Source: Gluconacetobacter dulcium
Lineage (GTDB): Bacteria; Pseudomonadota; Alphaproteobacteria; Acetobacterales; Acetobacteraceae
DNA: 64,000 nt
Direction of reading: 5' to 3'
Assembly (NCBI RefSeq): GCF_014174165.1
Contig: NZ_JABEQN010000001.1
Coordinates: 1-64,000 of the forward strand
Part shown: positions 1-64,000 of the stretch, one piece after another
Layout: the number at the start of each line of letters is the position of its first letter
How positions within the stretch are numbered: the first letter of the stretch is position 1
The notes under the pieces: model-generated
The model's database searches: none
The model's input: only the letters and a program-made list of their open reading frames with translations
Told to the model about the DNA's origin: nothing
Position numbers and translations under genes: made by a program

Positions 1-2
1 CC

Positions 3-155
3 GCGTCCCGCCGCGTGCCTGCGCTCATCGCCATGCGCGATAGGATGCGCGCCAAGGGCAAGGCACCCAAGACCATCCTTATCGCCATCGCACGCCAGCT
101 TCTCGTCATCCTCAATGCCATGATCCAGAAAGGTCAGACTTTGCAGATCACATGA
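3..155 (+). CDS. IS110-family transposase, C-terminal part (runs off window)
   Basis: Open frame from the window edge to TGA at 153-155. The 50 visible residues carry the arginine/lysine-rich tail ending in LLVILNAMIQKGQTLQIT, typical of the last helix of IS110/IS116/IS902 transposases (DEDD-type recombinases). Only the C-terminus is in view, so completeness cannot be judged. The frame overlaps the 3' end of tilS on the other strand, so the insertion sequence appears to abut or invade that gene. IS110 elements usually lack clear terminal inverted repeats, so the exact boundary cannot be drawn. Family assignment is by recognition of the tail only. Confidence 0.7.
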   Translation, partial: ASRRVPALIAMRDRMRAKGKAPKTILIAIARQLLVILNAMIQKGQTLQIT

Positions 156-1477
156 TCAACACAGTTGCCCACAAATCGCGCCGCCTCGGCCGCCACCGCA
201 CCGGGCATCAGCGTCAGCCGCACTCCGGAAAGGGCGGGATCATGACAGATCCCCATCGTCGGAACGCCTACCACCCTCCCGGCACGGAACAGGGCCGGCA
301 GGGTGCGCAGCGCACGGGCAGGCCACGGCGTCCTCCTGTCGGCAGGCGCCATCCATCGTCCCGGCGGTCCGGCAGCCCCCAGCATCACACCCCGCAGATC
401 GACCGCAGGCGGCGCCGACAGCACGAAACGCCCGTCCCACACACAGCCCACCTCCGCCGGCACCGGCACCTGCATCGCAGCCTCCTCGCGTAGAAGCAGC
501 CAGCGGAGCCCCGCCCGGCGCAAGGCCGCGCTCGCCTCGACCAGGCAGGCCCCCGCCAGCGTGACAGGGCGCGGATTCGCGCACAACGCCGCCACTGCCC
601 GCGAGGGCGGCAGATAATCCCGCCCCGACACCGCACGCAGCAGAAAGGCCATGGTGCGCGGGCAAGCGGGGTCCTCCGCCAGCGCGACCCAGCCGCCCTC
701 GGCAACCGTCACCCTCCGGGCCAACCGCAACGCCTGCCCGGCATCACGCGCCATACGCGCGGCCCCGGCATGTCCTGCCTCCGAACAAAGCAGCGACACA
801 GCCGACGCATCGGCGGAAAGCCCGGCACGCAGACGGGCACGCTCGGCGCGCAGGTCCGCATTCGAAGGGTCTTCCACCCATTCAAGCCCCGCGCACCGCA
901 ACGTGCCACGCAAGATCGCCGGTTCGATGTCACGTAACGGGCGCACCAGACGCAAATCCCCGGTAAACGTCACCGCGCCCATGCCCGCCAGACCGTCCGG
1001 CCCGCTGCCGGCACGCCGCCGGATCAGCACGGTTTCCGCCTGATCGCCCGCATGATGGCCCAGCAGCAGATCGACGATCCCGGCCCGGCGACATGCGGCC
1101 GACAACGCCGCATAGCGGGCGCGCCGCGCCCGGTCTGCCACGCCGGGGCCGGACCGCAGCCCCTCCAACACAAGAATCTGGGCGGGAATCCCCAGGCGGG
1201 CCAGACGATCGCGCGTCAGACGCGCCTCGGCGGCAGCCGCCGGCCGCAACCCGTGATCCACGATGAATGCGCGCACCGCACGCCGCCACCGTCCCGCGAG
1301 ATAGGCAAGACACAGACTGTCCGCCCCGCCCGACACCGCGATGCCGATTTCGGGCATGCCCACCCCGTCGGGCAGCCACGGCCCCAGCCCCGCCATGATG
1401 GCGGCGAAACGACCGTCATCCAGCACCCCGACGGAGCAACCGCCAGTCAGACCCGCATCAAAGCCGCTCAGTGGCAT
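134..1477 (-). CDS. tilS: tRNA(Ile)-lysidine synthase TilS
   Basis: Cytoplasmic ATP-dependent enzyme that joins lysine to C34 of the CAU-anticodon tRNA-Ile, so that it reads AUA. The PP-loop motif SGGADS is at residues 49-54 of the chosen start, followed by the family signatures IVDHGLR, LLLGHHAGDQAET and the RPL block. The remaining C-terminal half is poorly conserved, as is normal. I chose ATG 1477 because it overlaps the cpoB stop by 8 bp; the frame is open further upstream but inside cpoB. Length is about 447 aa. The stop lies inside the IS110 transposase frame, so the last residues may derive from the insertion sequence. In relatives ftsH normally follows tilS; here the mobile element does. 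Confidence 0.9.
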   Translation of the reverse strand: MPLSGFDAGLTGGCSVGVLDDGRFAAIMAGLGPWLPDGVGMPEIGIAVSGGADSLCLAYLAGRWRRAVRAFIVDHGLRPAAAAEARLTRDRLARLGIPAQILVLEGLRSGPGVADRARRARYAALSAACRRAGIVDLLLGHHAGDQAETVLIRRRAGSGPDGLAGMGAVTFTGDLRLVRPLRDIEPAILRGTLRCAGLEWVEDPSNADLRAERARLRAGLSADASAVSLLCSEAGHAGAARMARDAGQALRLARRVTVAEGGWVALAEDPACPRTMAFLLRAVSGRDYLPPSRAVAALCANPRPVTLAGACLVEASAALRRAGLRWLLLREEAAMQVPVPAEVGCVWDGRFVLSAPPAVDLRGVMLGAAGPPGRWMAPADRRTPWPARALRTLPALFRAGRVVGVPTMGICHDPALSGVRLTLMPGAVAAEAARFVGNCVDHVICKV

Positions 1478-2409
1478 CCCGCGCGGGTGCGATAGGCCGT
1501 CTCCGCCGTCTTGACGCGCGGCGCTGGCGACGGAAACTCGCTCTTCAGCTTGGCCAGGGCCTGACACGCCGAATTCTTGTCCCCCATCGCGAGCAGCGAC
1601 GCCGTCACCCCCAGCAGCGCATCCGGAGCCCGGCCCGAACGCGGCGAACGGTTATAGGTATCGTAATAGGCTACGGCCGACTGGCGATACTGCTTCTGCC
1701 CGGCCAGCGACTGCGCCAGCAGGAATTGCGCGTCGATCTGCAACGGACCCTTCGGGCCGGCCAGCACCTGCTTGGCGGCACTCTGCGCCCCGGCATAATC
1801 GCCACGCATCAGGGCGGCATTGCCATCCTTCAGCACAATGTCGGGCGTGCGCTTGACCGGAGGCGCGGCATCTCCTCCGCCGCCGTCAGTCTCAGCGGTG
1901 GCATCGGGCGCCGCCGATGCCGCGGGTCTGGGCGACGGATGGCCGCCATTCTGCATGGCGAAATTCATGTCGTCGATCTGCTTCGCCAGGGTCGCATTCT
2001 GCTGCTGCACCTGGTTGGTCAGTTGATCGAGTTGCCCGCGCATGTCGCGCACCTGCTGCTCCAGGGTCATCACCCGGTCCAGCAACTGCGCGGTCAGGTC
2101 GCCACCGGCCGCCGACGACCCGCCATTGCCGCTCCTGCCCCCCCCTTCGGGCATGGGCGGCGGAAGGATGCCACCACCCTGCCCGCCAGGCACCGCCGAC
2201 TGCATCTGTGAAAGCTGCTGGCGCAGATCCATGATCTGGTTCTGCAACGCGATCCCTTCGCGACTCGTCATCTGCTCGGTGTCCTGCGCCTGCACCGCCA
2301 GCGGCGACAGGCCGGCCAGCAAAGTCAGGATCACCAGCCCCTTCGCGCGCGGCGGCAGGCCCCCACGATGTCGAAACGGCGAAAAAGAGCGGAAGGCAAC
2401 AGACCGCAT
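1468..2409 (-). CDS. cpoB: Tol-Pal associated periplasmic TPR protein CpoB/YbgF
   Basis: Periplasmic coordinator of Tol-Pal with peptidoglycan synthesis during constriction. ATG 2409 gives a basic N-terminus and a signal peptide (LVILTLLAGLSPLAVQAQ). Then comes a glutamine-rich trimerising coiled coil (MTLEQQVRDMRGQLDQL region), a low-complexity linker, and a C-terminal TPR domain with the YbgF signature (DGNAALMRGDYAGAQ, AYYDTYNRSPRSG, SACQALAKLKSEFP). About 313 aa. It lies downstream of pal but beyond a strong terminator, so it probably has its own promoter in 2410-2560. It shares an 8-bp overlap with tilS. Confidence 0.92.
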   Translation of the reverse strand: MRSVAFRSFSPFRHRGGLPPRAKGLVILTLLAGLSPLAVQAQDTEQMTSREGIALQNQIMDLRQQLSQMQSAVPGGQGGGILPPPMPEGGGRSGNGGSSAAGGDLTAQLLDRVMTLEQQVRDMRGQLDQLTNQVQQQNATLAKQIDDMNFAMQNGGHPSPRPAASAAPDATAETDGGGGDAAPPVKRTPDIVLKDGNAALMRGDYAGAQSAAKQVLAGPKGPLQIDAQFLLAQSLAGQKQYRQSAVAYYDTYNRSPRSGRAPDALLGVTASLLAMGDKNSACQALAKLKSEFPSPAPRVKTAETAYRTRAGCH

Positions 2410-2561
2410 GATATGGATGTCTCCATGAACGCACCACCGCCGGCCCGGACCAATGCCGAGCACCGGAGGTCACAACCACCTTCTTATGCACGCCTGCTCC
2501 AAAGCCGTGAAGAGATCACGCACCCGGACAATGAAGAAGAGACCGTGCGTCACGCCGGCAA

Positions 2562-2595
2562 TAAAAAAGCCGGCCAGGTCAATACCTGGCCGGCT
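2562..2595 (-). terminator. Rho-independent terminator of pal
   Basis: Twelve-base perfect stem (AGCCGGCCAGGT at 2568-2579 with its complement at 2584-2595) and a 4-nt loop. On the minus strand it is followed by six T residues (complement of 2563-2568). It sits 35 bp after the pal stop codon and before cpoB, so it should end the pal transcript. Confidence 0.9.
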
Positions 2596-2629
2596 TCCTT
2601 CAGCCGAACGAATGCTTCGGCCGGTTCGC

Positions 2630-3106
2630 TCAGCGAACCGACGTGATGCTGTTACGGTTCTGCGCCCAGGCTTCCTCGTCGTCACCGGTCGCGGTCGGAC
2701 GATCCTTGCCGTAGGAAATCGTCGTGATGCGCGAGGCGGCAACGCCCTTGGCCACCAGGTAATCGCGCGCCGCGTTGGCACGACGCTCGCCCAGGGCGAT
2801 GTTGTACTCTTCGGTGCCACGATCGTCACAGTTGCCGGCAAGCTGCACGGTCACCTGCGGATACTTCGCCAGCCAGGCGGCCTGACGGTCCAGAGTCGCC
2901 TGAGCTTCGCTGGACAGGTTGTTCTTGTTCAGTTCGAAGAAGACGCGATCGCCGACATTGGCGACCAGATCGGCTTCGCTGCCCGGCGTCACGCCAGTCG
3001 TCTGAGCGGCGGCGCCGGTACCGGTCGTGGCGCCCTTGTTCGTATCATCCGAGCACGCCGCGAGAAACACGGCCATGCCAAGCGCACCAAGAAGCTTCAG
3101 TCTCAT
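2630..3106 (-). CDS. pal: Peptidoglycan-associated lipoprotein Pal
   Basis: Outer-membrane lipoprotein of the Tol-Pal system that binds meso-DAP of peptidoglycan. ATG 3106 gives a classic lipoprotein signal with lipobox LAAC about 18 residues in. A short linker is followed by an OmpA-like C-terminal domain: DRVFFELNKNNLS, the GNCDDRGTEEYN loop, and ERRANAARDYLVAKGV. About 158 aa, normal for Pal. It follows tolB after a 248-bp gap that holds a stem-loop and room for a promoter. Confidence 0.95.
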   Translation of the reverse strand: MRLKLLGALGMAVFLAACSDDTNKGATTGTGAAAQTTGVTPGSEADLVANVGDRVFFELNKNNLSSEAQATLDRQAAWLAKYPQVTVQLAGNCDDRGTEEYNIALGERRANAARDYLVAKGVAASRITTISYGKDRPTATGDDEEAWAQNRNSITSVR

Positions 3107-3272
3107 TGGTTTTAGATCCTGAGATCGGTTCCCGCACGGAACCATATGATTAAGTTGCCGGTAAGCGTTATCTGGTTCCGACACTCGTTTTGTTCCGTCA
3201 ACAACCCAACGACGAAACTATGCGAGACCGTGGAGCCCATCCGCCCGTTACCGCCAGACATGACAGACCGTC

Positions 3273-3302
3273 AAGATGCCCGTAACACATGCCGGGCATC
3301 TT
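3273..3302 (-). terminator. Stem-loop between tolB and pal
   Basis: Perfect 10-bp stem (AAGATGCCCG at 3273-3282, CGGGCATCTT at 3293-3302) with a 10-nt loop. No T-run follows it on the minus strand; on the plus strand TTGTTTTG follows. It could end or attenuate the tolB transcript or stabilise its 3' end. The rest of 3107-3354 shows no reading frame of note. Confidence 0.5.
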
Positions 3303-3354
3303 GTTTTGCAGATCGGCCTGAAAAGCACAGTAATGCGCTATTTCGGTCGCGTTT

Positions 3355-4728
3355 TCAGCCGTTCAGCGGCGACCAGGCCGGATCTGACGACATGCCAACG
3401 GCCGGGATCGACCGCTCATGAAAGCCGGTAATATCGATCGTGCCGATCGAGGACGAGAACCCAGCCCCTCCGGACCCCGCCGCCGTCTGGCGGCAGAAGG
3501 CCAATACCCGGCCATTGGGGCAGAAGGTCGGAGTATCCACAGTAAAGCCCTGGGTCAGTATTCGCTCGCCGGTACCATCAGGTGCCATCACACCCAGCGA
3601 GAAGCTGCCGTTCGCGATGCGGGTAAAGGCGATCAGGTCGCCACGCGGCGACCAGACCGGCGAGCCGTACGTCCCGTTCCCATAGGAAATCCGCTTCGCA
3701 CCGCCACCGCCCGCGCTCATGATATAAAGCTGAGGAGTACCCCCGCGATCCGAGTTGAAGACGATCTGCGACCCGTCCGGGCTGTAACAGGGGCTGGTAT
3801 CGATGGCGCCGGAACTGGTGAGCTGCCGCTTGGCGCGTGAGGCCAGATCGACCGTATAGATGTCCGATCCCCCCCCGCGCGTAACGGACATCACGACCGT
3901 CCGCCCATCGGGGGCAAAGCGCGGTGCGAACGAAATCCCGTCGAAATCACCCAGCAATTGCTGCCGCCCGGTCGCAAGGTTCAGCACATACACGCGCGGC
4001 CGGTTATTGGCGTAGGACATGAAGGCCAACTGTTCGCTGACCGGGCTGAAACGCGGGGTCAGGGTCAGCCATTGACCACCGGAAAGGTAATGGCTGTTGG
4101 CGCCGTCCTGGTCCATGATCGCCAGCCGGGTGATCTGGTGCGCACGCGGGCCGGACCGGGCGATATAGGCGATTCGCGAGTTGAAATACCCCTTCTCGCC
4201 CAGCAGCCGCTCATAGATCACATCGGCGATGATATGGGCGATCTTGCGCGCATCCCCGGCCCCCGCGGTGTAGGCGGTGCCCTGGATCTGCTGTCCGGTC
4301 AGCACGTCCCACAGCCGGAACTCGACGCGCAGCCCACCGCCGCCCGTGGTCGCGGTGCCGCTGACCAGCGCCCGCGCACCCAGCGATTTATAGGTGCCGA
4401 AATCCGGCACCCCCACCGGCAGCGCGCCATTGATGGGCGAGAACAGGCCGCAATTGCCCAGATCGCCCGAAATCACGCTGCTCACCAATTGCCCGGCATC
4501 GCCGCCCAGCACCGGAATGACGATCGGAATCGGCGCCGTGCGCGCCTGGTCCACCGTAATTTCCGCATCGCCCGACGCGCCGGGCGCCGCCTGGGCCAGG
4601 GCGGATAAGGGCATGGTGAGAACACCGGCAGCGACACAACCGGTCCCAAGCAAGGCCCGACGGCCGAAATAGGTCGCCAGCACCGAGGCCTCGGCATCGG
4701 AAATCAGCGGAAGTTCACTCGAACGCAT
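3355..4728 (-). CDS. tolB: Tol-Pal system beta-propeller protein TolB
   Basis: Periplasmic protein that links Pal to TolA. ATG 4728 is preceded by a GAGGAGAAG ribosome-binding site. The N-terminus is followed by a hydrophobic export segment starting with an arginine pair ([18 protein letters not shown]). An N-terminal D1 domain precedes the six-bladed WD40-like propeller, with repeats such as [38 protein letters not shown] and [11 protein letters not shown]. About 457 aa. Transcribed with tolQRA upstream, 44 bp after tolA. Confidence 0.95.
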
Positions 4729-4772
4729 GGTCTTCTCCTCGAAGGCACCGACCGGGCAGCGCCTGGGCTGCC

Positions 4773-5759
4773 TCACGGACGGAAAACGAATTTAAGCTGC
4801 TGGGTCTGCCCCAGCATCGCCTTGGGTATGGGCAATTGCGCGCAGGTCGGGCTCAGCACCGCCGCCCGCGCCCGCTCGGCCAACGCGCGATAGGACGAAT
4901 CCCCCGCCATCCGCGCCTGGGTCTCGGGCGCGAACTGTACGATGCGGGCCATGCCCGTACCATCCACCGTCACCACAAGGTGTGCGACGAACTGCGCATA
5001 GTCCTTCGCCGCCGTATCCTCGGTATAGCAACGGCGCACGGCATTCCCGATCGCCTTCTGCTGGGCCGAACTCAGCGCGCTGGTAATGTCGCCATCGGGC
5101 GCGCCACCACCGTCGGGCGCACCGCCCTGCACCGGATTGGCCCGCGCCTTCGGCGGATGGGTCTGCTTCTGGTCGGCCCGGAACGCATCCAGCGTCGCCA
5201 GCAGCGAATGAGAATCCGGCACCGCCTTCTTCGCCTCGTTCGGCTGCGTGATGTGCGAGAATTGCTGCATCTTGGGCAGGGGCGCGGGCTCGGGCTGCGG
5301 CGACGGCGGCGCCGTCTCATGCGAGGGCACGGGCGGCGACGGCAGGGTCGGCGGTGCCGGGACGGCATCGGGCGACGGCTGCTGCACCTTGGGCGGCACC
5401 GGGGTGTCGGGCAGCTTCTGCGGAGGCGTCTCCGGCGGCGGAGGAATCGGCGGCGGCGGCGGAGGCGGCGGCGGGGCCTCCTCGTTCGGCGCCTTCACCG
5501 GCGGCGTGGGCGCCGGCGGAGCATCCTGCGGCACCGGAGCCGGCGCGGGCTTGGGCGCCGGCTTGTCGGCCTTGTGCGGCGTGCCGCCGCTATCCGACGG
5601 CGCAAACTCCATCTCGATGGTCGGCGGCGGCGGCGGCTCGGGCGGCACGGGCACATGCAGGCCCAGCAGCATGACCGTCAGCAGCACCATATGCGCAACG
5701 CCCGATACGACGATCGATCGCCGCATCAGCTTGCGTTCGGAACGACGCGGCGGAACCAC
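4773..5759 (-). CDS. tolA: Inner-membrane energy transducer TolA
   Basis: Spans the periplasm and transmits proton-motive force from TolQR to TolB/Pal. Translation from GTG 5759, preceded by GGAGAG. One N-terminal transmembrane helix ([20 protein letters not shown]) is followed by a long proline-rich linker with runs of consecutive prolines, then a C-terminal TonB/TolA-like domain ([23 protein letters not shown]... [19 protein letters not shown]). 328 aa. The linker is polyproline where enterobacterial TolA has an alanine/lysine helix. The operon order tolQ-tolR-tolA-tolB supports TolA over TonB. Confidence 0.88.
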
Positions 5760-5786
5760 GACGGCGGCTCTCCTACCCGATGGCGG

Positions 5787-6230
<444 letters not shown>

Positions 6231-6233
6231 GAT

Positions 6234-6950
6234 TCAGCCCCTTTCTTCGGACTGGCGGGACAGGATCGCGGCGAATTCGGTACCGAACGCCGCCATCCGG
6301 TCCTCGAACAGGCCCAGACTGTTGCTGATGACGTTATAGGCGATCACCGCCGGAATGGCGGTCACAAGGCCGATGGCGGTGGCGAACAGCGCCTCGGAAA
6401 TACCGGGGGCCACGACGGCCAGGTTGGTGTTGTGCATCGCCGCGATCGACCCGAACGCATGCATGATGCCCCACACCGTGCCGAACAGACCGATGAACGG
6501 CGCCACCGGCCCGATCGTGGCCAGGAAGATCATCCAGCGGCCCAGCCGCTCCATCTCGCGCGTGATGGTGATGTTCATGGCGCGATCCACGCGCTCCTTC
6601 ACCCCGCCGCGCGCCAGATCGATGCCGGCGATGCGCGCCGAGCGGCGCCATTCGCCCATCGCGGCGCCGAACACGGCCGCCATCGGATGAAGCGGCTTGG
6701 CGCCGTCTGATTCATACAGGTCGTCCAGGCTGCCGCCGGACCAGAACTTGTCCTCGAACGCCGACGCTTCGCGATTCACGCGACGCAGGGTCACGATCTT
6801 GTCGAAGATGATACCCCACACGACGATGCTGCTGACCGCCAGGCCGATCATCACCAGCTTGACGACGATCGCCGCGTGCAGAAACAAACTCCACAGCGAC
6901 AGGTCGGACGCCGCCGCGCCCAGATTCGCCGCGTTAACCGCTTGGTCCAA
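6234..6950 (-). CDS. tolQ: Tol motor subunit TolQ (ExbB/MotA family)
   Basis: Proton-channel subunit with three transmembrane helices, partner of TolR. Hydrophobic segments are LFLHAAIVVKLVMIGLAVSSIVVWG near the N-terminus and a pair near the C-terminus (LATIGPVAPFIGLFGTVWGIMHAF and FATAIGLVTAIPAVIAYNVI) with the family motif GLFGTVWGI. Start choice: TTG 6950 lies 5 nt after a perfect AGGAGG. The frame is also open to GTG 6965 and GTG 6974, which would add 5-8 residues. About 238 aa from TTG. First gene of the tol operon; the 188 bp between this start and ybgC should hold its promoter. Confidence 0.9.
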   Translation of the reverse strand: MDQAVNAANLGAAASDLSLWSLFLHAAIVVKLVMIGLAVSSIVVWGIIFDKIVTLRRVNREASAFEDKFWSGGSLDDLYESDGAKPLHPMAAVFGAAMGEWRRSARIAGIDLARGGVKERVDRAMNITITREMERLGRWMIFLATIGPVAPFIGLFGTVWGIMHAFGSIAAMHNTNLAVVAPGISEALFATAIGLVTAIPAVIAYNVISNSLGLFEDRMAAFGTEFAAILSRQSEERG

Positions 6951-7138
6951 AAACGCCTCCTGCACCTTCCGCACGCAGCTTCAGCACCGCCTCCCGACGC
7001 CGAGTCGGGGCAGTCCGACACTGCTTTCCATACTGTTCCTTATAGGCTTCCAGAAGAAAGCAGAAGCACCCCACGGCGGGACACATACGCCGCGCGGAAA
7101 AATTTTCTTCCGGACAGAAACGCGGGAAACGCCTCGCC

Positions 7139-7543
7139 CTAATCCAGCAATCCGATCAGAAGATCACGCCATAAAGGCGGAAATCGGGCAGCCCGGCCGT
7201 CGGCGGCGCGCACGCAGGCCAGTCGCACGTCCAGATGCGCGCAACATTTGCCGTCCAGCAGGAATTCCTGCTCCAGCCGGCAACTGGCCGACCCCTGCTC
7301 GACCAGCCGGGTCGTCACGGTCACGACATCGTCAAGCCGCAACGGCCGCTTGTAGTCGATGGTCGCGCGATGAATGACGAAGGCCAGCCCGTATTCTTCC
7401 AGTAGCGAGAACGCCGAACGACCCAACCCGCGAATCGCCTCGGTCCGCGCCCGCTCGGCAAAGGCGAAATAGCGGGCATGATAGACAACCCCCCCCGCGT
7501 CGGTATCCTCGTAATAGACGCGAAACGGGATGCTGTGCTTCAT
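7139..7543 (-). CDS. ybgC: Acyl-CoA thioesterase YbgC/YbaW
   Basis: Small hotdog-fold thioesterase commonly encoded beside tol-pal. The catalytic motif is [17 protein letters not shown] near the N-terminus, then [12 protein letters not shown]. About 134 aa. ATG 7543 overlaps the ruvB stop (ATGA at 7540-7543), so ybgC is the last gene of a ruvC-ruvA-ruvB-ybgC unit rather than the first of tol. A 188-bp gap separates it from tolQ. Confidence 0.93.
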
Positions 7544-8586
7544 CTGTCCTCTCCCTGCAAAAGATCGCCCTGATCGGCCTGCCGGGCGGGCGGTTGCAGC
7601 CCCAGATGGCGCCATCCGCGCTCACCCAGCATCCGCCCGCGACTGGTCCGCAGCACCAGCCCTTCCTGGATCAGATAGGGCTCCACCACATCTTCCAGCG
7701 TATCGCGGGCCTCGGCCAGCGCCGCCGCCAGCGTCTCCACCCCCACCGGGCCGCCATGGTGAAATTCGGCGATCCGGCGCAGATAGCGCCGATCCATCGC
7801 ATCCAGCCCCAGCGAATCGACTTCCAGCCGCGAGAGGGCCGCATCGGCCATCGCCCGGTCCACCGGCCCCGGCCGCGCGACCGAGGCAAAGTCGCGCACC
7901 CGCCGCAGCAGGCGCCCGGCGATCCGCGGCGTCCCGCGCGAGCGGCGGGCAATTTCTTCCGCCCCCTCCGGCGTCAGGTCGAATTGCAGCTTCCGCGCCC
8001 CGCGCGAGACGATCTGCCGCAACTCCTCGGCCGTGTAGAACACCAGCCGCAGCGGAATCCCGAAGCGGTCGCGCAACGGCGTCGCCAGCAGCCCGGCCCG
8101 CGTGGTCGCCGCCACCAGGGTAAAGGGTGAGAGGTCGATCCGCACCGATCGCGCGGCCGGCCCCTCGCCGATAATCAGGTCGAGCTGAAAATCCTCCATC
8201 GCCGGATACAGGACTTCCTCGATCGCCGGTTGCAGGCGATGGATCTCGTCGATGAACAGCACATCGCGCGGCTGCAGATTGGTCAGGATCGCCGCCAGAT
8301 CCCCCGCGCGCTGGATCACCGGCCCCGAGGTGGCGCGGAACCCCACCCCAAGTTCGCGCGCCACGATCTGCGCCAGCGTCGTCTTGCCCAGCCCCGGCGG
8401 CCCATGCAGCAGCACATGGTCCATCGCCTCGCCCCGCGCGCGGGCGGCGGCGATAAAGATCGCCAGATTTTCGCGGCTGGCCTTCTGGCCGGTAAAATCC
8501 TCAAGCGTCTGCGGCCGCAGCCCGACCTCGCCCGCGTCCTCGTCCATGCGTCCCGGATCGACCGCGCGCGGAGGCAGATCGCTCAT
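7540..8586 (-). CDS. ruvB: Holliday junction branch-migration ATPase RuvB
   Basis: Hexameric AAA+ motor that drives branch migration with RuvA. Walker A GPPGLGKT at residues 62-69, Walker B FIDEIHRL, sensor 1 ATTRAGLL with the following LRDRFGI, and a C-terminal winged-helix domain ending in the [14 protein letters not shown] box. 348 aa, full length. Start and stop overlap ruvA and ybgC by 4 bp each. Confidence 0.98.
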
Positions 8587-9200
8587 CGCGCCAGGTCCCG
8601 CAGACTCTCACGGATCACCACGTCCAGATCACCTTCCTGCCCAGCCCCGGCCTCCTTCAGCCGTGCCAGAATCCGCGCCACCACCGGCTGCGCCTCGGCC
8701 CGGCGGAAACCCAGCCCCGCCAGCGCCAGCAGCACATCGCCCTCGACCCCGGCCGAGGCCGGTGCCACCGGCAGCACGATGCCCGCGCCCACGGGCAGCT
8801 TGCCCGCCTTGTCACGCAGTTCGGACAGAATCCGCTCGGCCAGCCGTGCGCCCACGCCCGAAACCCGCGTCAGCCCCGCCTTGTCCGCCGCCGCGATGGT
8901 GGCCGCCACATCGGCGGGCGAAAGCGCCGAGAGAATCGCCAGCGCCAGCTTGGCCCCGACCCCCTGCACCGTCGTCAGCAACCGGAACCAGTCCCGCTCC
9001 GCCGCATCGGCAAAGCCGTAGAGCAGGAAGGCATCCTCCCGCACCACGGTCTCGACCAACACGCGGGAGATTTCGGGCGGCCGCGCGAGCGCGGAAAGGG
9101 TGCGGGTCGAAGCATGAACCAGATAGCCCACGCCATGCACATCGACCACGCAGCGATCGGCCTCGATCTGCCCGACCAGCCCGGTCAGTTGCGCGATCAT
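8583..9200 (-). CDS. ruvA: Holliday junction DNA-binding subunit RuvA
   Basis: Tetrameric junction-binding protein. Domain I ([19 protein letters not shown], then GVGYLVHAS) and domain II helix-hairpin-helix motifs ([19 protein letters not shown] and [12 protein letters not shown]) are clear. Domain III at the C-terminus binds RuvB. 205 aa. Four-base overlaps with ruvC and ruvB. Confidence 0.97.
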
Positions 9201-9709
9201 GCCGTGCGCGTCCCCGCCGCCACGCGCAGGGCGCTGGCGCGATGATGCGCGTGGCAGATCGCCACCGCCAGCGCGTCCGAGGCATCGGCCCGCTTGATCG
9301 TCGCCGTGGGCAGAAGACGGCGCACCATCATCTCCACCTGCTCCTTGCTGGCGGCACCGGTGCCGACCACCGCCCGCTTCACCGCCATGGCACCGTATTC
9401 GGAAACCGCGATTCCGGCCAGCGCCGGCACCAGCAACGCAACCCCGCGCGCATAGCCCAGCTTCAGCGTCGAGGACCCGTTGCGGTTGACATAGGTTTCC
9501 TCCACCGCCGCCTCGGCCGGCTCAAACCGATGCACCAGGTCCATCAACCCGTCATGCAGGCAGCGCAGCCGGTCGGGCACCGCCGCGTCCCCATCGGTCG
9601 CGATCACGCCGTCGGCGACGTGGCTCAGGCGGTTGCCCGCCACGTCGATCATGCCCCAGCCGGTAAAACGCAGGCCCGGATCAATGCCCAGCAGCCGGAC
9701 CACCGCCAT
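9197..9709 (-). CDS. ruvC: Holliday junction resolvase RuvC
   Basis: Mg-dependent endonuclease that resolves Holliday junctions. The catalytic acidic residues are visible in [14 protein letters not shown], in [10 protein letters not shown] and in the C-terminal [15 protein letters not shown]. 170 aa, full length. Translation starts 5 bp after the yebC stop. Confidence 0.97.
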
Positions 9710-9714
9710 CCCGG

Positions 9715-10464
9715 TCAGGCCGACAGCTTCTCGGCCACGTCGTCCGGCAGGTCGAAATTGGCGTAGACGGCCTGCACGTCGTCGCTCTCGTCCAGCACGT
9801 CGATCAGCTTCAGCACGGTGCGCGCCTTTTCTTCGTCCAGCGTCACGACGGTTCCGGGACGCCAGTCGAATTTCGCGCTCGCCGGCTCGCCGAAGCGCGT
9901 CTCCAACGCATCACGCACCGCAAAGAACGATTCTACCGGGCAGGTCACCTCGTGCCCGTCGGCGGTGCTCTCCACATTCTCGGCGCCGGCTTCGATCGCC
10001 GCCTCCAGCATCCCGTCCTCGCTGGCGACACTGGCGGGATAGGTGATCACGCCCAGCCGGGTGAACATGAACGACACCGAATTGGTCTCGCCCAGCGACC
10101 CGCCATATTTCGAGAACGCGGCCCGCACGTCCGATGCCGTGCGGTTGCGGTTGTCGGTCAGCGCCTCGACGATCACGGCCACGCCCGCCGGGCCGTAGCC
10201 CTCGTAGCGCACTTCCACATAATCGTCGCCGCCGCCGGCACCCGTCGCCTTCTTGATCGCGCGCTCGACCGTGTCTTTCGGCATATTGACCTCGCGCGCC
10301 GCCGAAATCGCGGCGCGCAGGCGCGGATTGCTCGCAGGGTCAGGCAGGCCCGAACGCGCCGCCACGGTAATCTCGCGGATCACCTTGGCAAACTGCCGGG
10401 CCCGGCGCGCGTCCTGCGCGCCCTTGCGATGCATGATGTTCTTGAATTGCGAATGACCCGCCAT
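9715..10464 (-). CDS. yebC: YebC/PmpR family protein
   Basis: Widespread cytoplasmic protein described as a transcriptional regulator in some bacteria and, more recently, as a translation factor helping at proline stretches. Family signatures: [22 protein letters not shown] at the start, [20 protein letters not shown] mid-protein and [10 protein letters not shown] near the end. 249 aa. First gene of the yebC-ruvCAB-ybgC run. The window also encodes the strongly polyproline TolA, so a translation-factor role would make sense here, but that is inference. Confidence 0.93.
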
Positions 10465-10533
10465 CGTCCGTCTTCTCTAACTCTTCATCAAATCGTCAAA
10501 TCTTCATTCATCGCTACCCCACCCGGCCGCCCG

Positions 10534-10695
10534 GAGGCTGGCCGGAAATGTGGGCTGGTGAGCGAGAGCGGCCCGAAGGGTCGCGTCCGTCGTGTGTTTC
10601 CGAGCACCGAAGCGGAGCGGCCTTATGGGCCGTGAGCATCGGAGCACAGGAAACGCGCGCCGGATCGCCACCAGCGCGCATTTACGGCCAGCCTC
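10534..10695. repeat. Dispersed structured repeat, full-length copy A
   Basis: A 162-bp unit between yebC and the secA stop. Its arms (10534-10560 and 10669-10695) are inverted complements at about 23 of 27 positions, enclosing a 108-bp core rich in small internal hairpins (for example GGCC-TTAT-GGGCC). The core aligns without gaps, at roughly three quarters identity by eye, with the reverse complement of the core at 26353-26460. The right arm starts immediately after the secA stop codon, so the unit may also act as the secA terminator. Confidence 0.75.
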
Positions 10696-13428
<2,733 letters not shown>

Positions 13429-13671
13429 GTAGACCTTCCGGAATGGCGCGGCCCCACCCCCGGCCGGACTCCCGGACGGGCTGGAACTGGAGCAAGGGCA
13501 TTCGCGCGCGCGGCATCTGAGATAGGACCCACACCGCCACCGGTCAACCGAAGCCCGCCTGGAGGGCTGTTTCAAAAGCCTCCTTCCCGCCCCGCGCCCA
13601 CCCAGCCTTGCAGGACCGGACAGGCTCGGCCATGATGAAACGGACGCTTTATATTTTAGGGTTCTCAACAC

Positions 13672-14613
13672 ATGCGGCCTTCCAGCCCGGCAGCCTCCAT
13701 TCTGGCGGCAGCCCTGCTCGTTCCTGCGCTTTCCATTCCTCATGCCCGTGCCGCGGCCCCGGCTGCCGCACCGGCCGCCAGCACGGCTCAGCCGGCAGCC
13801 CCGGCCAATCCGAACCCGCTGGTCGCCACCGTGAATGGCGAAGACATTCACCTGGACGATGTGCGCCAGGCCGCAGCCGGCATGCCGCAGCAGCTGCGCC
13901 AGCTGCCGCCGAACATGATTTTCCCGATGCTGCTGAACCAGATCATCGACCAGAAGGCGATCCAGGTCGCGGCGCACAAGGAAGGGCTGGAGAACCAGCC
14001 CGAGGTCAAGCAGCAGATGCAGACCGCCGCCTCCAACGCGCTGCAGAACGCCTACCTGTCGCAGAAGGTCACGCCGACGCTGACCGACGCCGCGATCCAG
14101 GCCTATTACGACCAGAACTACGCGAACAAGAAGCCGGAGCAGGAAGTCCACGCCCGCCATATCCTGGTGGCGACGGAAGCCGAGGCGAAGGACGTGATCA
14201 AGCAGCTCAAGGCTGGCGCCGATTTCACGGCCCTGGCCACCAAGCTGTCGACCGACAAGGCCTCGGCCAAGCAGAATGGCGGCGACCTCGGCTGGTTCAA
14301 GAAGGGCGACATGCTGCCGGCCTTCTCCGACGCCGCCTTCGCCATGAAGCCCCACACCATCAGCCAGACGCCGGTGCATACCCAGTACGGCTGGCATGTG
14401 ATCGAGGTGCTGGACACCCGCACCGCCGCCATCCCCAAGCTGGACGCGGTGCGTGACGAAGTGCGCCAGAAGCTGATCCAGCAGGGCGTCCGCGAGGCGG
14501 TCGAGAAGGCCGTGGCCGGCGTCAAGGTCGTGCGTTACGACCCCAGCGGCAAGCCGATCGCCGACACCCCCGCCCCGGCGGCAGCGGCCCCGGCTGCTCC
14601 GACCAAGAAGTAA
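13672..14613 (+). CDS. Exported parvulin-type peptidyl-prolyl isomerase (PpiC/PrsA/SurA-like foldase)
   Basis: Periplasmic chaperone/foldase, divergent from secA. It has an N-terminal signal peptide ([19 protein letters not shown]), an alanine/proline linker, a SurA-N-like helical region ([19 protein letters not shown]), and a complete rotamase domain: [16 protein letters not shown], the [22 protein letters not shown] block and [14 protein letters not shown]. 313 aa with an alanine/proline-rich tail. It shares the 243-bp intergenic region 13429-13671 with secA, which has no other reading frame of interest. Confidence 0.9.
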
Positions 14614-14621
14614 CGGCCAAC

Positions 14622-14668
14622 CCGGCCGCTTCATCCGGTTTCACATGAAACCCGGATGAAGCGGCCGG
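14622..14668 (+). terminator. Long stem-loop after the foldase gene
   Basis: A 17-bp perfect stem (14622-14638 with 14652-14668) enclosing a loop that is itself nearly palindromic (TTTCACATGAAA). It begins 9 bp after the stop. No T-run follows, so it may act as a structured 3' end or a weak or bidirectional terminator. Confidence 0.6.
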
Positions 14669-14759
14669 TTCCATGCACACCAAGCCCTCCCCGCCCCCCG
14701 GCGGGTCGGACCACACCACTCCCAGATAAAACCGCTCCCAGACAAAGAAGACCGGACCG

Positions 14760-15992
14760 ATGGCTCCCCTCCCCGTATCTCCCCTCGCCCGCGCGCTGCC
14801 GGACCTTCCGCCCGTGGCCGGGGTGCGTTTCGGCGCGGCGGCAGCCGGCATCCGCTATGTCGGGCGGACCGATCTGGTCATGGCGGATTTCGCCCCCGGC
14901 ACCACGGTCGCCGGCGTCTTCACCCGCAATAAATGCCCCGGCGCACCCGTTGACTGGTGCCGCGCCGCGCTGCCGGACGGCTCGGCCCGCGCGCTGGTGG
15001 TCAATGCCGGCAATGCCAACGTCTTCACCGGCCGCGCCGGCTACGAAGCCACCCAGGCCAATGCCGCCGATGCCGCCCGCCTGGTCGGTTGCGCGGCCAG
15101 CGAGGTCTTCCTGGCCTCGACCGGCGTGATCGGCGAGGTCCTGCCCTACGAGAAGATTTCCACCGCCCTGCCCGGCCTTTACGCCACCCTGTCGGAAACC
15201 GGCTGGGCGGACGCCGCGCGCGGCATCATGACCACCGACACCTTCCCCAAGGCGGCGGTGCGCGAGACGGAAATCGGCGGCGTGCCGGTCCGCATCCAGG
15301 GCATCGCCAAGGGCAGCGGCATGGTCGCGCCCGACATGGCAACCATGCTGTGCTTCGTGGCCACCGACGCCGCCCTGCCGCCCAGCATCCTGCAACCGCT
15401 GCTGGCGGCGGGCACCGACCGCAGCTTCAACCGCACCACGGTCGATTCCGATACCTCGACCTCGGACATGGTGCTGCTGTTCGCCACCGGCCAGGCCGGC
15501 AACCCGCCCGTCGCCACGCCCGACGATCCGGCACTGGCCGCGTTCGCCACCGCGCTGAACGCTCTGCTGCTGGAACTGGCCCTGCTGGTGGTGCGCGACG
15601 GCGAGGGCGCCACCAAGCTGATCGAAATCCAGGTCAAGGGTGCCGTCAGCGACGAATCCGCCCGCAGGGTGGCGATGGCCGTCGCCAACTCCCCCCTGGT
15701 CAAGACCGCGATCGCCGGCGAGGACGCCAACTGGGGCCGCATCGTCATGGCCGTGGGCAAGAGCGGCGAACCCGCGAACCGCGACACGCTGTCGGTCGCC
15801 ATCGGCGGCGTCTGGATCGCCCGCGAAGGCACCGTGGTGCCGGGCTATGACGAAACGCCGGTCGTCGCCCACATGAAGGGTCCGGAGATCGACATCACGA
15901 TCGACCTGGGTCTCGGCAACGGCATCGGCACGGCCTGGAGCTGCGACCTGACCCACGGCTATATCGACATCAACGGGTCCTATCGCAGCTGA
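14760..15992 (+). CDS. argJ: Bifunctional ornithine acetyltransferase / N-acetylglutamate synthase ArgJ
   Basis: Transfers acetyl from N-acetylornithine to glutamate, making the arginine pathway cyclic, and can also use acetyl-CoA. The autoproteolytic site is in GMVAPDMATMLCFVATDA, with Thr195 as the predicted new N-terminal nucleophile of the beta chain. Other signatures are NAGNANVFTG, ASTGVIGE, DSDTSTSDMV and GEDANWGRI. 410 aa, full length. Confidence 0.97.
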   Translation: MAPLPVSPLARALPDLPPVAGVRFGAAAAGIRYVGRTDLVMADFAPGTTVAGVFTRNKCPGAPVDWCRAALPDGSARALVVNAGNANVFTGRAGYEATQANAADAARLVGCAASEVFLASTGVIGEVLPYEKISTALPGLYATLSETGWADAARGIMTTDTFPKAAVRETEIGGVPVRIQGIAKGSGMVAPDMATMLCFVATDAALPPSILQPLLAAGTDRSFNRTTVDSDTSTSDMVLLFATGQAGNPPVATPDDPALAAFATALNALLLELALLVVRDGEGATKLIEIQVKGAVSDESARRVAMAVANSPLVKTAIAGEDANWGRIVMAVGKSGEPANRDTLSVAIGGVWIAREGTVVPGYDETPVVAHMKGPEIDITIDLGLGNGIGTAWSCDLTHGYIDINGSYRS

Positions 15993-16028
15993 CTGCGCGT
16001 AGCCGACCGATCGCGCGGAGACCGCTCC

Positions 16029-16643
16029 ATGCCTGACGTGCCACCGCTTTCCGACCCGTTCGGCAGCCTCCATCCCCGCTATGTCTGGGTCTATGCCGGC
16101 TTCTGGTTCAGAACGCTGGCCTGGATCATCGACGCGTTCATCCTCAGCGTGCTGGGTGGCATCATGCGGCTGGCGGTCTCGCCCAGCCTCACCCTCACGG
16201 TGACCAACAGCGGATCGGCAGCGAACAAATACCAGATCTCGGACATCGTCCGCATCAGCGATGTCATCAGCACCGTCCCGGCGGATTATTCCTATTCCTA
16301 CAGCGGTTTCCATCCGACATGGCATGGCAACGGACTGTACGAGGTGCTCCAGATTCTCCTGCCGGCGCTTTATTATATCCTGTTCGAATCCTCACGCCTG
16401 CAAGGCACGCCCGGCAAGCGGGCCTGCCGCATGCGCGTCACCGACCTGCACGGCCAGAGAATCGGCCTCGGCCGCGCGACGGTGCGGTATTTCGGCCATT
16501 TCCTGTCGATCCTGACACTGGGCCTGGGGTTCCTGATGGTGATGTGGACCCGCCGCAAACAGGCCCTGCACGACCTGCTGGCCGGCACCTGCGTCATCCG
16601 CCAGCAGGAGGAAGCGCTCGTCAGCTTCAATCCACCCCGATAA
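16029..16643 (+). CDS. RDD family membrane protein
   Basis: Predicted inner-membrane protein of unknown function. The RDD signature is present: FWFRTLAWIIDAFILSVLGG (arginine then aspartates in the first helix), then QGTPGKRACRMRVTD and a final helix pair (ILTLGLGFLMVMWTRRKQALHDLLAGT). A polar loop of about 60 residues lies between the first helix and the rest. 204 aa. It is 36 bp after argJ and may be co-transcribed. Confidence 0.85.
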   Translation: MPDVPPLSDPFGSLHPRYVWVYAGFWFRTLAWIIDAFILSVLGGIMRLAVSPSLTLTVTNSGSAANKYQISDIVRISDVISTVPADYSYSYSGFHPTWHGNGLYEVLQILLPALYYILFESSRLQGTPGKRACRMRVTDLHGQRIGLGRATVRYFGHFLSILTLGLGFLMVMWTRRKQALHDLLAGTCVIRQQEEALVSFNPPR

Positions 16644-16673
16644 AAAGGCGGCTTTCGCGGGAGGCCACACCTC

Positions 16674-17513
16674 ATGTCGAACGCCGTCTTCACGCCCGAT
16701 GCCGTCGCCACGACGCTGGAGCGCGTCCGGGCCGGCACGCCACTGGTCCATAACATCACCAACATCGTGGCCGCGAACACCACGGCCAACGCCCTGCTGG
16801 CGCTCGGCGCCTCGCCCGCCATGGTCGATGCCGAGGAAGAAGTCGAAGCCTTCGCCGCCCAGGCGGCCGCCCTGGTGGTCAATATCGGTACCATCACCGC
16901 CCCCCAGGCCGCCGCCATCGCCCGCGCCATACAGGCGGCCCAACGTGCCGGCACGCCATGGATTCTCGATCCGGTAGCGGTCGGGGCACTCGCCTTCCGC
17001 GCCCGGATCGCGCTGGACAGCCTGGCCCACGCCCCACGGGCGATTCGCGGCAACGCCTCGGAAATCATCGCACTCGCCCACCTGCGCGACGGCCATGCCG
17101 AACCGCCACCCCAAGGGCGCGGTGTGGATTCGCTAAAAACCGCCGAACAGGCCGTGGACGCAGCCGCCCGGCTGGCACGGTCAACCGGCGCCTGCGTCGT
17201 CGTCAGCGGCGCGACCGACCACATCACCGACGGCACGCGGATCGCCACGGTCGCGAACGGCCACCCGATGATGACGCGCGTCACCGCCCTGGGCTGCACC
17301 GCCACCGCACTGGCCGGCGCCTGCCTGGCCGTGGAGCCCGATGCGATGGCCGCCTGCGCGCATGCCATGGTTCTGATCGGCCTGGCGGGCGAGCGCGCGG
17401 CCCGCGAAGCCGCCGGCCCCGGCAGCCTGCAAGTGCGCCTGCTGGACGCACTGTATCAACTGGACCGCAACACGGTGACGCAAGAGGCGCGGATCGCTAT
17501 CCTGACTCCATGA
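16674..17513 (+). CDS. thiM: Hydroxyethylthiazole kinase ThiM
   Basis: Phosphorylates 4-methyl-5-(2-hydroxyethyl)thiazole in thiamine salvage. Ribokinase-like signatures: PLVHNITNIVAANTTANALLALGASPAM at the N-terminus, WILDPVAVGA, and the catalytic-site GCTATALAGACLAVEP. 279 aa. No other thiamine gene is adjacent and no TPP riboswitch is visible in the short gap upstream. Confidence 0.95.
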   Translation: MSNAVFTPDAVATTLERVRAGTPLVHNITNIVAANTTANALLALGASPAMVDAEEEVEAFAAQAAALVVNIGTITAPQAAAIARAIQAAQRAGTPWILDPVAVGALAFRARIALDSLAHAPRAIRGNASEIIALAHLRDGHAEPPPQGRGVDSLKTAEQAVDAAARLARSTGACVVVSGATDHITDGTRIATVANGHPMMTRVTALGCTATALAGACLAVEPDAMAACAHAMVLIGLAGERAAREAAGPGSLQVRLLDALYQLDRNTVTQEARIAILTP

Positions 17514-17514
17514 G

Positions 17515-17565
17515 AGCCTGACTGGAGATGCGCGTCGGACCACCAGCGCGCATTTCCAATCAGGC
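17515..17565. repeat. Dispersed structured repeat, minimal form
   Basis: A hairpin directly after thiM. Arms 17517-17534 and 17547-17564 match at 16 of 18 positions. On the minus strand it contains AAATGCGCGCTGGTGG, the same 16 bases as the inner arm of the full copy at 10534-10695, followed by a TCCG-CGCGC element also found in both full cores. It looks like a core-deleted relative and may serve as the thiM terminator. Confidence 0.6.
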
Positions 17566-17621
17566 CCTGCGTAACCACCCGGTCCCAACCCGGTCATCCC
17601 TCCAGGAGGTCATACACAGGC

Positions 17622-20141
17622 ATGTCGGTCTTCCCCGTTCGTGGTCCTTCCTTTCCCCGCGCCGGACGGCGCCCATGCCGGATGATGCCGATCCTGGTGC
17701 TGCTTCTCGGCACATTCTGCACATTCTGCCTGCCGTCGGCTCCCGGCCGGGCCGCCGATACCGCGGCCGGATCCCCGTCCACGGCGCAATCCGCCCCACC
17801 AGGCATGACCGCCCAGCAGGCGCAGCAGGTGCTGGGCGTGCTGAACGATCCGCAGAAGCGCGCCGAGTTCACAAACACCCTGAATGCGATCGCAAAAGGC
17901 CTGCCACAGACGGCCTCAGCCGCGCCTTCGGCGGCCAATCCTCCGGCCGCCACCTCCGCCGACACGTCGGATGTGGCGCTGGAACCCGACAGCGTGGGCA
18001 GCGACGTGCTGGGCGAACTGTCCACCATGCGCAACGGCATCGTCCACCAGACCCGCCAGTTCGCCGCCCTCTTCGCCGACCTGGCCTTCGTCGGCCACTG
18101 GTTCCGCACCGAACTGTCCGACCCTGAGTCGCGCAACGCCCTGTTCGATGCATTCGGCCGCGCGGGGCTGATCATCCTCCTCGCCATGGCCGCCGAGCGC
18201 GGCCTGTCCATCGCGTTGCGCCGGCCGCTCAACAGCATCACCGCCCGCGCGGTCGATGCCGAGCACCGTCTGAACCAGCGCGCGGCCCGGGTCCGGGTCG
18301 CGGACAGCGCACCCGTGCCCAGCGGGGAAACACAGGCCGAACGCACCGTCCAGGACACGCGGCGCCAGGATGACCGCAAACAGGTCGAAACCCTGCGCAT
18401 CATCCGCCGCATTCCCTTCTCGCTGCTGCATCTGCTGACCAAGCTCCTGCCCGTGGCCCTGTTCCTGGGCATCGGTTATGCTGGCGCGGCCTTCCTCGGC
18501 GGCAGCGAGCAGGCCGAACTGGTCACGCTCACCCTGGCCAATGCCTATGCCGCGGCCCGTGGAATCTACCTGCTGGTCGAAACCGTGATGGTGCCGAAAT
18601 CGCCCACCATCCGGCTATGCAAGGCATCGGACCGCACCGCCCGGATCGTCACGCGCTGGTGGAACGTGCTGGTCGCGATGCCCTCGATCGTGGTCTGCCT
18701 CTCCACGCTGGGCGGGTTGTTCCATCTCGCCCCGCGCGGCACCGAGGCCCTGATCCGCGCGCTGGTGCTGGCCGAGCATCTCATGGTCGCGGTGTTCATC
18801 TGGCGCATCCGCCATCAGGTGGCGGCGGCCCTGCATCCGCCGGCCCGCTTCCAGAACAGCCCGTTCTGGCAGTTCCTGGGCCGCCTGGCGCAATTGTGGT
18901 GGCTACCGGCCATGGTGTTCGACCTGGCGCTGTGGCTGGTCTGGGCCACCCAGATCCGTGGCGGCTATGCCTGGATCTGGCGCACCGCGGTCATGACGGT
19001 CGTCGTCATCATCGTCTCGCGCATGCTGGCCCTGCTGCTCTTCGGCGCGCAGAACCGCCTGTTCCATATCAGTGACGACACCGAAACGCGCTATCCCGGC
19101 CTGCGGGCGCGCGCCGATCACTACTATCCCTATGCCAGGCGCACCCTGTCGGCGCTGCTGGTGTTCGTCACGGTCGTCGTCCTGTTGCAGGCATGGGGCC
19201 TTCCGGCCGTCACCTTCTTCCTGCATGGCGACCTGGGCACGCGGATCGTCGCCGCCATCCTGTCGGTCATGATCGCCTTCACGGTCGCGATCGTGGTGTG
19301 GGAGGCCGCGAACGCCGCGTTGCAGAACCAGATCAACCGGTACGAAAGCAGCGAGCAGGTCTCGCGCGCCATCCGGCTGCGCACGGTCCTGCCGATCATC
19401 CGCACCGTGCTGCTGACGATCATCGTCATCATCGTCGCCGTCACCACCCTGTCGCAGATCGGCCTCAACGTCGCGCCGCTGCTGACCGGCGCGGGCATCA
19501 TGGGCGCCGCCATCGCCTTCGGCTCGCAAAGCCTGGTCAAGGATTTCATCACCGGCTTCTTCATGCTGGTGGAAAACGCGATGCAGGTCGGCGACTGGGT
19601 CACCGCCGGCGGCGTCTCCGGCACGGTCGAACATCTCTCCATCCGCACGCTGCGCCTGCGTACCGTCACGGGCGACGTCCACATCATCCCCTTCTCGTCC
19701 GTCACCTCGATCGCCAATACCTCGCGCGATTATAACGTGGTGATCGTCAGCTTCATGCTCGACCTCTCCGAAAACCCCGACCGCGTGGCCGGCATCCTGG
19801 CGAAAGTGGTCACCGAAATGCGGGCCGACGCCCAGTTCGCCCCGATGATCCTGTCCGACTTCACCTTCCTCGGCGTCGATAACGCCGACGGGAACGGCGC
19901 GAAATTCCTCGGGTCGTTCCGCACCACAGCCGGCAGCAAATGGAAGGTGTGGCGCGAATATTACCGCCGCCTGGGCCTGCGCATGGTCGCCGAAGGGGTG
20001 AAATTCCCGGTCCCCACCGCCATCTCGCTGATGAGCAATTTCGGGGGCGCGCCCCTGCTGGTCGGACAGACGCCGCCGGGGCCGCCCGCCAATACCAACA
20101 CCGCACCGGCGGCCCCCCAATCGGACCCCTCCCATGAATGA
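17622..20141 (+). CDS. Large MscS-family mechanosensitive channel
   Basis: Inner-membrane osmotic-release channel of the MscK/YbdG-like class. The N-terminal signal-like segment is followed by a periplasmic proline/alanine/serine-rich stretch (about residues 45-125), then multiple transmembrane helices. The conserved MscS pore and beta domains come last: LLTGAGIMGAAIAFGSQSLV, KDFITGFFMLVENAMQVGDWV, and RTVTGDVHIIPFSSVTSI. 839 aa. A strong AGGAGG lies 12 nt upstream. The stop overlaps the next gene by 8 bp, so it is coupled to the dioxygenase. Confidence 0.88.
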   Translation: MSVFPVRGPSFPRAGRRPCRMMPILVLLLGTFCTFCLPSAPGRAADTAAGSPSTAQSAPPGMTAQQAQQVLGVLNDPQKRAEFTNTLNAIAKGLPQTASAAPSAANPPAATSADTSDVALEPDSVGSDVLGELSTMRNGIVHQTRQFAALFADLAFVGHWFRTELSDPESRNALFDAFGRAGLIILLAMAAERGLSIALRRPLNSITARAVDAEHRLNQRAARVRVADSAPVPSGETQAERTVQDTRRQDDRKQVETLRIIRRIPFSLLHLLTKLLPVALFLGIGYAGAAFLGGSEQAELVTLTLANAYAAARGIYLLVETVMVPKSPTIRLCKASDRTARIVTRWWNVLVAMPSIVVCLSTLGGLFHLAPRGTEALIRALVLAEHLMVAVFIWRIRHQVAAALHPPARFQNSPFWQFLGRLAQLWWLPAMVFDLALWLVWATQIRGGYAWIWRTAVMTVVVIIVSRMLALLLFGAQNRLFHISDDTETRYPGLRARADHYYPYARRTLSALLVFVTVVVLLQAWGLPAVTFFLHGDLGTRIVAAILSVMIAFTVAIVVWEAANAALQNQINRYESSEQVSRAIRLRTVLPIIRTVLLTIIVIIVAVTTLSQIGLNVAPLLTGAGIMGAAIAFGSQSLVKDFITGFFMLVENAMQVGDWVTAGGVSGTVEHLSIRTLRLRTVTGDVHIIPFSSVTSIANTSRDYNVVIVSFMLDLSENPDRVAGILAKVVTEMRADAQFAPMILSDFTFLGVDNADGNGAKFLGSFRTTAGSKWKVWREYYRRLGLRMVAEGVKFPVPTAISLMSNFGGAPLLVGQTPPGPPANTNTAPAAPQSDPSHE

Positions 20142-20871
20142 CACCTCCCTGCCAGCCGATCTGGCCGGCGTCGAATCCCCCCTGGAGCAGGACGGCTTCG
20201 CCTGCCTGCACGCCTCCACGACGCGCGCGCTGCTGGAACCGTACGGCCTGGCGGACTGGGCGGGTTTCGCCGCAAGCTGGAACCGGCTGGGGCTGGACCG
20301 CTACATGGCCGATGGCGGCCGCTACCGGCGGCGGCGGCACGCCACCTACACGGTTTCGGCCGAGGCGATCGAACGCAAGAAGCACCAGCCCCACTACCAG
20401 AGCCGCGATTACAACGAACTGAATGGCGGCATCGAACGCTGGTTTCGCCCCGTGGAAACCACGATCGGCACCCATCCCGCCCTCATCGCCGTGCTGCGGC
20501 TGATGCGTCGGCTGGTCACCGACCTCACGCCGCCCGACCGGCGCCCCGATATCTGGCATGTCGAAATCCACCAGTTCCGCATCGAAGCCCGCGCCGGGGA
20601 ACCGGGCGAGCCGACGCCCGAAGGGCTGCATCGCGACGGCGTGGACTGGGTGCTGGTCCTGATGATCCAACGCGAGAACGTGGCCAGCGGCGAGACGACG
20701 ATCCACGACCTGCATCGCCGCCCCGTCGGGCATTTCACCCTGACCGACCCGCTGGACGCCGCCCTGGTGGACGATAACCGCGTCTATCACGGCGTCACCG
20801 CCGTCCGACCGATCGACCCCGCGCGCCCCGCCTGGCGCGATGTCCTGGTCGTGACCTTCCGGCACCAGTAG
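20134..20871 (+). CDS. 2OG-Fe(II) dioxygenase of the BsmA/isoleucine-dioxygenase family
   Basis: Predicted cytoplasmic non-haem iron oxygenase (PF10014-like). The metal triad is visible as H166-x-D168 in GLHRDGVDWV and H219 in VYHGVTAVRP, with R224 close by as a candidate 2-oxoglutarate anchor. HVEIHQFRIEA precedes the triad, as in the family. 245 aa. Known relatives hydroxylate free amino acids such as isoleucine; the substrate here is unknown. It overlaps the channel gene and is 16 bp from the MBOAT gene, so it belongs to the same transcript. Confidence 0.8.
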   Translation: MNDTSLPADLAGVESPLEQDGFACLHASTTRALLEPYGLADWAGFAASWNRLGLDRYMADGGRYRRRRHATYTVSAEAIERKKHQPHYQSRDYNELNGGIERWFRPVETTIGTHPALIAVLRLMRRLVTDLTPPDRRPDIWHVEIHQFRIEARAGEPGEPTPEGLHRDGVDWVLVLMIQRENVASGETTIHDLHRRPVGHFTLTDPLDAALVDDNRVYHGVTAVRPIDPARPAWRDVLVVTFRHQ

Positions 20872-20887
20872 GGCTGCCCCCACCCAC

Positions 20888-22264
20888 ATGCTGTTCAGCA
20901 CCCAGGCTTTCCTGCTCGGCTTCCTGCCGCCGACTCTCGCCCTGTTCTATCTGTGCGCCGGCCACCGCACGACGCGCCAGGCGGTCCTGGTCGCGGCCTC
21001 GCTGCTGTTCTACGGCCTGTGGAACTGGCGTTTCGTCCCGGCGCTGGTGGCGCTCACGCTGGCCAACTGGGCGCTGGGCCGCGCCTGGGCGGCCACCGGG
21101 CGCCGCCTCTGGCCGATCACGGGGATCGTGCTGAACCTCACGATCCTCTTCACCTTCAAATACGCGCATTTCTTCGCCGAGAGCCTGGATTGGGCGACGG
21201 GCCGTCCTCCGCCCGCCTGGACCATCCTCCTGCCGCTGGGCATCTCGTTCTTCACCTTCCAGAAAATCGCCTATCACGCCGACCTGCTGCGCGGCGCCCG
21301 CCCGGTGCGGGGCATGCTCGATTTCCTGGAATTTGTGACCTTCTTCCCCCAGTTGATCGCCGGCCCCATCGTCCGCCACTCGGAAATCGTGCCGCAATTC
21401 GGCACCAGCCCGCGCGGCCCCGCGATGTGGGAGAACCTGTCACGCGGCGCGATGCTCCTGCTGCTGGGTCTGGCGAAAAAGGCCGGCGTGGCCGACACGC
21501 TGGCCCTCACCTGCAACCCGCTCTTCGCGCACGCGGCCACGGGCGCCACGCCAAACCTCGCGGAAGCATGGGTCGCGGCCCTCACCTACACGCTGGAAAT
21601 CTTCTTCGATTTCTCGGGCTATTCCGACATGGCGATCGGCATGGCGCTGATGTTCGGCCTCCGCCTGCCGTTCAATTTCGACGTACCCTACCGCGCCACC
21701 AGCATCCGCGCCTTCTGGCAGCGCTGGCACATGACCCTGTCGCGCTTCCTGCGCGATTACGTCTACATCCCCCTCGGCGGCAACCGGCGCGGGCTGATGC
21801 GCCAGATGACCAACCTCATGGCGACCATGATGCTGGGCGGCCTGTGGCACGGCGCGGGCTGGACCTTCGTGGCCTGGGGGGCGCTGCATGGCGCGGGCCT
21901 GGCCGTCAACCATGTCTGGACGCGCGCGGGCCTGCGCCTGCCGGCGCTGGCGGGATGGGCGGCAACGATGCTGTTCGTCATCATCGGCTGGGTGCTGTTC
22001 CGCGCGCCCGACTTCCCCACTGCCGGGCGCGTCCTGCGCGGCATGGCCGGCCTGGGCGGGCTGGGGCATGCGCGAATCCTCGATGCGGCGGTGTTCTGGG
22101 TCGCCCTGGCCGTGGCGCTGGTCGGCCCCTCCTCGCAGGACGCGATGCTGCGGATGCTGCGCCCCAGCCCCCTGGTCGCGGTCCCCGCCGCGATCGCCTT
22201 CGTCTTTCTGCTTCTGCTGATCGGCGGGCGGATTCCCGATGCCTTCATCTATTTCCAGTTCTGA
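20888..22264 (+). CDS. MBOAT-family membrane O-acyltransferase (AlgI/DltB-like)
   Basis: Polytopic inner-membrane enzyme that moves an acyl group across the membrane for transfer to an exported polymer. Signatures: the family block FFPQLIAGPIVRH, ARATSIRAFWQRWHMTLSRFLRDYVYIPLGGNRRG (as two consecutive stretches), and the catalytic-His region LWHGAGWTFVAWGALHG. 458 aa. The next gene overlaps by 26 bp and supplies the likely periplasmic SGNH partner. The acceptor is unknown: no alginate, cellulose or teichoic-acid genes lie nearby. Confidence 0.88.
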   Translation: MLFSTQAFLLGFLPPTLALFYLCAGHRTTRQAVLVAASLLFYGLWNWRFVPALVALTLANWALGRAWAATGRRLWPITGIVLNLTILFTFKYAHFFAESLDWATGRPPPAWTILLPLGISFFTFQKIAYHADLLRGARPVRGMLDFLEFVTFFPQLIAGPIVRHSEIVPQFGTSPRGPAMWENLSRGAMLLLLGLAKKAGVADTLALTCNPLFAHAATGATPNLAEAWVAALTYTLEIFFDFSGYSDMAIGMALMFGLRLPFNFDVPYRATSIRAFWQRWHMTLSRFLRDYVYIPLGGNRRGLMRQMTNLMATMMLGGLWHGAGWTFVAWGALHGAGLAVNHVWTRAGLRLPALAGWAATMLFVIIGWVLFRAPDFPTAGRVLRGMAGLGGLGHARILDAAVFWVALAVALVGPSSQDAMLRMLRPSPLVAVPAAIAFVFLLLLIGGRIPDAFIYFQF

Positions 22265-23291
22265 CCCCCAGACCCGATGGCGGGGCTTTGCCCGCGCGTT
22301 CGCCGTCACGGCGGTCGTGCTCGGCGCAACCCTCTCCCTGTTCGTCGCCCTGGTCGATCCATGGGACATGCTCCCCCTGTCGCCGCCCTGGCACCGGATT
22401 CCGATTTCCAGCAACGCGCGCTACAGCATGCCGGCGCTGGCCATCAGCCCGCGTTTCGACTCGGCGATGGTCGGCACCTCGACCGGCCGCCTGCTGCAAC
22501 CGGCCATCCTCGACGCCCCGTTCGACGCGCATTTCGTCAACCTGGCCATGAACAGCGCCACGCCGTGGGAACAGGGCCGCATCCTGCGCCTGTTCCTGCG
22601 CCACCATCCCACCCCCCGCGTGGTGCTGATCGACATCGACGCCGAATGGTGCTTCGCCGACCGGCACGGCCTGTCCGAACCCAACCGGCCGATGCCGGAC
22701 TGGATGTACGAGGGCTCACCCTGGCGCGGCTATACCGAGATGTTGACCATGTATGCGGTGCAGGAAGCCGCCAACCAGTTCATGTGGCTGATCGGGCACA
22801 AGCAGCAGCGCTTCGGCTCCGACGGCTATACCAGCTTCGTCCCCCCCGACAGCCGCTACGACCCGCGCCGGGTCGACGAACTGTTCCGCACCTGGGCCTT
22901 CGACACGGCGAAGGCGGACGGCCCCGCCCGCGCCCCCGCCTCCGTCCCGTTCCTGATCGACCTGCTGGCCGCCATTCCGGCGGAAACCACCAAGATCCTG
23001 TGGTTCCCCCCGTCATCGCGGGAACAGCAGGGCGCACCGGGCAGCCAGGTCGCGGCGACCCGCGCCGCCTGCCGCACCGCCATGGCCGCCATCGCCCGCG
23101 CCACCCCGCACACCATGGCGATCGATTTCGAAATCCCCGGCCCCGTCGCCGACAGCCGGGCCAGCTTCTGGGACCCGATCCATTACCGCCAGGCGGTCGC
23201 CCACATGGTGATGGACGATCTGGCGGCCGCCGCCATGGGTCGAGACGTGCCCGCGACGCAGGGCAGGGTTCTGGTGCCACCCCATCCTTGA
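22239..23291 (+). CDS. SGNH-like membrane-anchored protein, partner of the MBOAT acyltransferase
   Basis: I recognise the architecture, not a named family. An N-terminal signal anchor (FAVTAVVLGATLSLFVALVDP) is followed by a periplasmic domain with a candidate nucleophile in VGTSTGR (Ser81) and a candidate Asp/His pair in FWDPIHYRQ (Asp312, His315), the spacing seen in AlgJ/AlgX/DltD-type proteins. 350 aa. Its position directly behind the MBOAT gene with a 26-bp overlap argues for an acyl-transfer pair. The catalytic assignment is inference. Confidence 0.65.
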   Translation: MPSSISSSDPQTRWRGFARAFAVTAVVLGATLSLFVALVDPWDMLPLSPPWHRIPISSNARYSMPALAISPRFDSAMVGTSTGRLLQPAILDAPFDAHFVNLAMNSATPWEQGRILRLFLRHHPTPRVVLIDIDAEWCFADRHGLSEPNRPMPDWMYEGSPWRGYTEMLTMYAVQEAANQFMWLIGHKQQRFGSDGYTSFVPPDSRYDPRRVDELFRTWAFDTAKADGPARAPASVPFLIDLLAAIPAETTKILWFPPSSREQQGAPGSQVAATRAACRTAMAAIARATPHTMAIDFEIPGPVADSRASFWDPIHYRQAVAHMVMDDLAAAAMGRDVPATQGRVLVPPHP

Positions 23292-23414
23292 TGGCCGCCC
23301 CCCTTGCCGGACGGCTTCCATCTGATAAGGAGACAGAACCCGTCCACGGGCGCTCCGTCGCCTGCCCACCTTTTTCCAGCCCCGTCTCGGGACGTGCTGC
23401 GATATGGAGAGGCT

Positions 23415-24548
23415 GTGAACAGTACCGATCGCGGTCCGGAATGGTCCCTGGAGGCCAGCGACACTGCCAACGTGATCGTCCTGTCCGGCGACTGGATCGC
23501 CCAGCAGGGCCACGTCCCCGATTTCCCGTCCGACGGGCTGCGCCAGGCACGACCGGGCCAGAAGCTGACCTTCCGCACCGATCGTCTGGGCCGCTGGGAT
23601 ACCGGGCTGATCGGCTTCCTCTGGGCGCTCAAGCAGGGCGCGGCCCAGGCGCATCTGGAGATGGACGCCGACACCCTGCCCGACGCGGCGCACAAGCTGC
23701 TCGACCTGCTGCCCGACCGGCCGGCCCCCGCGCCTCCCATCCCCCGGCGCCGCTTCGCCCCCCTCGCCACAATCGGCAGCCTGACGATCGACAGCCTGAC
23801 CGAAATCGGCACCGTCACCGAACTGGGCGTCGAGACCGCGAAAGGCGGCGTCGCCAGCCTGACCGGGCGCGGCCGGATGCGCCTGACCGACCTGATGTCG
23901 AACATCCGCGACGCCGGCCCCTCGGCGCTGCTGATCGTCAGCGTCGTGAATTTTCTCGTCGGCGCGATCCTGGCCTTCGTCGGCGCGGTCCAACTGCGCA
24001 AATTCGCGGCGGACATCTACGTCGCCAGCCTGGTCGGCATCGCGATGGTGCGCGAGATGTCGGCGGTGATGACGGCGATCATCATGGCCGGCCGCACCGG
24101 CGGCGCCTATGCCGCGCGCATCGCCACCATGCAGGGCAACGAGGAAATCGACGCCCTGACCGTCTTCGGCATCCCGGTCTCCAGCTATATCATCCTGCCG
24201 TCCATCCTCAGCCTCACCGCCACCATGCCGTTCCTGTATCTGTACGGCTCGCTGGTCGGCATGCTGGGCGGCTTCACGGTGGCGATCGGCATGCTGTCCG
24301 TCACCGGGGCCGGCTATTTCCACCAGACGCTCAATGCCGTGGCGCTGGACCAGTTCGGGTTCGGCTTCGTCAAGAGCATCTTCTTCGCCATCCTGATCGG
24401 GCTGACCAGTTGCCGCATCGGCCTGCAAGCCGGCCGCAGCGCCGCCGATGTCGGCGTGGCGGCAACCCGCGCGGTGGTGGTTGGCATCGTGGGCGTCATC
24501 GCGCTGGACGCGATCTTCGCCGTCATCGCGACGACGATCGGACTCTGA
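23415..24548 (+). CDS. mlaE: Mla-type ABC permease with N-terminal STAS-like domain (MlaE family)
   Basis: Inner-membrane permease of a phospholipid/hydrophobic-compound ABC transporter. I chose GTG 23415 because GGAGA lies directly upstream; the frame is open back to TTG 23304 without a matching ribosome-binding site. Residues 1-100 resemble a STAS domain. The MlaE domain follows with family blocks VREMSAVMTAIIMAGRTGGAYAA (two stretches) and MQGNEEIDALTVFGI, then several hydrophobic helices. About 377 aa. First gene of a four-gene Mla set. Confidence 0.88.
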   Translation: MNSTDRGPEWSLEASDTANVIVLSGDWIAQQGHVPDFPSDGLRQARPGQKLTFRTDRLGRWDTGLIGFLWALKQGAAQAHLEMDADTLPDAAHKLLDLLPDRPAPAPPIPRRRFAPLATIGSLTIDSLTEIGTVTELGVETAKGGVASLTGRGRMRLTDLMSNIRDAGPSALLIVSVVNFLVGAILAFVGAVQLRKFAADIYVASLVGIAMVREMSAVMTAIIMAGRTGGAYAARIATMQGNEEIDALTVFGIPVSSYIILPSILSLTATMPFLYLYGSLVGMLGGFTVAIGMLSVTGAGYFHQTLNAVALDQFGFGFVKSIFFAILIGLTSCRIGLQAGRSAADVGVAATRAVVVGIVGVIALDAIFAVIATTIGL

Positions 24549-24549
24549 C

Positions 24550-25347
24550 ATGGCGCCCCAAACCCCCGACACCGACAGCCGCGAAACCCTGATGTCCCTT
24601 CAGGATGTCACCCTCGCATTCGGACCGAAAGTGATCCAGAAGGGCATCTCCTTCGACATCAAGCGCGGCAGCATCTTCGCCGTCATGGGCGGATCGGGCT
24701 GCGGCAAGAGCACCGTCCTCAAAAGCATGATCGGCCTGCTGAAGCCCGCCGCCGGTCATTATCTGGTCGATGGCGAGGATTACTGGACATCCGACCCGGC
24801 CCACCGCCAGACGGTCAGCCGGCGCTTCGGCGTGCTGTTCCAGAGCGCGGCGTTGTGGAGTTCGCTCACAGTCGGCGAAAACGTCGCCCTGCCGATGCAG
24901 ATGCTCACGAAGATGGACCCGGCCACCGTCCGCAACCAGGTGGAACTCAAGCTGGGTCTGGTCGGCATGCTGCATGCCATCGACCAGTATCCGTCGGAAG
25001 TCAGCGGCGGCATGAAAAAGCGCGCCGGCCTGGCCCGCGCCATGGCGCTGGACCCGGACATCCTGTTCTTCGACGAACCCTCCGCCGGGCTAGACCCGAT
25101 CACCTCCGCCCGGCTCGACGACCTGATCCTGAACCTGCGCGACGGGCTGGGGGCCACCATCGTCATCGTCAGCCACGAACTGCCCAGCCTGTTCAAGATC
25201 GCCGATGACGGGATCTTCCTCGACGCCAAGACCAAGACCCCGATCGCCCACGGCGCGCCGTCCTGGCTCCACGATCACTGCGACGAACCGCAGGTCCACG
25301 CCTTCATGCACCGCGAACGCGAAACCGAGTCCGGGAGGACCGACTGA
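24550..25347 (+). CDS. mlaF: Mla-type ABC transporter ATP-binding protein
   Basis: ATPase partner of the upstream permease. Walker A GGSGCGKST, Q-loop in VLFQSAALWSSLTV, signature motif SEVSGGMKKRAGLARAMA, Walker B ILFFDEPSAGLDPI, and the H-loop in IVSHELPS. The GGMKKR form of the signature is characteristic of the MlaF/Mkl branch. 265 aa. ATG 24550 is 1 bp after the permease stop. Confidence 0.93.
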   Translation: MAPQTPDTDSRETLMSLQDVTLAFGPKVIQKGISFDIKRGSIFAVMGGSGCGKSTVLKSMIGLLKPAAGHYLVDGEDYWTSDPAHRQTVSRRFGVLFQSAALWSSLTVGENVALPMQMLTKMDPATVRNQVELKLGLVGMLHAIDQYPSEVSGGMKKRAGLARAMALDPDILFFDEPSAGLDPITSARLDDLILNLRDGLGATIVIVSHELPSLFKIADDGIFLDAKTKTPIAHGAPSWLHDHCDEPQVHAFMHRERETESGRTD

Positions 25348-25350
25348 CCC

Positions 25351-26325
25351 ATGGCAAATCGAGAAACGATCGTTGGCGCCTTTGTCGTCGGGGGCGTGGC
25401 CCTGGGCATGGGGGCGCTGGTCTTCTTCGGCAATTTCAATCTCTTCTCGCCCACCAAGGAGGCGACCGTGGTCTTCCAGGGCTCGACGTCGGGCCTGAGC
25501 ATCGGCGCCCCGGTCACGTTCCGCGGGGTCCGGGTCGGCGCGGTCGATGCCATCTCGATCACCTATGACGCCCGCACCCACGCCGCCTATATCCCGGTAT
25601 CGGTCCAGCTCCAGCCCAACAGCATCTCCATCGCCGGCGCCTCGGGCACGCACCGCAGCATCAGCCTGCAGAACATGATCGACCACGGGCTGCGCGCCTC
25701 GCTGAACATGCAGAGCTTCGTCACCGGCCAGGCCGAAATCGATCTCGATTTCGACCCTTCCGCTCCCGCCGTGCTGCACCCCGATATCGTCACCGGCAAG
25801 GATATCGAAATTCCCACCCGCCAGTCCGCGATCCAGAAGGTGCAGGAAACCCTGACCCAACTGCCTCTGAAGGAACTGGCCGACAACGCCCAGGCCGCCT
25901 TGGCCAGCATCAAGCAGTTGAGCGAACGGCTGGATCAGGACCTGCCGCCGCTGGTCGACAGCATCAAGCAGACCTCCGACCATTCGCGTATCGCCGTCGA
26001 CAGCGCGACCCACGCCATCCAGGACCTGGAGCAGCGGCTGGACACGACGCTGACGGCCATCGACCGACTGGCCACCACCGGCACCCAGCAGCTCGACGCC
26101 CGAGGCGCCGACCTGCACCAGTTGCTGCACAGCGCCAACGATACGGTGATCCAGGCGCGCGACAGCCTGTCCGCCCTGCATGACATGACATCGCCCCGCT
26201 CGGCCGACCGCGCGAACATCGACTCCACCCTGCGCGACCTGTCCGCCGCCGCCGCTGCCCTGCGTGGCTTCGCCAGCGACGTCGAGCGTAATCCGCAACT
26301 CCTCCTAATGGGACGCCGCCCATGA
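25351..26325 (+). CDS. mlaD: MCE-domain lipid-transport protein (MlaD/PqiB family)
   Basis: Membrane-anchored periplasmic protein that forms the hydrophobic channel for substrate. One N-terminal helix (IVGAFVVGGVALGMGALVFFG) precedes the single MCE domain (VVFQGSTSGLSIGAPVTFRG...VGAVDAISI), then a long helical C-terminal half with repeated TH/DL motifs that may form a coiled coil. 324 aa. The stop TGA at 26323-26325 overlaps an ATG of the following gene, and the repeat element begins at its last base. Confidence 0.92.
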   Translation: MANRETIVGAFVVGGVALGMGALVFFGNFNLFSPTKEATVVFQGSTSGLSIGAPVTFRGVRVGAVDAISITYDARTHAAYIPVSVQLQPNSISIAGASGTHRSISLQNMIDHGLRASLNMQSFVTGQAEIDLDFDPSAPAVLHPDIVTGKDIEIPTRQSAIQKVQETLTQLPLKELADNAQAALASIKQLSERLDQDLPPLVDSIKQTSDHSRIAVDSATHAIQDLEQRLDTTLTAIDRLATTGTQQLDARGADLHQLLHSANDTVIQARDSLSALHDMTSPRSADRANIDSTLRDLSAAAAALRGFASDVERNPQLLLMGRRP

Positions 26326-27074
26326 AAAACCGCTCTGCCAGCCGGGCTGCCGGCGATCCGACGCGCGTCCACTGCGCTTCGCTGCTCACGGCCATCAAGG
26401 CCGCTCCGCTGCGATGCTCGCGGACACACGCCGGGCGTGCCGCTGCGCGGCACTCTCGCTCGGCAGCCCGGCTGGCAGAGCGGTTTTTGTCACCTCGCGC
26501 TTCAGCACGCCTGCTCGCCCTGCTGCTACCGGCCATGGTCGCCGCGTGCGCTTCGCCGCCGGTGCGGTTCTACACGCTGGGCGCGCCGGCCATCGCCACG
26601 GGCGCGGTGCCGGTCGGCAGCGTCACCCCGACGACGCCGGTCGTCACGGTCGCCCGCGTCACCCTGCCCGATTATCTCGATGGCCAGGACCTGATCGCCC
26701 GCGACGGCAACCGGATCGAACGCAGCGCCACCGGCCGCTGGGCCAGCCGCCTGTCGCTCGGCGCCACCGACCTGATTACCGCGCGACTGGCCGAAAGCCG
26801 CACCGACCTGTTCGTGACCGACCAGCCGCAGGTCCTGCCCGCGACCTGGCGCCTCGCGGTGAATATCAGCCGCCTCGACATCGCGCATGACGGCACGGCA
26901 TCGCTCGTGGCCGACTGGTCGATCGTCCCGCATGATGAACGCCAGCCCCTGCTGCACCAGCGCGCCAGCCTGACCCGCCAAGGCCCCGCCGCGACCGACG
27001 ATCAGGTCGCGACCCTGACCCAGGCGATCCTGAACGATCTGGCGGAGCGCATCGCCGCAAGCTGGCCACGCTGA
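26322..27074 (+). CDS. ABC-type transport auxiliary lipoprotein (PqiC/DUF330-like), N-terminus altered by a repeat
   Basis: Likely outer-membrane lipoprotein of the Mla/Pqi system. Recognisable from ACASPPVRFYTLGAPA onward, with VVTVARVTLPDYLDGQDLI, RWASRLSLGATDLITARL and NISRLDIAHDG. The lipobox is MVAAC. From ATG 26322 (ATGA overlap with mlaD) the protein is 250 aa, but its first 55 residues are encoded by the inserted repeat, giving an implausibly long, basic, arginine-rich region before the hydrophobic segment. TTG 26487, at the inner end of the repeat's right arm, would give a normal signal (SPRASARLLALLLPAMVAAC) and a protein of about 195 aa. I consider TTG the more functional start. 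Confidence 0.8.
   Translation: MKNRSASRAAGDPTRVHCASLLTAIKAAPLRCSRTHAGRAAARHSRSAARLAERFLSPRASARLLALLLPAMVAACASPPVRFYTLGAPAIATGAVPVGSVTPTTPVVTVARVTLPDYLDGQDLIARDGNRIERSATGRWASRLSLGATDLITARLAESRTDLFVTDQPQVLPATWRLAVNISRLDIAHDGTASLVADWSIVPHDERQPLLHQRASLTRQGPAATDDQVATLTQAILNDLAERIAASWPR
26325..26488. repeat. Dispersed structured repeat, full-length copy B
   Basis: A 164-bp unit with perfect 28-bp inverted arms (26325-26352 and 26461-26488) around a 108-bp core (26353-26460). The core is an ungapped homologue of copy A at 10561-10668 in opposite orientation, but the outer arm sequence is different. It sits between the mlaD stop and the signal-peptide region of the lipoprotein gene and is read through in frame from ATG 26322. 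Confidence 0.82.
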
Positions 27075-27109
27075 CGCCAACCAACCGCGCCTGACCAACG
27101 CATCGGGAT

Positions 27110-27149
27110 GCAAGGGCCGAGGCCCTTGCCGGGTTCGGGCAGAGCCCGA
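27110..27149. repeat. Tandem GC-rich hairpins in intergenic DNA
   Basis: Two adjacent stem-loops after the lipoprotein gene: GCAAGGGCC (27110-27118) with GGCCCTTGC (27121-27129), then TCGGGC/GCCCGA at 27135-27149. The layout resembles common GC-rich intergenic palindromic repeats of acetic acid bacteria, and the pair could terminate the mla operon. The remaining 27075-27195 shows no gene. Confidence 0.45.
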
Positions 27150-27195
27150 CCTTGACTCCCCGGCGCGCCGCCCCCGGACAGAGAACGGAAAAGCG

Positions 27196-27762
27196 ATGAG
27201 CCCATTGGATGATTTCCTGCCGCGCTTCGATTTCAGCGAGCGGCACACGATCGACATCGCCGCTCCGGCCCACCGCATCATGGACATGGCCGCCGCGTGG
27301 CGGAACAAGGACGATCCGCTGATCCGCGCCGCCATCCGCCTGCGGGAGATACCCGCCCGGCTGCTCGGCCACACACGGCAACAGCCTCTGGACATTTCCG
27401 ACTTCACATTGCTGGAGCGGCGGGGCGACGCGGCTCTGGTCTACGGCCTGATCGGTGCGTTCTGGCAGGCGGATTACGGGCTGCACGACATCCCGTCGGC
27501 GGACGCCTTTCGCGCCCCGCGCACGGACGATGTCTGCAAGCTGGTCATCGGCTTCACACTCCAGCCCGGTGCCGGACCCACCCGCCGCCTGACGACCGAA
27601 ACCCGCGTGCTGTGCGCCACGGCCCACGCAAAGCGCCGCTTCACGCCCTACTGGTATCTGATCCGACCCGTCAGCGGCCTGATCCGCCGCCGCGTGCTCG
27701 CGACCATCCGCGACCGATCGACCTCACCGCCCACTCGCCAGCCGGGTGGCGCATTATCATGA
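27196..27762 (+). CDS. Conserved hypothetical protein, SRPBCC/DUF2867-like
   Basis: Cytoplasmic protein without signal or membrane segments. The layout (HTIDIAAPAHRIMDMA at the start, LVYGLIGAFW in the middle, then TETRVLCATAHAKRRFTPYW and LIRPVSGLIRRRVL) resembles START/SRPBCC-fold proteins of the DUF2867 type that bind small hydrophobic molecules. This is a fold-level impression, not a firm match. 188 aa. Its stop overlaps the glutathione-transferase start (ATGA), so the two are co-translated. Confidence 0.6.
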   Translation: MSPLDDFLPRFDFSERHTIDIAAPAHRIMDMAAAWRNKDDPLIRAAIRLREIPARLLGHTRQQPLDISDFTLLERRGDAALVYGLIGAFWQADYGLHDIPSADAFRAPRTDDVCKLVIGFTLQPGAGPTRRLTTETRVLCATAHAKRRFTPYWYLIRPVSGLIRRRVLATIRDRSTSPPTRQPGGALS

Positions 27763-28391
27763 AACTGCACGATTACCCCACGGCCCCCAACCCACGGCGT
27801 GTCCGTTTCTTCATGGCCGAGAAAGGGCTGGCGATCCCGACCGTCACGGTCGATCTGGCGCAACGCGCGCAGTTCGCACCGGCCTTCCGCGCCCTCAATC
27901 CCGCCTGCACCGTTCCGGTGCTGGAACTGGACGACGGCACCGCGATCAGCGAGGTCCCCGTCATCTGCCGCTATCTGGAAGATCGGCACCCCACCCCCAC
28001 GCTGATGGGCGACACGGCGGAGCATCGCGCCGTCATCGGCATGTGGGACCGCCGCATGGAAAATGACGGCTATCTTGCCGCGATGGAGGCCGTGCGCAAC
28101 AGCCTGCCGGGGCTGGCGGGGCGCGCCCTGGTCGGTCCGCACAATTATGCGCAGATCCCCGACCTCGCCGCGCGCGGCCGTCAGAGACTGGCCGATTTCA
28201 TGACCGACCTGAATGTCCGCCTGCGCGACACGTCCCATATCGCGGGCGAGGCTTTCTCGATCGCCGACATCACCGCCTTCGTCACGCTCGATTTCGCGCG
28301 CGCCCGGCTGAAGCTGGCCCTGCCCGACGAGGCCACTGCCCTGCACGCCTGGTTCACCCGGATCGCAGCCCGCCCAGGCGCTCAGGCGTAA
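27759..28391 (+). CDS. Glutathione S-transferase family protein
   Basis: Thioredoxin-fold N-terminal domain (MKLHDYPTAPNPRRVRFF, then NPACTVPVLELDDGTAISE with the cis-proline and the SE glutathione-binding pair) and a helical C-terminal domain ending in the N-capping-box region SIADITAFVTLDFARA. 210 aa. The N-terminal PTAPNPRRV arrangement offers a serine/asparagine-type rather than tyrosine-type catalytic centre. Substrate unknown. Confidence 0.88.
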   Translation: MKLHDYPTAPNPRRVRFFMAEKGLAIPTVTVDLAQRAQFAPAFRALNPACTVPVLELDDGTAISEVPVICRYLEDRHPTPTLMGDTAEHRAVIGMWDRRMENDGYLAAMEAVRNSLPGLAGRALVGPHNYAQIPDLAARGRQRLADFMTDLNVRLRDTSHIAGEAFSIADITAFVTLDFARARLKLALPDEATALHAWFTRIAARPGAQA

Positions 28392-28467
28392 CTCTTCTCC
28401 AGACCGGAATGGCGATGCCGATCACCATAAGGAATCCCCGCCCCCGGAAAGCCTGACAGACGCGGCG

Positions 28468-29586
28468 TCACCGCCCCTGCGCGGGCGGCGTACCCGGCGT
28501 GTGCTCCCCATAGCGGTCCCAATGCAGCGCCAGTTCGCGCACCACGACGCTGCCGACCTGATAGGCGGCGGCCACAGCAGGCAGATAGCCCGAATACCCG
28601 CCTTCGCTGGCCTCGGATTTCAGCAGTTGGGCAGCCGTCTCGCCCGGTGGCGGCATGTCGAAATTGCTGGCGGTTCGCAGCACCAGCACGCGATCCGGGT
28701 TCACCCGCCCCGCCTGGGCCTGAAGCGTCAGGGCCTGCATAAGGCCGACATCCTCCTCCGCCGTGGTCGCGAAGGTACCCTTGCCCCCGGTCCAGTAGCC
28801 GACCCAGCGCTCGGCCCACCGATTCATGCGCGCACCGACCCAGAATGTCTCGCTGGAGAGCGTATCGCCCAGCAGCACCGCCGGCGGCTTCTGCGCCTGC
28901 GGATACCCGACATAGCGCGCCCGGATCGCCTTCAGCGCCGGCGTGTCGGGCAATGTCACCGAGCGCGTCAGATTATACGCCCAGGCGACCAGCGCGGGAT
29001 TGAGCGTATATTCCATGTCGCCGGAGAGCGAATGCAGGGGCGGCACCGGGCTGTCGGTCGGCGTGCTGCCCTGCACCGGCGTATAGCCGTCCGGCCAGTC
29101 GGATGGAATTTCGCGCGCATCGACGGCATGCGCCAGCCCGCCATTGACGATGCGCGGCGCCCACACCGCCCCGCCGACCGATCCGAAATTGGGATCGATC
29201 CCCGCGATGCCCGCCAGTACGAAATAAGCCCGCCGCAGGTCGAAACGCGGGTCCAGCACCAGCGCGGTGATGGCCGAGGCCATATGTTCCGGCCCCTCGC
29301 CACTGGCGATGCCAAGCACCTGCAAGTCGGGATTGTAACGCATCACCCCATGCCACGTACCCGGCGCCGGCAGTTCCTGCCGTAGAGGCAACTTTTCCAC
29401 CCAGGTCTGGAACTCGCCCGGCGTGTCGCCGGTATCCTTGCCGATCTCGAACGTGGTCACCACCACCACGCGCACGGGAATCTGCTCCGCACGCGCCGCG
29501 ACCGCACCACCGGCGACCATTGTCCCCAGCAGACACACCACCGCCAGCCGTCGCCCCGCCCATTTCCGCATTATGCCTGTCCTCAT
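28468..29586 (-). CDS. Purine nucleoside permease (NUP family), exported
   Basis: Member of the NUP family (PF06516-like), named after fungal purine nucleoside permeases but phosphorylase-like in fold. It has a signal peptide (LAVVCLLGTMVAGGAVAARA), then IPVRVVVVTTFEIGKDTGD, GIASGEGPEHMASAI, VLAGIAGIDPNFGSVGGAVWA and VLVLRTASNFDMPPPG. 372 aa. The start overlaps the adenosine deaminase stop by 4 bp (29583-29586), so both products are made together and both are probably periplasmic. Confidence 0.85.
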   Translation of the reverse strand: MRTGIMRKWAGRRLAVVCLLGTMVAGGAVAARAEQIPVRVVVVTTFEIGKDTGDTPGEFQTWVEKLPLRQELPAPGTWHGVMRYNPDLQVLGIASGEGPEHMASAITALVLDPRFDLRRAYFVLAGIAGIDPNFGSVGGAVWAPRIVNGGLAHAVDAREIPSDWPDGYTPVQGSTPTDSPVPPLHSLSGDMEYTLNPALVAWAYNLTRSVTLPDTPALKAIRARYVGYPQAQKPPAVLLGDTLSSETFWVGARMNRWAERWVGYWTGGKGTFATTAEEDVGLMQALTLQAQAGRVNPDRVLVLRTASNFDMPPPGETAAQLLKSEASEGGYSGYLPAVAAAYQVGSVVVRELALHWDRYGEHTPGTPPAQGR

Positions 29587-31160
29587 CCCGGTCCATGCCC
29601 CTTCGCGGGCACGACGGACGCATTCCGCCCCGCCGCGCGGATCATCGTGGTTTCAAAATCATGCAGACGCGCTTCCAGCGTCCATTGCAGCCGCGCCTTC
29701 TCGCTCGCGGCCAGAAAATCATGGCACGCCCCCGCTTCAGGCACCGCCCCAGCCGGGACAGAGGCACAGGCCGCAACCATACGGAACGGCATCACCCCGC
29801 GCCACAGGCTGGCGCCGGGGACGAAGGCATATTCCAGCCCCGAACGCGACAGGTCGCGCAACGCGGCATAATCCAGCGCATAGACCGTCGCCGCCCGCGC
29901 ATATTCATGCGTCAGGTCGATGCGCGACACCCCCTCGTCATCGGTCGACAGCGCCACCGGCACCCCCGCCGCGCGATAGGCGTTGAGCGGATGCCCCGCC
30001 CCGACGATGCCGAGAATAACGTCATTGCTGGTCAGGTTGATCTCCACCATCACCCGGCGCCGCGCCATTTCCGCCATCAGCCCGTCAGGATCGTCCTCAT
30101 GCAGGATATCCACCCCATGCCCGATCCGCCGCGCGCCCGCGATCTCCACCGCCTGCCGGATATGGTCCCGCAACCCTTCGGGCGGCACCAGCCCCGGCGC
30201 CAGTTCCCCGGCATGAAGCGACAGTTTCACCCCCGGATCGCGCGCCGCCAGCCAGCCGAACATCCGCATATGCAGGCCATAATCCCGCATCGCCACCGCA
30301 TCGTCCTCGGGCGCCACGATATTCACGCCGACAAAGCGCGGATCGGCCTTGACCAGCGCGTAGCCGAAATCAAGCTGCGGAAAGACCATGGCCGGCGGCA
30401 TGGTGCGGATGGTCTGGTACAGATAGCGCACCGCCACCCCGCATCCCGGCGCGGCCTGCGCGGTCCCGCAATGCAGCACGGCCCGCATCCGCGTCTCCAT
30501 CGCATCGACCTCCTGCCGCGCCGCCCCGACCAGCGCCGGCAGTTCGGCGGCGATGGCGCGATCGGCCTCGGCAAAAGCCTCGCCCTGCAACGGATGCCGC
30601 ACCCCCAGCCCCGCCACCGGACCAAGCTGGGGCGAGATCATCAATTCCAGATACAGCACATGATCGCCGGCCGCGTGCGTCACCGCCTCGGCCAGCATAT
30701 CGCCACCATGGGCGGCCTGCACGGCTCCGAACCGCCCGAACGTCGCGAAGAAATGGTCATGCCCCGACCGGTCCGAAGCCGTCGGCACGAAATCGCGCAT
30801 CGACAGCGCATCGATCATGCCGGCCCGCAGATCCGGCTTGCCGGCAAGTTCGGCGGCCCGAACCCGCCCCGCTTCATCCGGTGCACAGGCGCCCTTGAGA
30901 ATCCGCCCCTGCGCGGGCGAAACGCACAACCCGTCCTGGGCCGCCCAATCCAGCATGTTCTCGGCATAAATCGCGCCGGCCAGATGATTATGCAGGTCCG
31001 CCCCCTTGGGCATGGCACGCAGCAATTCCTCCAGCCGGGCCGGATCGCGATCCAGCATCACGAACGCGCGCGACGCGGCATCGGACGAGGGCGCGGCGGC
31101 AGCGGCGGCAGACAGAAGCAGGCCGGCGGCCAGACCAGAGACAATGAAGAATCGTGACAT
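29583..31160 (-). CDS. Exported adenosine/AMP deaminase-like amidohydrolase
   Basis: Metal-dependent deaminase related to secreted ADGF-type adenosine deaminases. Signal peptide FIVSGLAAGLLLSAAAAAA. Metal site MPKGADLHNHLAGAIY (HxH), substrate site KLSLHAGEL, RIGHGVDIL, and VALSTDDEGVSR near the end match the ADA fold in order. About 525 aa from ATG 31160; the frame is also open to TTG 31187. Long insertions relative to the roughly 340-aa cytoplasmic Add fit the secreted branch. It pairs with the downstream nucleoside permease for purine nucleoside scavenging. Confidence 0.88.
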   Translation of the reverse strand: MSRFFIVSGLAAGLLLSAAAAAAPSSDAASRAFVMLDRDPARLEELLRAMPKGADLHNHLAGAIYAENMLDWAAQDGLCVSPAQGRILKGACAPDEAGRVRAAELAGKPDLRAGMIDALSMRDFVPTASDRSGHDHFFATFGRFGAVQAAHGGDMLAEAVTHAAGDHVLYLELMISPQLGPVAGLGVRHPLQGEAFAEADRAIAAELPALVGAARQEVDAMETRMRAVLHCGTAQAAPGCGVAVRYLYQTIRTMPPAMVFPQLDFGYALVKADPRFVGVNIVAPEDDAVAMRDYGLHMRMFGWLAARDPGVKLSLHAGELAPGLVPPEGLRDHIRQAVEIAGARRIGHGVDILHEDDPDGLMAEMARRRVMVEINLTSNDVILGIVGAGHPLNAYRAAGVPVALSTDDEGVSRIDLTHEYARAATVYALDYAALRDLSRSGLEYAFVPGASLWRGVMPFRMVAACASVPAGAVPEAGACHDFLAASEKARLQWTLEARLHDFETTMIRAAGRNASVVPAKGHGPG

Positions 31161-31208
31161 CAGGCGATGGTGCGGCGATCGATTCAAAAACGCAACAGGC
31201 TGCGCCCG

Positions 31209-31427
31209 TCAGCCTTCCACACCATGAACGGGGCTGAAACGGGGTACTCCCGCCACATCCTCAACCCACATGGCCAGCGGCCGTACCCAGTAATCGCCAC
31301 GCGCCTCGCTGCGGTAGGTCACCAGCCATTCCTCGGTCTCGGAATGACGGCCAACACAGATCAGGGTGTATAGTCCGCCCTTATAATGACGGTACAGACC
31401 CGGCCGTGTCCTTTCGGTCTCGTTCAT
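31209..31427 (-). CDS. DUF1653 domain protein
   Basis: Small cytoplasmic protein of unknown function. The DUF1653 core is clear: GLYRHYKGGLYTLICVGRHSET, then WLVTYRSEARGDYWVRPLAMW. 72 aa, the usual size. Single gene between the deaminase and a divergent hypothetical gene. Confidence 0.88.
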   Translation of the reverse strand: MNETERTRPGLYRHYKGGLYTLICVGRHSETEEWLVTYRSEARGDYWVRPLAMWVEDVAGVPRFSPVHGVEG

Positions 31428-31523
31428 GCGTTACTACCCTCACGGGGCTCCGGATCGCGGTCCGGAGCCAGCCTCTCCCCAGGCAGCCCACAAGGCCGCC
31501 CGCGAACCGACGGACCTCATCGC

Positions 31524-32099
31524 ATGATTCGCCCACCCCGTCATACCCGCCTCCTCGCCACGCTGGCCGCCGCCATGGCGCTGGCCCACGCGCCCGCCGC
31601 TCTCTCCGCTCCCCGCCACCAGCCATCCGCCACAACCGAAAGCGGCGACCCGGTCATCCTGGCCCAGCAACCCGGCGGCGCGCTGGACCAGACAGCCCGC
31701 ACCCTGAACCAGTCCGACCTCGCAGCGGCCGTAAAGAAGGGCGATACCCCCGTAGTCCTGGTCGGCTCCGCCCCGCTCTCGACCCACGCCGGAGACACGG
31801 CATTGTTCGTACAATTGCAATCGGCCAATCTCTGCGGCTCGGCCGGCTGCGCCACCTCGGTCTATCTGCGGCGCGACCGGAAGGACTGGGTCAAGGTGCT
31901 GGATTCGGTCAGCGGCCCGATCGCCCTGTCCCGCCGCAGCCACGGCGGCATGCGCGACCTGATCGTGGACAGTACCGACCGCTGGGTCTGGAACGGCACC
32001 ACCTACCACGACACCATGCCTGCCGCGTCAGACAGCGACCTGCGCCAATCCATCGAACGCTTCCAGGCCCGACATCCCGAGCGACAGCAACAACAATAG
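31524..32099 (+). CDS. Hypothetical exported protein
   Basis: Not recognised. ATG 31524 gives a signal peptide (RLLATLAAAMALAHAPAALSA). The mature part contains a region with two cysteines close together (LCGSAGCATSVYLRRDRKDW) and VWNGTTYHDT, then a glutamine-rich tail (ERQQQQ). 191 aa. The pattern of a signal peptide followed by a small beta-rich domain suggests a periplasmic protein; I cannot assign a function. Confidence 0.7.
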   Translation: MIRPPRHTRLLATLAAAMALAHAPAALSAPRHQPSATTESGDPVILAQQPGGALDQTARTLNQSDLAAAVKKGDTPVVLVGSAPLSTHAGDTALFVQLQSANLCGSAGCATSVYLRRDRKDWVKVLDSVSGPIALSRRSHGGMRDLIVDSTDRWVWNGTTYHDTMPAASDSDLRQSIERFQARHPERQQQQ

Positions 32100-32132
32100 T
32101 TTTGCCGCCATGGCGCCGATGCTGGCCGACGT

Positions 32133-32828
32133 TCAGACCGCCGCAACGATCCGCCGCGTCTCCTCAACCGCCACGCTCCATATGGCGTGCATTTCAGCGT
32201 CCGCACGCTCGTAACGCCCGCCAAAATTACCGTCACCGAGGCAGTCCCGGGCCATTTCCGGCGTCGCATCATGCAGTTGCTCCGGCCTGATGGCCGGCTT
32301 TTCGCCGTCGGGCTGGGCAATGCCGGCAATCCGCGTCCACGGAAAATTCTCCATCCAGGACGCATGCATCGCCACCGGATCGGTCTCCATGACGAGACGC
32401 CAGGTTTCTGAAGACCGCCACCAGTCATGAAACAACGCTCTGCAATCAGGTTTTTCTTCAAACCACAAGGAAAGCGCCGGCCAGATCGGGCTATTGCCCC
32501 CATGGCCGTTCACGAACACGAAACGCCGAAATCCCTGGCCATGCAGACTGGCGAGCAGGTCCTCAAGGAGAGCAAGATAGGTTTCACTGCGAAGGGAGAT
32601 CGTACCGGGATAGGCCAGAAAGCGCGGCGTCATGCCATACGGAACGACAGGGCAGACCGGTACGCCCAGTGGCGCACACGCTTCAAGCGCCACACGCTCG
32701 GCCAGGATCGCATCGGTGAACAGGCTTAGATAGGCATGCTGCTCGGTCGAACCGAGCGGAACGACGATGCGGTCATCCTCCTCCAGATAGGCCTCGACCT
32801 GCATCCAGTTCATCTCGCGTAAATTCAT
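32133..32828 (-). CDS. Creatininase-family amidohydrolase
   Basis: Metal-dependent hydrolase of cyclic or linear amides (creatinine amidohydrolase, MftE-type peptidases). Metal ligands are visible in PLGSTEQHAYLSLFTDAI (Glu, His, Asp) and VFVNGHGGN. 231 aa. Located 24 bp downstream of the GntR regulator on the same strand and opposite a peptide-uptake operon, which favours a role on a small cyclic or isopeptide amide rather than creatinine. The substrate is inference. Confidence 0.85.
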   Translation of the reverse strand: MNLREMNWMQVEAYLEEDDRIVVPLGSTEQHAYLSLFTDAILAERVALEACAPLGVPVCPVVPYGMTPRFLAYPGTISLRSETYLALLEDLLASLHGQGFRRFVFVNGHGGNSPIWPALSLWFEEKPDCRALFHDWWRSSETWRLVMETDPVAMHASWMENFPWTRIAGIAQPDGEKPAIRPEQLHDATPEMARDCLGDGNFGGRYERADAEMHAIWSVAVEETRRIVAAV

Positions 32829-32852
32829 GATTCTTCCTGTAACATGCGCCCT

Positions 32853-33779
32853 TTATGGCCGCCGTGTGGTCAGTTCCGCGATCAGGCGGCTGACATCATG
32901 GGGGTTGGGCGTGTGCTGATACTCGAAATAGACCGATTCATCGGGAAATTTCAGGCCGAGATCATCCGCGCCGGTCGCATAGACAATCACGTCGGCATTC
33001 TTCATCAGGTCCTGGCATTCCGGAGCATCAATCAGAACGACGGCAGGCTCCGTGATATGGGGAGCGAACTGCTCGACCCCCGCTTTCATCGACCCCGCAA
33101 ATTCCGGATTGATGACGACGAGAACAACGCGACTCCCCGGATCGATCTGCGCCAGCTTCATCCGAGTCTCCATCGACGGAATGAAGGTGATGACCGCCAC
33201 ACCCAACCCGGGCAGCATACGCGCGACTTCCGCACGCCGGTGAGCAAATGTCACAGCCATCTGACACAAGTCAACACGCTGCCGTTCCGAAGGATTGGTC
33301 TGCAACTGCGTGATGGTCGTCGGCAGAAAACGTACTTTTCTTTCGCTCAGCCGTTCCATCTGCCGACAATAGGCAATCGTGGTCTGCATGAAATTGCCGA
33401 CGACCATCACCGATGGTGGCGGCACGCCCAGACCACCGCCCTCCATCCGCGCGCTGACCAGACCCAGAACCTCGCTCGTACTCAACCCCAGCGCTCGGGC
33501 ACGGGTGACCAGCGCATCGATGGACGACTGAATCTCCGAACTGCGTCCACCGCGCGTAGGCCATCCTGCCATCAGGTCGGCAACGAAAGTCCCCGCCCCC
33601 GTCCGTCCGCGCAACACACCACCACGTTTGAGTTCGGCATAGACCTGCCCCACCGTCACCGGAGAAATGCCCAGCCGCTCGGCCAGTTCGCGTACCGGAG
33701 GCAAGCGCTGGCCCGGCCGGATGACACCCAGGCCGATACCATATTCGATCTGCCCCTTGAGTTGCGTTCCAATGGGCAA
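32853..33779 (-). CDS. GntR-type transcriptional regulator
   Basis: N-terminal winged helix: GVIRPGQRLPPVRELAERLGIS then TVGQVYAELKRGGVL and RGRTGAGTFVAD. The C-terminal domain of about 230 residues is neither an obvious FCD, UTRA nor aminotransferase domain; it contains Rossmann-like strands (VVLVVINPEFAGS, VVLIDAPECQDL, DVIVYATGADDLGL). The first conventional start is TTG 33779 with AGGA 8 nt upstream (308 aa). However, homologous-looking sequence (VTLFRIDRTLELPIGTQLKG) continues upstream in frame, so a rarer start such as CTG 33818 is possible. It probably controls the creatininase gene and the divergent operon. Confidence 0.85.
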   Translation of the reverse strand: MPIGTQLKGQIEYGIGLGVIRPGQRLPPVRELAERLGISPVTVGQVYAELKRGGVLRGRTGAGTFVADLMAGWPTRGGRSSEIQSSIDALVTRARALGLSTSEVLGLVSARMEGGGLGVPPPSVMVVGNFMQTTIAYCRQMERLSERKVRFLPTTITQLQTNPSERQRVDLCQMAVTFAHRRAEVARMLPGLGVAVITFIPSMETRMKLAQIDPGSRVVLVVINPEFAGSMKAGVEQFAPHITEPAVVLIDAPECQDLMKNADVIVYATGADDLGLKFPDESVYFEYQHTPNPHDVSRLIAELTTRRP

Positions 33780-33962
33780 CTCGAGTGTCCTGTCGATCCG
33801 GAAAAGGGTTACGTCCAGACGCTCGAATTCTTCCTGCCCTCGCGCGTCGAGGTTGGCGCTGTCCTGTCGAATGACCCATCCTCCCCGTTGCCGGCCGACA
33901 ACCGGGCCGTCACGACGGCATTCCGACTGGGCCCGATCTGCACGGACATATTAGAATGGAAA

Positions 33963-34011
33963 CTTGTTACATACAAGGATGCTAAAATCGGCCATTTTGT
34001 CCATCTTGTAT
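33963..34011. promoter_or_regulatory. Candidate GntR operators between regulator and TonB-receptor operon
   Basis: CTTGT-TACAT-ACAAG at 33963-33977 is an inverted repeat with 5-bp arms. A matching half-site CTTGTAT recurs at 34005-34011. The sequence is AT-richer than its surroundings, and the region 33953-34126 contains no gene. It is a likely site for the adjacent regulator and for the divergent promoters, although I cannot fix a unique -35/-10 pair. Confidence 0.5.
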
Positions 34012-34126
34012 CATTGCAGAGTAACATATTGTGTGCTTAATCCGATAACGGTTCGTTCCGGTCAATGAATGACCAGCCGGCGGACTCGACGACCCGACAT
34101 GACGCAACGGAGACGCAGGCACGCAT

Positions 34127-36466
34127 ATGTTCACCAGAAAGATGACCCCCCTCGGCGCCGCAGCCTTCATGCTGCTGTCCTCGACCGCCCTGGCCGCGAC
34201 GCCACCGGATGCCCATCCTCGCCAGAAGCCGCACGCCGGCTCGGAGCATCCACACACCGATTCCGCGGCAAAGAACGAAAGCGTCATGGTCACCGCCGCC
34301 CTGCGGGCCGCCCACAGCGCAATCACCGACGTGTCCCGCAAAGACATGGAAAAATTCGTCGCCGGCACCAGCCCACTCAAGATTCTTGGCAGCCTGACGG
34401 GTGCGAACTTCGTGTCGAACGATCCGCTCGGTCTCGATATCTATTCCAAATCGTTCTACGTACGCGGCTTCAACCAGAGCCAGCTCGGCGCCACCCTCGA
34501 CGGCATTCCGCTCGGCGATCAGTCTTACAACAAATATAACGGCCTCGACGTCAACTCGGCGATCACGCAGGACAATATCGCCCGCATGAATCTCAGCCAG
34601 GGCGGCGGAGACGTCACACTTCCATCGACCAGTGAACTCGGCGGCGCGATGGAATTCTACTCCGCCGATCCGGCCGACAAGGCTGGCGGCATCATTTCTC
34701 AGATGTTCGGCAGCTACAACAGCTATCGCACTTATGTAAAAGGCGACACTGGCACATTTACCCGTTTCGGCACGAAGGCCTACATCTCCTACATGCGCGT
34801 CGATGGCGACAAGTGGAAGGGCTATGGTGATCAGTTCACCCAGCAGGTCAACGCCAAGATCGTCCAGCCGATCGGCGACAACAGCAGCATCAAGGCCTTT
34901 TTCAACTGGAGCGACCTCGCACAGTACGAGTATCAGGACCTGTCGCTCGAACTGCTGCACAAGGTCGGCCAACGTCTGGACAATTACGCACCCGACTATC
35001 GCACCGCCTACCTGGCCGCCCAGGGTATCTACCCCGCGTCCTTCGCGTCGCTGTCCGATCCCGCCGATGCCGCCTATTACAATGGCGGACAGGCCGAACG
35101 CGACTATCTGGGCGGCCTGACGCTCGATTTCGACATGGGCCATCATATCCGCTGGAAGACCCTGTTCTACGGCCATGGCAGTCAGGAATATTCGACCTGG
35201 GCCAACCCTTACGTCGCCTCGCCGACTGGCGCTCCTCTGTCGTTCATGGCCATCCCCGAGCAGGTCCGGCGCCTCGGCTTCACAACCGAGATGACACACA
35301 CATACGGAAACAACGTTCTGCGCACAGGTGTATGGTTCGAGAACAACGCATACAATATCGGTAAATATTATTATTCCGAGCCCGTTCTGGGTCAGGGCGC
35401 TCCGATCGGTGCCGTCGGTCCGTTCAACACCTATGGTGGTCCGTTCGCCCAAGTCTGGGGAATGGGTTTCAACACCAACACGGTCCAGTATCACCTCACC
35501 GACACGTATCACGTCCTGCCCGGCCTCGCGATCACGGGTGGTTTCAAGTCGCTGGTCGTCACAACGGCCGGCGGCGCGAACGAAAACAACACCACCTATA
35601 CCCACGTCGATCAGTTGCCGAACGGCAGCGTCACCTCGTCGGCTGCATTCCTGCCGCACGTCAACATCGACTGGCATTTTCTCAAGAATCACGAAATCTA
35701 TTTCGACGTCGCCGAAAATATGCGCGCCTTCACTTACGAAGGCTACCAGTCAGGCAGCGTGCCCTCGCTATGGGGCGTCAAGAACCAGGCGGCATTCGAC
35801 GTCGCGCGCCGGACACTGCATCCTGAACGGAACTGGACTTACGTCGTCGGCTATCATTATTACGGCAAGGTCGCATCGGCCTCGGTCGACGCCTACCGCT
35901 CCAACTTCACCAACCGCCTGGGCCTCATGGCCTCCGGCTCGCTGGTCAATCCAACCTCGACCGTCGGCAATCTCGGCGGCGTGACCATGAACGGCGTAGA
36001 TGCCGACGTCGTGATCCGTCCGGTCCGCCACCTCGCGATCGACAACAGCATCAGCTATAATCACTCGACCTACGACAACAACATCACCTCCGCGGGCGTG
36101 CTCTATCACCTGCAAGGCAAGAAAGTTCCCGCCTATCCCCAGTTCATGTATAAAACGAGCCTGATCTACAGCTACCACGGGCTCTCCGCGCATTTCGATG
36201 CAAACTACATCTCGCGGCGCTATCTCAGCTACACGAACGACACCAGTGTACCCGGCTTCTGGATGACCAATATCGGCGCACGCTACAGCTTCGGCCAGCA
36301 GAGCATTTTCCGCGACCTCTCGGTCTCGTTCGATGTCTACAACCTACTGAACACGCCATACATCTCCACGGTGGGTGAACAGGGCTTCCCCCTGGAGGGC
36401 GACCGCCAATCCCTGCTGGCAGGCTCCCCCCGCCAGTTTTTCGGCTCCGTCAGCGCCAAGTTCTGA
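34127..36466 (+). CDS. TonB-dependent outer-membrane receptor
   Basis: Signal peptide (AAFMLLSSTALAA), plug domain (SPLKILGSLTGANFVS, FYVRGFNQSQLGATLDGIPLGD, TSELGGAMEFYSAD), then a long beta-barrel rich in aromatic alternation, ending in the outer-membrane signature FFGSVSAKF with a terminal phenylalanine. 779 aa. The ligand is unknown. It is the first gene of an operon with a proton-coupled peptide transporter 4 bp downstream and an isoaspartyl peptidase, so a peptide-like ligand is likelier than a siderophore. Confidence 0.92.
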   Translation: MFTRKMTPLGAAAFMLLSSTALAATPPDAHPRQKPHAGSEHPHTDSAAKNESVMVTAALRAAHSAITDVSRKDMEKFVAGTSPLKILGSLTGANFVSNDPLGLDIYSKSFYVRGFNQSQLGATLDGIPLGDQSYNKYNGLDVNSAITQDNIARMNLSQGGGDVTLPSTSELGGAMEFYSADPADKAGGIISQMFGSYNSYRTYVKGDTGTFTRFGTKAYISYMRVDGDKWKGYGDQFTQQVNAKIVQPIGDNSSIKAFFNWSDLAQYEYQDLSLELLHKVGQRLDNYAPDYRTAYLAAQGIYPASFASLSDPADAAYYNGGQAERDYLGGLTLDFDMGHHIRWKTLFYGHGSQEYSTWANPYVASPTGAPLSFMAIPEQVRRLGFTTEMTHTYGNNVLRTGVWFENNAYNIGKYYYSEPVLGQGAPIGAVGPFNTYGGPFAQVWGMGFNTNTVQYHLTDTYHVLPGLAITGGFKSLVVTTAGGANENNTTYTHVDQLPNGSVTSSAAFLPHVNIDWHFLKNHEIYFDVAENMRAFTYEGYQSGSVPSLWGVKNQAAFDVARRTLHPERNWTYVVGYHYYGKVASASVDAYRSNFTNRLGLMASGSLVNPTSTVGNLGGVTMNGVDADVVIRPVRHLAIDNSISYNHSTYDNNITSAGVLYHLQGKKVPAYPQFMYKTSLIYSYHGLSAHFDANYISRRYLSYTNDTSVPGFWMTNIGARYSFGQQSIFRDLSVSFDVYNLLNTPYISTVGEQGFPLEGDRQSLLAGSPRQFFGSVSAKF

Positions 36467-36470
36467 CGTG

Positions 36471-37940
36471 ATGGAAGCCCGCCGACGCATCTTCCTGCGG
36501 ATCGCGACGCTCGAACTGTGCGAACGGTTCGGTTTCTATGGTCTGCAAAGTGTCTCGATCCTGTATTTCGTCAAAACCATGGGCCTATCGGAACAGGGCG
36601 CCATCATGCTGTGGGGCGCGTTCAGCGCCCTCATGTTCGGCGTACCCGTTCTGGGCGGCTGGCTTGGCGACAGGATCCTGGGCGCCCGGCGCACCGTCGC
36701 GGTGGCGCTCGCGCTTCTGGCCACCGGTTATACCGGGCTAGCCAGCGGCGTGGGCGGCGCGGCTGGCATCTCCCTCGTACTGGCCGTCCTGGTCTGCGGC
36801 GGCGGCATCTTCAAGCCCAACATCACCAGCCTGCTGCGTCATGCCTTCAGCGACGGCGATGACCGGCTCGATATCGTGTTCACCATCTATTACATGTCCA
36901 TCAATATCGGGGCGACGATCGCAGCCCTCGCCATCCCCTTCCTCGCCGTGCATATCGGCTGGCGGGCGAGCTTCGGCGTCTCCTCCGCCGTGCTCTGGGC
37001 AGGCTTCGCCGTCTCGCTGACACTGCCGGCCACCACGCCCGCCCCGACCGGCGCGGCAGATCGCCGCCTGTGGCTGCTGCTCGCCGCCGGTATCGGCGCC
37101 GCGTTCACGCTGCTGCATTACCCGACCCTGGCCCGAACCTGCATCTGGATCGCCGCCACCGCCATTCTTCTGATCTGGATCGTGCTTTACCGGCGCGCGG
37201 CACCGGCCTGGCGCGCGGGCCTCAAACTGTCCTTTGCCCTCCAGGCCGAAGCTATCCTGTTCTTCCTGTTCAATCAGCAGATCGCAACGTCCCTTACCGG
37301 CTTCGCGCGCGACCATGTCGCGGGCACCATCCACATGGCGGGCATGGACTGGATCGTGCAGCCCGGCCAGTTCCAGTCGCTGAACAATCTCTGGATCCTC
37401 ATCTTCGCCCCCTGCCTTGCCGCGCTGTACCATAGCGCGGCGCGAAAAGGGCGCCCTATTTCCGTTCCCATCCGCTTCTTGTGCGGCTTCGTGCTGCTGA
37501 CGGGCTCTTTCATCCTGTGGCGCACGGCCGCCCTGGCAGGAGCGGCTGGCCCGGTCTCTCCTTGGTGGATGGTTGCGGGATATGCACTGTTCTCTCTGGG
37601 CGAACTCCTGATCGCGGCCCTCGGCCTCGCCGTCATCGCCCGCTACGCGCCACCCGATGCGGTCGGTCGACTGATGGGCTGCTTTTCCGTCCTCGGCGGC
37701 CTTGCGAGCTATCTCGGCAGCCTCGTCGCCACCGATGCCACCTATGGAGCAGCAGGCACCGGCACAGCATCAACCGCCGGCTATACCCATCTGTTCGGAA
37801 ATCTCGCCGCACTCGCGGCCATCGTCGCACTCGCCTCCGCGCTGTTCATCCCCTTCGCCCGCAGGATGGACGCACATTGGCGCCGTGCCCTTCTCACCTC
37901 CCCCTCCACCGACGAAACGCCTCCGGAAATCCTGCCATGA
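36471..37940 (+). CDS. POT/PTR-family proton-coupled peptide transporter
   Basis: Inner-membrane di/tripeptide symporter of the major facilitator superfamily. Signatures in order: ELCERFGFYGLQSVSILYFV (ExxERFxYY-type motif), GGWLGDRILGARRTV, CGGGIFKPNITSLL and FTIYYMSINIGA (the PTR2 signature region). About 12 hydrophobic segments. 489 aa from ATG 36471, with GTG 36468 directly before it as an alternative. It starts 4 bp after the receptor stop and ends in an ATGA overlap with the next gene. Confidence 0.92.
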   Translation: MEARRRIFLRIATLELCERFGFYGLQSVSILYFVKTMGLSEQGAIMLWGAFSALMFGVPVLGGWLGDRILGARRTVAVALALLATGYTGLASGVGGAAGISLVLAVLVCGGGIFKPNITSLLRHAFSDGDDRLDIVFTIYYMSINIGATIAALAIPFLAVHIGWRASFGVSSAVLWAGFAVSLTLPATTPAPTGAADRRLWLLLAAGIGAAFTLLHYPTLARTCIWIAATAILLIWIVLYRRAAPAWRAGLKLSFALQAEAILFFLFNQQIATSLTGFARDHVAGTIHMAGMDWIVQPGQFQSLNNLWILIFAPCLAALYHSAARKGRPISVPIRFLCGFVLLTGSFILWRTAALAGAAGPVSPWWMVAGYALFSLGELLIAALGLAVIARYAPPDAVGRLMGCFSVLGGLASYLGSLVATDATYGAAGTGTASTAGYTHLFGNLAALAAIVALASALFIPFARRMDAHWRRALLTSPSTDETPPEILP

Positions 37941-38854
37941 CAATGCCTCCCGACGCACCCCTCCCTCCTTGGCGATGGCCCGAAAGCCGCTGGCGCGCGG
38001 CCGTCGGGCGTGCCCGGGCCGGGCGCTCGCTGCATCCCGCGACATGGCCGGGCGGCGCACGTTGCGCCTTCGCCATCTCTTTCGATGCGGACCACGACAC
38101 GATCCCCCTCCGCGATGGCGACGAAAGCCCGATGCGGATCAGCCAGGGCCATTACGGCAACCGTCGCGGCGTGCCACGCATCCGAGCGTTGCTGCAACGC
38201 CACGGGGTTCCGGCAACTTTTTTCTACCCGGCCGTTTCAGCCCTCCTCTACCCCGAGGAATTGCGCGGCATCGTCGCCGACGGGCATGAAATCGGTATCC
38301 ATTCATGGATTCACGAGCGCAATACCCACCTAGACGCCGAAACCGAGATGGATCTGACATCGCGCGCGCGCGATGTACTGCAGGATATCAGCCGCAGCCC
38401 GGTCGTCGGCATCCGCACGGCAAGCTGGGATTTCTCGGTCGCTACCCTGCCCATCATCCGCCAGATGGGCCTGCTGTACGATAGCAGCCTGATGGCCGAT
38501 GACGATCCCTACGAACTGATGCAGGACGGAGAAGCCACCGGCGTCGCCGAATTGCCGCCCGAATGGATCAGGGACGACGCCGTCTATTTCAACTTCGACC
38601 GCTTCTCGGCCTTGCGCCCATACACGGCCCCGCGCGATGTGCTGGACATCTTCATGGCCGAATTCCAGGGCGCTCATGACGAAGGCGGCCTGTTTCTGCT
38701 GACGCTGCACCCACACATCAGCGGCCACCGTAGCCGCATAGGCGTCATCGCCTCCTTGCTCGAAGCCGCCCGGCGGAAAGGCGATGTCTGGTTCGCCACA
38801 CACGAGCAAGTGGCCACCTGGTGCATGGCCCAATCGAACGGAAAGACATCATGA
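37937..38854 (+). CDS. NodB-fold hydrolase (polysaccharide deacetylase / PuuE-like)
   Basis: NodB homology domain with metal site FAISFDADHDT (catalytic Asp plus metal Asp), HEIGIHSWIHERN (H-x3-H), and the later blocks VVGIRTASWDFSV and LFLLTLHPHISGH. There is no signal peptide, so it acts in the cytoplasm, unlike cell-wall deacetylases. 305 aa. This fold without a signal is shared with PuuE allantoinases and cyclic imide hydrolases. Given its place between a peptide permease and an isoaspartyl peptidase, amide or cyclic-imide hydrolysis is more plausible than sugar deacetylation. ATGA overlaps on both sides. Confidence 0.85.
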   Translation: MTMPPDAPLPPWRWPESRWRAAVGRARAGRSLHPATWPGGARCAFAISFDADHDTIPLRDGDESPMRISQGHYGNRRGVPRIRALLQRHGVPATFFYPAVSALLYPEELRGIVADGHEIGIHSWIHERNTHLDAETEMDLTSRARDVLQDISRSPVVGIRTASWDFSVATLPIIRQMGLLYDSSLMADDDPYELMQDGEATGVAELPPEWIRDDAVYFNFDRFSALRPYTAPRDVLDIFMAEFQGAHDEGGLFLLTLHPHISGHRSRIGVIASLLEAARRKGDVWFATHEQVATWCMAQSNGKTS

Positions 38855-39792
38855 CCACGACATCGCCCCGCCGCCCCGTCATCGCCCTCCATGGCGGGTG
38901 CGGCGTCATGTCCCGCGCCCTCCTGTCCGAGGCGGAATGGACCAACGCACGCGCAGACATCCGCAAGGCTCTTGAAGCCGGATATACGATTCTGTCCGAA
39001 GGCGGCTCCGCCGTTTCGGCCGTCGAATCCTGCGTGACGGTCCTGGAGGATTCCCCGCATTTCAACGCCGGGCACGGCGCCGCGCTGAACGCCGCCGGAC
39101 AACATGAACTGGATGCTTCGATCATGGACGGGGCAACTGCTCAGGCAGGCGCCGTCGCGGGCGCCCAGGCGGTACGAAACCCTGTGCGCCTGGCCCGACA
39201 ACTCATGGAGCAGAAGATTCCCATGATGCTCGCCGGCCCGGCCGCCGACGCGTACGCCGCAGCCCACGGGCTGGAAACAATGCCCCAATCCTATTTCACC
39301 ACGCCGCGCCGGGCAGAAGCCCTGGCAACAATGCGCGCGCACGATCGGCTGGGCACCTTCGCCAGCGAAAGCGAGAAGCACGGCACGGTCGGCGCGGTCG
39401 CACTGGATTGCAACGGGAATCTGGCAGCCGCCACATCCACCGGCGGCTTTACCAACAAGGCGGTCGGCCGTGTGGGCGACAGCGCCATCATCGGCGCCGG
39501 CACCTACGCACGGAACGGCGTCTGCGCCGTATCCTGCACCGGACAGGGCGAACAGTTCATCCGCCATGTCGTGGCACACGAAATCGCGGCGCGAATGCGT
39601 TACGAGCACCGCCCGCTCGCCGACGTCACCAGCGCAATCCTGAAGGAGGCCTTCACGCCACATGGAATCGGCGGCGGCATCATCGCCATCGACCAGGCGG
39701 GTACGATCAGCGCGGAATTCAATACCGAAGGCATGTTTCGCGGCTGGATCGACGCCAACGGCACACTCTTCGTCGCCACCCACAAGGACTGA
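38851..39792 (+). CDS. Isoaspartyl peptidase / L-asparaginase (plant-type, Ntn hydrolase)
   Basis: Autocleaving enzyme that hydrolyses beta-aspartyl (isoaspartyl) dipeptides and asparagine. Signatures: VIALHGGCGVMSR, FNAGHGAALNAAG, and the processing site KHGTVGAVALDCNGN with Thr179 as the nucleophile exposed by cleavage, followed by LAAATSTGGFTNK and GAGTYA. 313 aa, full length. No signal peptide. Last gene of the receptor-permease-hydrolase operon. Confidence 0.93.
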   Translation: MTTTSPRRPVIALHGGCGVMSRALLSEAEWTNARADIRKALEAGYTILSEGGSAVSAVESCVTVLEDSPHFNAGHGAALNAAGQHELDASIMDGATAQAGAVAGAQAVRNPVRLARQLMEQKIPMMLAGPAADAYAAAHGLETMPQSYFTTPRRAEALATMRAHDRLGTFASESEKHGTVGAVALDCNGNLAAATSTGGFTNKAVGRVGDSAIIGAGTYARNGVCAVSCTGQGEQFIRHVVAHEIAARMRYEHRPLADVTSAILKEAFTPHGIGGGIIAIDQAGTISAEFNTEGMFRGWIDANGTLFVATHKD

Positions 39793-39889
39793 GCCGCAAG
39801 CCCGACTGCATCGAAGCGGAGGGACCCGGACGGGCCGCGCACAGAAAACAGAAAGATGACTGTATCAGCGCGTATTTTTTCAGAGATTC

Positions 39890-39963
39890 TGGAGCGGGTG
39901 AAGGGAATCGAACCCTCGTATGCAGCTTGGGAAGCTGCCGTTCTACCATTGAACTACACCCGC
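39890..39963 (-). tRNA. tRNA-Gly, anticodon CCC
   Basis: Read on the minus strand: acceptor stem GCGGGTG / CACCCGC, D-arm with TAGTTCAATGGTAGAAC, anticodon arm GCAGC-TTCCCAA-GCTGC giving anticodon CCC, and T-arm GAGGG-TTCGATT-CCCTT. The discriminator is T and the terminal CCA is encoded (39890-39892). 74 nt including CCA. It decodes GGG. Confidence 0.95.
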
Positions 39964-40107
39964 GTCGCGTCCAGCCCTATACCTCACCGCACGTCCCGAC
40001 GCAATCCGCTGAGTTGCTCCACAACTGCCGCCGCCCCACTATGGTTGACGAGCGCCCCCCCGATCCGCAATAACCCTGTCGTCCGATAGCCCCCATGGGA
40101 CCAACGG

Positions 40108-40165
40108 ACCCTCGGGATTTGGATCGGCCGGCTTGCGACGAGGTTAAACAGACGCGCTAAAGAGG
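40108..40165 (+). ncRNA. SAM-II riboswitch
   Basis: The sequence matches the compact SAM-II pseudoknot of alphaproteobacterial methionine genes. P1 pairs CCTCG (40110-40114) with CGAGG (40139-40143). Between and after them are the conserved elements GATTTGG, GGCTTGC, TTAAAC and GCTAAAGAGG in the right order. It lies upstream of metZ, the expected target. About 140 nt separate it from the metZ ATG; the rest of 39964-40303 holds a small hairpin (CCGCGT-CAGG-ACGCGG at 40215-40230) and no gene. Confidence 0.9.
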
Positions 40166-40303
40166 CCTGACACCGCCAGACTCCGCGGGCGTCACGGTTT
40201 CCACGGTCGGATTGCCGCGTCAGGACGCGGGGCCATGGAACCGGTTCGTCACCCAGACGCTCCCAGCCTCGGCCTCCTGACGGTTTTGTTCCGGGAACTG
40301 ACG

Positions 40304-41497
40304 ATGAGCAACGACTCCACCTACCGCCCCGCCACCCGCCTGCTGCATGCGGGCGTCGAGCGCACGCCCTTCGGCGAGACGAGCGAGGCGATGTTCCTCA
40401 CCTCCGGCTTCGTCTACGACAATGCCGAGCAAGCCGAGGCCACCTTCACCGGCGATGTCGTCCATTACCAGTACAGCCGCTTCGGCAACCCCACCGTCGC
40501 GGCGCTGGAATCCCGCCTGGCGGACCTCGAGGGCGCCGAGGCCTGCATCGCGACCTCCACCGGCATGGGCGCCGTCTCCTCGGCCCTGCTGTCGCACGTC
40601 AGGGCCGGCGACCGGGTCGTGGCGTCGCGCGCCCTGTTCGGCTCCTGCCACTGGATCGTCGCCAACCTGCTGCCGCGCTACGGCGTCGAAACCGAATTCG
40701 TCGACGGGCACGACCTGGATGCCTGGGCCGCCGCCCTCTCCCGCCCGACGGCGGCGGTGCTGCTGGAAAGCCCGTCCAACCCGATGCTCGACATCCTGGA
40801 TATCCGGGCAATCTCCGACCTCGCACACAAGGCCGGCGCGCTGGTGGTGGTCGATAACGTCTTCGCCACCCCGCTCTACCAGAAGCCGCTGGAACTGGGC
40901 GCCGACGTGGTCGTCTATTCCTGCACCAAGCATATCGACGGCCAGGGCCGCGTGCTGGGCGGCGCGGTGCTGGGCCGCCGCGACTGGATCACCGAAACGC
41001 TGCAACCCTTCACCCGCAACACCGGCAACGCCCTGTCGCCGTTCAACGCGTGGGTGATGCTGAAGGGCCTGGAAACGCTGCCGCTGCGCGTACGCGCGAT
41101 GACCGAGAACGCCGCCGCCGCCGCCGACCATCTGGCCGCCGCCGAGGGCGTGACCCGCGTCTTCTACCCCGGCCGCACCGACCACCCGCAATACGAACTG
41201 GCCAGACGCCAGATGAGCGACGCCTCCACGCTGGTGGCGTTCGAGGTCGCGGGCGGCAAGGAAGGCGCCTTCGCCTTCATGAACGCCCTGCGCCTGATCG
41301 CGATCTCCAACAATCTGGGCGACGCCCGCTCGATGGTCACCCACCCGGCCACCACCACGCACATGAAGATCGGCCCCGAGGAACGCGCGCGTCTGGGCAT
41401 CAGCGACGGCGCGATCCGCTTCTCCGTCGGCCTGGAAGATATCGCCGACCTGAAAGACGACCTCGATCGCGGCCTCGCGGCCCTGCGGTCGCGCTGA
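40304..41497 (+). CDS. metZ: O-succinylhomoserine sulfhydrylase MetZ
   Basis: PLP-dependent enzyme making homocysteine from activated homoserine and sulfide, in methionine synthesis. The PLP lysine is Lys209 in VVYSCTKHIDGQGR. Other family blocks: FLTSGFVYDNAEQAE, YQYSRFGNPTVAALE, STGMGAVSSALL, LESPSNPMLDI. 397 aa from ATG 40304. An upstream ATG 40235 would add 23 unconserved-looking residues. SAM-II control upstream supports the methionine role. Confidence 0.93.
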   Translation: MSNDSTYRPATRLLHAGVERTPFGETSEAMFLTSGFVYDNAEQAEATFTGDVVHYQYSRFGNPTVAALESRLADLEGAEACIATSTGMGAVSSALLSHVRAGDRVVASRALFGSCHWIVANLLPRYGVETEFVDGHDLDAWAAALSRPTAAVLLESPSNPMLDILDIRAISDLAHKAGALVVVDNVFATPLYQKPLELGADVVVYSCTKHIDGQGRVLGGAVLGRRDWITETLQPFTRNTGNALSPFNAWVMLKGLETLPLRVRAMTENAAAAADHLAAAEGVTRVFYPGRTDHPQYELARRQMSDASTLVAFEVAGGKEGAFAFMNALRLIAISNNLGDARSMVTHPATTTHMKIGPEERARLGISDGAIRFSVGLEDIADLKDDLDRGLAALRSR

Positions 41498-41515
41498 ACC
41501 AACGGGAAGCACGCC

Positions 41516-41992
41516 ATGGCCATTGACAGACCGCCACCGCCGGGAATGCCCCCGGACCCGGATGCCGCTCTGGCGGAGGCCATGGAAGGCGCCCCCTGTT
41601 ACGAGGCGACCACCAACGCGATCCGCGTAGTCGTGCAGACCTTCTGGCTGGACGACCAGTCCACGCCCGAGGAACACCGCTTCGCCTGGGCCTACCGCAT
41701 CCGGATCGAGAATCTGGGCGGCGAGACGGTCCAGCTCCTGCGCCGCACATGGGAAATCATGGACGGCACCGGCCGGATGGAGCATGTCCACGGCGACGGC
41801 GTGGTCGGCGAACAGCCGGTGCTGGAACCCGGCCAGGTCTTCGAATACACGTCGGGCACCGGCTTGCAGACGCCCACCGGCTTCATGCGCGGCCGCTACC
41901 ACATGATCGACGCCCGCTCGCACCAGCCGTTCGACGTCCAGGTCCCCCCCTTCAGCCTGGATTGCCCCTACCACCCCACCATCATCCACTAA
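41516..41992 (+). CDS. apaG: ApaG family protein
   Basis: Small fibronectin-III-like beta-sandwich protein linked to cobalt/magnesium resistance and Ap4A metabolism in enteric bacteria. The domain is complete: [62 protein letters not shown], and [18 protein letters not shown]. 158 aa with an N-terminal extension of about 35 residues. 18 bp after metZ. Confidence 0.92.
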
Positions 41993-42027
41993 CGCGCCGC
42001 GCACGCTTCGCCCCGAAGACAGGATTC

Positions 42028-42645
42028 ATGACCGAAATGTCCCAGCCCCCCCTTCTGCGCCCCTCCCGCGAGGAGGCGGAAGATGCGATCCGCACCCTGC
42101 TGCGCTGGGCAGGCGAGGACCCGTCGCGCGAAGGCCTGCTCGACACGCCCGGCCGAGTCGTCCGCTCCTACGAGGAATTCTTCGAAGGCTATGGCGAGGA
42201 CCCGTCAGCCATCCTGTCGCGCACCTTCTCCGAGGTCGATGATTACGACGAGATCGTCCTGCTGCGCGACATCCGCTTCGAAAGCCATTGCGAACACCAT
42301 ATGGTGCCGATCATCGGCGTCGCCCATGTCGCCTACCTGCCCAGCAAGCGGGTGGTCGGCATCTCAAAACTGGCCCGCGTCGTCGATGCCTTCGCTCGCC
42401 GTCTGCAAATCCAGGAACGCCTGACGGCACAGATCGCCAACACGATCAACGACGTACTGCAACCGCACGGTGTCGCCGTGATCCTGGAAGCCGGCCACCA
42501 GTGCATGACCACGCGCGGCGTCCACCGTCCCGGCGTCTCGATGGTCACCAGCCGCATGCTGGGCGTCTTCCGCAGCAATTCCGATACAAGGCGCGAGCTG
42601 ATGTCCATGCTCAACCGCCCGTCGGTCGCCACAGCCCACCTGTAA
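42028..42645 (+). CDS. folE: GTP cyclohydrolase I FolE
   Basis: Zinc enzyme converting GTP to dihydroneopterin triphosphate, first step of tetrahydrofolate synthesis. Motifs: [38 protein letters not shown] (zinc Cys/His and catalytic His), [20 protein letters not shown] and ECxxMR-equivalent HQCMTTRGV. 205 aa. 35 bp after apaG, likely the same transcript; methionine synthesis needs folate, which fits the grouping. Confidence 0.96.
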
Positions 42646-42673
42646 TATCCCCTCTCCGACACCGAGTCCGCGC

Positions 42674-43573
42674 ATGTCGATCTTCCACGGCCTGTCCGCC
42701 TTCCCGATCACACCGGCCGACGCGCACGGAACCGTGGATGTCGAAGGCGTCGCCCGCCTGACGGCGTATCTCTCGGCGGCCGGTGTCGATTCCATCGGCC
42801 TGCTCGGCAGCACCGGCACCTATGCCTATCTCACGCGCGCCGAACGGCGCCGGGCCATCGTTGCCGCGGTCGAAAGCGTCGGCGGCCGCACGCCTCTGAT
42901 TGTGGGCATCGGTACATTGCGCACCGACGACGCCCAGGCCCTCGCGCGCGACGCCGAGGCCGAAGGCGCCGACGGCCTGCTCATGGCTCCGGTTTCCTAC
43001 ACGCCCCTGACGCAGGAAGAGGCATACCAGCACTATGTGGCGATCGCCGGCGCCACCCGTCTGAAGCTGTGCATCTACAACAACCCCAGCACCACCCATT
43101 TCACCTTCGGCATGGAACTGCTCGAACGACTGGCGGACGTCCCCAACATCGCCGCGGTCAAGATGCCGCCCCCGCCCGAAGGCACCCTCGCCGACGAACT
43201 CTCCCGGCTCCGGGCCGGCCCGGTGAGCAAACTGGCGATCGGCTGTAGCGGCGACTGGATCGCCGCCGAAGCCCTGCTGGCGGGGTACGACGGCTGGTTC
43301 AGCGTCCTTGGCGGCTTTCTGCCGCACCTGGCGCGCACCCTGACCACCGCCGCGCAAAACGGCGACCACGCCACGGTTCTGCATTACAGCCAGAAACTCC
43401 GGCCATTATGGGCGCTTTTCCGTGCGTTCGGCAGCCTCCGCGTCGCCTACGCCGCACTCAATCACCTGGGACTGTCCGAGGCCACGCCGCCCAGGCCGAT
43501 CCTTCCCCTGCCCGAACCCGACCAGCAGCGTGTGGCCGAGGCCCTCCGCGCGTGCTGCGAAAACACGCCCTGA
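42674..43573 (+). CDS. Dihydrodipicolinate synthase / N-acetylneuraminate lyase family aldolase
   Basis: Class I TIM-barrel aldolase. The Schiff-base lysine is Lys163 in AAVKMPP and the catalytic tyrosine Tyr135 in CIYNNPS. GLLGSTGTYAYLTRAER corresponds to the GTTGE region but reads GSTGTYA, unlike housekeeping DapA. 299 aa. It is last in the metZ-apaG-folE run and converges on a TonB receptor gene. The true substrate is open; I would not call it DapA. Confidence 0.82.
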   Translation: MSIFHGLSAFPITPADAHGTVDVEGVARLTAYLSAAGVDSIGLLGSTGTYAYLTRAERRRAIVAAVESVGGRTPLIVGIGTLRTDDAQALARDAEAEGADGLLMAPVSYTPLTQEEAYQHYVAIAGATRLKLCIYNNPSTTHFTFGMELLERLADVPNIAAVKMPPPPEGTLADELSRLRAGPVSKLAIGCSGDWIAAEALLAGYDGWFSVLGGFLPHLARTLTTAAQNGDHATVLHYSQKLRPLWALFRAFGSLRVAYAALNHLGLSEATPPRPILPLPEPDQQRVAEALRACCENTP

Positions 43574-43597
43574 GGGCCATTCTGCCGTCGGAAAAGA

Positions 43598-45922
43598 TCA
43601 GAATTCCGTAACGACCGAAAAATACGTGCCCCGCCGCTGCCCGTATTGCGCCTGATAGATCCCGACACCGCTCCCGTTCCGAAGCTGGTAGCGCTTGTCG
43701 AACAGATTGACGACATCGGCACGAACCCTGATGTCATGCCCGAACGGCACCTTCGTGAAACGATGTTCGTAGCCGATATTGAACACGTCGTATTCCGGCT
43801 CCTTCTCAAGGTTTGCGAAGCCGCTGCGCAGGCCGTAGCCATATACGAAATCAACGTAAGCCATGTCATGCGCCGTGGTCCACGAGGCACCGGCCGTCGC
43901 CGTATACTCCCCCTGATGATCCAGCTGGATCGCGTGGCGTTGGATGTAAGCCAGTTCCGCCATATCGAACTGGTATTGCGCCGAATTGATGTCCCGCGCG
44001 GATGTTTTCACATAAGAGAAATTCCCGAACACCGACCACGGACCATGCCGCCATGAACTCCCGAATTCCGCGCCATAGACACGCCCGCGCCTGTAGCTGA
44101 ACGGCGCCAGGATCACCGCGCGACCGAACTGCCCAAGGTCGGTCAGGTCATGCGCCCATTTGGCATAGGCATCGAGCGTGATCTGAAAGTCCGGCGTGAT
44201 CTTCTGAAGAATGCCCCCGTCCACATAATGCGATTTTTCAACTTTCGTCGCATCGTCGATCCTGTTCGCCGCCGCATTGGTCGTCCCCGCGAAACGCGCC
44301 AGCGTCGAGGGATAGACATATTGCGGCGAAGGCGGCGCGAAATAGCGCGAATAACCAATATGCAGGGTCGTACCGTCAGCCGGCTTCCAGACCATGTTCG
44401 CACGCGGGCTCAACTGGCCTTCATTGCAGAAGGACGACGCAAACCGGTCGTAGCGAATCCCGTAATTGAATGTCAGGTTACGGGCAATCTTGTACTCGTC
44501 CTGAATATACGCCCCGGCCTCCACCGACCAGTTCCCCGTATTGTCGATCAGGCGCACCGGTACGTCGGAAGCCTGCGCCCCCCGCGCATCGACGGGAAAG
44601 GCAAGCGTATTCGTATCCAGCCGTTCGGACGTATATTGCCCCAGAACGCCTGCCCTCACGGTGTGACGGGGTGCGATCTCGTAAGACAGATCGAACTGCA
44701 TGCCGCCGGTCGTGAAGTCATTGACCTCATGTTCCGAAACCCCCTGATAAATCAGGTCACGATCCCGATCCGGCGTATAATCTATACGGCCATACCGAAA
44801 ATACGGCGATACCTGGACATTCAACTTGTCCGTGCTCCGTTGATAGGAGAGCACCGCGTAATAATTCTGCTCCGTCTGGCTGTCATCCAGTTTGGCCCAG
44901 TTCATGGCCGGATCGTGCCGATCCACGCCGGCCACATCATAAATGGTCGTGTAATCGGGACTGTTCACATCGAACGTCTTGAACGAATTCGGAATCTCGA
45001 AATCGGCATAGGACGCGCTGGTCAACAGCGTCACCCGGCTGGCCTCGTCGATATGGTAGGACAGATAGGAAAAAGCCTTTTCCTGCTCGGTCACATCATG
45101 AACAGCGCGAAACGTGTCACTCGGGTTTTCAATCCCGATCGCATTGCGCGTAAACGACAGCGTCGTGAAATAGTCCAGCCTGCCGCTCTGCCCACCGAGC
45201 TGGAGCGACGGAACGAAGCTGTCGTAACTCCCCCCGTAAAGCGAAACCTGATTATGCTTCAGACTCTCGCCGGTCTTGGTCGTGACATCCACAATCCCGG
45301 CGGTGCGAAAGCCGAACTGCGCAGGCAGCGTGCCGGTCAACAGGTCGAGCGACTGGATGATACGGGTATCCAGTTCCTGCCCGAACCCGTTGAGCCCTTC
45401 CGGCAGCAGCACGCCATTGACGCGATAGGTCAGGCCACCATGCTCGCCGCGCACATGCACCTCTCCGTAACTGTCCAGCACGACGCCCGGCACACGCAAC
45501 AGGATCTGATTGAACGCCGCATTCTGCCCCTGGGGCGTGGCCGCGATCTGGCGCTGATCGATCCTGTAATCGACGGCCCCCAACCCAGGGAAGATGCGGA
45601 CACGCTCCCGATTGAGGTACCCTACGACATTGACCCTCTCACCACCGTCCGGCGGTGCCGACGCGGCAACCCGCGCCTCTCCGGCGCCATGGCCCCGCAC
45701 ACTCTTCGCAGAGCGTTCCGGCGCGGCATCGGCGACATTCTGCCGCACATCTCCTCTCCGCGTCGTATCCACCGCAGCAGGAGTAATTCCCTTCGCCGGC
45801 ACCGCCGATGCGTTGCCCTTGCCCGGCAAACCCGTTCCGACCACCAGACAGGCAAGGACGGCCCGCCACCCTCCCGCACACAGCCGGAGACGCGCGCCTC
45901 CCGACCTACCACGAAAACGCAT
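43598..45922 (-). CDS. TonB-dependent outer-membrane receptor
   Basis: Signal-like N-terminus from ATG 45922 (AVLACLVVGTGLPGKGNASA), a plug with QILLRVPGVVLDSYGEVHVRG, YRVNGVLLPEGLNGFG and GFRTAGIVDVTTKTG, then a barrel ending YFSVVTEF with terminal phenylalanine. About 774 aa. The frame stays open to 46159, but that extra stretch lies in AT-rich promoter DNA. A TATAAT box (minus strand, 45932-45937) lies 10 bp before the ATG, inside a palindrome. Ligand unknown. It resembles oar-less receptors of the DUF4480-free type only in general layout. Confidence 0.88.
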   Translation of the reverse strand: MRFRGRSGGARLRLCAGGWRAVLACLVVGTGLPGKGNASAVPAKGITPAAVDTTRRGDVRQNVADAAPERSAKSVRGHGAGEARVAASAPPDGGERVNVVGYLNRERVRIFPGLGAVDYRIDQRQIAATPQGQNAAFNQILLRVPGVVLDSYGEVHVRGEHGGLTYRVNGVLLPEGLNGFGQELDTRIIQSLDLLTGTLPAQFGFRTAGIVDVTTKTGESLKHNQVSLYGGSYDSFVPSLQLGGQSGRLDYFTTLSFTRNAIGIENPSDTFRAVHDVTEQEKAFSYLSYHIDEASRVTLLTSASYADFEIPNSFKTFDVNSPDYTTIYDVAGVDRHDPAMNWAKLDDSQTEQNYYAVLSYQRSTDKLNVQVSPYFRYGRIDYTPDRDRDLIYQGVSEHEVNDFTTGGMQFDLSYEIAPRHTVRAGVLGQYTSERLDTNTLAFPVDARGAQASDVPVRLIDNTGNWSVEAGAYIQDEYKIARNLTFNYGIRYDRFASSFCNEGQLSPRANMVWKPADGTTLHIGYSRYFAPPSPQYVYPSTLARFAGTTNAAANRIDDATKVEKSHYVDGGILQKITPDFQITLDAYAKWAHDLTDLGQFGRAVILAPFSYRRGRVYGAEFGSSWRHGPWSVFGNFSYVKTSARDINSAQYQFDMAELAYIQRHAIQLDHQGEYTATAGASWTTAHDMAYVDFVYGYGLRSGFANLEKEPEYDVFNIGYEHRFTKVPFGHDIRVRADVVNLFDKRYQLRNGSGVGIYQAQYGQRRGTYFSVVTEF

Positions 45923-45933
45923 ACACTCATAAT

Positions 45934-45949
45934 TATAGCATTTGCTATA
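45934..45949. promoter_or_regulatory. Palindrome TATAGCA-TT-TGCTATA over the TonB-receptor promoter
   Basis: A perfect 16-bp inverted repeat overlapping the TATAAT box read on the minus strand toward the receptor gene, ideally placed as a repressor site. With the second site at 46091 it marks the 333-bp region 45923-46255, which otherwise contains no gene and is markedly AT-richer than its neighbours. Confidence 0.6.
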
Positions 45950-46090
45950 TACAGGGCGAGATATCAGAAACATGCGTCCTCCAGAAGACATTCCAAAAAC
46001 AACCCAAGGGACCTCATGGAACGAACGCGGCTCCGGCCGAAGACCAGAGCAACGGAACGCCACGCGACACGCAATCGTATCGAACCAAAA

Positions 46091-46106
46091 TATGCAATAT
46101 GCTATA
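46091..46106. promoter_or_regulatory. Second, imperfect copy of the 16-bp site
   Basis: TATGCAA-TA-TGCTATA has the same length, spacing and right half-site as the palindrome at 45934-45949. It lies 150 bp upstream of the dipeptidase start, so the same regulator may act on both divergent genes. Confidence 0.5.
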
Positions 46107-46255
46107 TTAGATAGCACTACCAAACAAGCCCGCGCCTGCCACCCCGCGCGGGTTCCCACACCGGCCCAGCCTGCCTATAAATACCCATCGGCCGGATCAT
46201 CCGGCTTCCGCCAGCGGTACCGTCCGGCGCCGCCTGGGTTCCAAGGGTTCACCGA

Positions 46256-48379
46256 ATGACACGATTTTTCCGCTTCGGCGCGCTGGTCGCCACGACCGCC
46301 CTCGCCGGTCTTTCCGGTGCCGCAATGGCCGCACCCAATCCGTTTGCAAGTCCCAGCACGCTTCCGCTCCAGGCACCGCGTTTCGACGTGATCCATGACA
46401 GCGACTACAAGCCGGCCTTCCTCCAGGCCATGGCGATCCAGAAAGGCGAAATGCGCCGGATCGCGAACAACCACGCCGCCCCGACCTTCGACAACACGAT
46501 CGCGGCGATGGAACGCTCGGGCCGCATGCTCGATCGCGTGTCGCTGACCTTCTATGGCGTCTATCAGGCCAACACCAACCCGACCCTGGACAAGACCCAG
46601 AGCGACATCGCCCCGCTGCTCTCGCAACATCAGGATTCGATCTATCTCGACGCGAAACTCTTCAAACGTGTCGAGACCCTGTACAACGACCGCGCGCATC
46701 TGGACCTGACTCCGGAACAGGCACAGGTCCTCACGCTCTATTACCAGCAGTTCGTCCATGCCGGCGCGAAGCTCTCTCCCGCCGACCAGGTCAGGCTGCG
46801 CGCCCTGAATACGCAGATCTCCACGCTGGAAACGGCGTTCCAGCAAAAACTGCTGGCCGCCACGCGCGACGGCGCGCTGGTCGTCGACAACAAGGCCGCC
46901 CTCGCCGGCCTGGATGACGGCAGCATCACCGCCTTCGCGAAAAATGCCGCCGACCGCAAGCTGCCGGGCAAATGGGTCATCCCGCTGCAAAACACGACGC
47001 AGCAGCCCGACCTCACGGACATGACCGATCGCGCCACGCGCGAGGCCCTGTTCAAGCAGAGCTGGACGCGCGCCGAAAAGGGCGACGCCAACGACACCCG
47101 CGCCACGATCGCAACCCTGGCCCACGCCCGGGCGCAGAAAGCCGCCCTGTTCGGCTATCCGGATTTCGCATCCTACGTGCTGTACGACCAGATGGCCGAC
47201 ACACCGGCCGCCGTGCAGCATTTCATCGCCGAACTGGCTCCGGCCACCCGCACGCAGCAGGACCGCGAAGCCGCCCGCATCCAGGAAACCATCCGCAAGG
47301 ACGGCCAGACCTTCACCCTGCAGCCCTGGGACTGGATGCATTACGCCGAGCAGGTGCGCAAACAGGATTACGCCCTCGACGAAAATCAGGTGAAGCCTTA
47401 TTTCGAGCTCAACACGGTCCTGCGCGACGGCGTCTTCTTCGCGGCCACCCAGCTCTACGGCATCACCTTCAAACAGCGGACCGACATCCCCGTCTACAAC
47501 CCCGACATGATGGTGTTCGAAGTCTTCGACAAGGACGGCTCGACGCTCGGACTGATGTATTTCGATTATTTCAAGCGCGACAACAAGAATGGCGGCGCGT
47601 GGATGTCGAACTTCGTCGGCCAGTCCAGGCTGCTGGGCACGAAGCCGGTCATCTATAACGTCGCCAATTTCGCCAAGCCGGCGGCCGGCCAGCCCGACCT
47701 GATCAGTTTCGAAGACGTGGTCACCATGTTCCACGAATTCGGCCACGCCCTGCACGGCCTGTTCGCCAACCAGACCTACCCGATGGTCTCAGGCACCCAG
47801 GTCGCGCGCGACTTCGTCGAATTTCCCTCGCAGTTCAACGAGCACTGGGCGCTCGACCCGACCGTCTTCGCCCACTACGCCCGCCACTACAAGACCGGCG
47901 CCGCGATGCCGCAGGCGCTCGTCGACAAGATCAAGAAAGCCGCCACCTTCAATCGCGGCTACAATATGGGCGAACTCATCGCGGCGGCCCAGCTCGACAT
48001 GGCCTGGCACGCCCTCCCCGCCAGCGCCCCGCAGCAGGATGTCGATGCCTTCGAAAAAGCGGCACTGGACAAGACCGGCCTCAACACCGCCCTCGTGCCC
48101 ACCCGCTACCGCACCAGCTACTTCCTGCACATCTGGTCCAACGGCTATTCCGCCGGCTACTACGCCTATCTGTGGACGCAGATGCTGGCCGACGATTCCT
48201 TCGCCTGGTTCCGCGAACATGGCGGCCTCACCCGCGAAAACGGCCAGCATTTCCGCGACCTGATCCTTTCCCAGGGCCACACGCAGGATTACGGCCCGAT
48301 GTTCCGCGCCTTCTACGGCAAGGCCCCCGACATCACCCCCATGCTGAACCACCGCATCCTGGGCACCGACCCGAACTGA
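46256..48379 (+). CDS. M3-family peptidyl-dipeptidase (Dcp-like), exported
   Basis: Zinc metallopeptidase releasing dipeptides from peptide C-termini. Signal peptide (FGALVATTALAGLSGAAMA). The HExxH motif is H493-E494-F-G-H497 in MFHEFGHALHGLF, with DFVEFPSQFNEHW as the conserved downstream block and QLDMAWH, YFLHIWSNGYSAGYYAYLW typical of M3A. 707 aa, full length. Its periplasmic location next to a divergent TonB receptor suggests peptide scavenging. Confidence 0.92.
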   Translation: MTRFFRFGALVATTALAGLSGAAMAAPNPFASPSTLPLQAPRFDVIHDSDYKPAFLQAMAIQKGEMRRIANNHAAPTFDNTIAAMERSGRMLDRVSLTFYGVYQANTNPTLDKTQSDIAPLLSQHQDSIYLDAKLFKRVETLYNDRAHLDLTPEQAQVLTLYYQQFVHAGAKLSPADQVRLRALNTQISTLETAFQQKLLAATRDGALVVDNKAALAGLDDGSITAFAKNAADRKLPGKWVIPLQNTTQQPDLTDMTDRATREALFKQSWTRAEKGDANDTRATIATLAHARAQKAALFGYPDFASYVLYDQMADTPAAVQHFIAELAPATRTQQDREAARIQETIRKDGQTFTLQPWDWMHYAEQVRKQDYALDENQVKPYFELNTVLRDGVFFAATQLYGITFKQRTDIPVYNPDMMVFEVFDKDGSTLGLMYFDYFKRDNKNGGAWMSNFVGQSRLLGTKPVIYNVANFAKPAAGQPDLISFEDVVTMFHEFGHALHGLFANQTYPMVSGTQVARDFVEFPSQFNEHWALDPTVFAHYARHYKTGAAMPQALVDKIKKAATFNRGYNMGELIAAAQLDMAWHALPASAPQQDVDAFEKAALDKTGLNTALVPTRYRTSYFLHIWSNGYSAGYYAYLWTQMLADDSFAWFREHGGLTRENGQHFRDLILSQGHTQDYGPMFRAFYGKAPDITPMLNHRILGTDPN

Positions 48380-48391
48380 CCCCACCCCACA

Positions 48392-48424
48392 GACGCACGC
48401 CGGCACCAAATCCCGGCGTGCGTC
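48392..48424 (+). terminator. Stem-loop after the dipeptidase gene
   Basis: Perfect 12-bp stem (GACGCACGCCGG at 48392-48403, complement at 48413-48424) with a 9-nt loop, 12 bp after the stop. No T-run follows. A second, weaker hairpin (GCCGCTCTCT...AGAGGGCGGC) follows at about 48431-48455. Convergent with the phosphoesterase gene, so it may serve both. Confidence 0.6.
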
Positions 48425-48500
48425 CACCACGCCGCTCTCTCGCGAAGAGGGCGGCCGCGTCGGCAAGGCGGTCAGACCTCAGCCCATAAACCGGCTTTCC

Positions 48501-49442
48501 TCACGTATTCTTCGGATCGACCGTCCGAAACCCATAGGTCTCATACCGCGTCGTCACGGCCCCGTTGGCAACGTCCACGACCATGAACCCTTCCGGGGTG
48601 CCATAGCGCGTGCCATGCCACCAGTTACCCGAGACCGCGCCGCCGGTAATATACGGCACACCGTGCCAGTCGATCCGCTCCAGAACATGCGTATGTCCCT
48701 GAAACACCCCGATGACATTATAACGGTCGAACAGGGGAATAACCTCGTAGGCATTCACGACGCTCATCCCATGATGCTTGGGCGGCGTCTCCGGCGGGGC
48801 CGCATAATCCTGGACGGCCGTCACCAGCGGGATATGCGTCACCACGATAATCGGCATCCCTTCAGGCTGGGCGGCGAGATCATTGGCCAGCCACGCGATC
48901 TGTGGCGCGTCGATCCGCCCCTCATACATGCGGTCCTCCGTAATCCCGATGGAATCGAGCACGACCACATGCACGCCCTTATGGTCGAATGAGTAATAAA
49001 GACGCCCGAAATTATCCTCGAAATATTTCTTGCCGTACATCGGGTCGGTCGGCTGCACCCCGCTCTTGGTATAGACGCCGAAGCAATCGTGATTCCCGAT
49101 CGTATGATGAACCGGCAACGTCAGGTCGTCGGCCGTGCGCTTGTAAAGGTCCAGCAGCATCGTGGCCCGCGCGGCATTGACGCCGAGCGCATCGAAGACA
49201 TGGTCGCCACCCTGAATGGCGAAATCGGCGGGCACCCTGCGCGCCTTGATAAAGGCCGCGTGGCATCCCCCCCGCGCGTTCAGTTCCGGCTGAAGATGCG
49301 TGTCGGTAATGAACAGAAAGGTGAACGGCTCATGCGCGCGCATCGGCGGCCGGTTCGGCACCGCCGCCCGCGCGCCGCTGGCACCCGCCAGCGCAAATCC
49401 ACCCGTCAGGGAAAGAAAGGAACGTCGATTGATCTGAAACAT
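48501..49442 (-). CDS. Exported calcineurin-like metallophosphoesterase (Tat substrate)
   Basis: ATG 49442 starts MFQINRRSFLSLTGGFALAGASGA, a twin-arginine signal. All five metallophosphoesterase motifs are intact: FITDTHLQ, GGDHVFD, GNHD, VTHIPL and GHTHV. 313 aa. Periplasmic phosphoesterase of unknown substrate (nucleotide, lipid or phosphodiester). Tat export fits folding with metals in the cytoplasm. Confidence 0.9.
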   Translation of the reverse strand: MFQINRRSFLSLTGGFALAGASGARAAVPNRPPMRAHEPFTFLFITDTHLQPELNARGGCHAAFIKARRVPADFAIQGGDHVFDALGVNAARATMLLDLYKRTADDLTLPVHHTIGNHDCFGVYTKSGVQPTDPMYGKKYFEDNFGRLYYSFDHKGVHVVVLDSIGITEDRMYEGRIDAPQIAWLANDLAAQPEGMPIIVVTHIPLVTAVQDYAAPPETPPKHHGMSVVNAYEVIPLFDRYNVIGVFQGHTHVLERIDWHGVPYITGGAVSGNWWHGTRYGTPEGFMVVDVANGAVTTRYETYGFRTVDPKNT

Positions 49443-49658
49443 GGCAGAAATGCTCCGGGCCACGATGAACGATCCCGGCAGTGTCGCATTCCCGCGCACG
49501 AAACGAAGCGGCAGACAGCCAATGTCATAAAGGATTCATATGACGGGTCCACCAGCGCCCCCGCCGTCTGAATGGTCCCGATCAACGCGGTCGCCGCAGC
49601 AGCCACGGTTCCAAGAGCGCGGGGCACGGCCAACAGCCGTCCCCCGCCCATACACGTA

Positions 49659-50270
49659 TTATTTCTCGCTGATCTGATACGTCAGCACGACATGATTGCT
49701 CCCAGGGGCCTGCGACGGCACCACCTGGATCGCCGCACTGATATCATGCGCCTGATAAGCCTTCTGCACCGCCGCCTGGTCGGCCGCCATCGCCGCCTGA
49801 TCGATCGTCGATCCGGGGCGCAGCTTCGTCGCATTGGTCAGGTCGGCGGCAGACAGCTTCTTGTTGCCCTCGAAGACGATCTTGTCGACCACCAGCGCGG
49901 TCTGCACCACTTCCGGCGCCTGCTCCTCGATCATCCACTCGACATAGACGGCGGCCCCGACAAATTTCATCTTCTGGCCGAATTTCAGGCCCACATTCTT
50001 CTTCTGATACACGCCCATCACGTCCTGCGCGCCGGCGGCGATCTGGTCGCGGGTCACGGTATCACCCTGATGGAACGGTAGCGCCGCCAGGATCTCGTCG
50101 GTCGAGACCAGCTTGTTCCCGGTAATGGCCAGCGATTTCAGCTTCAGCGGCGCGTTGGCCGCCGGCGGCGAAGCGGCAAGGGCCTGCGGGCCGGAAAACG
50201 AGGCGGAGGCAAAGCCGGTGGCGATCGCAACGGCCAGCGCCGAGCGGGCCAGAAGATGACGGGTGCGCAA
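49659..50270 (-). CDS. Stand-alone POTRA-domain protein, exported
   Basis: TTG 50270 is preceded by GGGAGA at 8 nt and begins a signal peptide (LARSALAVAIATGFASASF). The mature protein has two POTRA-like units: LKSLAITGNKLVSTDEIL...GDTVTRDQIAAGAQDVMGVYQKKNVG, and ALVVDKIVFEGNKKLSAADLTN...IDQAAMAADQAAVQKAYQA. About 203 aa with no beta-barrel. POTRA repeats otherwise belong to BamA/TamA/FhaC. A free periplasmic POTRA protein may bind the BAM complex or an outer-membrane partner; function unknown. Confidence 0.75.
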   Translation of the reverse strand: MRTRHLLARSALAVAIATGFASASFSGPQALAASPPAANAPLKLKSLAITGNKLVSTDEILAALPFHQGDTVTRDQIAAGAQDVMGVYQKKNVGLKFGQKMKFVGAAVYVEWMIEEQAPEVVQTALVVDKIVFEGNKKLSAADLTNATKLRPGSTIDQAAMAADQAAVQKAYQAHDISAAIQVVPSQAPGSNHVVLTYQISEK

Positions 50271-50385
50271 GACGGAATTCTCCCAAGCATGACCGGGCGA
50301 CCGAAACGCCGCCCTTGCCCGTCCATGATGCACAGCTATCCGCCCATGCCAATGCCGGGACACGTCATGGGCGGCCGCGAACCGA

Positions 50386-50961
50386 TCAGATCGCCACCTG
50401 TACGCCCAGCACGGCGATGAACTGCGCCAGCCAGCGCGGATGCGCGGGCCACGCCGGCGCCGTCACCAGCCAGCCATCGGTCACCGCGTCGTCAACCGCG
50501 ATATCGGCATAGACCCCGCCCGCCAGTTCCACCTCAGGCCGACAGGCCGGATAAGCCGACACGGTGCGCCCCTCGATCACGCGGGCCGCTGCCAGCAGCT
50601 GCGCCCCATGGCACACGGCGGCGACCGGCCGGCCGGCAAAGGCCCGGACCAGGTCGATCACCCGCTGATCCAGCCGCAGATATTCCGGCGCCCGGCCCCC
50701 CGGAATCACCAGCCCGGCATAATCCGCCACATCGACCCCATCGAAATCCGCCGTCAGCGCAAAACGATGGCCCGGCTTCTCGCTATAGGTCTGCGCCCCT
50801 TCGAAATCATGGATCGCCGTCAGCACATGCTCGCCCGCCTTCTTGCCCGGACAGACCGCATCGACCGTAAACCCCAGCATCGACAATGCCTGGTACGGGA
50901 CCATGATCTCGTAATCCTCGACATAATCACCCGCCAGCAGCAGGATTTTCTTCGCGCTCAT
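50386..50961 (-). CDS. DJ-1/PfpI family protein
   Basis: Flavodoxin-like DJ-1 superfamily member. [20 protein letters not shown] at the start, [18 protein letters not shown], and the nucleophile elbow [16 protein letters not shown] with the conserved Cys-His pair. 191 aa from ATG 50961. The class includes proteases, glyoxalases and deglycases; no finer call is possible. Confidence 0.88.
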
Positions 50962-50996
50962 GGCTTGCGCCCCCCCCGTTCTCGATGGTCGATCGT

Positions 50997-51545
50997 TCAG
51001 TCGTGCGATGCTGGCATATGCTCGCGCAGACGCGGCATCAGTTCCACGAAATTGCAGGGCCGGTGCCGGCTGTCGAGCTGCCAGACCAGGATATCGTCCC
51101 ACCCGTCCTTCACGGCCCCGCTCGACCCCGGCAGCGCGAACAGATAGGTGCCATTCGCCACCCCGGCGAGCGCACGCGACTGGATCGTGGAGGTCCCGAT
51201 CTTCTGGTACGACAGCATGCGGAACAGTTCGCCGAACCCCTCGATGCGCTTTTCCAGCACCTGCTCATAGGCTTCCGGCGTCACGTCGCGGCCGGTCACC
51301 CCGGTGCCCCCGGTCGAGATGATCACGTCGATATCGGGATCGGCGATCCATTCCTTCAGGCAGCCGGCGATGTGGTCCACATCGTCCGGTTCGATACTGC
51401 GCGCCGCCAGTTCATGCCCGGCGGCCACGATCCGCTCGGCCAGCAAGGCGCCGGAGGTATCGGTTTCGAGGGTGCGCGTGTCCGATACGGTCATCACCGC
51501 GATACGGACGGGCAGGAAGGGACGGGAAAGATCCAGTTTCGACAT
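50997..51545 (-). CDS. moaB: Molybdenum cofactor biosynthesis protein B
   Basis: MogA/MoaB-fold protein for molybdopterin adenylylation. Signatures [56 protein letters not shown] and [19 protein letters not shown]. 182 aa, the usual MoaB size. 35 bp upstream of the DJ-1 gene on the same strand. Confidence 0.95.
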
Positions 51546-51623
51546 GGCGGCATGTTCTCCATCGCCGGAATGGGCGTCAACGTCTTTTCAATCCACAGGA
51601 TCAATCCACAGGGCGCGGCGCGG

Positions 51624-51674
51624 TTGACAGATACCCGGCATGTTTTGTTAATGATCCACGTGGATCAAAAACAA
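51624..51674 (+). promoter_or_regulatory. Promoter and palindromic operator of the TetR operon
   Basis: TTGACA at 51624-51629, 17 bp, then GTTAAT at 51647-51652 form a plausible sigma-70 promoter. Overlapping the -10 and the leader is a 30-bp palindrome (51645-51674): a perfect 16-bp centre TGATCCACGTGGATCA, two mismatched bases each side, and outer TTGTT/AACAA arms. It ends 4 bp before the regulator's GTG, the expected place for autorepression. Confidence 0.75.
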
Positions 51675-51678
51675 GGCT

Positions 51679-52263
51679 GTGCCGATGCCCCGCCCCGTGG
51701 ACCCCGACCTGCGCCCGCGCCTCCTTGAACAGATCATCGCCTATGTCGTCGCAAACGGCGTGGCCGCCTTTTCCGTCAGGGCCCTGGCGGCGGCGATCGG
51801 CACCAGCCACCGCACGATCCTGTATCATTTCGGTTCGCGCGAGCAGTTGCTCGCTACCGTCTTCGACACGATCCGCGAGTCCGGGAGAGCCACGCTGGAG
51901 GCGACGCTGCCGCGGCAGGGCGATCCGAAACGCATTTTCAAGGCGACATGGCGGTACCTGGCCCAACCCCAGATGCGGCCGACCCTCTGCCTTTTCTACG
52001 AAATGTACGCGATCGCCACCCGCGATCCGGACCTGTTCGGCGATTACGCGCGGCGTACCGCACATTTCTGGCTGGTCACGATCAGCGCCCGCTTCAGCAA
52101 CGCGGGGGCATCGCCCGAAACCGCACGCCTGCTGGGCGGCATGACGATCGCGATGTTGCGCGGCGCCACCCTCGAACTGGCGGCAACCGGCGAGGTGGAA
52201 CGGCTGACCGAAGCGGTCGATGCCTTTCTCGACCTCCTGCCCCCTGCGGGCCACGCCCCATGA
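51679..52263 (+). CDS. TetR/AcrR family transcriptional regulator
   Basis: N-terminal helix-turn-helix (LLEQIIAYVVANGVAAFSVRALAAAIGTSHRTILYHFGSRE, quoted only as positions 15-54) and a ligand-binding helical C-terminal domain. Start GTG 51679, with ATG 51685 as an alternative. 194 aa. The palindrome directly upstream suggests autorepression. It overlaps the next gene by 4 bp, so its ligand may relate to the membrane acyltransferase it is coupled to. Confidence 0.88.
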   Translation: MPMPRPVDPDLRPRLLEQIIAYVVANGVAAFSVRALAAAIGTSHRTILYHFGSREQLLATVFDTIRESGRATLEATLPRQGDPKRIFKATWRYLAQPQMRPTLCLFYEMYAIATRDPDLFGDYARRTAHFWLVTISARFSNAGASPETARLLGGMTIAMLRGATLELAATGEVERLTEAVDAFLDLLPPAGHAP

Positions 52264-53408
52264 CGCAGCCAGTCCGGGTCCCCGGCATCGATGCGGCCCG
52301 CGGCGCCATCATGCTGATCATGGCCATGGACCACGTCAACGCGCTGGTCGTGCGCCGCCATTCGGTCGAATTCTGGGCCGGCGCATGGACGCGCTACGGA
52401 GACACCCTGGCCGACCGCCTCCAACTGGGTCTCCGTCTTCTCTCCGATCTCTGCGCGCCAGGATTCTTCTTCTGGATGGGAAGCGGGATTGCCCTGCTGG
52501 CCGCCCGCCGGACGGACTGGTCCGCAGGACGACTGAGAAGGCACACAGCCGTGCGCGGCGTCCTCCTCGTGCTGCTGAGCTGGTTTGTGGAAGTGCCGGC
52601 ATGGCTGGTCGGCATCCATGGCGACCGCACGGGCGCCGCTCCGGGAGGCTGGCCGGGGGCGGGGCCGGCCATCTGGCTGCCGGTCACGGTGCTGACCACA
52701 TTGGGGCTGTGTACCCTCCTGCTCGCCCTGCTCAGGCCCCTGTCGAGACGACCTGTCGCCACAGCCTGTCTTGCCGCGTTCTGTGTGTCGTCGCCTTCCC
52801 TCTTCCTGCCGGACAGCCCGATATCGCCGGTCGGCATGCTCGCCCGACTGGCTCTGGTGGCCGGGCAGACGGGGGGACTCTATGTCGAATATCCGGTGCT
52901 GCCATGGCTGGGTATCGCGCTGTTCGGCCATCTCTTCGGCCAATATCTGGTCCGGCACCCCGACAGGACGATACAGGCGTCCTTATGGATCGGCATCGCC
53001 TGCCTCCTGCTGGGCCTCGCGCTGCGCTGGCACGGCACCTTCGGCAACCTGCGCGCGCCGCGCGACGGGTCGTGGCGGGAATTTCTCAATCTCGTCAAAT
53101 ACCCGCCGTCGCCGGTATTCGTCCTGTCGATGCTGGGCGGCACGCTCTGCCTGTTCCGCTGCCTGTCCCGCGCGCCCCGAAGTCGGCTGGCAGGATTGTG
53201 CATAGCCTTCGGACGCGCGCCATTGGCGTTCTACCTGGCCCATCTGTGGCTGTTCGCCGTAATCGGCACGATTTTTTTCCCTTTCGGCACCAACTACGCC
53301 ATCGGGCTTCTGGTCTGGCTGGCCGGCATGGGCCTGCTTTACCCGCTCTGCACCGCAGTCGCGCGGCGCCGAGGCGCCAGCCCCGCGTCATGGCTCCATC
53401 TCTTCTGA
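52260..53408 (+). CDS. DUF1624/heparan-alpha-glucosaminide acetyltransferase-like membrane protein
   Basis: Polytopic inner-membrane protein. It begins VPGIDAARGAIMLIMAMDHVNAL, the DUF1624/YeiB-type first helix with the conserved Asp-His (MDHVN), then about nine further hydrophobic segments, ending with ACxxFGRAPLAFYLAHLWLF-like GRAPLAFYLAHLWLFAVI. 382 aa. The family transfers acetyl groups across membranes or is of unknown function. ATG 52260 overlaps the regulator stop. Confidence 0.82.
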   Translation: MTQPVRVPGIDAARGAIMLIMAMDHVNALVVRRHSVEFWAGAWTRYGDTLADRLQLGLRLLSDLCAPGFFFWMGSGIALLAARRTDWSAGRLRRHTAVRGVLLVLLSWFVEVPAWLVGIHGDRTGAAPGGWPGAGPAIWLPVTVLTTLGLCTLLLALLRPLSRRPVATACLAAFCVSSPSLFLPDSPISPVGMLARLALVAGQTGGLYVEYPVLPWLGIALFGHLFGQYLVRHPDRTIQASLWIGIACLLLGLALRWHGTFGNLRAPRDGSWREFLNLVKYPPSPVFVLSMLGGTLCLFRCLSRAPRSRLAGLCIAFGRAPLAFYLAHLWLFAVIGTIFFPFGTNYAIGLLVWLAGMGLLYPLCTAVARRRGASPASWLHLF

Positions 53409-53436
53409 ACGTCCGCCAAAACCGCCGGAGACAACA

Positions 53437-53790
53437 ATGTCTTTACGATACCGCTACCTTGCGCTGTGCATCCTGGGGACGGTGATCCCCTATGCCTTCT
53501 TCATCCCCTGGCTGCTGGATCACGGACTGGCGCCCGGCGCTTTCGCGCGTGATCTGGCCGCCAACCGGATCAGCCTTTTCTTCGCCGCGGATATCGTGGT
53601 GTCCGCGCTGGTGCTGTTTCGGTTTTCCTGGGCCGAACGGCGGGCCGGCAGGCTGCCCCGGATCTGGCCGATTTACGCCGCAACGCTTCTGGTGGGCGTA
53701 TCGTGCGGCTTTCCCCTGATGCTGTTCATGCGGCAAGGCCCGACGGCGCGGACCGCGAACCGCGCCGGACCCGATCAACCAGCCCCCTGA
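53437..53790 (+). CDS. DUF2834 membrane protein
   Basis: Small inner-membrane protein with three hydrophobic segments: LALCILGTVIPYAFFIPWLL, ISLFFAADIVVSALVLFRF, and IWPIYAATLLVGVSCGFPLML. The DUF2834 layout (TVIPYAFFIPWL, FFAADIVVSA) is clear. 117 aa. Last gene of the TetR operon; its TGA abuts the stop codon of the convergent ATPase gene (TGATCA at 53788-53793). Confidence 0.82.
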   Translation: MSLRYRYLALCILGTVIPYAFFIPWLLDHGLAPGAFARDLAANRISLFFAADIVVSALVLFRFSWAERRAGRLPRIWPIYAATLLVGVSCGFPLMLFMRQGPTARTANRAGPDQPAP

Positions 53791-56481
53791 TCAGCCAGCC
53801 GACCGATCCTGCCCCCCCACCGGCTCCACCGCCAGCCGCCGGGCGCCCAGCCCGGTAAACAGTTCCGTCCGGCAGGTCAGGATCAGAATCTGCATCCGCC
53901 CGGATGCTTCGGTCAGAATGTCGAACATCCGGTCCAGCCGCCCCGAGTCGGCATAGGTCAGGGCGTCATCCAGCACCAGCATCGCCGGCCGCCCCCGCGC
54001 CCGCATCAGGTCGGCCAGTCCCAGCCGCGCCAGCACCGCGATCTGCTCCCGCGTCCCGTCCGACAGAGTCGCGAACGGCTCGTCGATCCGCCGCGACAGC
54101 GCCGAGATGCTGAAATCCGGCTCCACCGTGGCCACGGCGCGCGGAAACAGCGCGCTCAACGCCGGCTGCACCGCGCGCGCCAACGGCGCCAGATAGCGTT
54201 CGGTCGCCGCCCGCTCCGCCGCCGCCACCGCATCGCGCAGGCACTTCAGAATCGCCACTTCGCGTTCGCAGGCCGCATCCTCGGCGGCATGGGCCGCGCG
54301 CAGGCGCTCCTGCGCCGCAATCCGCTCGTCCAGCCCATCGCCCTCCGCCGCGCGGATACGGGCCTCGCGCGCCGCCATCTCCTGCCGCAGCGCCGCCAGA
54401 CGGGCATGCCCGTCCTGAATCGTGCGCTCCAACCGCAGGATCGCGGCATCGGCCAAAGCCTCGGTCCCGTCGGGCCGCGTCTCCTCGATGCGCAGCAACG
54501 CCTGCTCCGCCATCCCGGCAGCGTCCAGGCTGGCCGCCAGCCGGGCCGACAGCGCATCATCCGCCTCCACCGCCCGCGCCGCCTCCAGGTCGCGCGCCAA
54601 CTGGGCCACGCCATCGCGCGCCACCTGCGCTTCGGCCCGCAGGCGCGCCAGCTCATCCGCCGCCCGACGCATCGTCCCGTCAGGGGCCAGCAGCGCCCGA
54701 TGCGCGGCTTCATACGCATCCTCGGCCACCTGCATCGCCTCACGCGCCGCATCCAGCAACTCCAGCGGGTCGCCCGCCGCACCGTCCGCCTCGGCCTCAC
54801 CGATCCGGGCAATGCGCACATCCAGGTCCGCCAGCCGCTGCCGGGCGGCCTCCGTCGCCGTCGCCGGCACCTGGCCGGCAGCGGCCAGCAAGCCGCCCAA
54901 CACCGTCTGCGCCGCCTGAAAGACCAGTTCCGTCCGCCGCCTTACGGCCAGCGCCGCCTCGGCACCGGCAACATCAACGCACCCAGCCGCCTCCAGCGCC
55001 CGACGCAGCCCCTCTTCCGCCCTCACCAATTCCGCGCGCAACGCATCGCGCCCATGGCTGGCCGGTGCGATGGTGATGGTACCGATCCCCTCGATCCGCA
55101 GCACGGCATTATCCGTCACCACAATGCGGCCGTCTTCCAACGCCTGCCCATCCAGCATCAGCCGCCCGCGCGCACCATCGGCCAGGGCCACGTCCAGCGT
55201 CGTCGCCTGCGCCCGGCCGGCGGCCCGCGCCGCATCCAGCGCCCGTTCCGCCTTGCGGATCGTCCCCATCCGCGCATCGTCGATCGCGCAGGCATCCAGT
55301 TCCGCGCGCGCCCGCGTCACCGCCTGCGCCGCCTGCTCCAGCCGATCCAGCGCCGCCGCCGCCTCGCGCCGCTCATGCGTCAGCCGCGCCCGCTCCACCC
55401 TGCCGGCAGCCCGATCCAGCGCCTCGCGTGCGGCGCGACGCGCGGCATCGGCCACCTGCACCGCCTCCAGCCGCCCGGCATGCGCCGCCGCCGCCGCATC
55501 CTGCGCCGCCTGCGCGGCACCCAACGCCGCGTCCAGTTCCGCTATCCGCGCCACGCCGATCGCCAGATCGCTCTCCCAGGCCGCGCGCGCAGCCAGATCC
55601 TGCCGCACGGCCACCAGTTGCGCCGCCGCATGGTCGCGCACGGCACGCGCGGTCCGATACCGGGCATCATAGTCCCGCAACCGATCGCGCACCCGCCCGG
55701 CCTCGGCCAGATCGGCACGTTCCTTCTCACGCCGATCGGCGTCATCTTCATGCGCCAGGCGGCGGCGCAAATCCGCCATGGCGCTCAAATCATCCTCCAG
55801 CGCCTGCCGACGACCGTCCAGCCGCGCCAGTTCGGCCGCGGCCTCCTGCTCGCCTTCTTTCGCCGCACGAAAGCGACCGCGCGGATTGTCACGTTTATCG
55901 ACCAGCACAGCCAGGTCGGCGTCCACCCGCGACAATACCCGCCCGGCGGCATCCCCCCCCGTCATGGCGTCCAGATCCGCTTCCAGGCACGAGCGGATGG
56001 TCGCCCGCGCCGGGTCCGAAAAATCCGGCTGCACCAGACTGTGTCCCTGCGTCACCCACAGCGCATTCAGCAGGCCCATCGCCTCCGTGCCGCGCCGGCC
56101 CGCTTCCACGCCCAGCAGATCGTGCAGCCGCGCCTCCGCCGCGTCACCATCCAACCGTTCGCTCCCGCCCTCCAGCCGAGCGAAAGCGCGCTGCATGAAG
56201 CGCTTTTCCAACCGCCAGTCGCATCCGTCGAGCGTGAAATCGACGGCGATACGCGGCGCCCCCCGTCCCCCATAGGGTTGCAGGGCGGCGACCGGCCCCG
56301 CCTTGGACCCATGGGCGAGCAGAAACACCGCCCGCAGCGCCGCCAGCAGCGTCGATTTACCGAATTCGTTCGGCGCCCCCAGCAGGTTGATCCCTGGCCC
56401 CAGCCCCGTCAGCCGCACCGCGTCGCCAAACCGGCGCACCTGCTCGACTTCCAGCCCCCGGAGAATCATGCCGCCGCTCAT
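53791..56481 (-). CDS. SMC/SbcC-like AAA ATPase of the YhaN type
   Basis: Long coiled-coil ATPase with a split nucleotide-binding head. Walker A GAPNEFGKSTLLAALRAVF lies in the first 55 residues; the ABC-type signature TLSDGTREQIAVLARLGLADL and Walker B PAMLVLDDALTYAD lie in the last 90. Long alanine/arginine-rich coiled coils lie between. Near the middle, instead of a CxxC zinc hook, there is a short beta-rich insert (RGRLMLDGQALEDGRIVV, then LRIEGIGTITIAPAS). 896 aa. Overlaps its metallophosphoesterase partner by 4 bp, as in YhaO-YhaN and SbcD-SbcC. Confidence 0.85.
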   Translation of the reverse strand: MSGGMILRGLEVEQVRRFGDAVRLTGLGPGINLLGAPNEFGKSTLLAALRAVFLLAHGSKAGPVAALQPYGGRGAPRIAVDFTLDGCDWRLEKRFMQRAFARLEGGSERLDGDAAEARLHDLLGVEAGRRGTEAMGLLNALWVTQGHSLVQPDFSDPARATIRSCLEADLDAMTGGDAAGRVLSRVDADLAVLVDKRDNPRGRFRAAKEGEQEAAAELARLDGRRQALEDDLSAMADLRRRLAHEDDADRREKERADLAEAGRVRDRLRDYDARYRTARAVRDHAAAQLVAVRQDLAARAAWESDLAIGVARIAELDAALGAAQAAQDAAAAAHAGRLEAVQVADAARRAAREALDRAAGRVERARLTHERREAAAALDRLEQAAQAVTRARAELDACAIDDARMGTIRKAERALDAARAAGRAQATTLDVALADGARGRLMLDGQALEDGRIVVTDNAVLRIEGIGTITIAPASHGRDALRAELVRAEEGLRRALEAAGCVDVAGAEAALAVRRRTELVFQAAQTVLGGLLAAAGQVPATATEAARQRLADLDVRIARIGEAEADGAAGDPLELLDAAREAMQVAEDAYEAAHRALLAPDGTMRRAADELARLRAEAQVARDGVAQLARDLEAARAVEADDALSARLAASLDAAGMAEQALLRIEETRPDGTEALADAAILRLERTIQDGHARLAALRQEMAAREARIRAAEGDGLDERIAAQERLRAAHAAEDAACEREVAILKCLRDAVAAAERAATERYLAPLARAVQPALSALFPRAVATVEPDFSISALSRRIDEPFATLSDGTREQIAVLARLGLADLMRARGRPAMLVLDDALTYADSGRLDRMFDILTEASGRMQILILTCRTELFTGLGARRLAVEPVGGQDRSAG

Positions 56482-57620
56482 GCCACCCCTCCGGCCCCGT
56501 CGCGCGCCAGCAGATACAGCCGCTGCAACGCCGCGGCCGCGATCGCCCGCGCCGCATCGTCCCCCTCACCGGCCTGCCGCGCCAGCGTCTCGGCGGCGGC
56601 CCGCACCGCCCCTCCCGGCCCGAACGCCTCCAGATCGTCCGATGACGCCGCCAGCCCCGGCGCGCCATCGATCCGCAGCAGCCGCAATGCCGACCCCAGC
56701 CCATCCACGATCCGCGCCTGCCAGCCCTCCAGGTCCGGCAGCCCCAGCGCCCCGCTGACCGCCAGCCACACCAGCACCCGGCTGGGGTCGTCGGGGTCCA
56801 GCGCGCGCAGCCGGCCCTCCAGCGCCGCGATATCGTCGGCGCAGGTCAGCACCGCCTGCGCGCGCTCCCAACGAAAGCGCCCCACGACATGGAGCTCCAC
56901 CACCGGCTCAGCCCGCGGCCCGTCCAGCGTCACCAGCAGCGCCTGTCCGCCCCCCGCCCCGCCGACATCGAACCCGTCCACCTCCGGCGTGCCCGAATAC
57001 CAGGTCCGGGCATCGATCTTCACGGCGCCATGCCAGTCGCCCAGCGCCAGATAAGACAGCCCAGCCTGCCGCGCCCGATCGATGGCGAGCAGATTATGCC
57101 CCGGTGCATCCTCCCCGAAACTGCGCACCGACCCATGCGCCAGCCCGACGCGGATCGCCCCCTCCGGCGTCGCCGCCCCCTCCATCCACGCGGTCGGGTC
57201 GCCGATCACATGCCGATGCCCCAGCCCGGCGGGCAACAGCCACGCCGTGCCCCCTTCATCCAGCGGCACCGGCGCATGGGCCAGATGCGGCACGATATGA
57301 TCCGGCAACCCGGTCCGCACCAGCCGGTCCCACAGCCCGTCCCGCTCGTTGAAATCATGATTGCCGGGAATCAGATGCCAGCGCAGGTCGGGAAACTGAC
57401 GCATCCGCTCGACCGGCTGGCGCAACGTGCGTTCGGAGGGGCGCAGATGGTCGTAGATATCTCCCGCCACCACCACGCAGTCCGCCCCCTGGGCACGGGC
57501 CAGACGGCCGATCCGGCCGATCGCTTCCAGCCGTTCCTGTTGCAGGACGGGCAGGATATCGTCGTCAGCGAAGCGGAAGACCTTACCGATCTGCCAGTCA
57601 GACGTATGAAGCAGGCGCAT
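56478..57620 (-). CDS. SbcD/YhaO-like DNA-repair metallophosphoesterase
   Basis: Nuclease partner of the adjacent ATPase. Motifs: LLHTSDWQIGK (motif I with Gln where Mre11/SbcD have the His of DxH), VVAGDIYDHL, IPGNHDF, LAHGSVR, and ALGDWHGA (GDWH variant of GHxH). A C-terminal capping domain follows. 380 aa. ATG 57620. No other repair gene is adjacent. The Gln variant is, to my recollection, common in this bacterial subgroup, so it need not mean inactivity. Confidence 0.87.
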   Translation of the reverse strand: MRLLHTSDWQIGKVFRFADDDILPVLQQERLEAIGRIGRLARAQGADCVVVAGDIYDHLRPSERTLRQPVERMRQFPDLRWHLIPGNHDFNERDGLWDRLVRTGLPDHIVPHLAHAPVPLDEGGTAWLLPAGLGHRHVIGDPTAWMEGAATPEGAIRVGLAHGSVRSFGEDAPGHNLLAIDRARQAGLSYLALGDWHGAVKIDARTWYSGTPEVDGFDVGGAGGGQALLVTLDGPRAEPVVELHVVGRFRWERAQAVLTCADDIAALEGRLRALDPDDPSRVLVWLAVSGALGLPDLEGWQARIVDGLGSALRLLRIDGAPGLAASSDDLEAFGPGGAVRAAAETLARQAGEGDDAARAIAAAALQRLYLLARDGAGGVA

Positions 57621-57881
57621 GCCCTCTTATTGCCCGATCCGGCGACAACGGCCAGAGGGACGACAGGACTGCTCCCTCTGCATACCAGCCATCATTTTCC
57701 CTGAACAAAACCCACTCCATACAGACAATAGGAAATCTTCCTTTATCCAATCGCTCATTTTCCAATCCATACTTTTCCGATCCCCGGAACCTCCGGCACC
57801 TGATACGGTTTGTCGCAAGCCGGACATATACGGCTCGCCCACAGCCGCCATAGTCCGCGGCTTACGAGCAGATGGAGAACC

Positions 57882-59960
57882 ATGAAGGCGATGGAACAGG
57901 GCGGCGGAACGGCCAGGGCGGCGGCGCTCGCGCGCTGGCTCTGGCTACCGGCGGCACGCCCGTCCTGGCTGCCGCCTGGCAGCGTCGCCTTCTGCCTGCG
58001 CAGTTGGGCCGCCGTCATGCTGGCGCTGGGCGCGGCCTTCTGGTTGCAGATCGATTCGCCGGCCAGCGCGGGCGTCACGGTCATGATCCTCAGCCAGCCC
58101 CTGCGCGGACAGATCCTGTCCAAGGCCCTGTACCGCATGGCCGGCACCCTGGCCGGCGCGGCGGTCGCCATCGGCCTGATCGCCACCTTCGGGCAGGACC
58201 GGCTGATGTTTCTGGGCGGTGTCGGGCTGTGGCTGGGGCTCTGCGTGGTGCTGGGCACGCTGGCACGCGATTTCCGGGCCTATGGCGCGCTGCTGGCGGG
58301 CTACACGGTCGCCATCATCGGCATCGGCTGCATCGACCACCCGCAGAACGTCTTCGACGTGGCGATCTTCCGCGTATCCGCCATCACGATCGGCATCGTC
58401 TCGGTCGCCATCGTCAATGACGTGACGGGCTCGCCCTCCGCCTGGCACCGGCTGGCCACCGGCCTGCGCCACGGCGCGACCCAGGTGCAGCAGATCGGGC
58501 GCGACGCCGTCCACGGGCTCGCGGCACCCGACGACGTCACCTGGGTATCCCTGGCGGGGCGCATCATGGCGCTGACCAGCCAGGTCTCGTTCGCCCGCAC
58601 CGAACTCGCCGACAGCGCCCTGCGCATGACGGGCGCCCGCTCGGCAATGGTCGCGATGCTGGACATGATCTCATGCAGCCGCGCCATCAGCGGCATCCTG
58701 CGCATGGACGAGGAGGTCCGGCCTGCCCTCCTGGCCCGCGTGCGCCAGCGTTTCGGCGACGGCACCCCCTTCGCCAATGAAGACGAAGCCGGCCAGGCGC
58801 TGAACGACCTGCTGCACCGCGAGCCCGACGAGCCCCCCCTCACTCCGGCCGAGGCTTACCTGATCGAACGCACGATGGCCCTGCTCTCCTACGGGCGCTG
58901 GGTCCGCGACGGCATCCGCACGCTCGAAGAAGGCCGCACCGCCCCCCGCCTCGCCCAGAAGGTCCGGATCGCCCGCCAGCAGGACCCGGTGCTGGCCATG
59001 CTGAATGGCGCGCGGGTCATGACGGGCTTCGCCGCCGCCGCCCTGGTCTGCATCCTCAGCGGCCTGCCGGATACGACGACCACCCTGTTGCAGGTCGCCA
59101 GCATCCTCACCCTGTCGATCACGACCTTCGACACCCGCGCCTTCGGCATGGGCGCCCTGATCGGCGTGCCGCTATCCACGGTCTGCGCGATGATCCTCGA
59201 TACCCGCATCCTGCCTTACGGCTCGGGCATGGTCTTCTTCGCGCTGATGCTGGCCCCGATCATCTTCGCAAGCTGCCTGCTGCTGATCCACCCGCGCCTG
59301 ATGCCGATCGGGCTGAATTTCGGGGTCTTCTTCTTCATCGTGCTGGGCCTGGACAATGTCCATAATTACGACCCGACCCAGTTCGTCGACCGCAATCTCT
59401 ATTACATGCTCGCCGCGATCATCCTGTATTTCGCGCTGACGCTGGCGCCGCCCTCGGCCCGCCGCCGGCGGTTCCGCATCGCCATGGCGGTCGCCATGAC
59501 CCTGCGGCGCCAATTCACCGGACAAGGCGACATCGCCGGCCCCCTGCTGATCAGCCGGCAATATGACCGCCTGCTCCAGGCCCGGACCTGGACCGGCCAC
59601 CTGCCGCAGAAGCCCATCACCCTGCGCGTGTTCGACCGCATCGTATCCCTGGGCGACCTCAACGGCGCGCTGGCACGCGCCCGCCGCCACCTGATGCGCG
59701 CCGCCACCATCCCGACGGTGGCCCAACCGGTCGCCCGCACGCAGGACATGCTGCGCACCCTCAACCTGTCCGAAGCCGGGGCTCCGATCCTGCGCCACGC
59801 CACCCACCTGCTGGCGGCGGTCGACAGCCTGCCCCCTGCCGACCGCGAAACGCTGATCGGCGCGGTCTCCGGCCTGTTCGGCGCCGCCCGCCTGCTGGAC
59901 CGCAACGCAAGCGCCCTGCGCCATTACGGCATCCTGCCCGTGCCGGGGTCCGCGCGATGA
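57882..59960 (+). CDS. FUSC/AaeB-family inner-membrane efflux protein
   Basis: Aromatic-acid/fusaric-acid-type exporter subunit. Two hydrophobic bundles, at about residues 35-190 (SWAAVMLALGAAFWLQIDSP, VTVMILSQPLRGQILSKALY) and 385-530 (VMTGFAAAALVCILSGLP onward), are separated by cytoplasmic helical regions, the standard FUSC layout. 692 aa from ATG 57882, preceded by GGAG; ATG 57891 is an alternative. It heads an operon with DUF1656, HlyD and a small exported protein. Upstream 57621-57881 is AT-rich and shows no gene. Confidence 0.88.
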   Translation: MKAMEQGGGTARAAALARWLWLPAARPSWLPPGSVAFCLRSWAAVMLALGAAFWLQIDSPASAGVTVMILSQPLRGQILSKALYRMAGTLAGAAVAIGLIATFGQDRLMFLGGVGLWLGLCVVLGTLARDFRAYGALLAGYTVAIIGIGCIDHPQNVFDVAIFRVSAITIGIVSVAIVNDVTGSPSAWHRLATGLRHGATQVQQIGRDAVHGLAAPDDVTWVSLAGRIMALTSQVSFARTELADSALRMTGARSAMVAMLDMISCSRAISGILRMDEEVRPALLARVRQRFGDGTPFANEDEAGQALNDLLHREPDEPPLTPAEAYLIERTMALLSYGRWVRDGIRTLEEGRTAPRLAQKVRIARQQDPVLAMLNGARVMTGFAAAALVCILSGLPDTTTTLLQVASILTLSITTFDTRAFGMGALIGVPLSTVCAMILDTRILPYGSGMVFFALMLAPIIFASCLLLIHPRLMPIGLNFGVFFFIVLGLDNVHNYDPTQFVDRNLYYMLAAIILYFALTLAPPSARRRRFRIAMAVAMTLRRQFTGQGDIAGPLLISRQYDRLLQARTWTGHLPQKPITLRVFDRIVSLGDLNGALARARRHLMRAATIPTVAQPVARTQDMLRTLNLSEAGAPILRHATHLLAAVDSLPPADRETLIGAVSGLFGAARLLDRNASALRHYGILPVPGSAR

Positions 59961-60151
59961 CGCCGACCATCACCATCGCCGGGGTCGAAATCGCCTCCTT
60001 CCTGGTCGATGCCGGGCTGGCGGTCCTCACCCTGATGGCCCTGCGCCCGCTGCTGGCCAGCCGGATGGTGCAGAAACGGCTGTGGAACGTGCCGCTGGCC
60101 GAATTCGGCATCCTGATCTGCCTGGTCGGCCTCTATGTCTTTCTTCTTTAA
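59957..60151 (+). CDS. DUF1656 small membrane protein (AaeX-like)
   Basis: Two-helix inner-membrane protein typical of FUSC/HlyD efflux operons. IAGVEIASFLVDAGLAVLTLMAL and LAEFGILICLVGLYVFLL are the hydrophobic segments; the tryptophan before the second (KRLWNVPLAEF) is family-typical. 64 aa. ATGA overlap with the FUSC gene. Confidence 0.9.
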   Translation: MTPTITIAGVEIASFLVDAGLAVLTLMALRPLLASRMVQKRLWNVPLAEFGILICLVGLYVFLL

Positions 60152-60160
60152 AAGGGTCTG

Positions 60161-61168
60161 ATGGTGTTCGAACGTGCCCGCATGGTCATGCGGATAACCA
60201 CCACACTGGCCATCCTGGCCCTCGCCACGGTCGTCCTGCTGGCGCTCTGGCAATATTACACGGCGGCGCCCTGGACCCGGAACGGCCAGGTGCGCGTCCA
60301 GGTGGCCAATATCGCACCCCGCGTCTCGGGCCAGATCATCGATATCAAGGTCACCGACAACCAGTACGTCCATCGCGGCGACGTGCTGTACACCATCGAC
60401 CCGTTCGATTTCCGCATCGCGGTGGCGCAGGCCACGGCCCGCGTCAACGAACGCCAGGCCGACATGACCCTGCGCCTGGCCCAGCACCAGCGCCGCCAGC
60501 AACTCTCCTCGGCCTCCGCCTCCGCCGAGGAAAAACAGCAGTTCGAAGCCGTGGCGGAACAGGCCAAGGCCCAGTATGCCGAGGCCCTGGCCGCCCTGTC
60601 GCAGGCACGCATCAACCTGGAACGCACCGAAATCCACAGCACCGTCAACGGCTACGTCACCAACCTGACGATGCGCGTCGGCGATTTCGCAACCGCCGGC
60701 GTGGCCGACATCCAGGTCATCGACGCCGATTCCTTCTGGGTCGACGGCTATTTCGAGGAAACGCGGCTGCGCGGCCTCTATCGCGGTGCGCTGATGCGCA
60801 TCGACCTGATGGGCGTGCCCACACCGCTATGGGGTCATGTGGAAAGCATCACGCGCGGCATTTCCTCCACCAACGCCGAACGCTCCACCCAGGGCCTGCC
60901 CTCGGTCAATCCGGTCTATACATGGGTCAGGCTGGCCCAGCGTATTCCGGTCCGCATCCATATCGACACCATCCCCGCCGGCCTCACGCTCTCGGCGGGC
61001 ATGACGGCCAGCGTCGCGATGGTCATGCCGGACGGCCGGCGGCCCCGCCTGTCATGGGCCAGCCTGTTCGACGGGGTGAAGCGTTTCCTGATCCGCCCCA
61101 AACCGCCCAACGCCGTGCTGCACGACCAGGCCGGCGCGCCCCTGTCGGACACGGAGCGGAAGCGGTAA
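60161..61168 (+). CDS. HlyD/AaeA-family periplasmic adaptor
   Basis: Membrane-fusion protein linking the FUSC pump to the outer membrane. One N-terminal helix (ITTTLAILALATVVLLALW), biotinyl-lipoyl halves (NGQVRVQVANIAPRVSGQII and VYVTNLTMRVGD-like GYVTNLTMRVGDFATAG), a helical hairpin (QQLSSASASAEEKQQFEAVA) and a beta domain (DSFWVDGYFEETRLRGL). 335 aa. 9 bp after DUF1656. Confidence 0.92.
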   Translation: MVFERARMVMRITTTLAILALATVVLLALWQYYTAAPWTRNGQVRVQVANIAPRVSGQIIDIKVTDNQYVHRGDVLYTIDPFDFRIAVAQATARVNERQADMTLRLAQHQRRQQLSSASASAEEKQQFEAVAEQAKAQYAEALAALSQARINLERTEIHSTVNGYVTNLTMRVGDFATAGVADIQVIDADSFWVDGYFEETRLRGLYRGALMRIDLMGVPTPLWGHVESITRGISSTNAERSTQGLPSVNPVYTWVRLAQRIPVRIHIDTIPAGLTLSAGMTASVAMVMPDGRRPRLSWASLFDGVKRFLIRPKPPNAVLHDQAGAPLSDTERKR

Positions 61169-61206
61169 GGTCCGCCCGACAACGAGACAGACCCGGAGAG
61201 TACGCC

Positions 61207-61563
61207 ATGCCCCGCCTTCATGCCCTTGCCGCCGGCGCGCTGCTGGCTTTCTCCGTCACCCAGGCCCATGCGGCAGGCACCGCCAGCCCCTTTACCGGCG
61301 AATGGGCCGCCATGGGCCTCTCTCCGGTCGTGGTCGGCGCGCCCGACGCCCATCATCAGGTGCAGGCCACCCTGCCCGACGAACTGCGCAATTACGCCCC
61401 GCACCAGGTCACGCTGGCGCCCCTCGGCAAGGATGGTCTGCAATCGCCGGGCCACGACCCGCAGGTCACGCTGCACCTCGTCTCGGCCAACAGCGCCACC
61501 CTGACGATCAAGGGCACCAAACCGGGGCAGACAGTCAGCCTCCCCCTGAGCCGCAACGACTAA
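61207..61563 (+). CDS. Small exported protein of the efflux operon
   Basis: Not recognised. ATG 61207 with a GGAGAG ribosome-binding site. Signal peptide (ALAAGALLAFSVTQAHA), then a mature part of about 97 residues with predicted beta character (HQVQATLPDELRNYAPHQVTLAPL, ATLTIKGTKPGQTVSLPL; each shorter than a domain). 118 aa. 38 bp after the HlyD gene and before a hairpin repeat, so it is likely the last gene of the operon. A periplasmic accessory role is a guess from position. Confidence 0.7.
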   Translation: MPRLHALAAGALLAFSVTQAHAAGTASPFTGEWAAMGLSPVVVGAPDAHHQVQATLPDELRNYAPHQVTLAPLGKDGLQSPGHDPQVTLHLVSANSATLTIKGTKPGQTVSLPLSRND

Positions 61564-61629
61564 AAGCCTGCGTGGACAGGCGGTCTGGCGGCGTGCTCGC
61601 GCACCAGCCCACTTGTCCACGCAGGCTTT
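61563..61629. repeat. Dispersed structured repeat, minimal form with long perfect arms
   Basis: Perfect 16-bp arms (AAAGCCTGCGTGGACA at 61563-61578; complement at 61614-61629) around a 35-nt loop. On the minus strand the loop begins GTGGGCTGGTGCGCGAG, matching the inner arm and core edge of copy A at 10534-10695 (GTGGGCTGGTGAGCGAG), and contains its own GTGC-TCGC-GCAC hairpin. It starts at the last base of a stop codon, as copy B does. Confidence 0.6.
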
Positions 61630-61667
61630 GCGCGGCCACCGTCAGCTTCACTCTTCGATAAGGGACC

Positions 61668-62006
61668 CTACCCGCGCCCCTTGTCCTGCACGTCCAGCAA
61701 CGTGAGCAGGCGCGTGCGCAGGTCGGCGGCCTGGGGGCTGTCCAGCGCCGCGCGCAGGTGCAGCATCTGGCGCCGCGCGTCGTAAAGCTGGTCCAGCAGC
61801 GAGAGCACCACGGGCATACCGTCTTCCCCGATCCCCAGTTCGCCGGTCAGTTCGGCGATCAGCCGCGCGCGGGCCACGTCGATGTCCTGAAAGACATACG
61901 CCCCCGGCTCACCCTCCGGCCGCAGCCATGCGCTGTCGATCCAATGCTGGACCTCGACCACGCTGACATTGCCCGCCCGAACGCACAGGGTTTCGATCGT
62001 GATCAT
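61668..62006 (-). CDS. cbpM: Chaperone modulator CbpM
   Basis: MerR-like small protein that binds the J-domain of CbpA and inhibits it. Layout: ITIETLCVRAGNVSVVEVQHWIDSAWLRP, then YVFQDIDVARARLIAELTGELGI and a C-terminal helical stretch (LLDQLYDARRQMLHLRAAL). 112 aa. ATGA overlap with cbpA upstream, the standard pairing. Confidence 0.9.
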   Translation of the reverse strand: MITIETLCVRAGNVSVVEVQHWIDSAWLRPEGEPGAYVFQDIDVARARLIAELTGELGIGEDGMPVVLSLLDQLYDARRQMLHLRAALDSPQAADLRTRLLTLLDVQDKGRG

Positions 62007-62923
62007 GCGGCACCTCCCCCTTTCGCCTCGCCCGGCGGCGTCCAGGATTTCAGGAAGGTCTCCAGTGCCGCGTCCACCGGGCCGATCGTCACCTGCAACG
62101 TCACATACAGGTTCCCTGCTTCCTGCCCGCCATGGGCCTTCACGCCCTTGCCGCGCAGCCGCAGCACGCTGCCGGTGTCGGAATGGGCCGGCACGTTCAT
62201 CGAGACCGACCCGCCCGGCGTCGGCACCTTGATCGGTCCCCCCAGCACGGCGGTCTTCACCCCAACCGGCAGGGTCATGCGCAGGTCGTTGCCGTCACGG
62301 GTATAGATCTCGCTGGGCGCGATGCTGATGGTGATCAGCGCATCGCCGGCCGGCCCGCCCTGATGCCCCTCGCCGCCCTTGCCGCGCAGACGCATCATCT
62401 GCCCGTCCTCGATCCCCGGCGGAATCTTCACATCCAACGTCCCGCCGCCCGGCAGCGTCACGCGCGACGTGCCGCCATTGACCGCATCCTCGAAACTGAC
62501 GGTCAGCGAGAAATTCCGGTCATCCCCCCGCGCCGGCCCCTGCGGACGGCGGCGGAAGCCGCGCTGCTGGCCGAACATCGAGCCGAACATGTCGCCCAGA
62601 TCGTCCTCGGAAAATCCACCGGCCGAATACCGGAAGCCCTGCGCGCCCTCGGCATGGTCGCGGTAACCACTGCCGCCGCCGCCCGCCCAGCCGCGCTCCT
62701 GGCCCGCGGCGTCGATCTCGCCCCGGTCGAAGCGCGCGCGCTGATCGGCGTCCGACAGCAACGTATGGGCCGAGCCGATCGCCTTGAATTTCTCCTCGGC
62801 CACCTTGTCACCCGGATTGAGGTCCGGATGATATTTCTTGGCCAGCTTGCGATAGGCCTTGCGGATGTCGTCCTGGCTGGCCGTGCGCGACAGGCCCAGG
62901 ATCTCGTACGGATCGGTACTCAC
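62003..62923 (-). CDS. cbpA: DnaJ-class co-chaperone CbpA
   Basis: Type II J-protein. The J-domain is complete (DPYEILGLSRTASQDDIRKAYR, KKYHPDLNPGD with the HPD triad), then a glycine/phenylalanine-rich linker and two C-terminal substrate-binding domains (VTLPGGGTLDVKIPPGIEDG, VTIGPVDA). No zinc-finger CxxCxGxG repeats, which excludes DnaJ proper. I chose GTG 62923 since it starts at STDPYEILG; the frame is open to 62950. About 306 aa. Confidence 0.92.
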   Translation of the reverse strand: MSTDPYEILGLSRTASQDDIRKAYRKLAKKYHPDLNPGDKVAEEKFKAIGSAHTLLSDADQRARFDRGEIDAAGQERGWAGGGGSGYRDHAEGAQGFRYSAGGFSEDDLGDMFGSMFGQQRGFRRRPQGPARGDDRNFSLTVSFEDAVNGGTSRVTLPGGGTLDVKIPPGIEDGQMMRLRGKGGEGHQGGPAGDALITISIAPSEIYTRDGNDLRMTLPVGVKTAVLGGPIKVPTPGGSVSMNVPAHSDTGSVLRLRGKGVKAHGGQEAGNLYVTLQVTIGPVDAALETFLKSWTPPGEAKGGGAA

Positions 62924-63165
62924 GGTTATGCGTCTTCTCCCTGGCGGCACGCGATATCGAACAGATTCGGGCGCAGCACCAAGCTCCGCCCCGGCACGCC
63001 ATCATCCGGACGCGCCCCTTGTCTGAAATAATGGGGAGCAGCCGCCGGCCGGTCAATGTAAGCCCGCACGCAAGGCAGCTATCCTGCGCGCGCCCTGTCC
63101 CGCCGGGCGGCTTCGCACCCGGCCCGCGGCGCGCTAGGCTGGGGCAGGAAAAAGGGACCCCGACC

Positions 63166-63534
63166 ATGACCATCCGCCTCAACGCCCGCCTGCTCCTGCT
63201 GCTGGCCGGAACGGGCGCGGCCCTTGCCGGCCCCGCGCAGGCACGCACGCACAAGGAACATTCGATCTACGGCTCGATTGCCGGCTATCGCGCGATCCTC
63301 GATCATGACAGCGACGCCTACCGGTCCGCCGACAGTTTCTGCCAGACCGACGCCTCGGTCAGCGCCGCGACCACCGGCGCCGTGATGACCGGCAGCGGCG
63401 GCAACCAGTTCAAGCGCCTGAAGACGTACTACGCCCACTGCATGGAAAGCCGTGGCGCGTGGATTCAAATCACCGGCAACGCCCCAGGCGATCGCCCGAG
63501 CGATCAACCGGGCGACCAGCCGGGCACCCCCTGA
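63166..63534 (+). CDS. Small hypothetical exported protein
   Basis: Not recognised. ATG 63166 gives a signal peptide (LLLLLAGTGAALAGPAQA). The mature protein of about 95 residues has two cysteines (SFCQTD and AHCMES), which could form a disulfide, and a short C-terminal run of GDRP/SDQP/GDQP/GTP repeats. 122 aa. Stand-alone gene between cbpA (divergent) and the lactate-type gene. Confidence 0.65.
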   Translation: MTIRLNARLLLLLAGTGAALAGPAQARTHKEHSIYGSIAGYRAILDHDSDAYRSADSFCQTDASVSAATTGAVMTGSGGNQFKRLKTYYAHCMESRGAWIQITGNAPGDRPSDQPGDQPGTP

Positions 63535-63578
63535 CCCCGGCACGCCCCCCTGCAAAATCCCCCGGTTGAGTCCGTCCG

Positions 63579-63600
63579 GCATCTTGTTATAACAAGATGC
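63579..63600. promoter_or_regulatory. Perfect 22-bp palindrome upstream of lutA-like gene
   Basis: A perfect inverted repeat centred on TTGTTATAACAA with GCATC/GATGC flanks, 76 bp before the ATG of the Fe-S gene. TTGT-N4-ACAA fits the TNGT..ACNA type of half-sites used by FCD-domain GntR regulators (LldR/LutR class), which commonly control lactate and glycolate oxidation genes. It could alternatively work as a compact terminator for the preceding gene. Confidence 0.65.
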
Positions 63601-63676
63601 TGTCCGAAAACTCAGAAGACCGAATGGTCCGCACACAAGAGCCCGCACAAGCGGCGGCGCCGAGGGAAAAGACCCG

Positions 63677-64000
63677 ATGGGAATGAAAATAGGCCTGTTC
63701 GTGCCGTGTTATATCGACGCCTTCTATCCCGGCGTCGGGATCGCGACACTCGAACTGCTGGAACGGCTGGGGCAGGACGTCACCTACCCGACCGAGCAGA
63801 CCTGCTGCGGCCAGCCGATGACCAACGCCGGCTGCGTGTCGGATTCGGCGGCGGCCGAAGCCCTGTTCGTCAAGCTGTTCTCGGGGTTCGACGCCATCGT
63901 GATGCCGTCGGGAAGCTGCACCCATCACGTCCGCGCGCATTTCGACGCGATCGAACAGACCGACGCGGTGCGCCATGTCCGCGCCAACACCTACGAACTG
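63677..64000 (+). CDS. lutA: LutA/GlcF-type (Fe-S)-binding oxidoreductase subunit, N-terminal part
   Basis: The first 108 residues are in the window. IGLFVPCYIDAFYPGVGIATLELLERLG and TYPTEQTCCGQPMTNAGC carry the first CCG domain (DUF224/CCG, cysteine-rich). SGSCTHHVRAHF is the S-C element of the same domain. Such proteins are part of the LutABC L-lactate utilisation complex or the glycolate oxidase GlcF; LutA fits best because the protein starts directly with the CCG domain and has no N-terminal 4Fe-4S ferredoxin. The downstream lutB/lutC would confirm it. Confidence 0.85.
   Translation, partial: MGMKIGLFVPCYIDAFYPGVGIATLELLERLGQDVTYPTEQTCCGQPMTNAGCVSDSAAAEALFVKLFSGFDAIVMPSGSCTHHVRAHFDAIEQTDAVRHVRANTYEL

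Follow-up and report, generated by a model that had tools for sequence, protein, structure and literature searches.

The palindromic elements of Rickettsia contain a palindrome that is translated in frame within a protein. In RNA, compensatory change is commonly thought to pass through a G-U pair, and covariation is widely regarded as the strongest proof that an RNA structure is functional. Closest to the element described here are the insertion sequences of the IS1031/ISGdi1 kind with IS-derived MITEs, YPAL/RU-2 of Yersinia, and the REP sequences and REPINs with RAYT. YPAL/RU-2 is presented, in the available text of its description, as an element of approximately 168 bp with a long hairpin, target duplications of 3 to 26 bp, internal inverted repeats, and a possible effect on upstream transcripts (PMC2229807). 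REPs and REPINs are numerous dispersed palindromes that also form tandem arrays, and some of them lie near stop codons, according to the accessible part of a report (PMC12306157). Furthermore, the accessible sections of a study on the template-switch evolution of hairpins in RNA genes indicate that paired changes need not pass through G-U, and 78.5% of the two-step compensations identified there affected G-U pairs (PMC8794818).

The window, i.e., the whole stretch of 64,000 nucleotides analysed here, contains two copies of an element of approximately 164 bp without genes, in which a stem encloses a core with the hairpin P3 and the long hairpin P2, the whole forming a three-way junction (Table 1). 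An earlier note on this DNA had described two oppositely oriented copies whose cores measure exactly 108 bp and share roughly three-quarters identity, with arms that pair within each copy (GCTGGTG with CACCAGC at one core edge, GCTGCCG with CGGCAGC at the other), and small hairpins nested in the core; all of this was found so at the same positions, the identity being 77% over 127 aligned bases and the nested hairpins being P3 and P2. Copy 1 is listed on the minus strand after the adjacent gene, although its plus strand folds better, with a folding z of −10.1 as DNA (plus strand) and, as RNA, of −12.0 (plus strand) and −7.8 (minus strand); in view of these values, its folding is not due to chance. 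The gene that ends at the arm of copy 1 is presumed from its sequence to encode SecA. The outermost stem base of copy 2 is the last A of the ATGA shared by two genes. The third element of the window is a relic that starts with the TGA stop of a 279-codon ORF (16674-17513); both arms are kept and most of the core is gone, and it again adjoins a stop codon. An Rfam 15 family was considered and rejected, as the window elements gave no match above the gathering cut-off, and a search of four loci at E up to 5 yielded only one unrelated match at chance level. Elsewhere in the window, Rfam identified an ordinary SAM-alpha riboswitch and tRNA (40101-40181 and 39893-39963).

Table 1. Positions of the elements and adjoining gene features in the 64,000-nt window.
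Feature	Position	Strand	Basis or detail
Copy 1, whole element	10534-10695	− (strand of adjacent gene)	Sequence comparison and folding
Copy 1, arms	10534-10560 and 10669-10695		Flank the core at 10561-10668
Copy 1, hairpin P3	10568-10584	+	Fold; columns 36-52 of the 49-copy alignment
Copy 1, long hairpin P2, tip most conserved	10587-10663	+	Fold; alignment columns 55-131
TGA stop of the gene upstream of copy 1	10696-10698	−	Directly at the copy 1 arm
Core-deleted relic, third element	~17511-17568	+	TGA, then GAGCCTGACTGGAGATG ... CATTTCCAATCAGGCCC
ATGA, stop of the MlaD-domain gene (25351-26325)	26322-26325	+	Overlaps the start codon of the next gene
Copy 2, whole element	26325-26488	+	Arms 26325-26352 and 26461-26488; core 26353-26460
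ABC_trans_aux lipoprotein gene	26322-27074	+	Frame open from the old start codon across copy 2

In its own genome, copy 1 has at least 57 BLAST matches (40 of 132 candidates scored) and copy 2 at least 54 (40 of 130), array units included in both counts. When the first 80 loci fetched were scanned with an HMM, 59 distinct stretches were extracted, partial copies and array units included; the repeat is a dispersed family, as had been supposed from the two copies alone. Matches occur in all 14 Gluconacetobacter genomes searched, in 58 of 299 genomes of a family-level draw (best two candidates per genome scored), and in 8 of 385 genomes of a class-level draw, namely the own genome and seven with short partial matches, and copy 1 has no match in the plasmid and phage collections searched. 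Several variant forms were observed. Some loci are tandem arrays, one of which (G000:C6:39604-40301; L012, L074) consists of a complete gene-proximal unit and further units with a different right half, and the gene ahead of it is presumably ftsZ, as recognised from its sequence. Three short stretches of approximately 60-70 bp (L199, L207, L221) have the same ends with little or no core and are probably internally deleted copies. Two further copies have lost 32 bases of the core, which measures 88 vs. 120 between anchors: that of G010 at the secA locus (L137), from which the P2 tip is missing, and that of G011 at L004 (L171). A REP/RAYT system was rejected: Y1_Tnp was found in none of the 14 genus genomes and in five of 14 control genomes, and the RAYT-like gene that the earlier note had envisaged beside the family did not appear. 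No published report of the family was found in a search that lacked most subscription journals, and its absence from print is thus not established; the available text of one further paper contains nothing on palindromes (PMC11234323).

Arm pairing was assessed in 87 unique copies, obtained from 122 extracted copies through 115 anchored and 90 kept. The 25 anchored copies that were dropped have at most 11 of 19 arm pairs and none had 12-14 of 19; because these weakly paired rows were left out, the pairing percentages describe copies pre-selected at 15 or more of 19, and the same stem edge is visible in all 115 anchored copies before this selection. Unpaired rows with flank number 21 and were read as 12 array units, seven copies from other genera whose register is shifted, and two truncated or indel copies. 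With position 1 at the core edge, 18 of the 22 arm positions are 93-99% Watson-Crick in the 87 pre-selected copies, the exceptions being positions 2, 4, and 10, which are often mismatched, and position 22 (78%); beyond the stem, pairing drops to 20-41% at positions 23-26. All four Watson-Crick pairs are seen at several arm positions. Because aligning the 87 copies globally with MAFFT gave a poor result, other alignments took its place, among them a gap-free alignment of 49 copies, all of 164 nt, from which L108, L111, L122, and L183 of the same length were left out. In these 49 copies, 36 of the 66 pairs are changed on both sides, compared with a mean of 19.2 in shuffles that do not keep the relatedness of the copies (0 of 500 as high), and such pairs occur in all five helices; the earlier observation that the arms covary between copies thus extends to the family. 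Furthermore, 96.1% of cells pair in this alignment, falling to 34-37% when the partner is slid by one column, and nine of the 10 strongest covarying column pairs fall in the structure. Covariation of the kind demanded of a structural RNA is therefore present, though copying at the DNA level would give an equal result.

The end GAGNCYG is kept in 29 of the 87 copies, 17 of which have identical TNA triplets on both sides (TGA in 13, TCA in four, the latter being TGA in the other orientation), compared with a mean of 10.0 and a maximum of 15 in 2000 shuffles. Among the 58 copies with other ends, only six have identical flanking triplets, and most copies accordingly show no duplication today. The earlier description of the arms as not conserved in sequence and unlike ordinary transposon terminal repeats therefore applies to the diverged copies and fails for the GAGNCYG copies, which are MITE-like. 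The pattern TNAGAGNCTGNNNGAAAA occurs 61 times in the genome with at most one mismatch vs. twice for its reversed control, many of the 61 matches being the ends of element copies themselves. Three IS copies fetched from plasmids were compared: ISGdi1 (IS5-like, from the same genus) has the ends GAGCCCGATCCGAAAGTT with TAA on both sides, an IS5 copy of Kozakia is likewise bordered by TAA at either end, and the third, of the IS1031A family (L338), showed no recognisable pair of ends. The canonical element end, GAGCCTGA-CCGAAA, differs from ISGdi1 GAGCCCGATCCGAAA by one mismatch and one gap in 15 columns; terminal repeats resembling the IS are confined to the canonical-end copies and are lacking in the diverged ones. 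The own genome contains a broken relative with such an end, matching the ISGdi1 copy at 83.0% and the IS1031A-family copy at 82.5%; only IS1031-like remnants with related ends, and no intact IS with the exact ends of the element, were found there, and the surroundings of 11 DUF4096 loci contained no pair of ends that was convincing. A short element of approximately 85 bp with such ends was observed beside a broken IS1031-like end (L231:1228-1372, GAGTCTGATCCGAAAG). Judged by its sequence, the element is most likely a MITE of the IS1031/IS5 group, and the sharp edge and fixed stem length across the 87 copies support such an origin. Among the identities suggested in the earlier note, the non-autonomous mobile element is thus favoured by IS-like ends, TNA triplets, and the absence of genes. 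A transposase of the IS1031/ISGdi1 kind would most likely have moved the elements in trans, because the canonical ends and TNA triplets match those of this group.

The position of the element relative to genes is precise. Enough flank on both sides was available for 58 of the 87 copies, and a stop codon of an ORF of at least 90 codons lies at arm positions 20-24 on one side in 44 of them and on the other side in one, compared with 0-2 and 0-3 in control windows of 5 nt. The 44 stops are TGA (38), TAA (4), and TAG (2). In 32 cases the stop falls exactly at position 22, and its last base is usually the outermost stem base. The single reverse-orientation case at a long ORF, L014, is one of the four TCA copies; 13 copies have no such stop on either side, several of them having one a few bases off. 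Copies from other genera conform in nine of 12 cases, with the stop at positions 19-23 and TAG among the stops. Empty and filled sites were compared at six of 14 loci searched, including the presumed secA locus, where the element lies behind the gene in six of 12 genomes and is absent in six. As TNA includes TGA and TAA, insertion in a stop codon can leave the gene intact; the TNA target does not explain why stop codons are so strongly preferred or why one orientation prevails, and both features may reflect either target preference or selection after insertion.

A long stable hairpin directly behind stop codons is also what a transcription terminator module would look like, and 18 of the 87 copies have TTTT close to where the stem ends on its 3′ side (positions 15-30), copy 2 being of that kind. 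The other 69 copies lack it, and copy 2 is situated between the MlaD and lipoprotein genes of an operon-like MlaE-ATPase-MlaD row, inside the lipoprotein frame. An intrinsic terminator was rejected on these grounds; the transcription-stop role raised in the earlier note is unlikely, and a terminator module as the explanation of the family is improbable. Integron attC sites likewise lie behind stop codons, keep their structure while their sequence varies, and fold better on the template strand. If the element were a folded single-strand recombination site of this type, the template strand of the adjacent gene would fold and recombine; the R boxes of such sites (consensus RYYYAAC / GTTRRRY) are absent from either end of all 87 copies in the patterns tested, and the flanking TNA triplets indicate insertion by a transposase. 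This candidate was rejected and is the least probable of the explanations considered.

The locus of copy 2 provides a view of one insertion in several species. Thirteen of 15 strong matches were compared, those of G005 and G012 being left out. The site is empty at five loci (G004, G003, G011, G006, and a second locus of G013), where the MlaD-domain gene ends with ATGA (once ATGATGA-like) overlapping or abutting the lipoprotein start; at the empty sites read, the end point of the gene is unchanged and no arm sequence is present, so that an element that copies its flank, as considered in the earlier note, was not seen. In eight genomes, the own included, the element lies directly behind the MlaD-domain gene and the core between anchors is 120 nt; reading from the shared ATG across the element, no stop codon is met before the conserved FYTLG motif, and filled and empty loci differ in length by multiples of three. 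Since the frame is open in 8/8 filled loci, the precursor probably begins with residues encoded by the element; in the window, approximately 50 residues at the start of the predicted lipoprotein precursor would be read from copy 2, other starts being possible.

Between any two of seven orthologous copy-2 elements, the arms show 0-8 double Watson-Crick changes and 0-4 single ones. The copy of G013 at this locus (L322), which was left out of this pairwise table, is paired at 13 of 22 positions and looks recombinant. At other loci, orthologous copies differ by up to 10 double changes, and single changes are seen at close range (two single and no double changes between G010 and G002 at L008). The arms have thus drifted as pairs within one orthologous insertion, and the other loci support this. 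Chimeric copies, with arms seemingly from different alleles, were observed as L322 (G013), L148 (G009 at L015), and L166 (G002 at L004), and seem to be a sign of recombination within the core. The same comparison bears on the explanation that the element was inserted in the loops of old host hairpins, the copy-specific arms then being host sequence, with which the presence of other GC-rich hairpin-like sequences behind the stop codon at some empty sites, as read by eye, would agree. The stem, however, ends at one position in all copy classes, the arms of one shared insertion differ between species by up to eight double changes, and the empty copy 2 sites lack the arms, which contradicts the explanation there. 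With the stem edge fixed and the arms changed in place, insertion into host hairpins was rejected and is very improbable.

Paired drift may arise by selection on an RNA stem or by copying of DNA. On the strand of copy 1 as given, and with cells counting sequences and not events, the double-change cells of the arms comprise 104 transitions and 87 transversions (191 in total; columns 1-18 minus column 13), and the mismatches in those columns are 12 G-U, 11 A-C, and 11 other; in the core helices, there are 61 transition and 43 transversion cells, with 24 G-U, 10 A-C, and 17 other mismatches. The double changes that the earlier note had taken as a signature of selection on a stem are therefore unaccompanied in the arms by an excess of G-U over A-C. 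In the mRNA strand of the 87 copies, the arms contain 19 G-U vs. 30 A-C, wobble thus not being favoured, and this strand is the better folder in only two copies. In the opposite strand, the whole structure contains 367 G-U vs. 65 A-C, 277 of the 367 being at four conserved pairs; without these four T.G pairs of the core, the counts are 90 and 64. The better folding of the opposite strand is largely due to the four pairs, and their conservation argues against unrestrained copying from arm to arm and for some constraint on the core.

Selection is best represented by a domesticated hairpin, i.e., a structure at the 3′ end of the mRNA whose arms drift by two-step compensatory mutation; it might shield the transcript from exonucleases or influence ribosomes that reach the stop codon. 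The stop-codon position with one orientation in 44 of 58 copies, the covariation of all five helices, and the constraint on the core implied by the conserved T.G pairs are in its favour. REPs at most 15 nt from a stop codon are reported, in the available text, to affect translation (PMC12306157), and by analogy the element may influence mRNA ends or the ribosomes that reach the stop codon. The G-U and A-C counts in the mRNA-strand arms, the better folding of the opposite strand, and the transversions among the arm double changes (87/191) speak against a domesticated hairpin, as does the stem of copy 2, which probably lies within translated sequence. Template-switch copying accounts for the arm data no less well than selection on an RNA stem does; for the arms, such copying is ranked ahead, selection on the fold is a serious rival, and both may act. 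As an account of the whole family, the domesticated hairpin is rather unlikely.

The preferred explanation, with a probability of approximately 0.6, is an IS1031/ISGdi1-type MITE family whose arms drift as pairs by arm-to-arm copying of DNA. The elements would land mostly in TGA or TAA stop codons, where a 3-bp duplication, as the junctions suggest, would restore the stop codon of the gene, and most copies share one orientation relative to the gene. The distal duplication would then decay and the arms would drift yet stay complementary, most likely via template switching at the near-palindrome with one arm copied from the other, and some constraint on the core fold would act alongside. Against this explanation stand the failure to find an intact IS with the exact ends, the difference between the element end and ISGdi1, the stop-codon preference and orientation that the TNA target leaves unexplained, the small share of copies with a duplication today, the four conserved T.G pairs, which arm-to-arm copying alone should have removed, and the persistence of chimeric copies with mismatched arms. 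A further proposal, put forward tentatively, is that the family serves as a natural record of template-switch mutation, combined with oriented insertion aimed at stop codons by an undescribed mechanism. If this is true, single DNA events write matching changes into both arms, across many loci and species, and textbook "RNA covariation" arises without RNA function. In this family, a mobile DNA element covaries strongly in all helices, and the usual companions of RNA selection, wobble intermediates and best folding of the transcribed strand, are missing or reversed. The family may thus show covariation apart from RNA function. Its dozens of copies per genome, its presence in the whole genus, and its orthologous insertions make selection and DNA copying directly testable against each other. 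Furthermore, the exact, oriented use of stop codons and the probable supply of a protein start by the element bear on how small mobile elements become tolerated and reused.

Compared with the known systems, the element is most likely a MITE, with covarying arms and oriented stop-codon placement. It shares with IS1031/ISGdi1 and IS-derived MITEs the ends GAGCC(C/T)GA..CCGAAA and identical TNA triplets on both sides; unlike these, it has no transposase but a conserved folded core, its ends have drifted in most copies with the arms still paired, and it strongly prefers stop codons and one orientation. The in-frame reading at copy 2 recalls the Rickettsia palindromic elements, although it occurs here at one locus and most copies lie behind stop codons. 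YPAL/RU-2 is similar in length, hairpin, target duplication, and possible effect on transcripts, as far as the available text of its description extends (PMC2229807), whereas the element here has terminal repeats and the TNA triplet. REPs and REPINs are comparable in their dispersal, arrays, and proximity to stop codons, again within the accessible part of the report (PMC12306157), and the element differs in being much longer and in occurring without a Y1_Tnp match in the 14 genus genomes searched. Finally, the available sections on template-switch evolution of hairpins concern RNA genes (PMC8794818), whereas the paired changes described here belong to a dispersed DNA element, which in one instance lies inside a coding frame.
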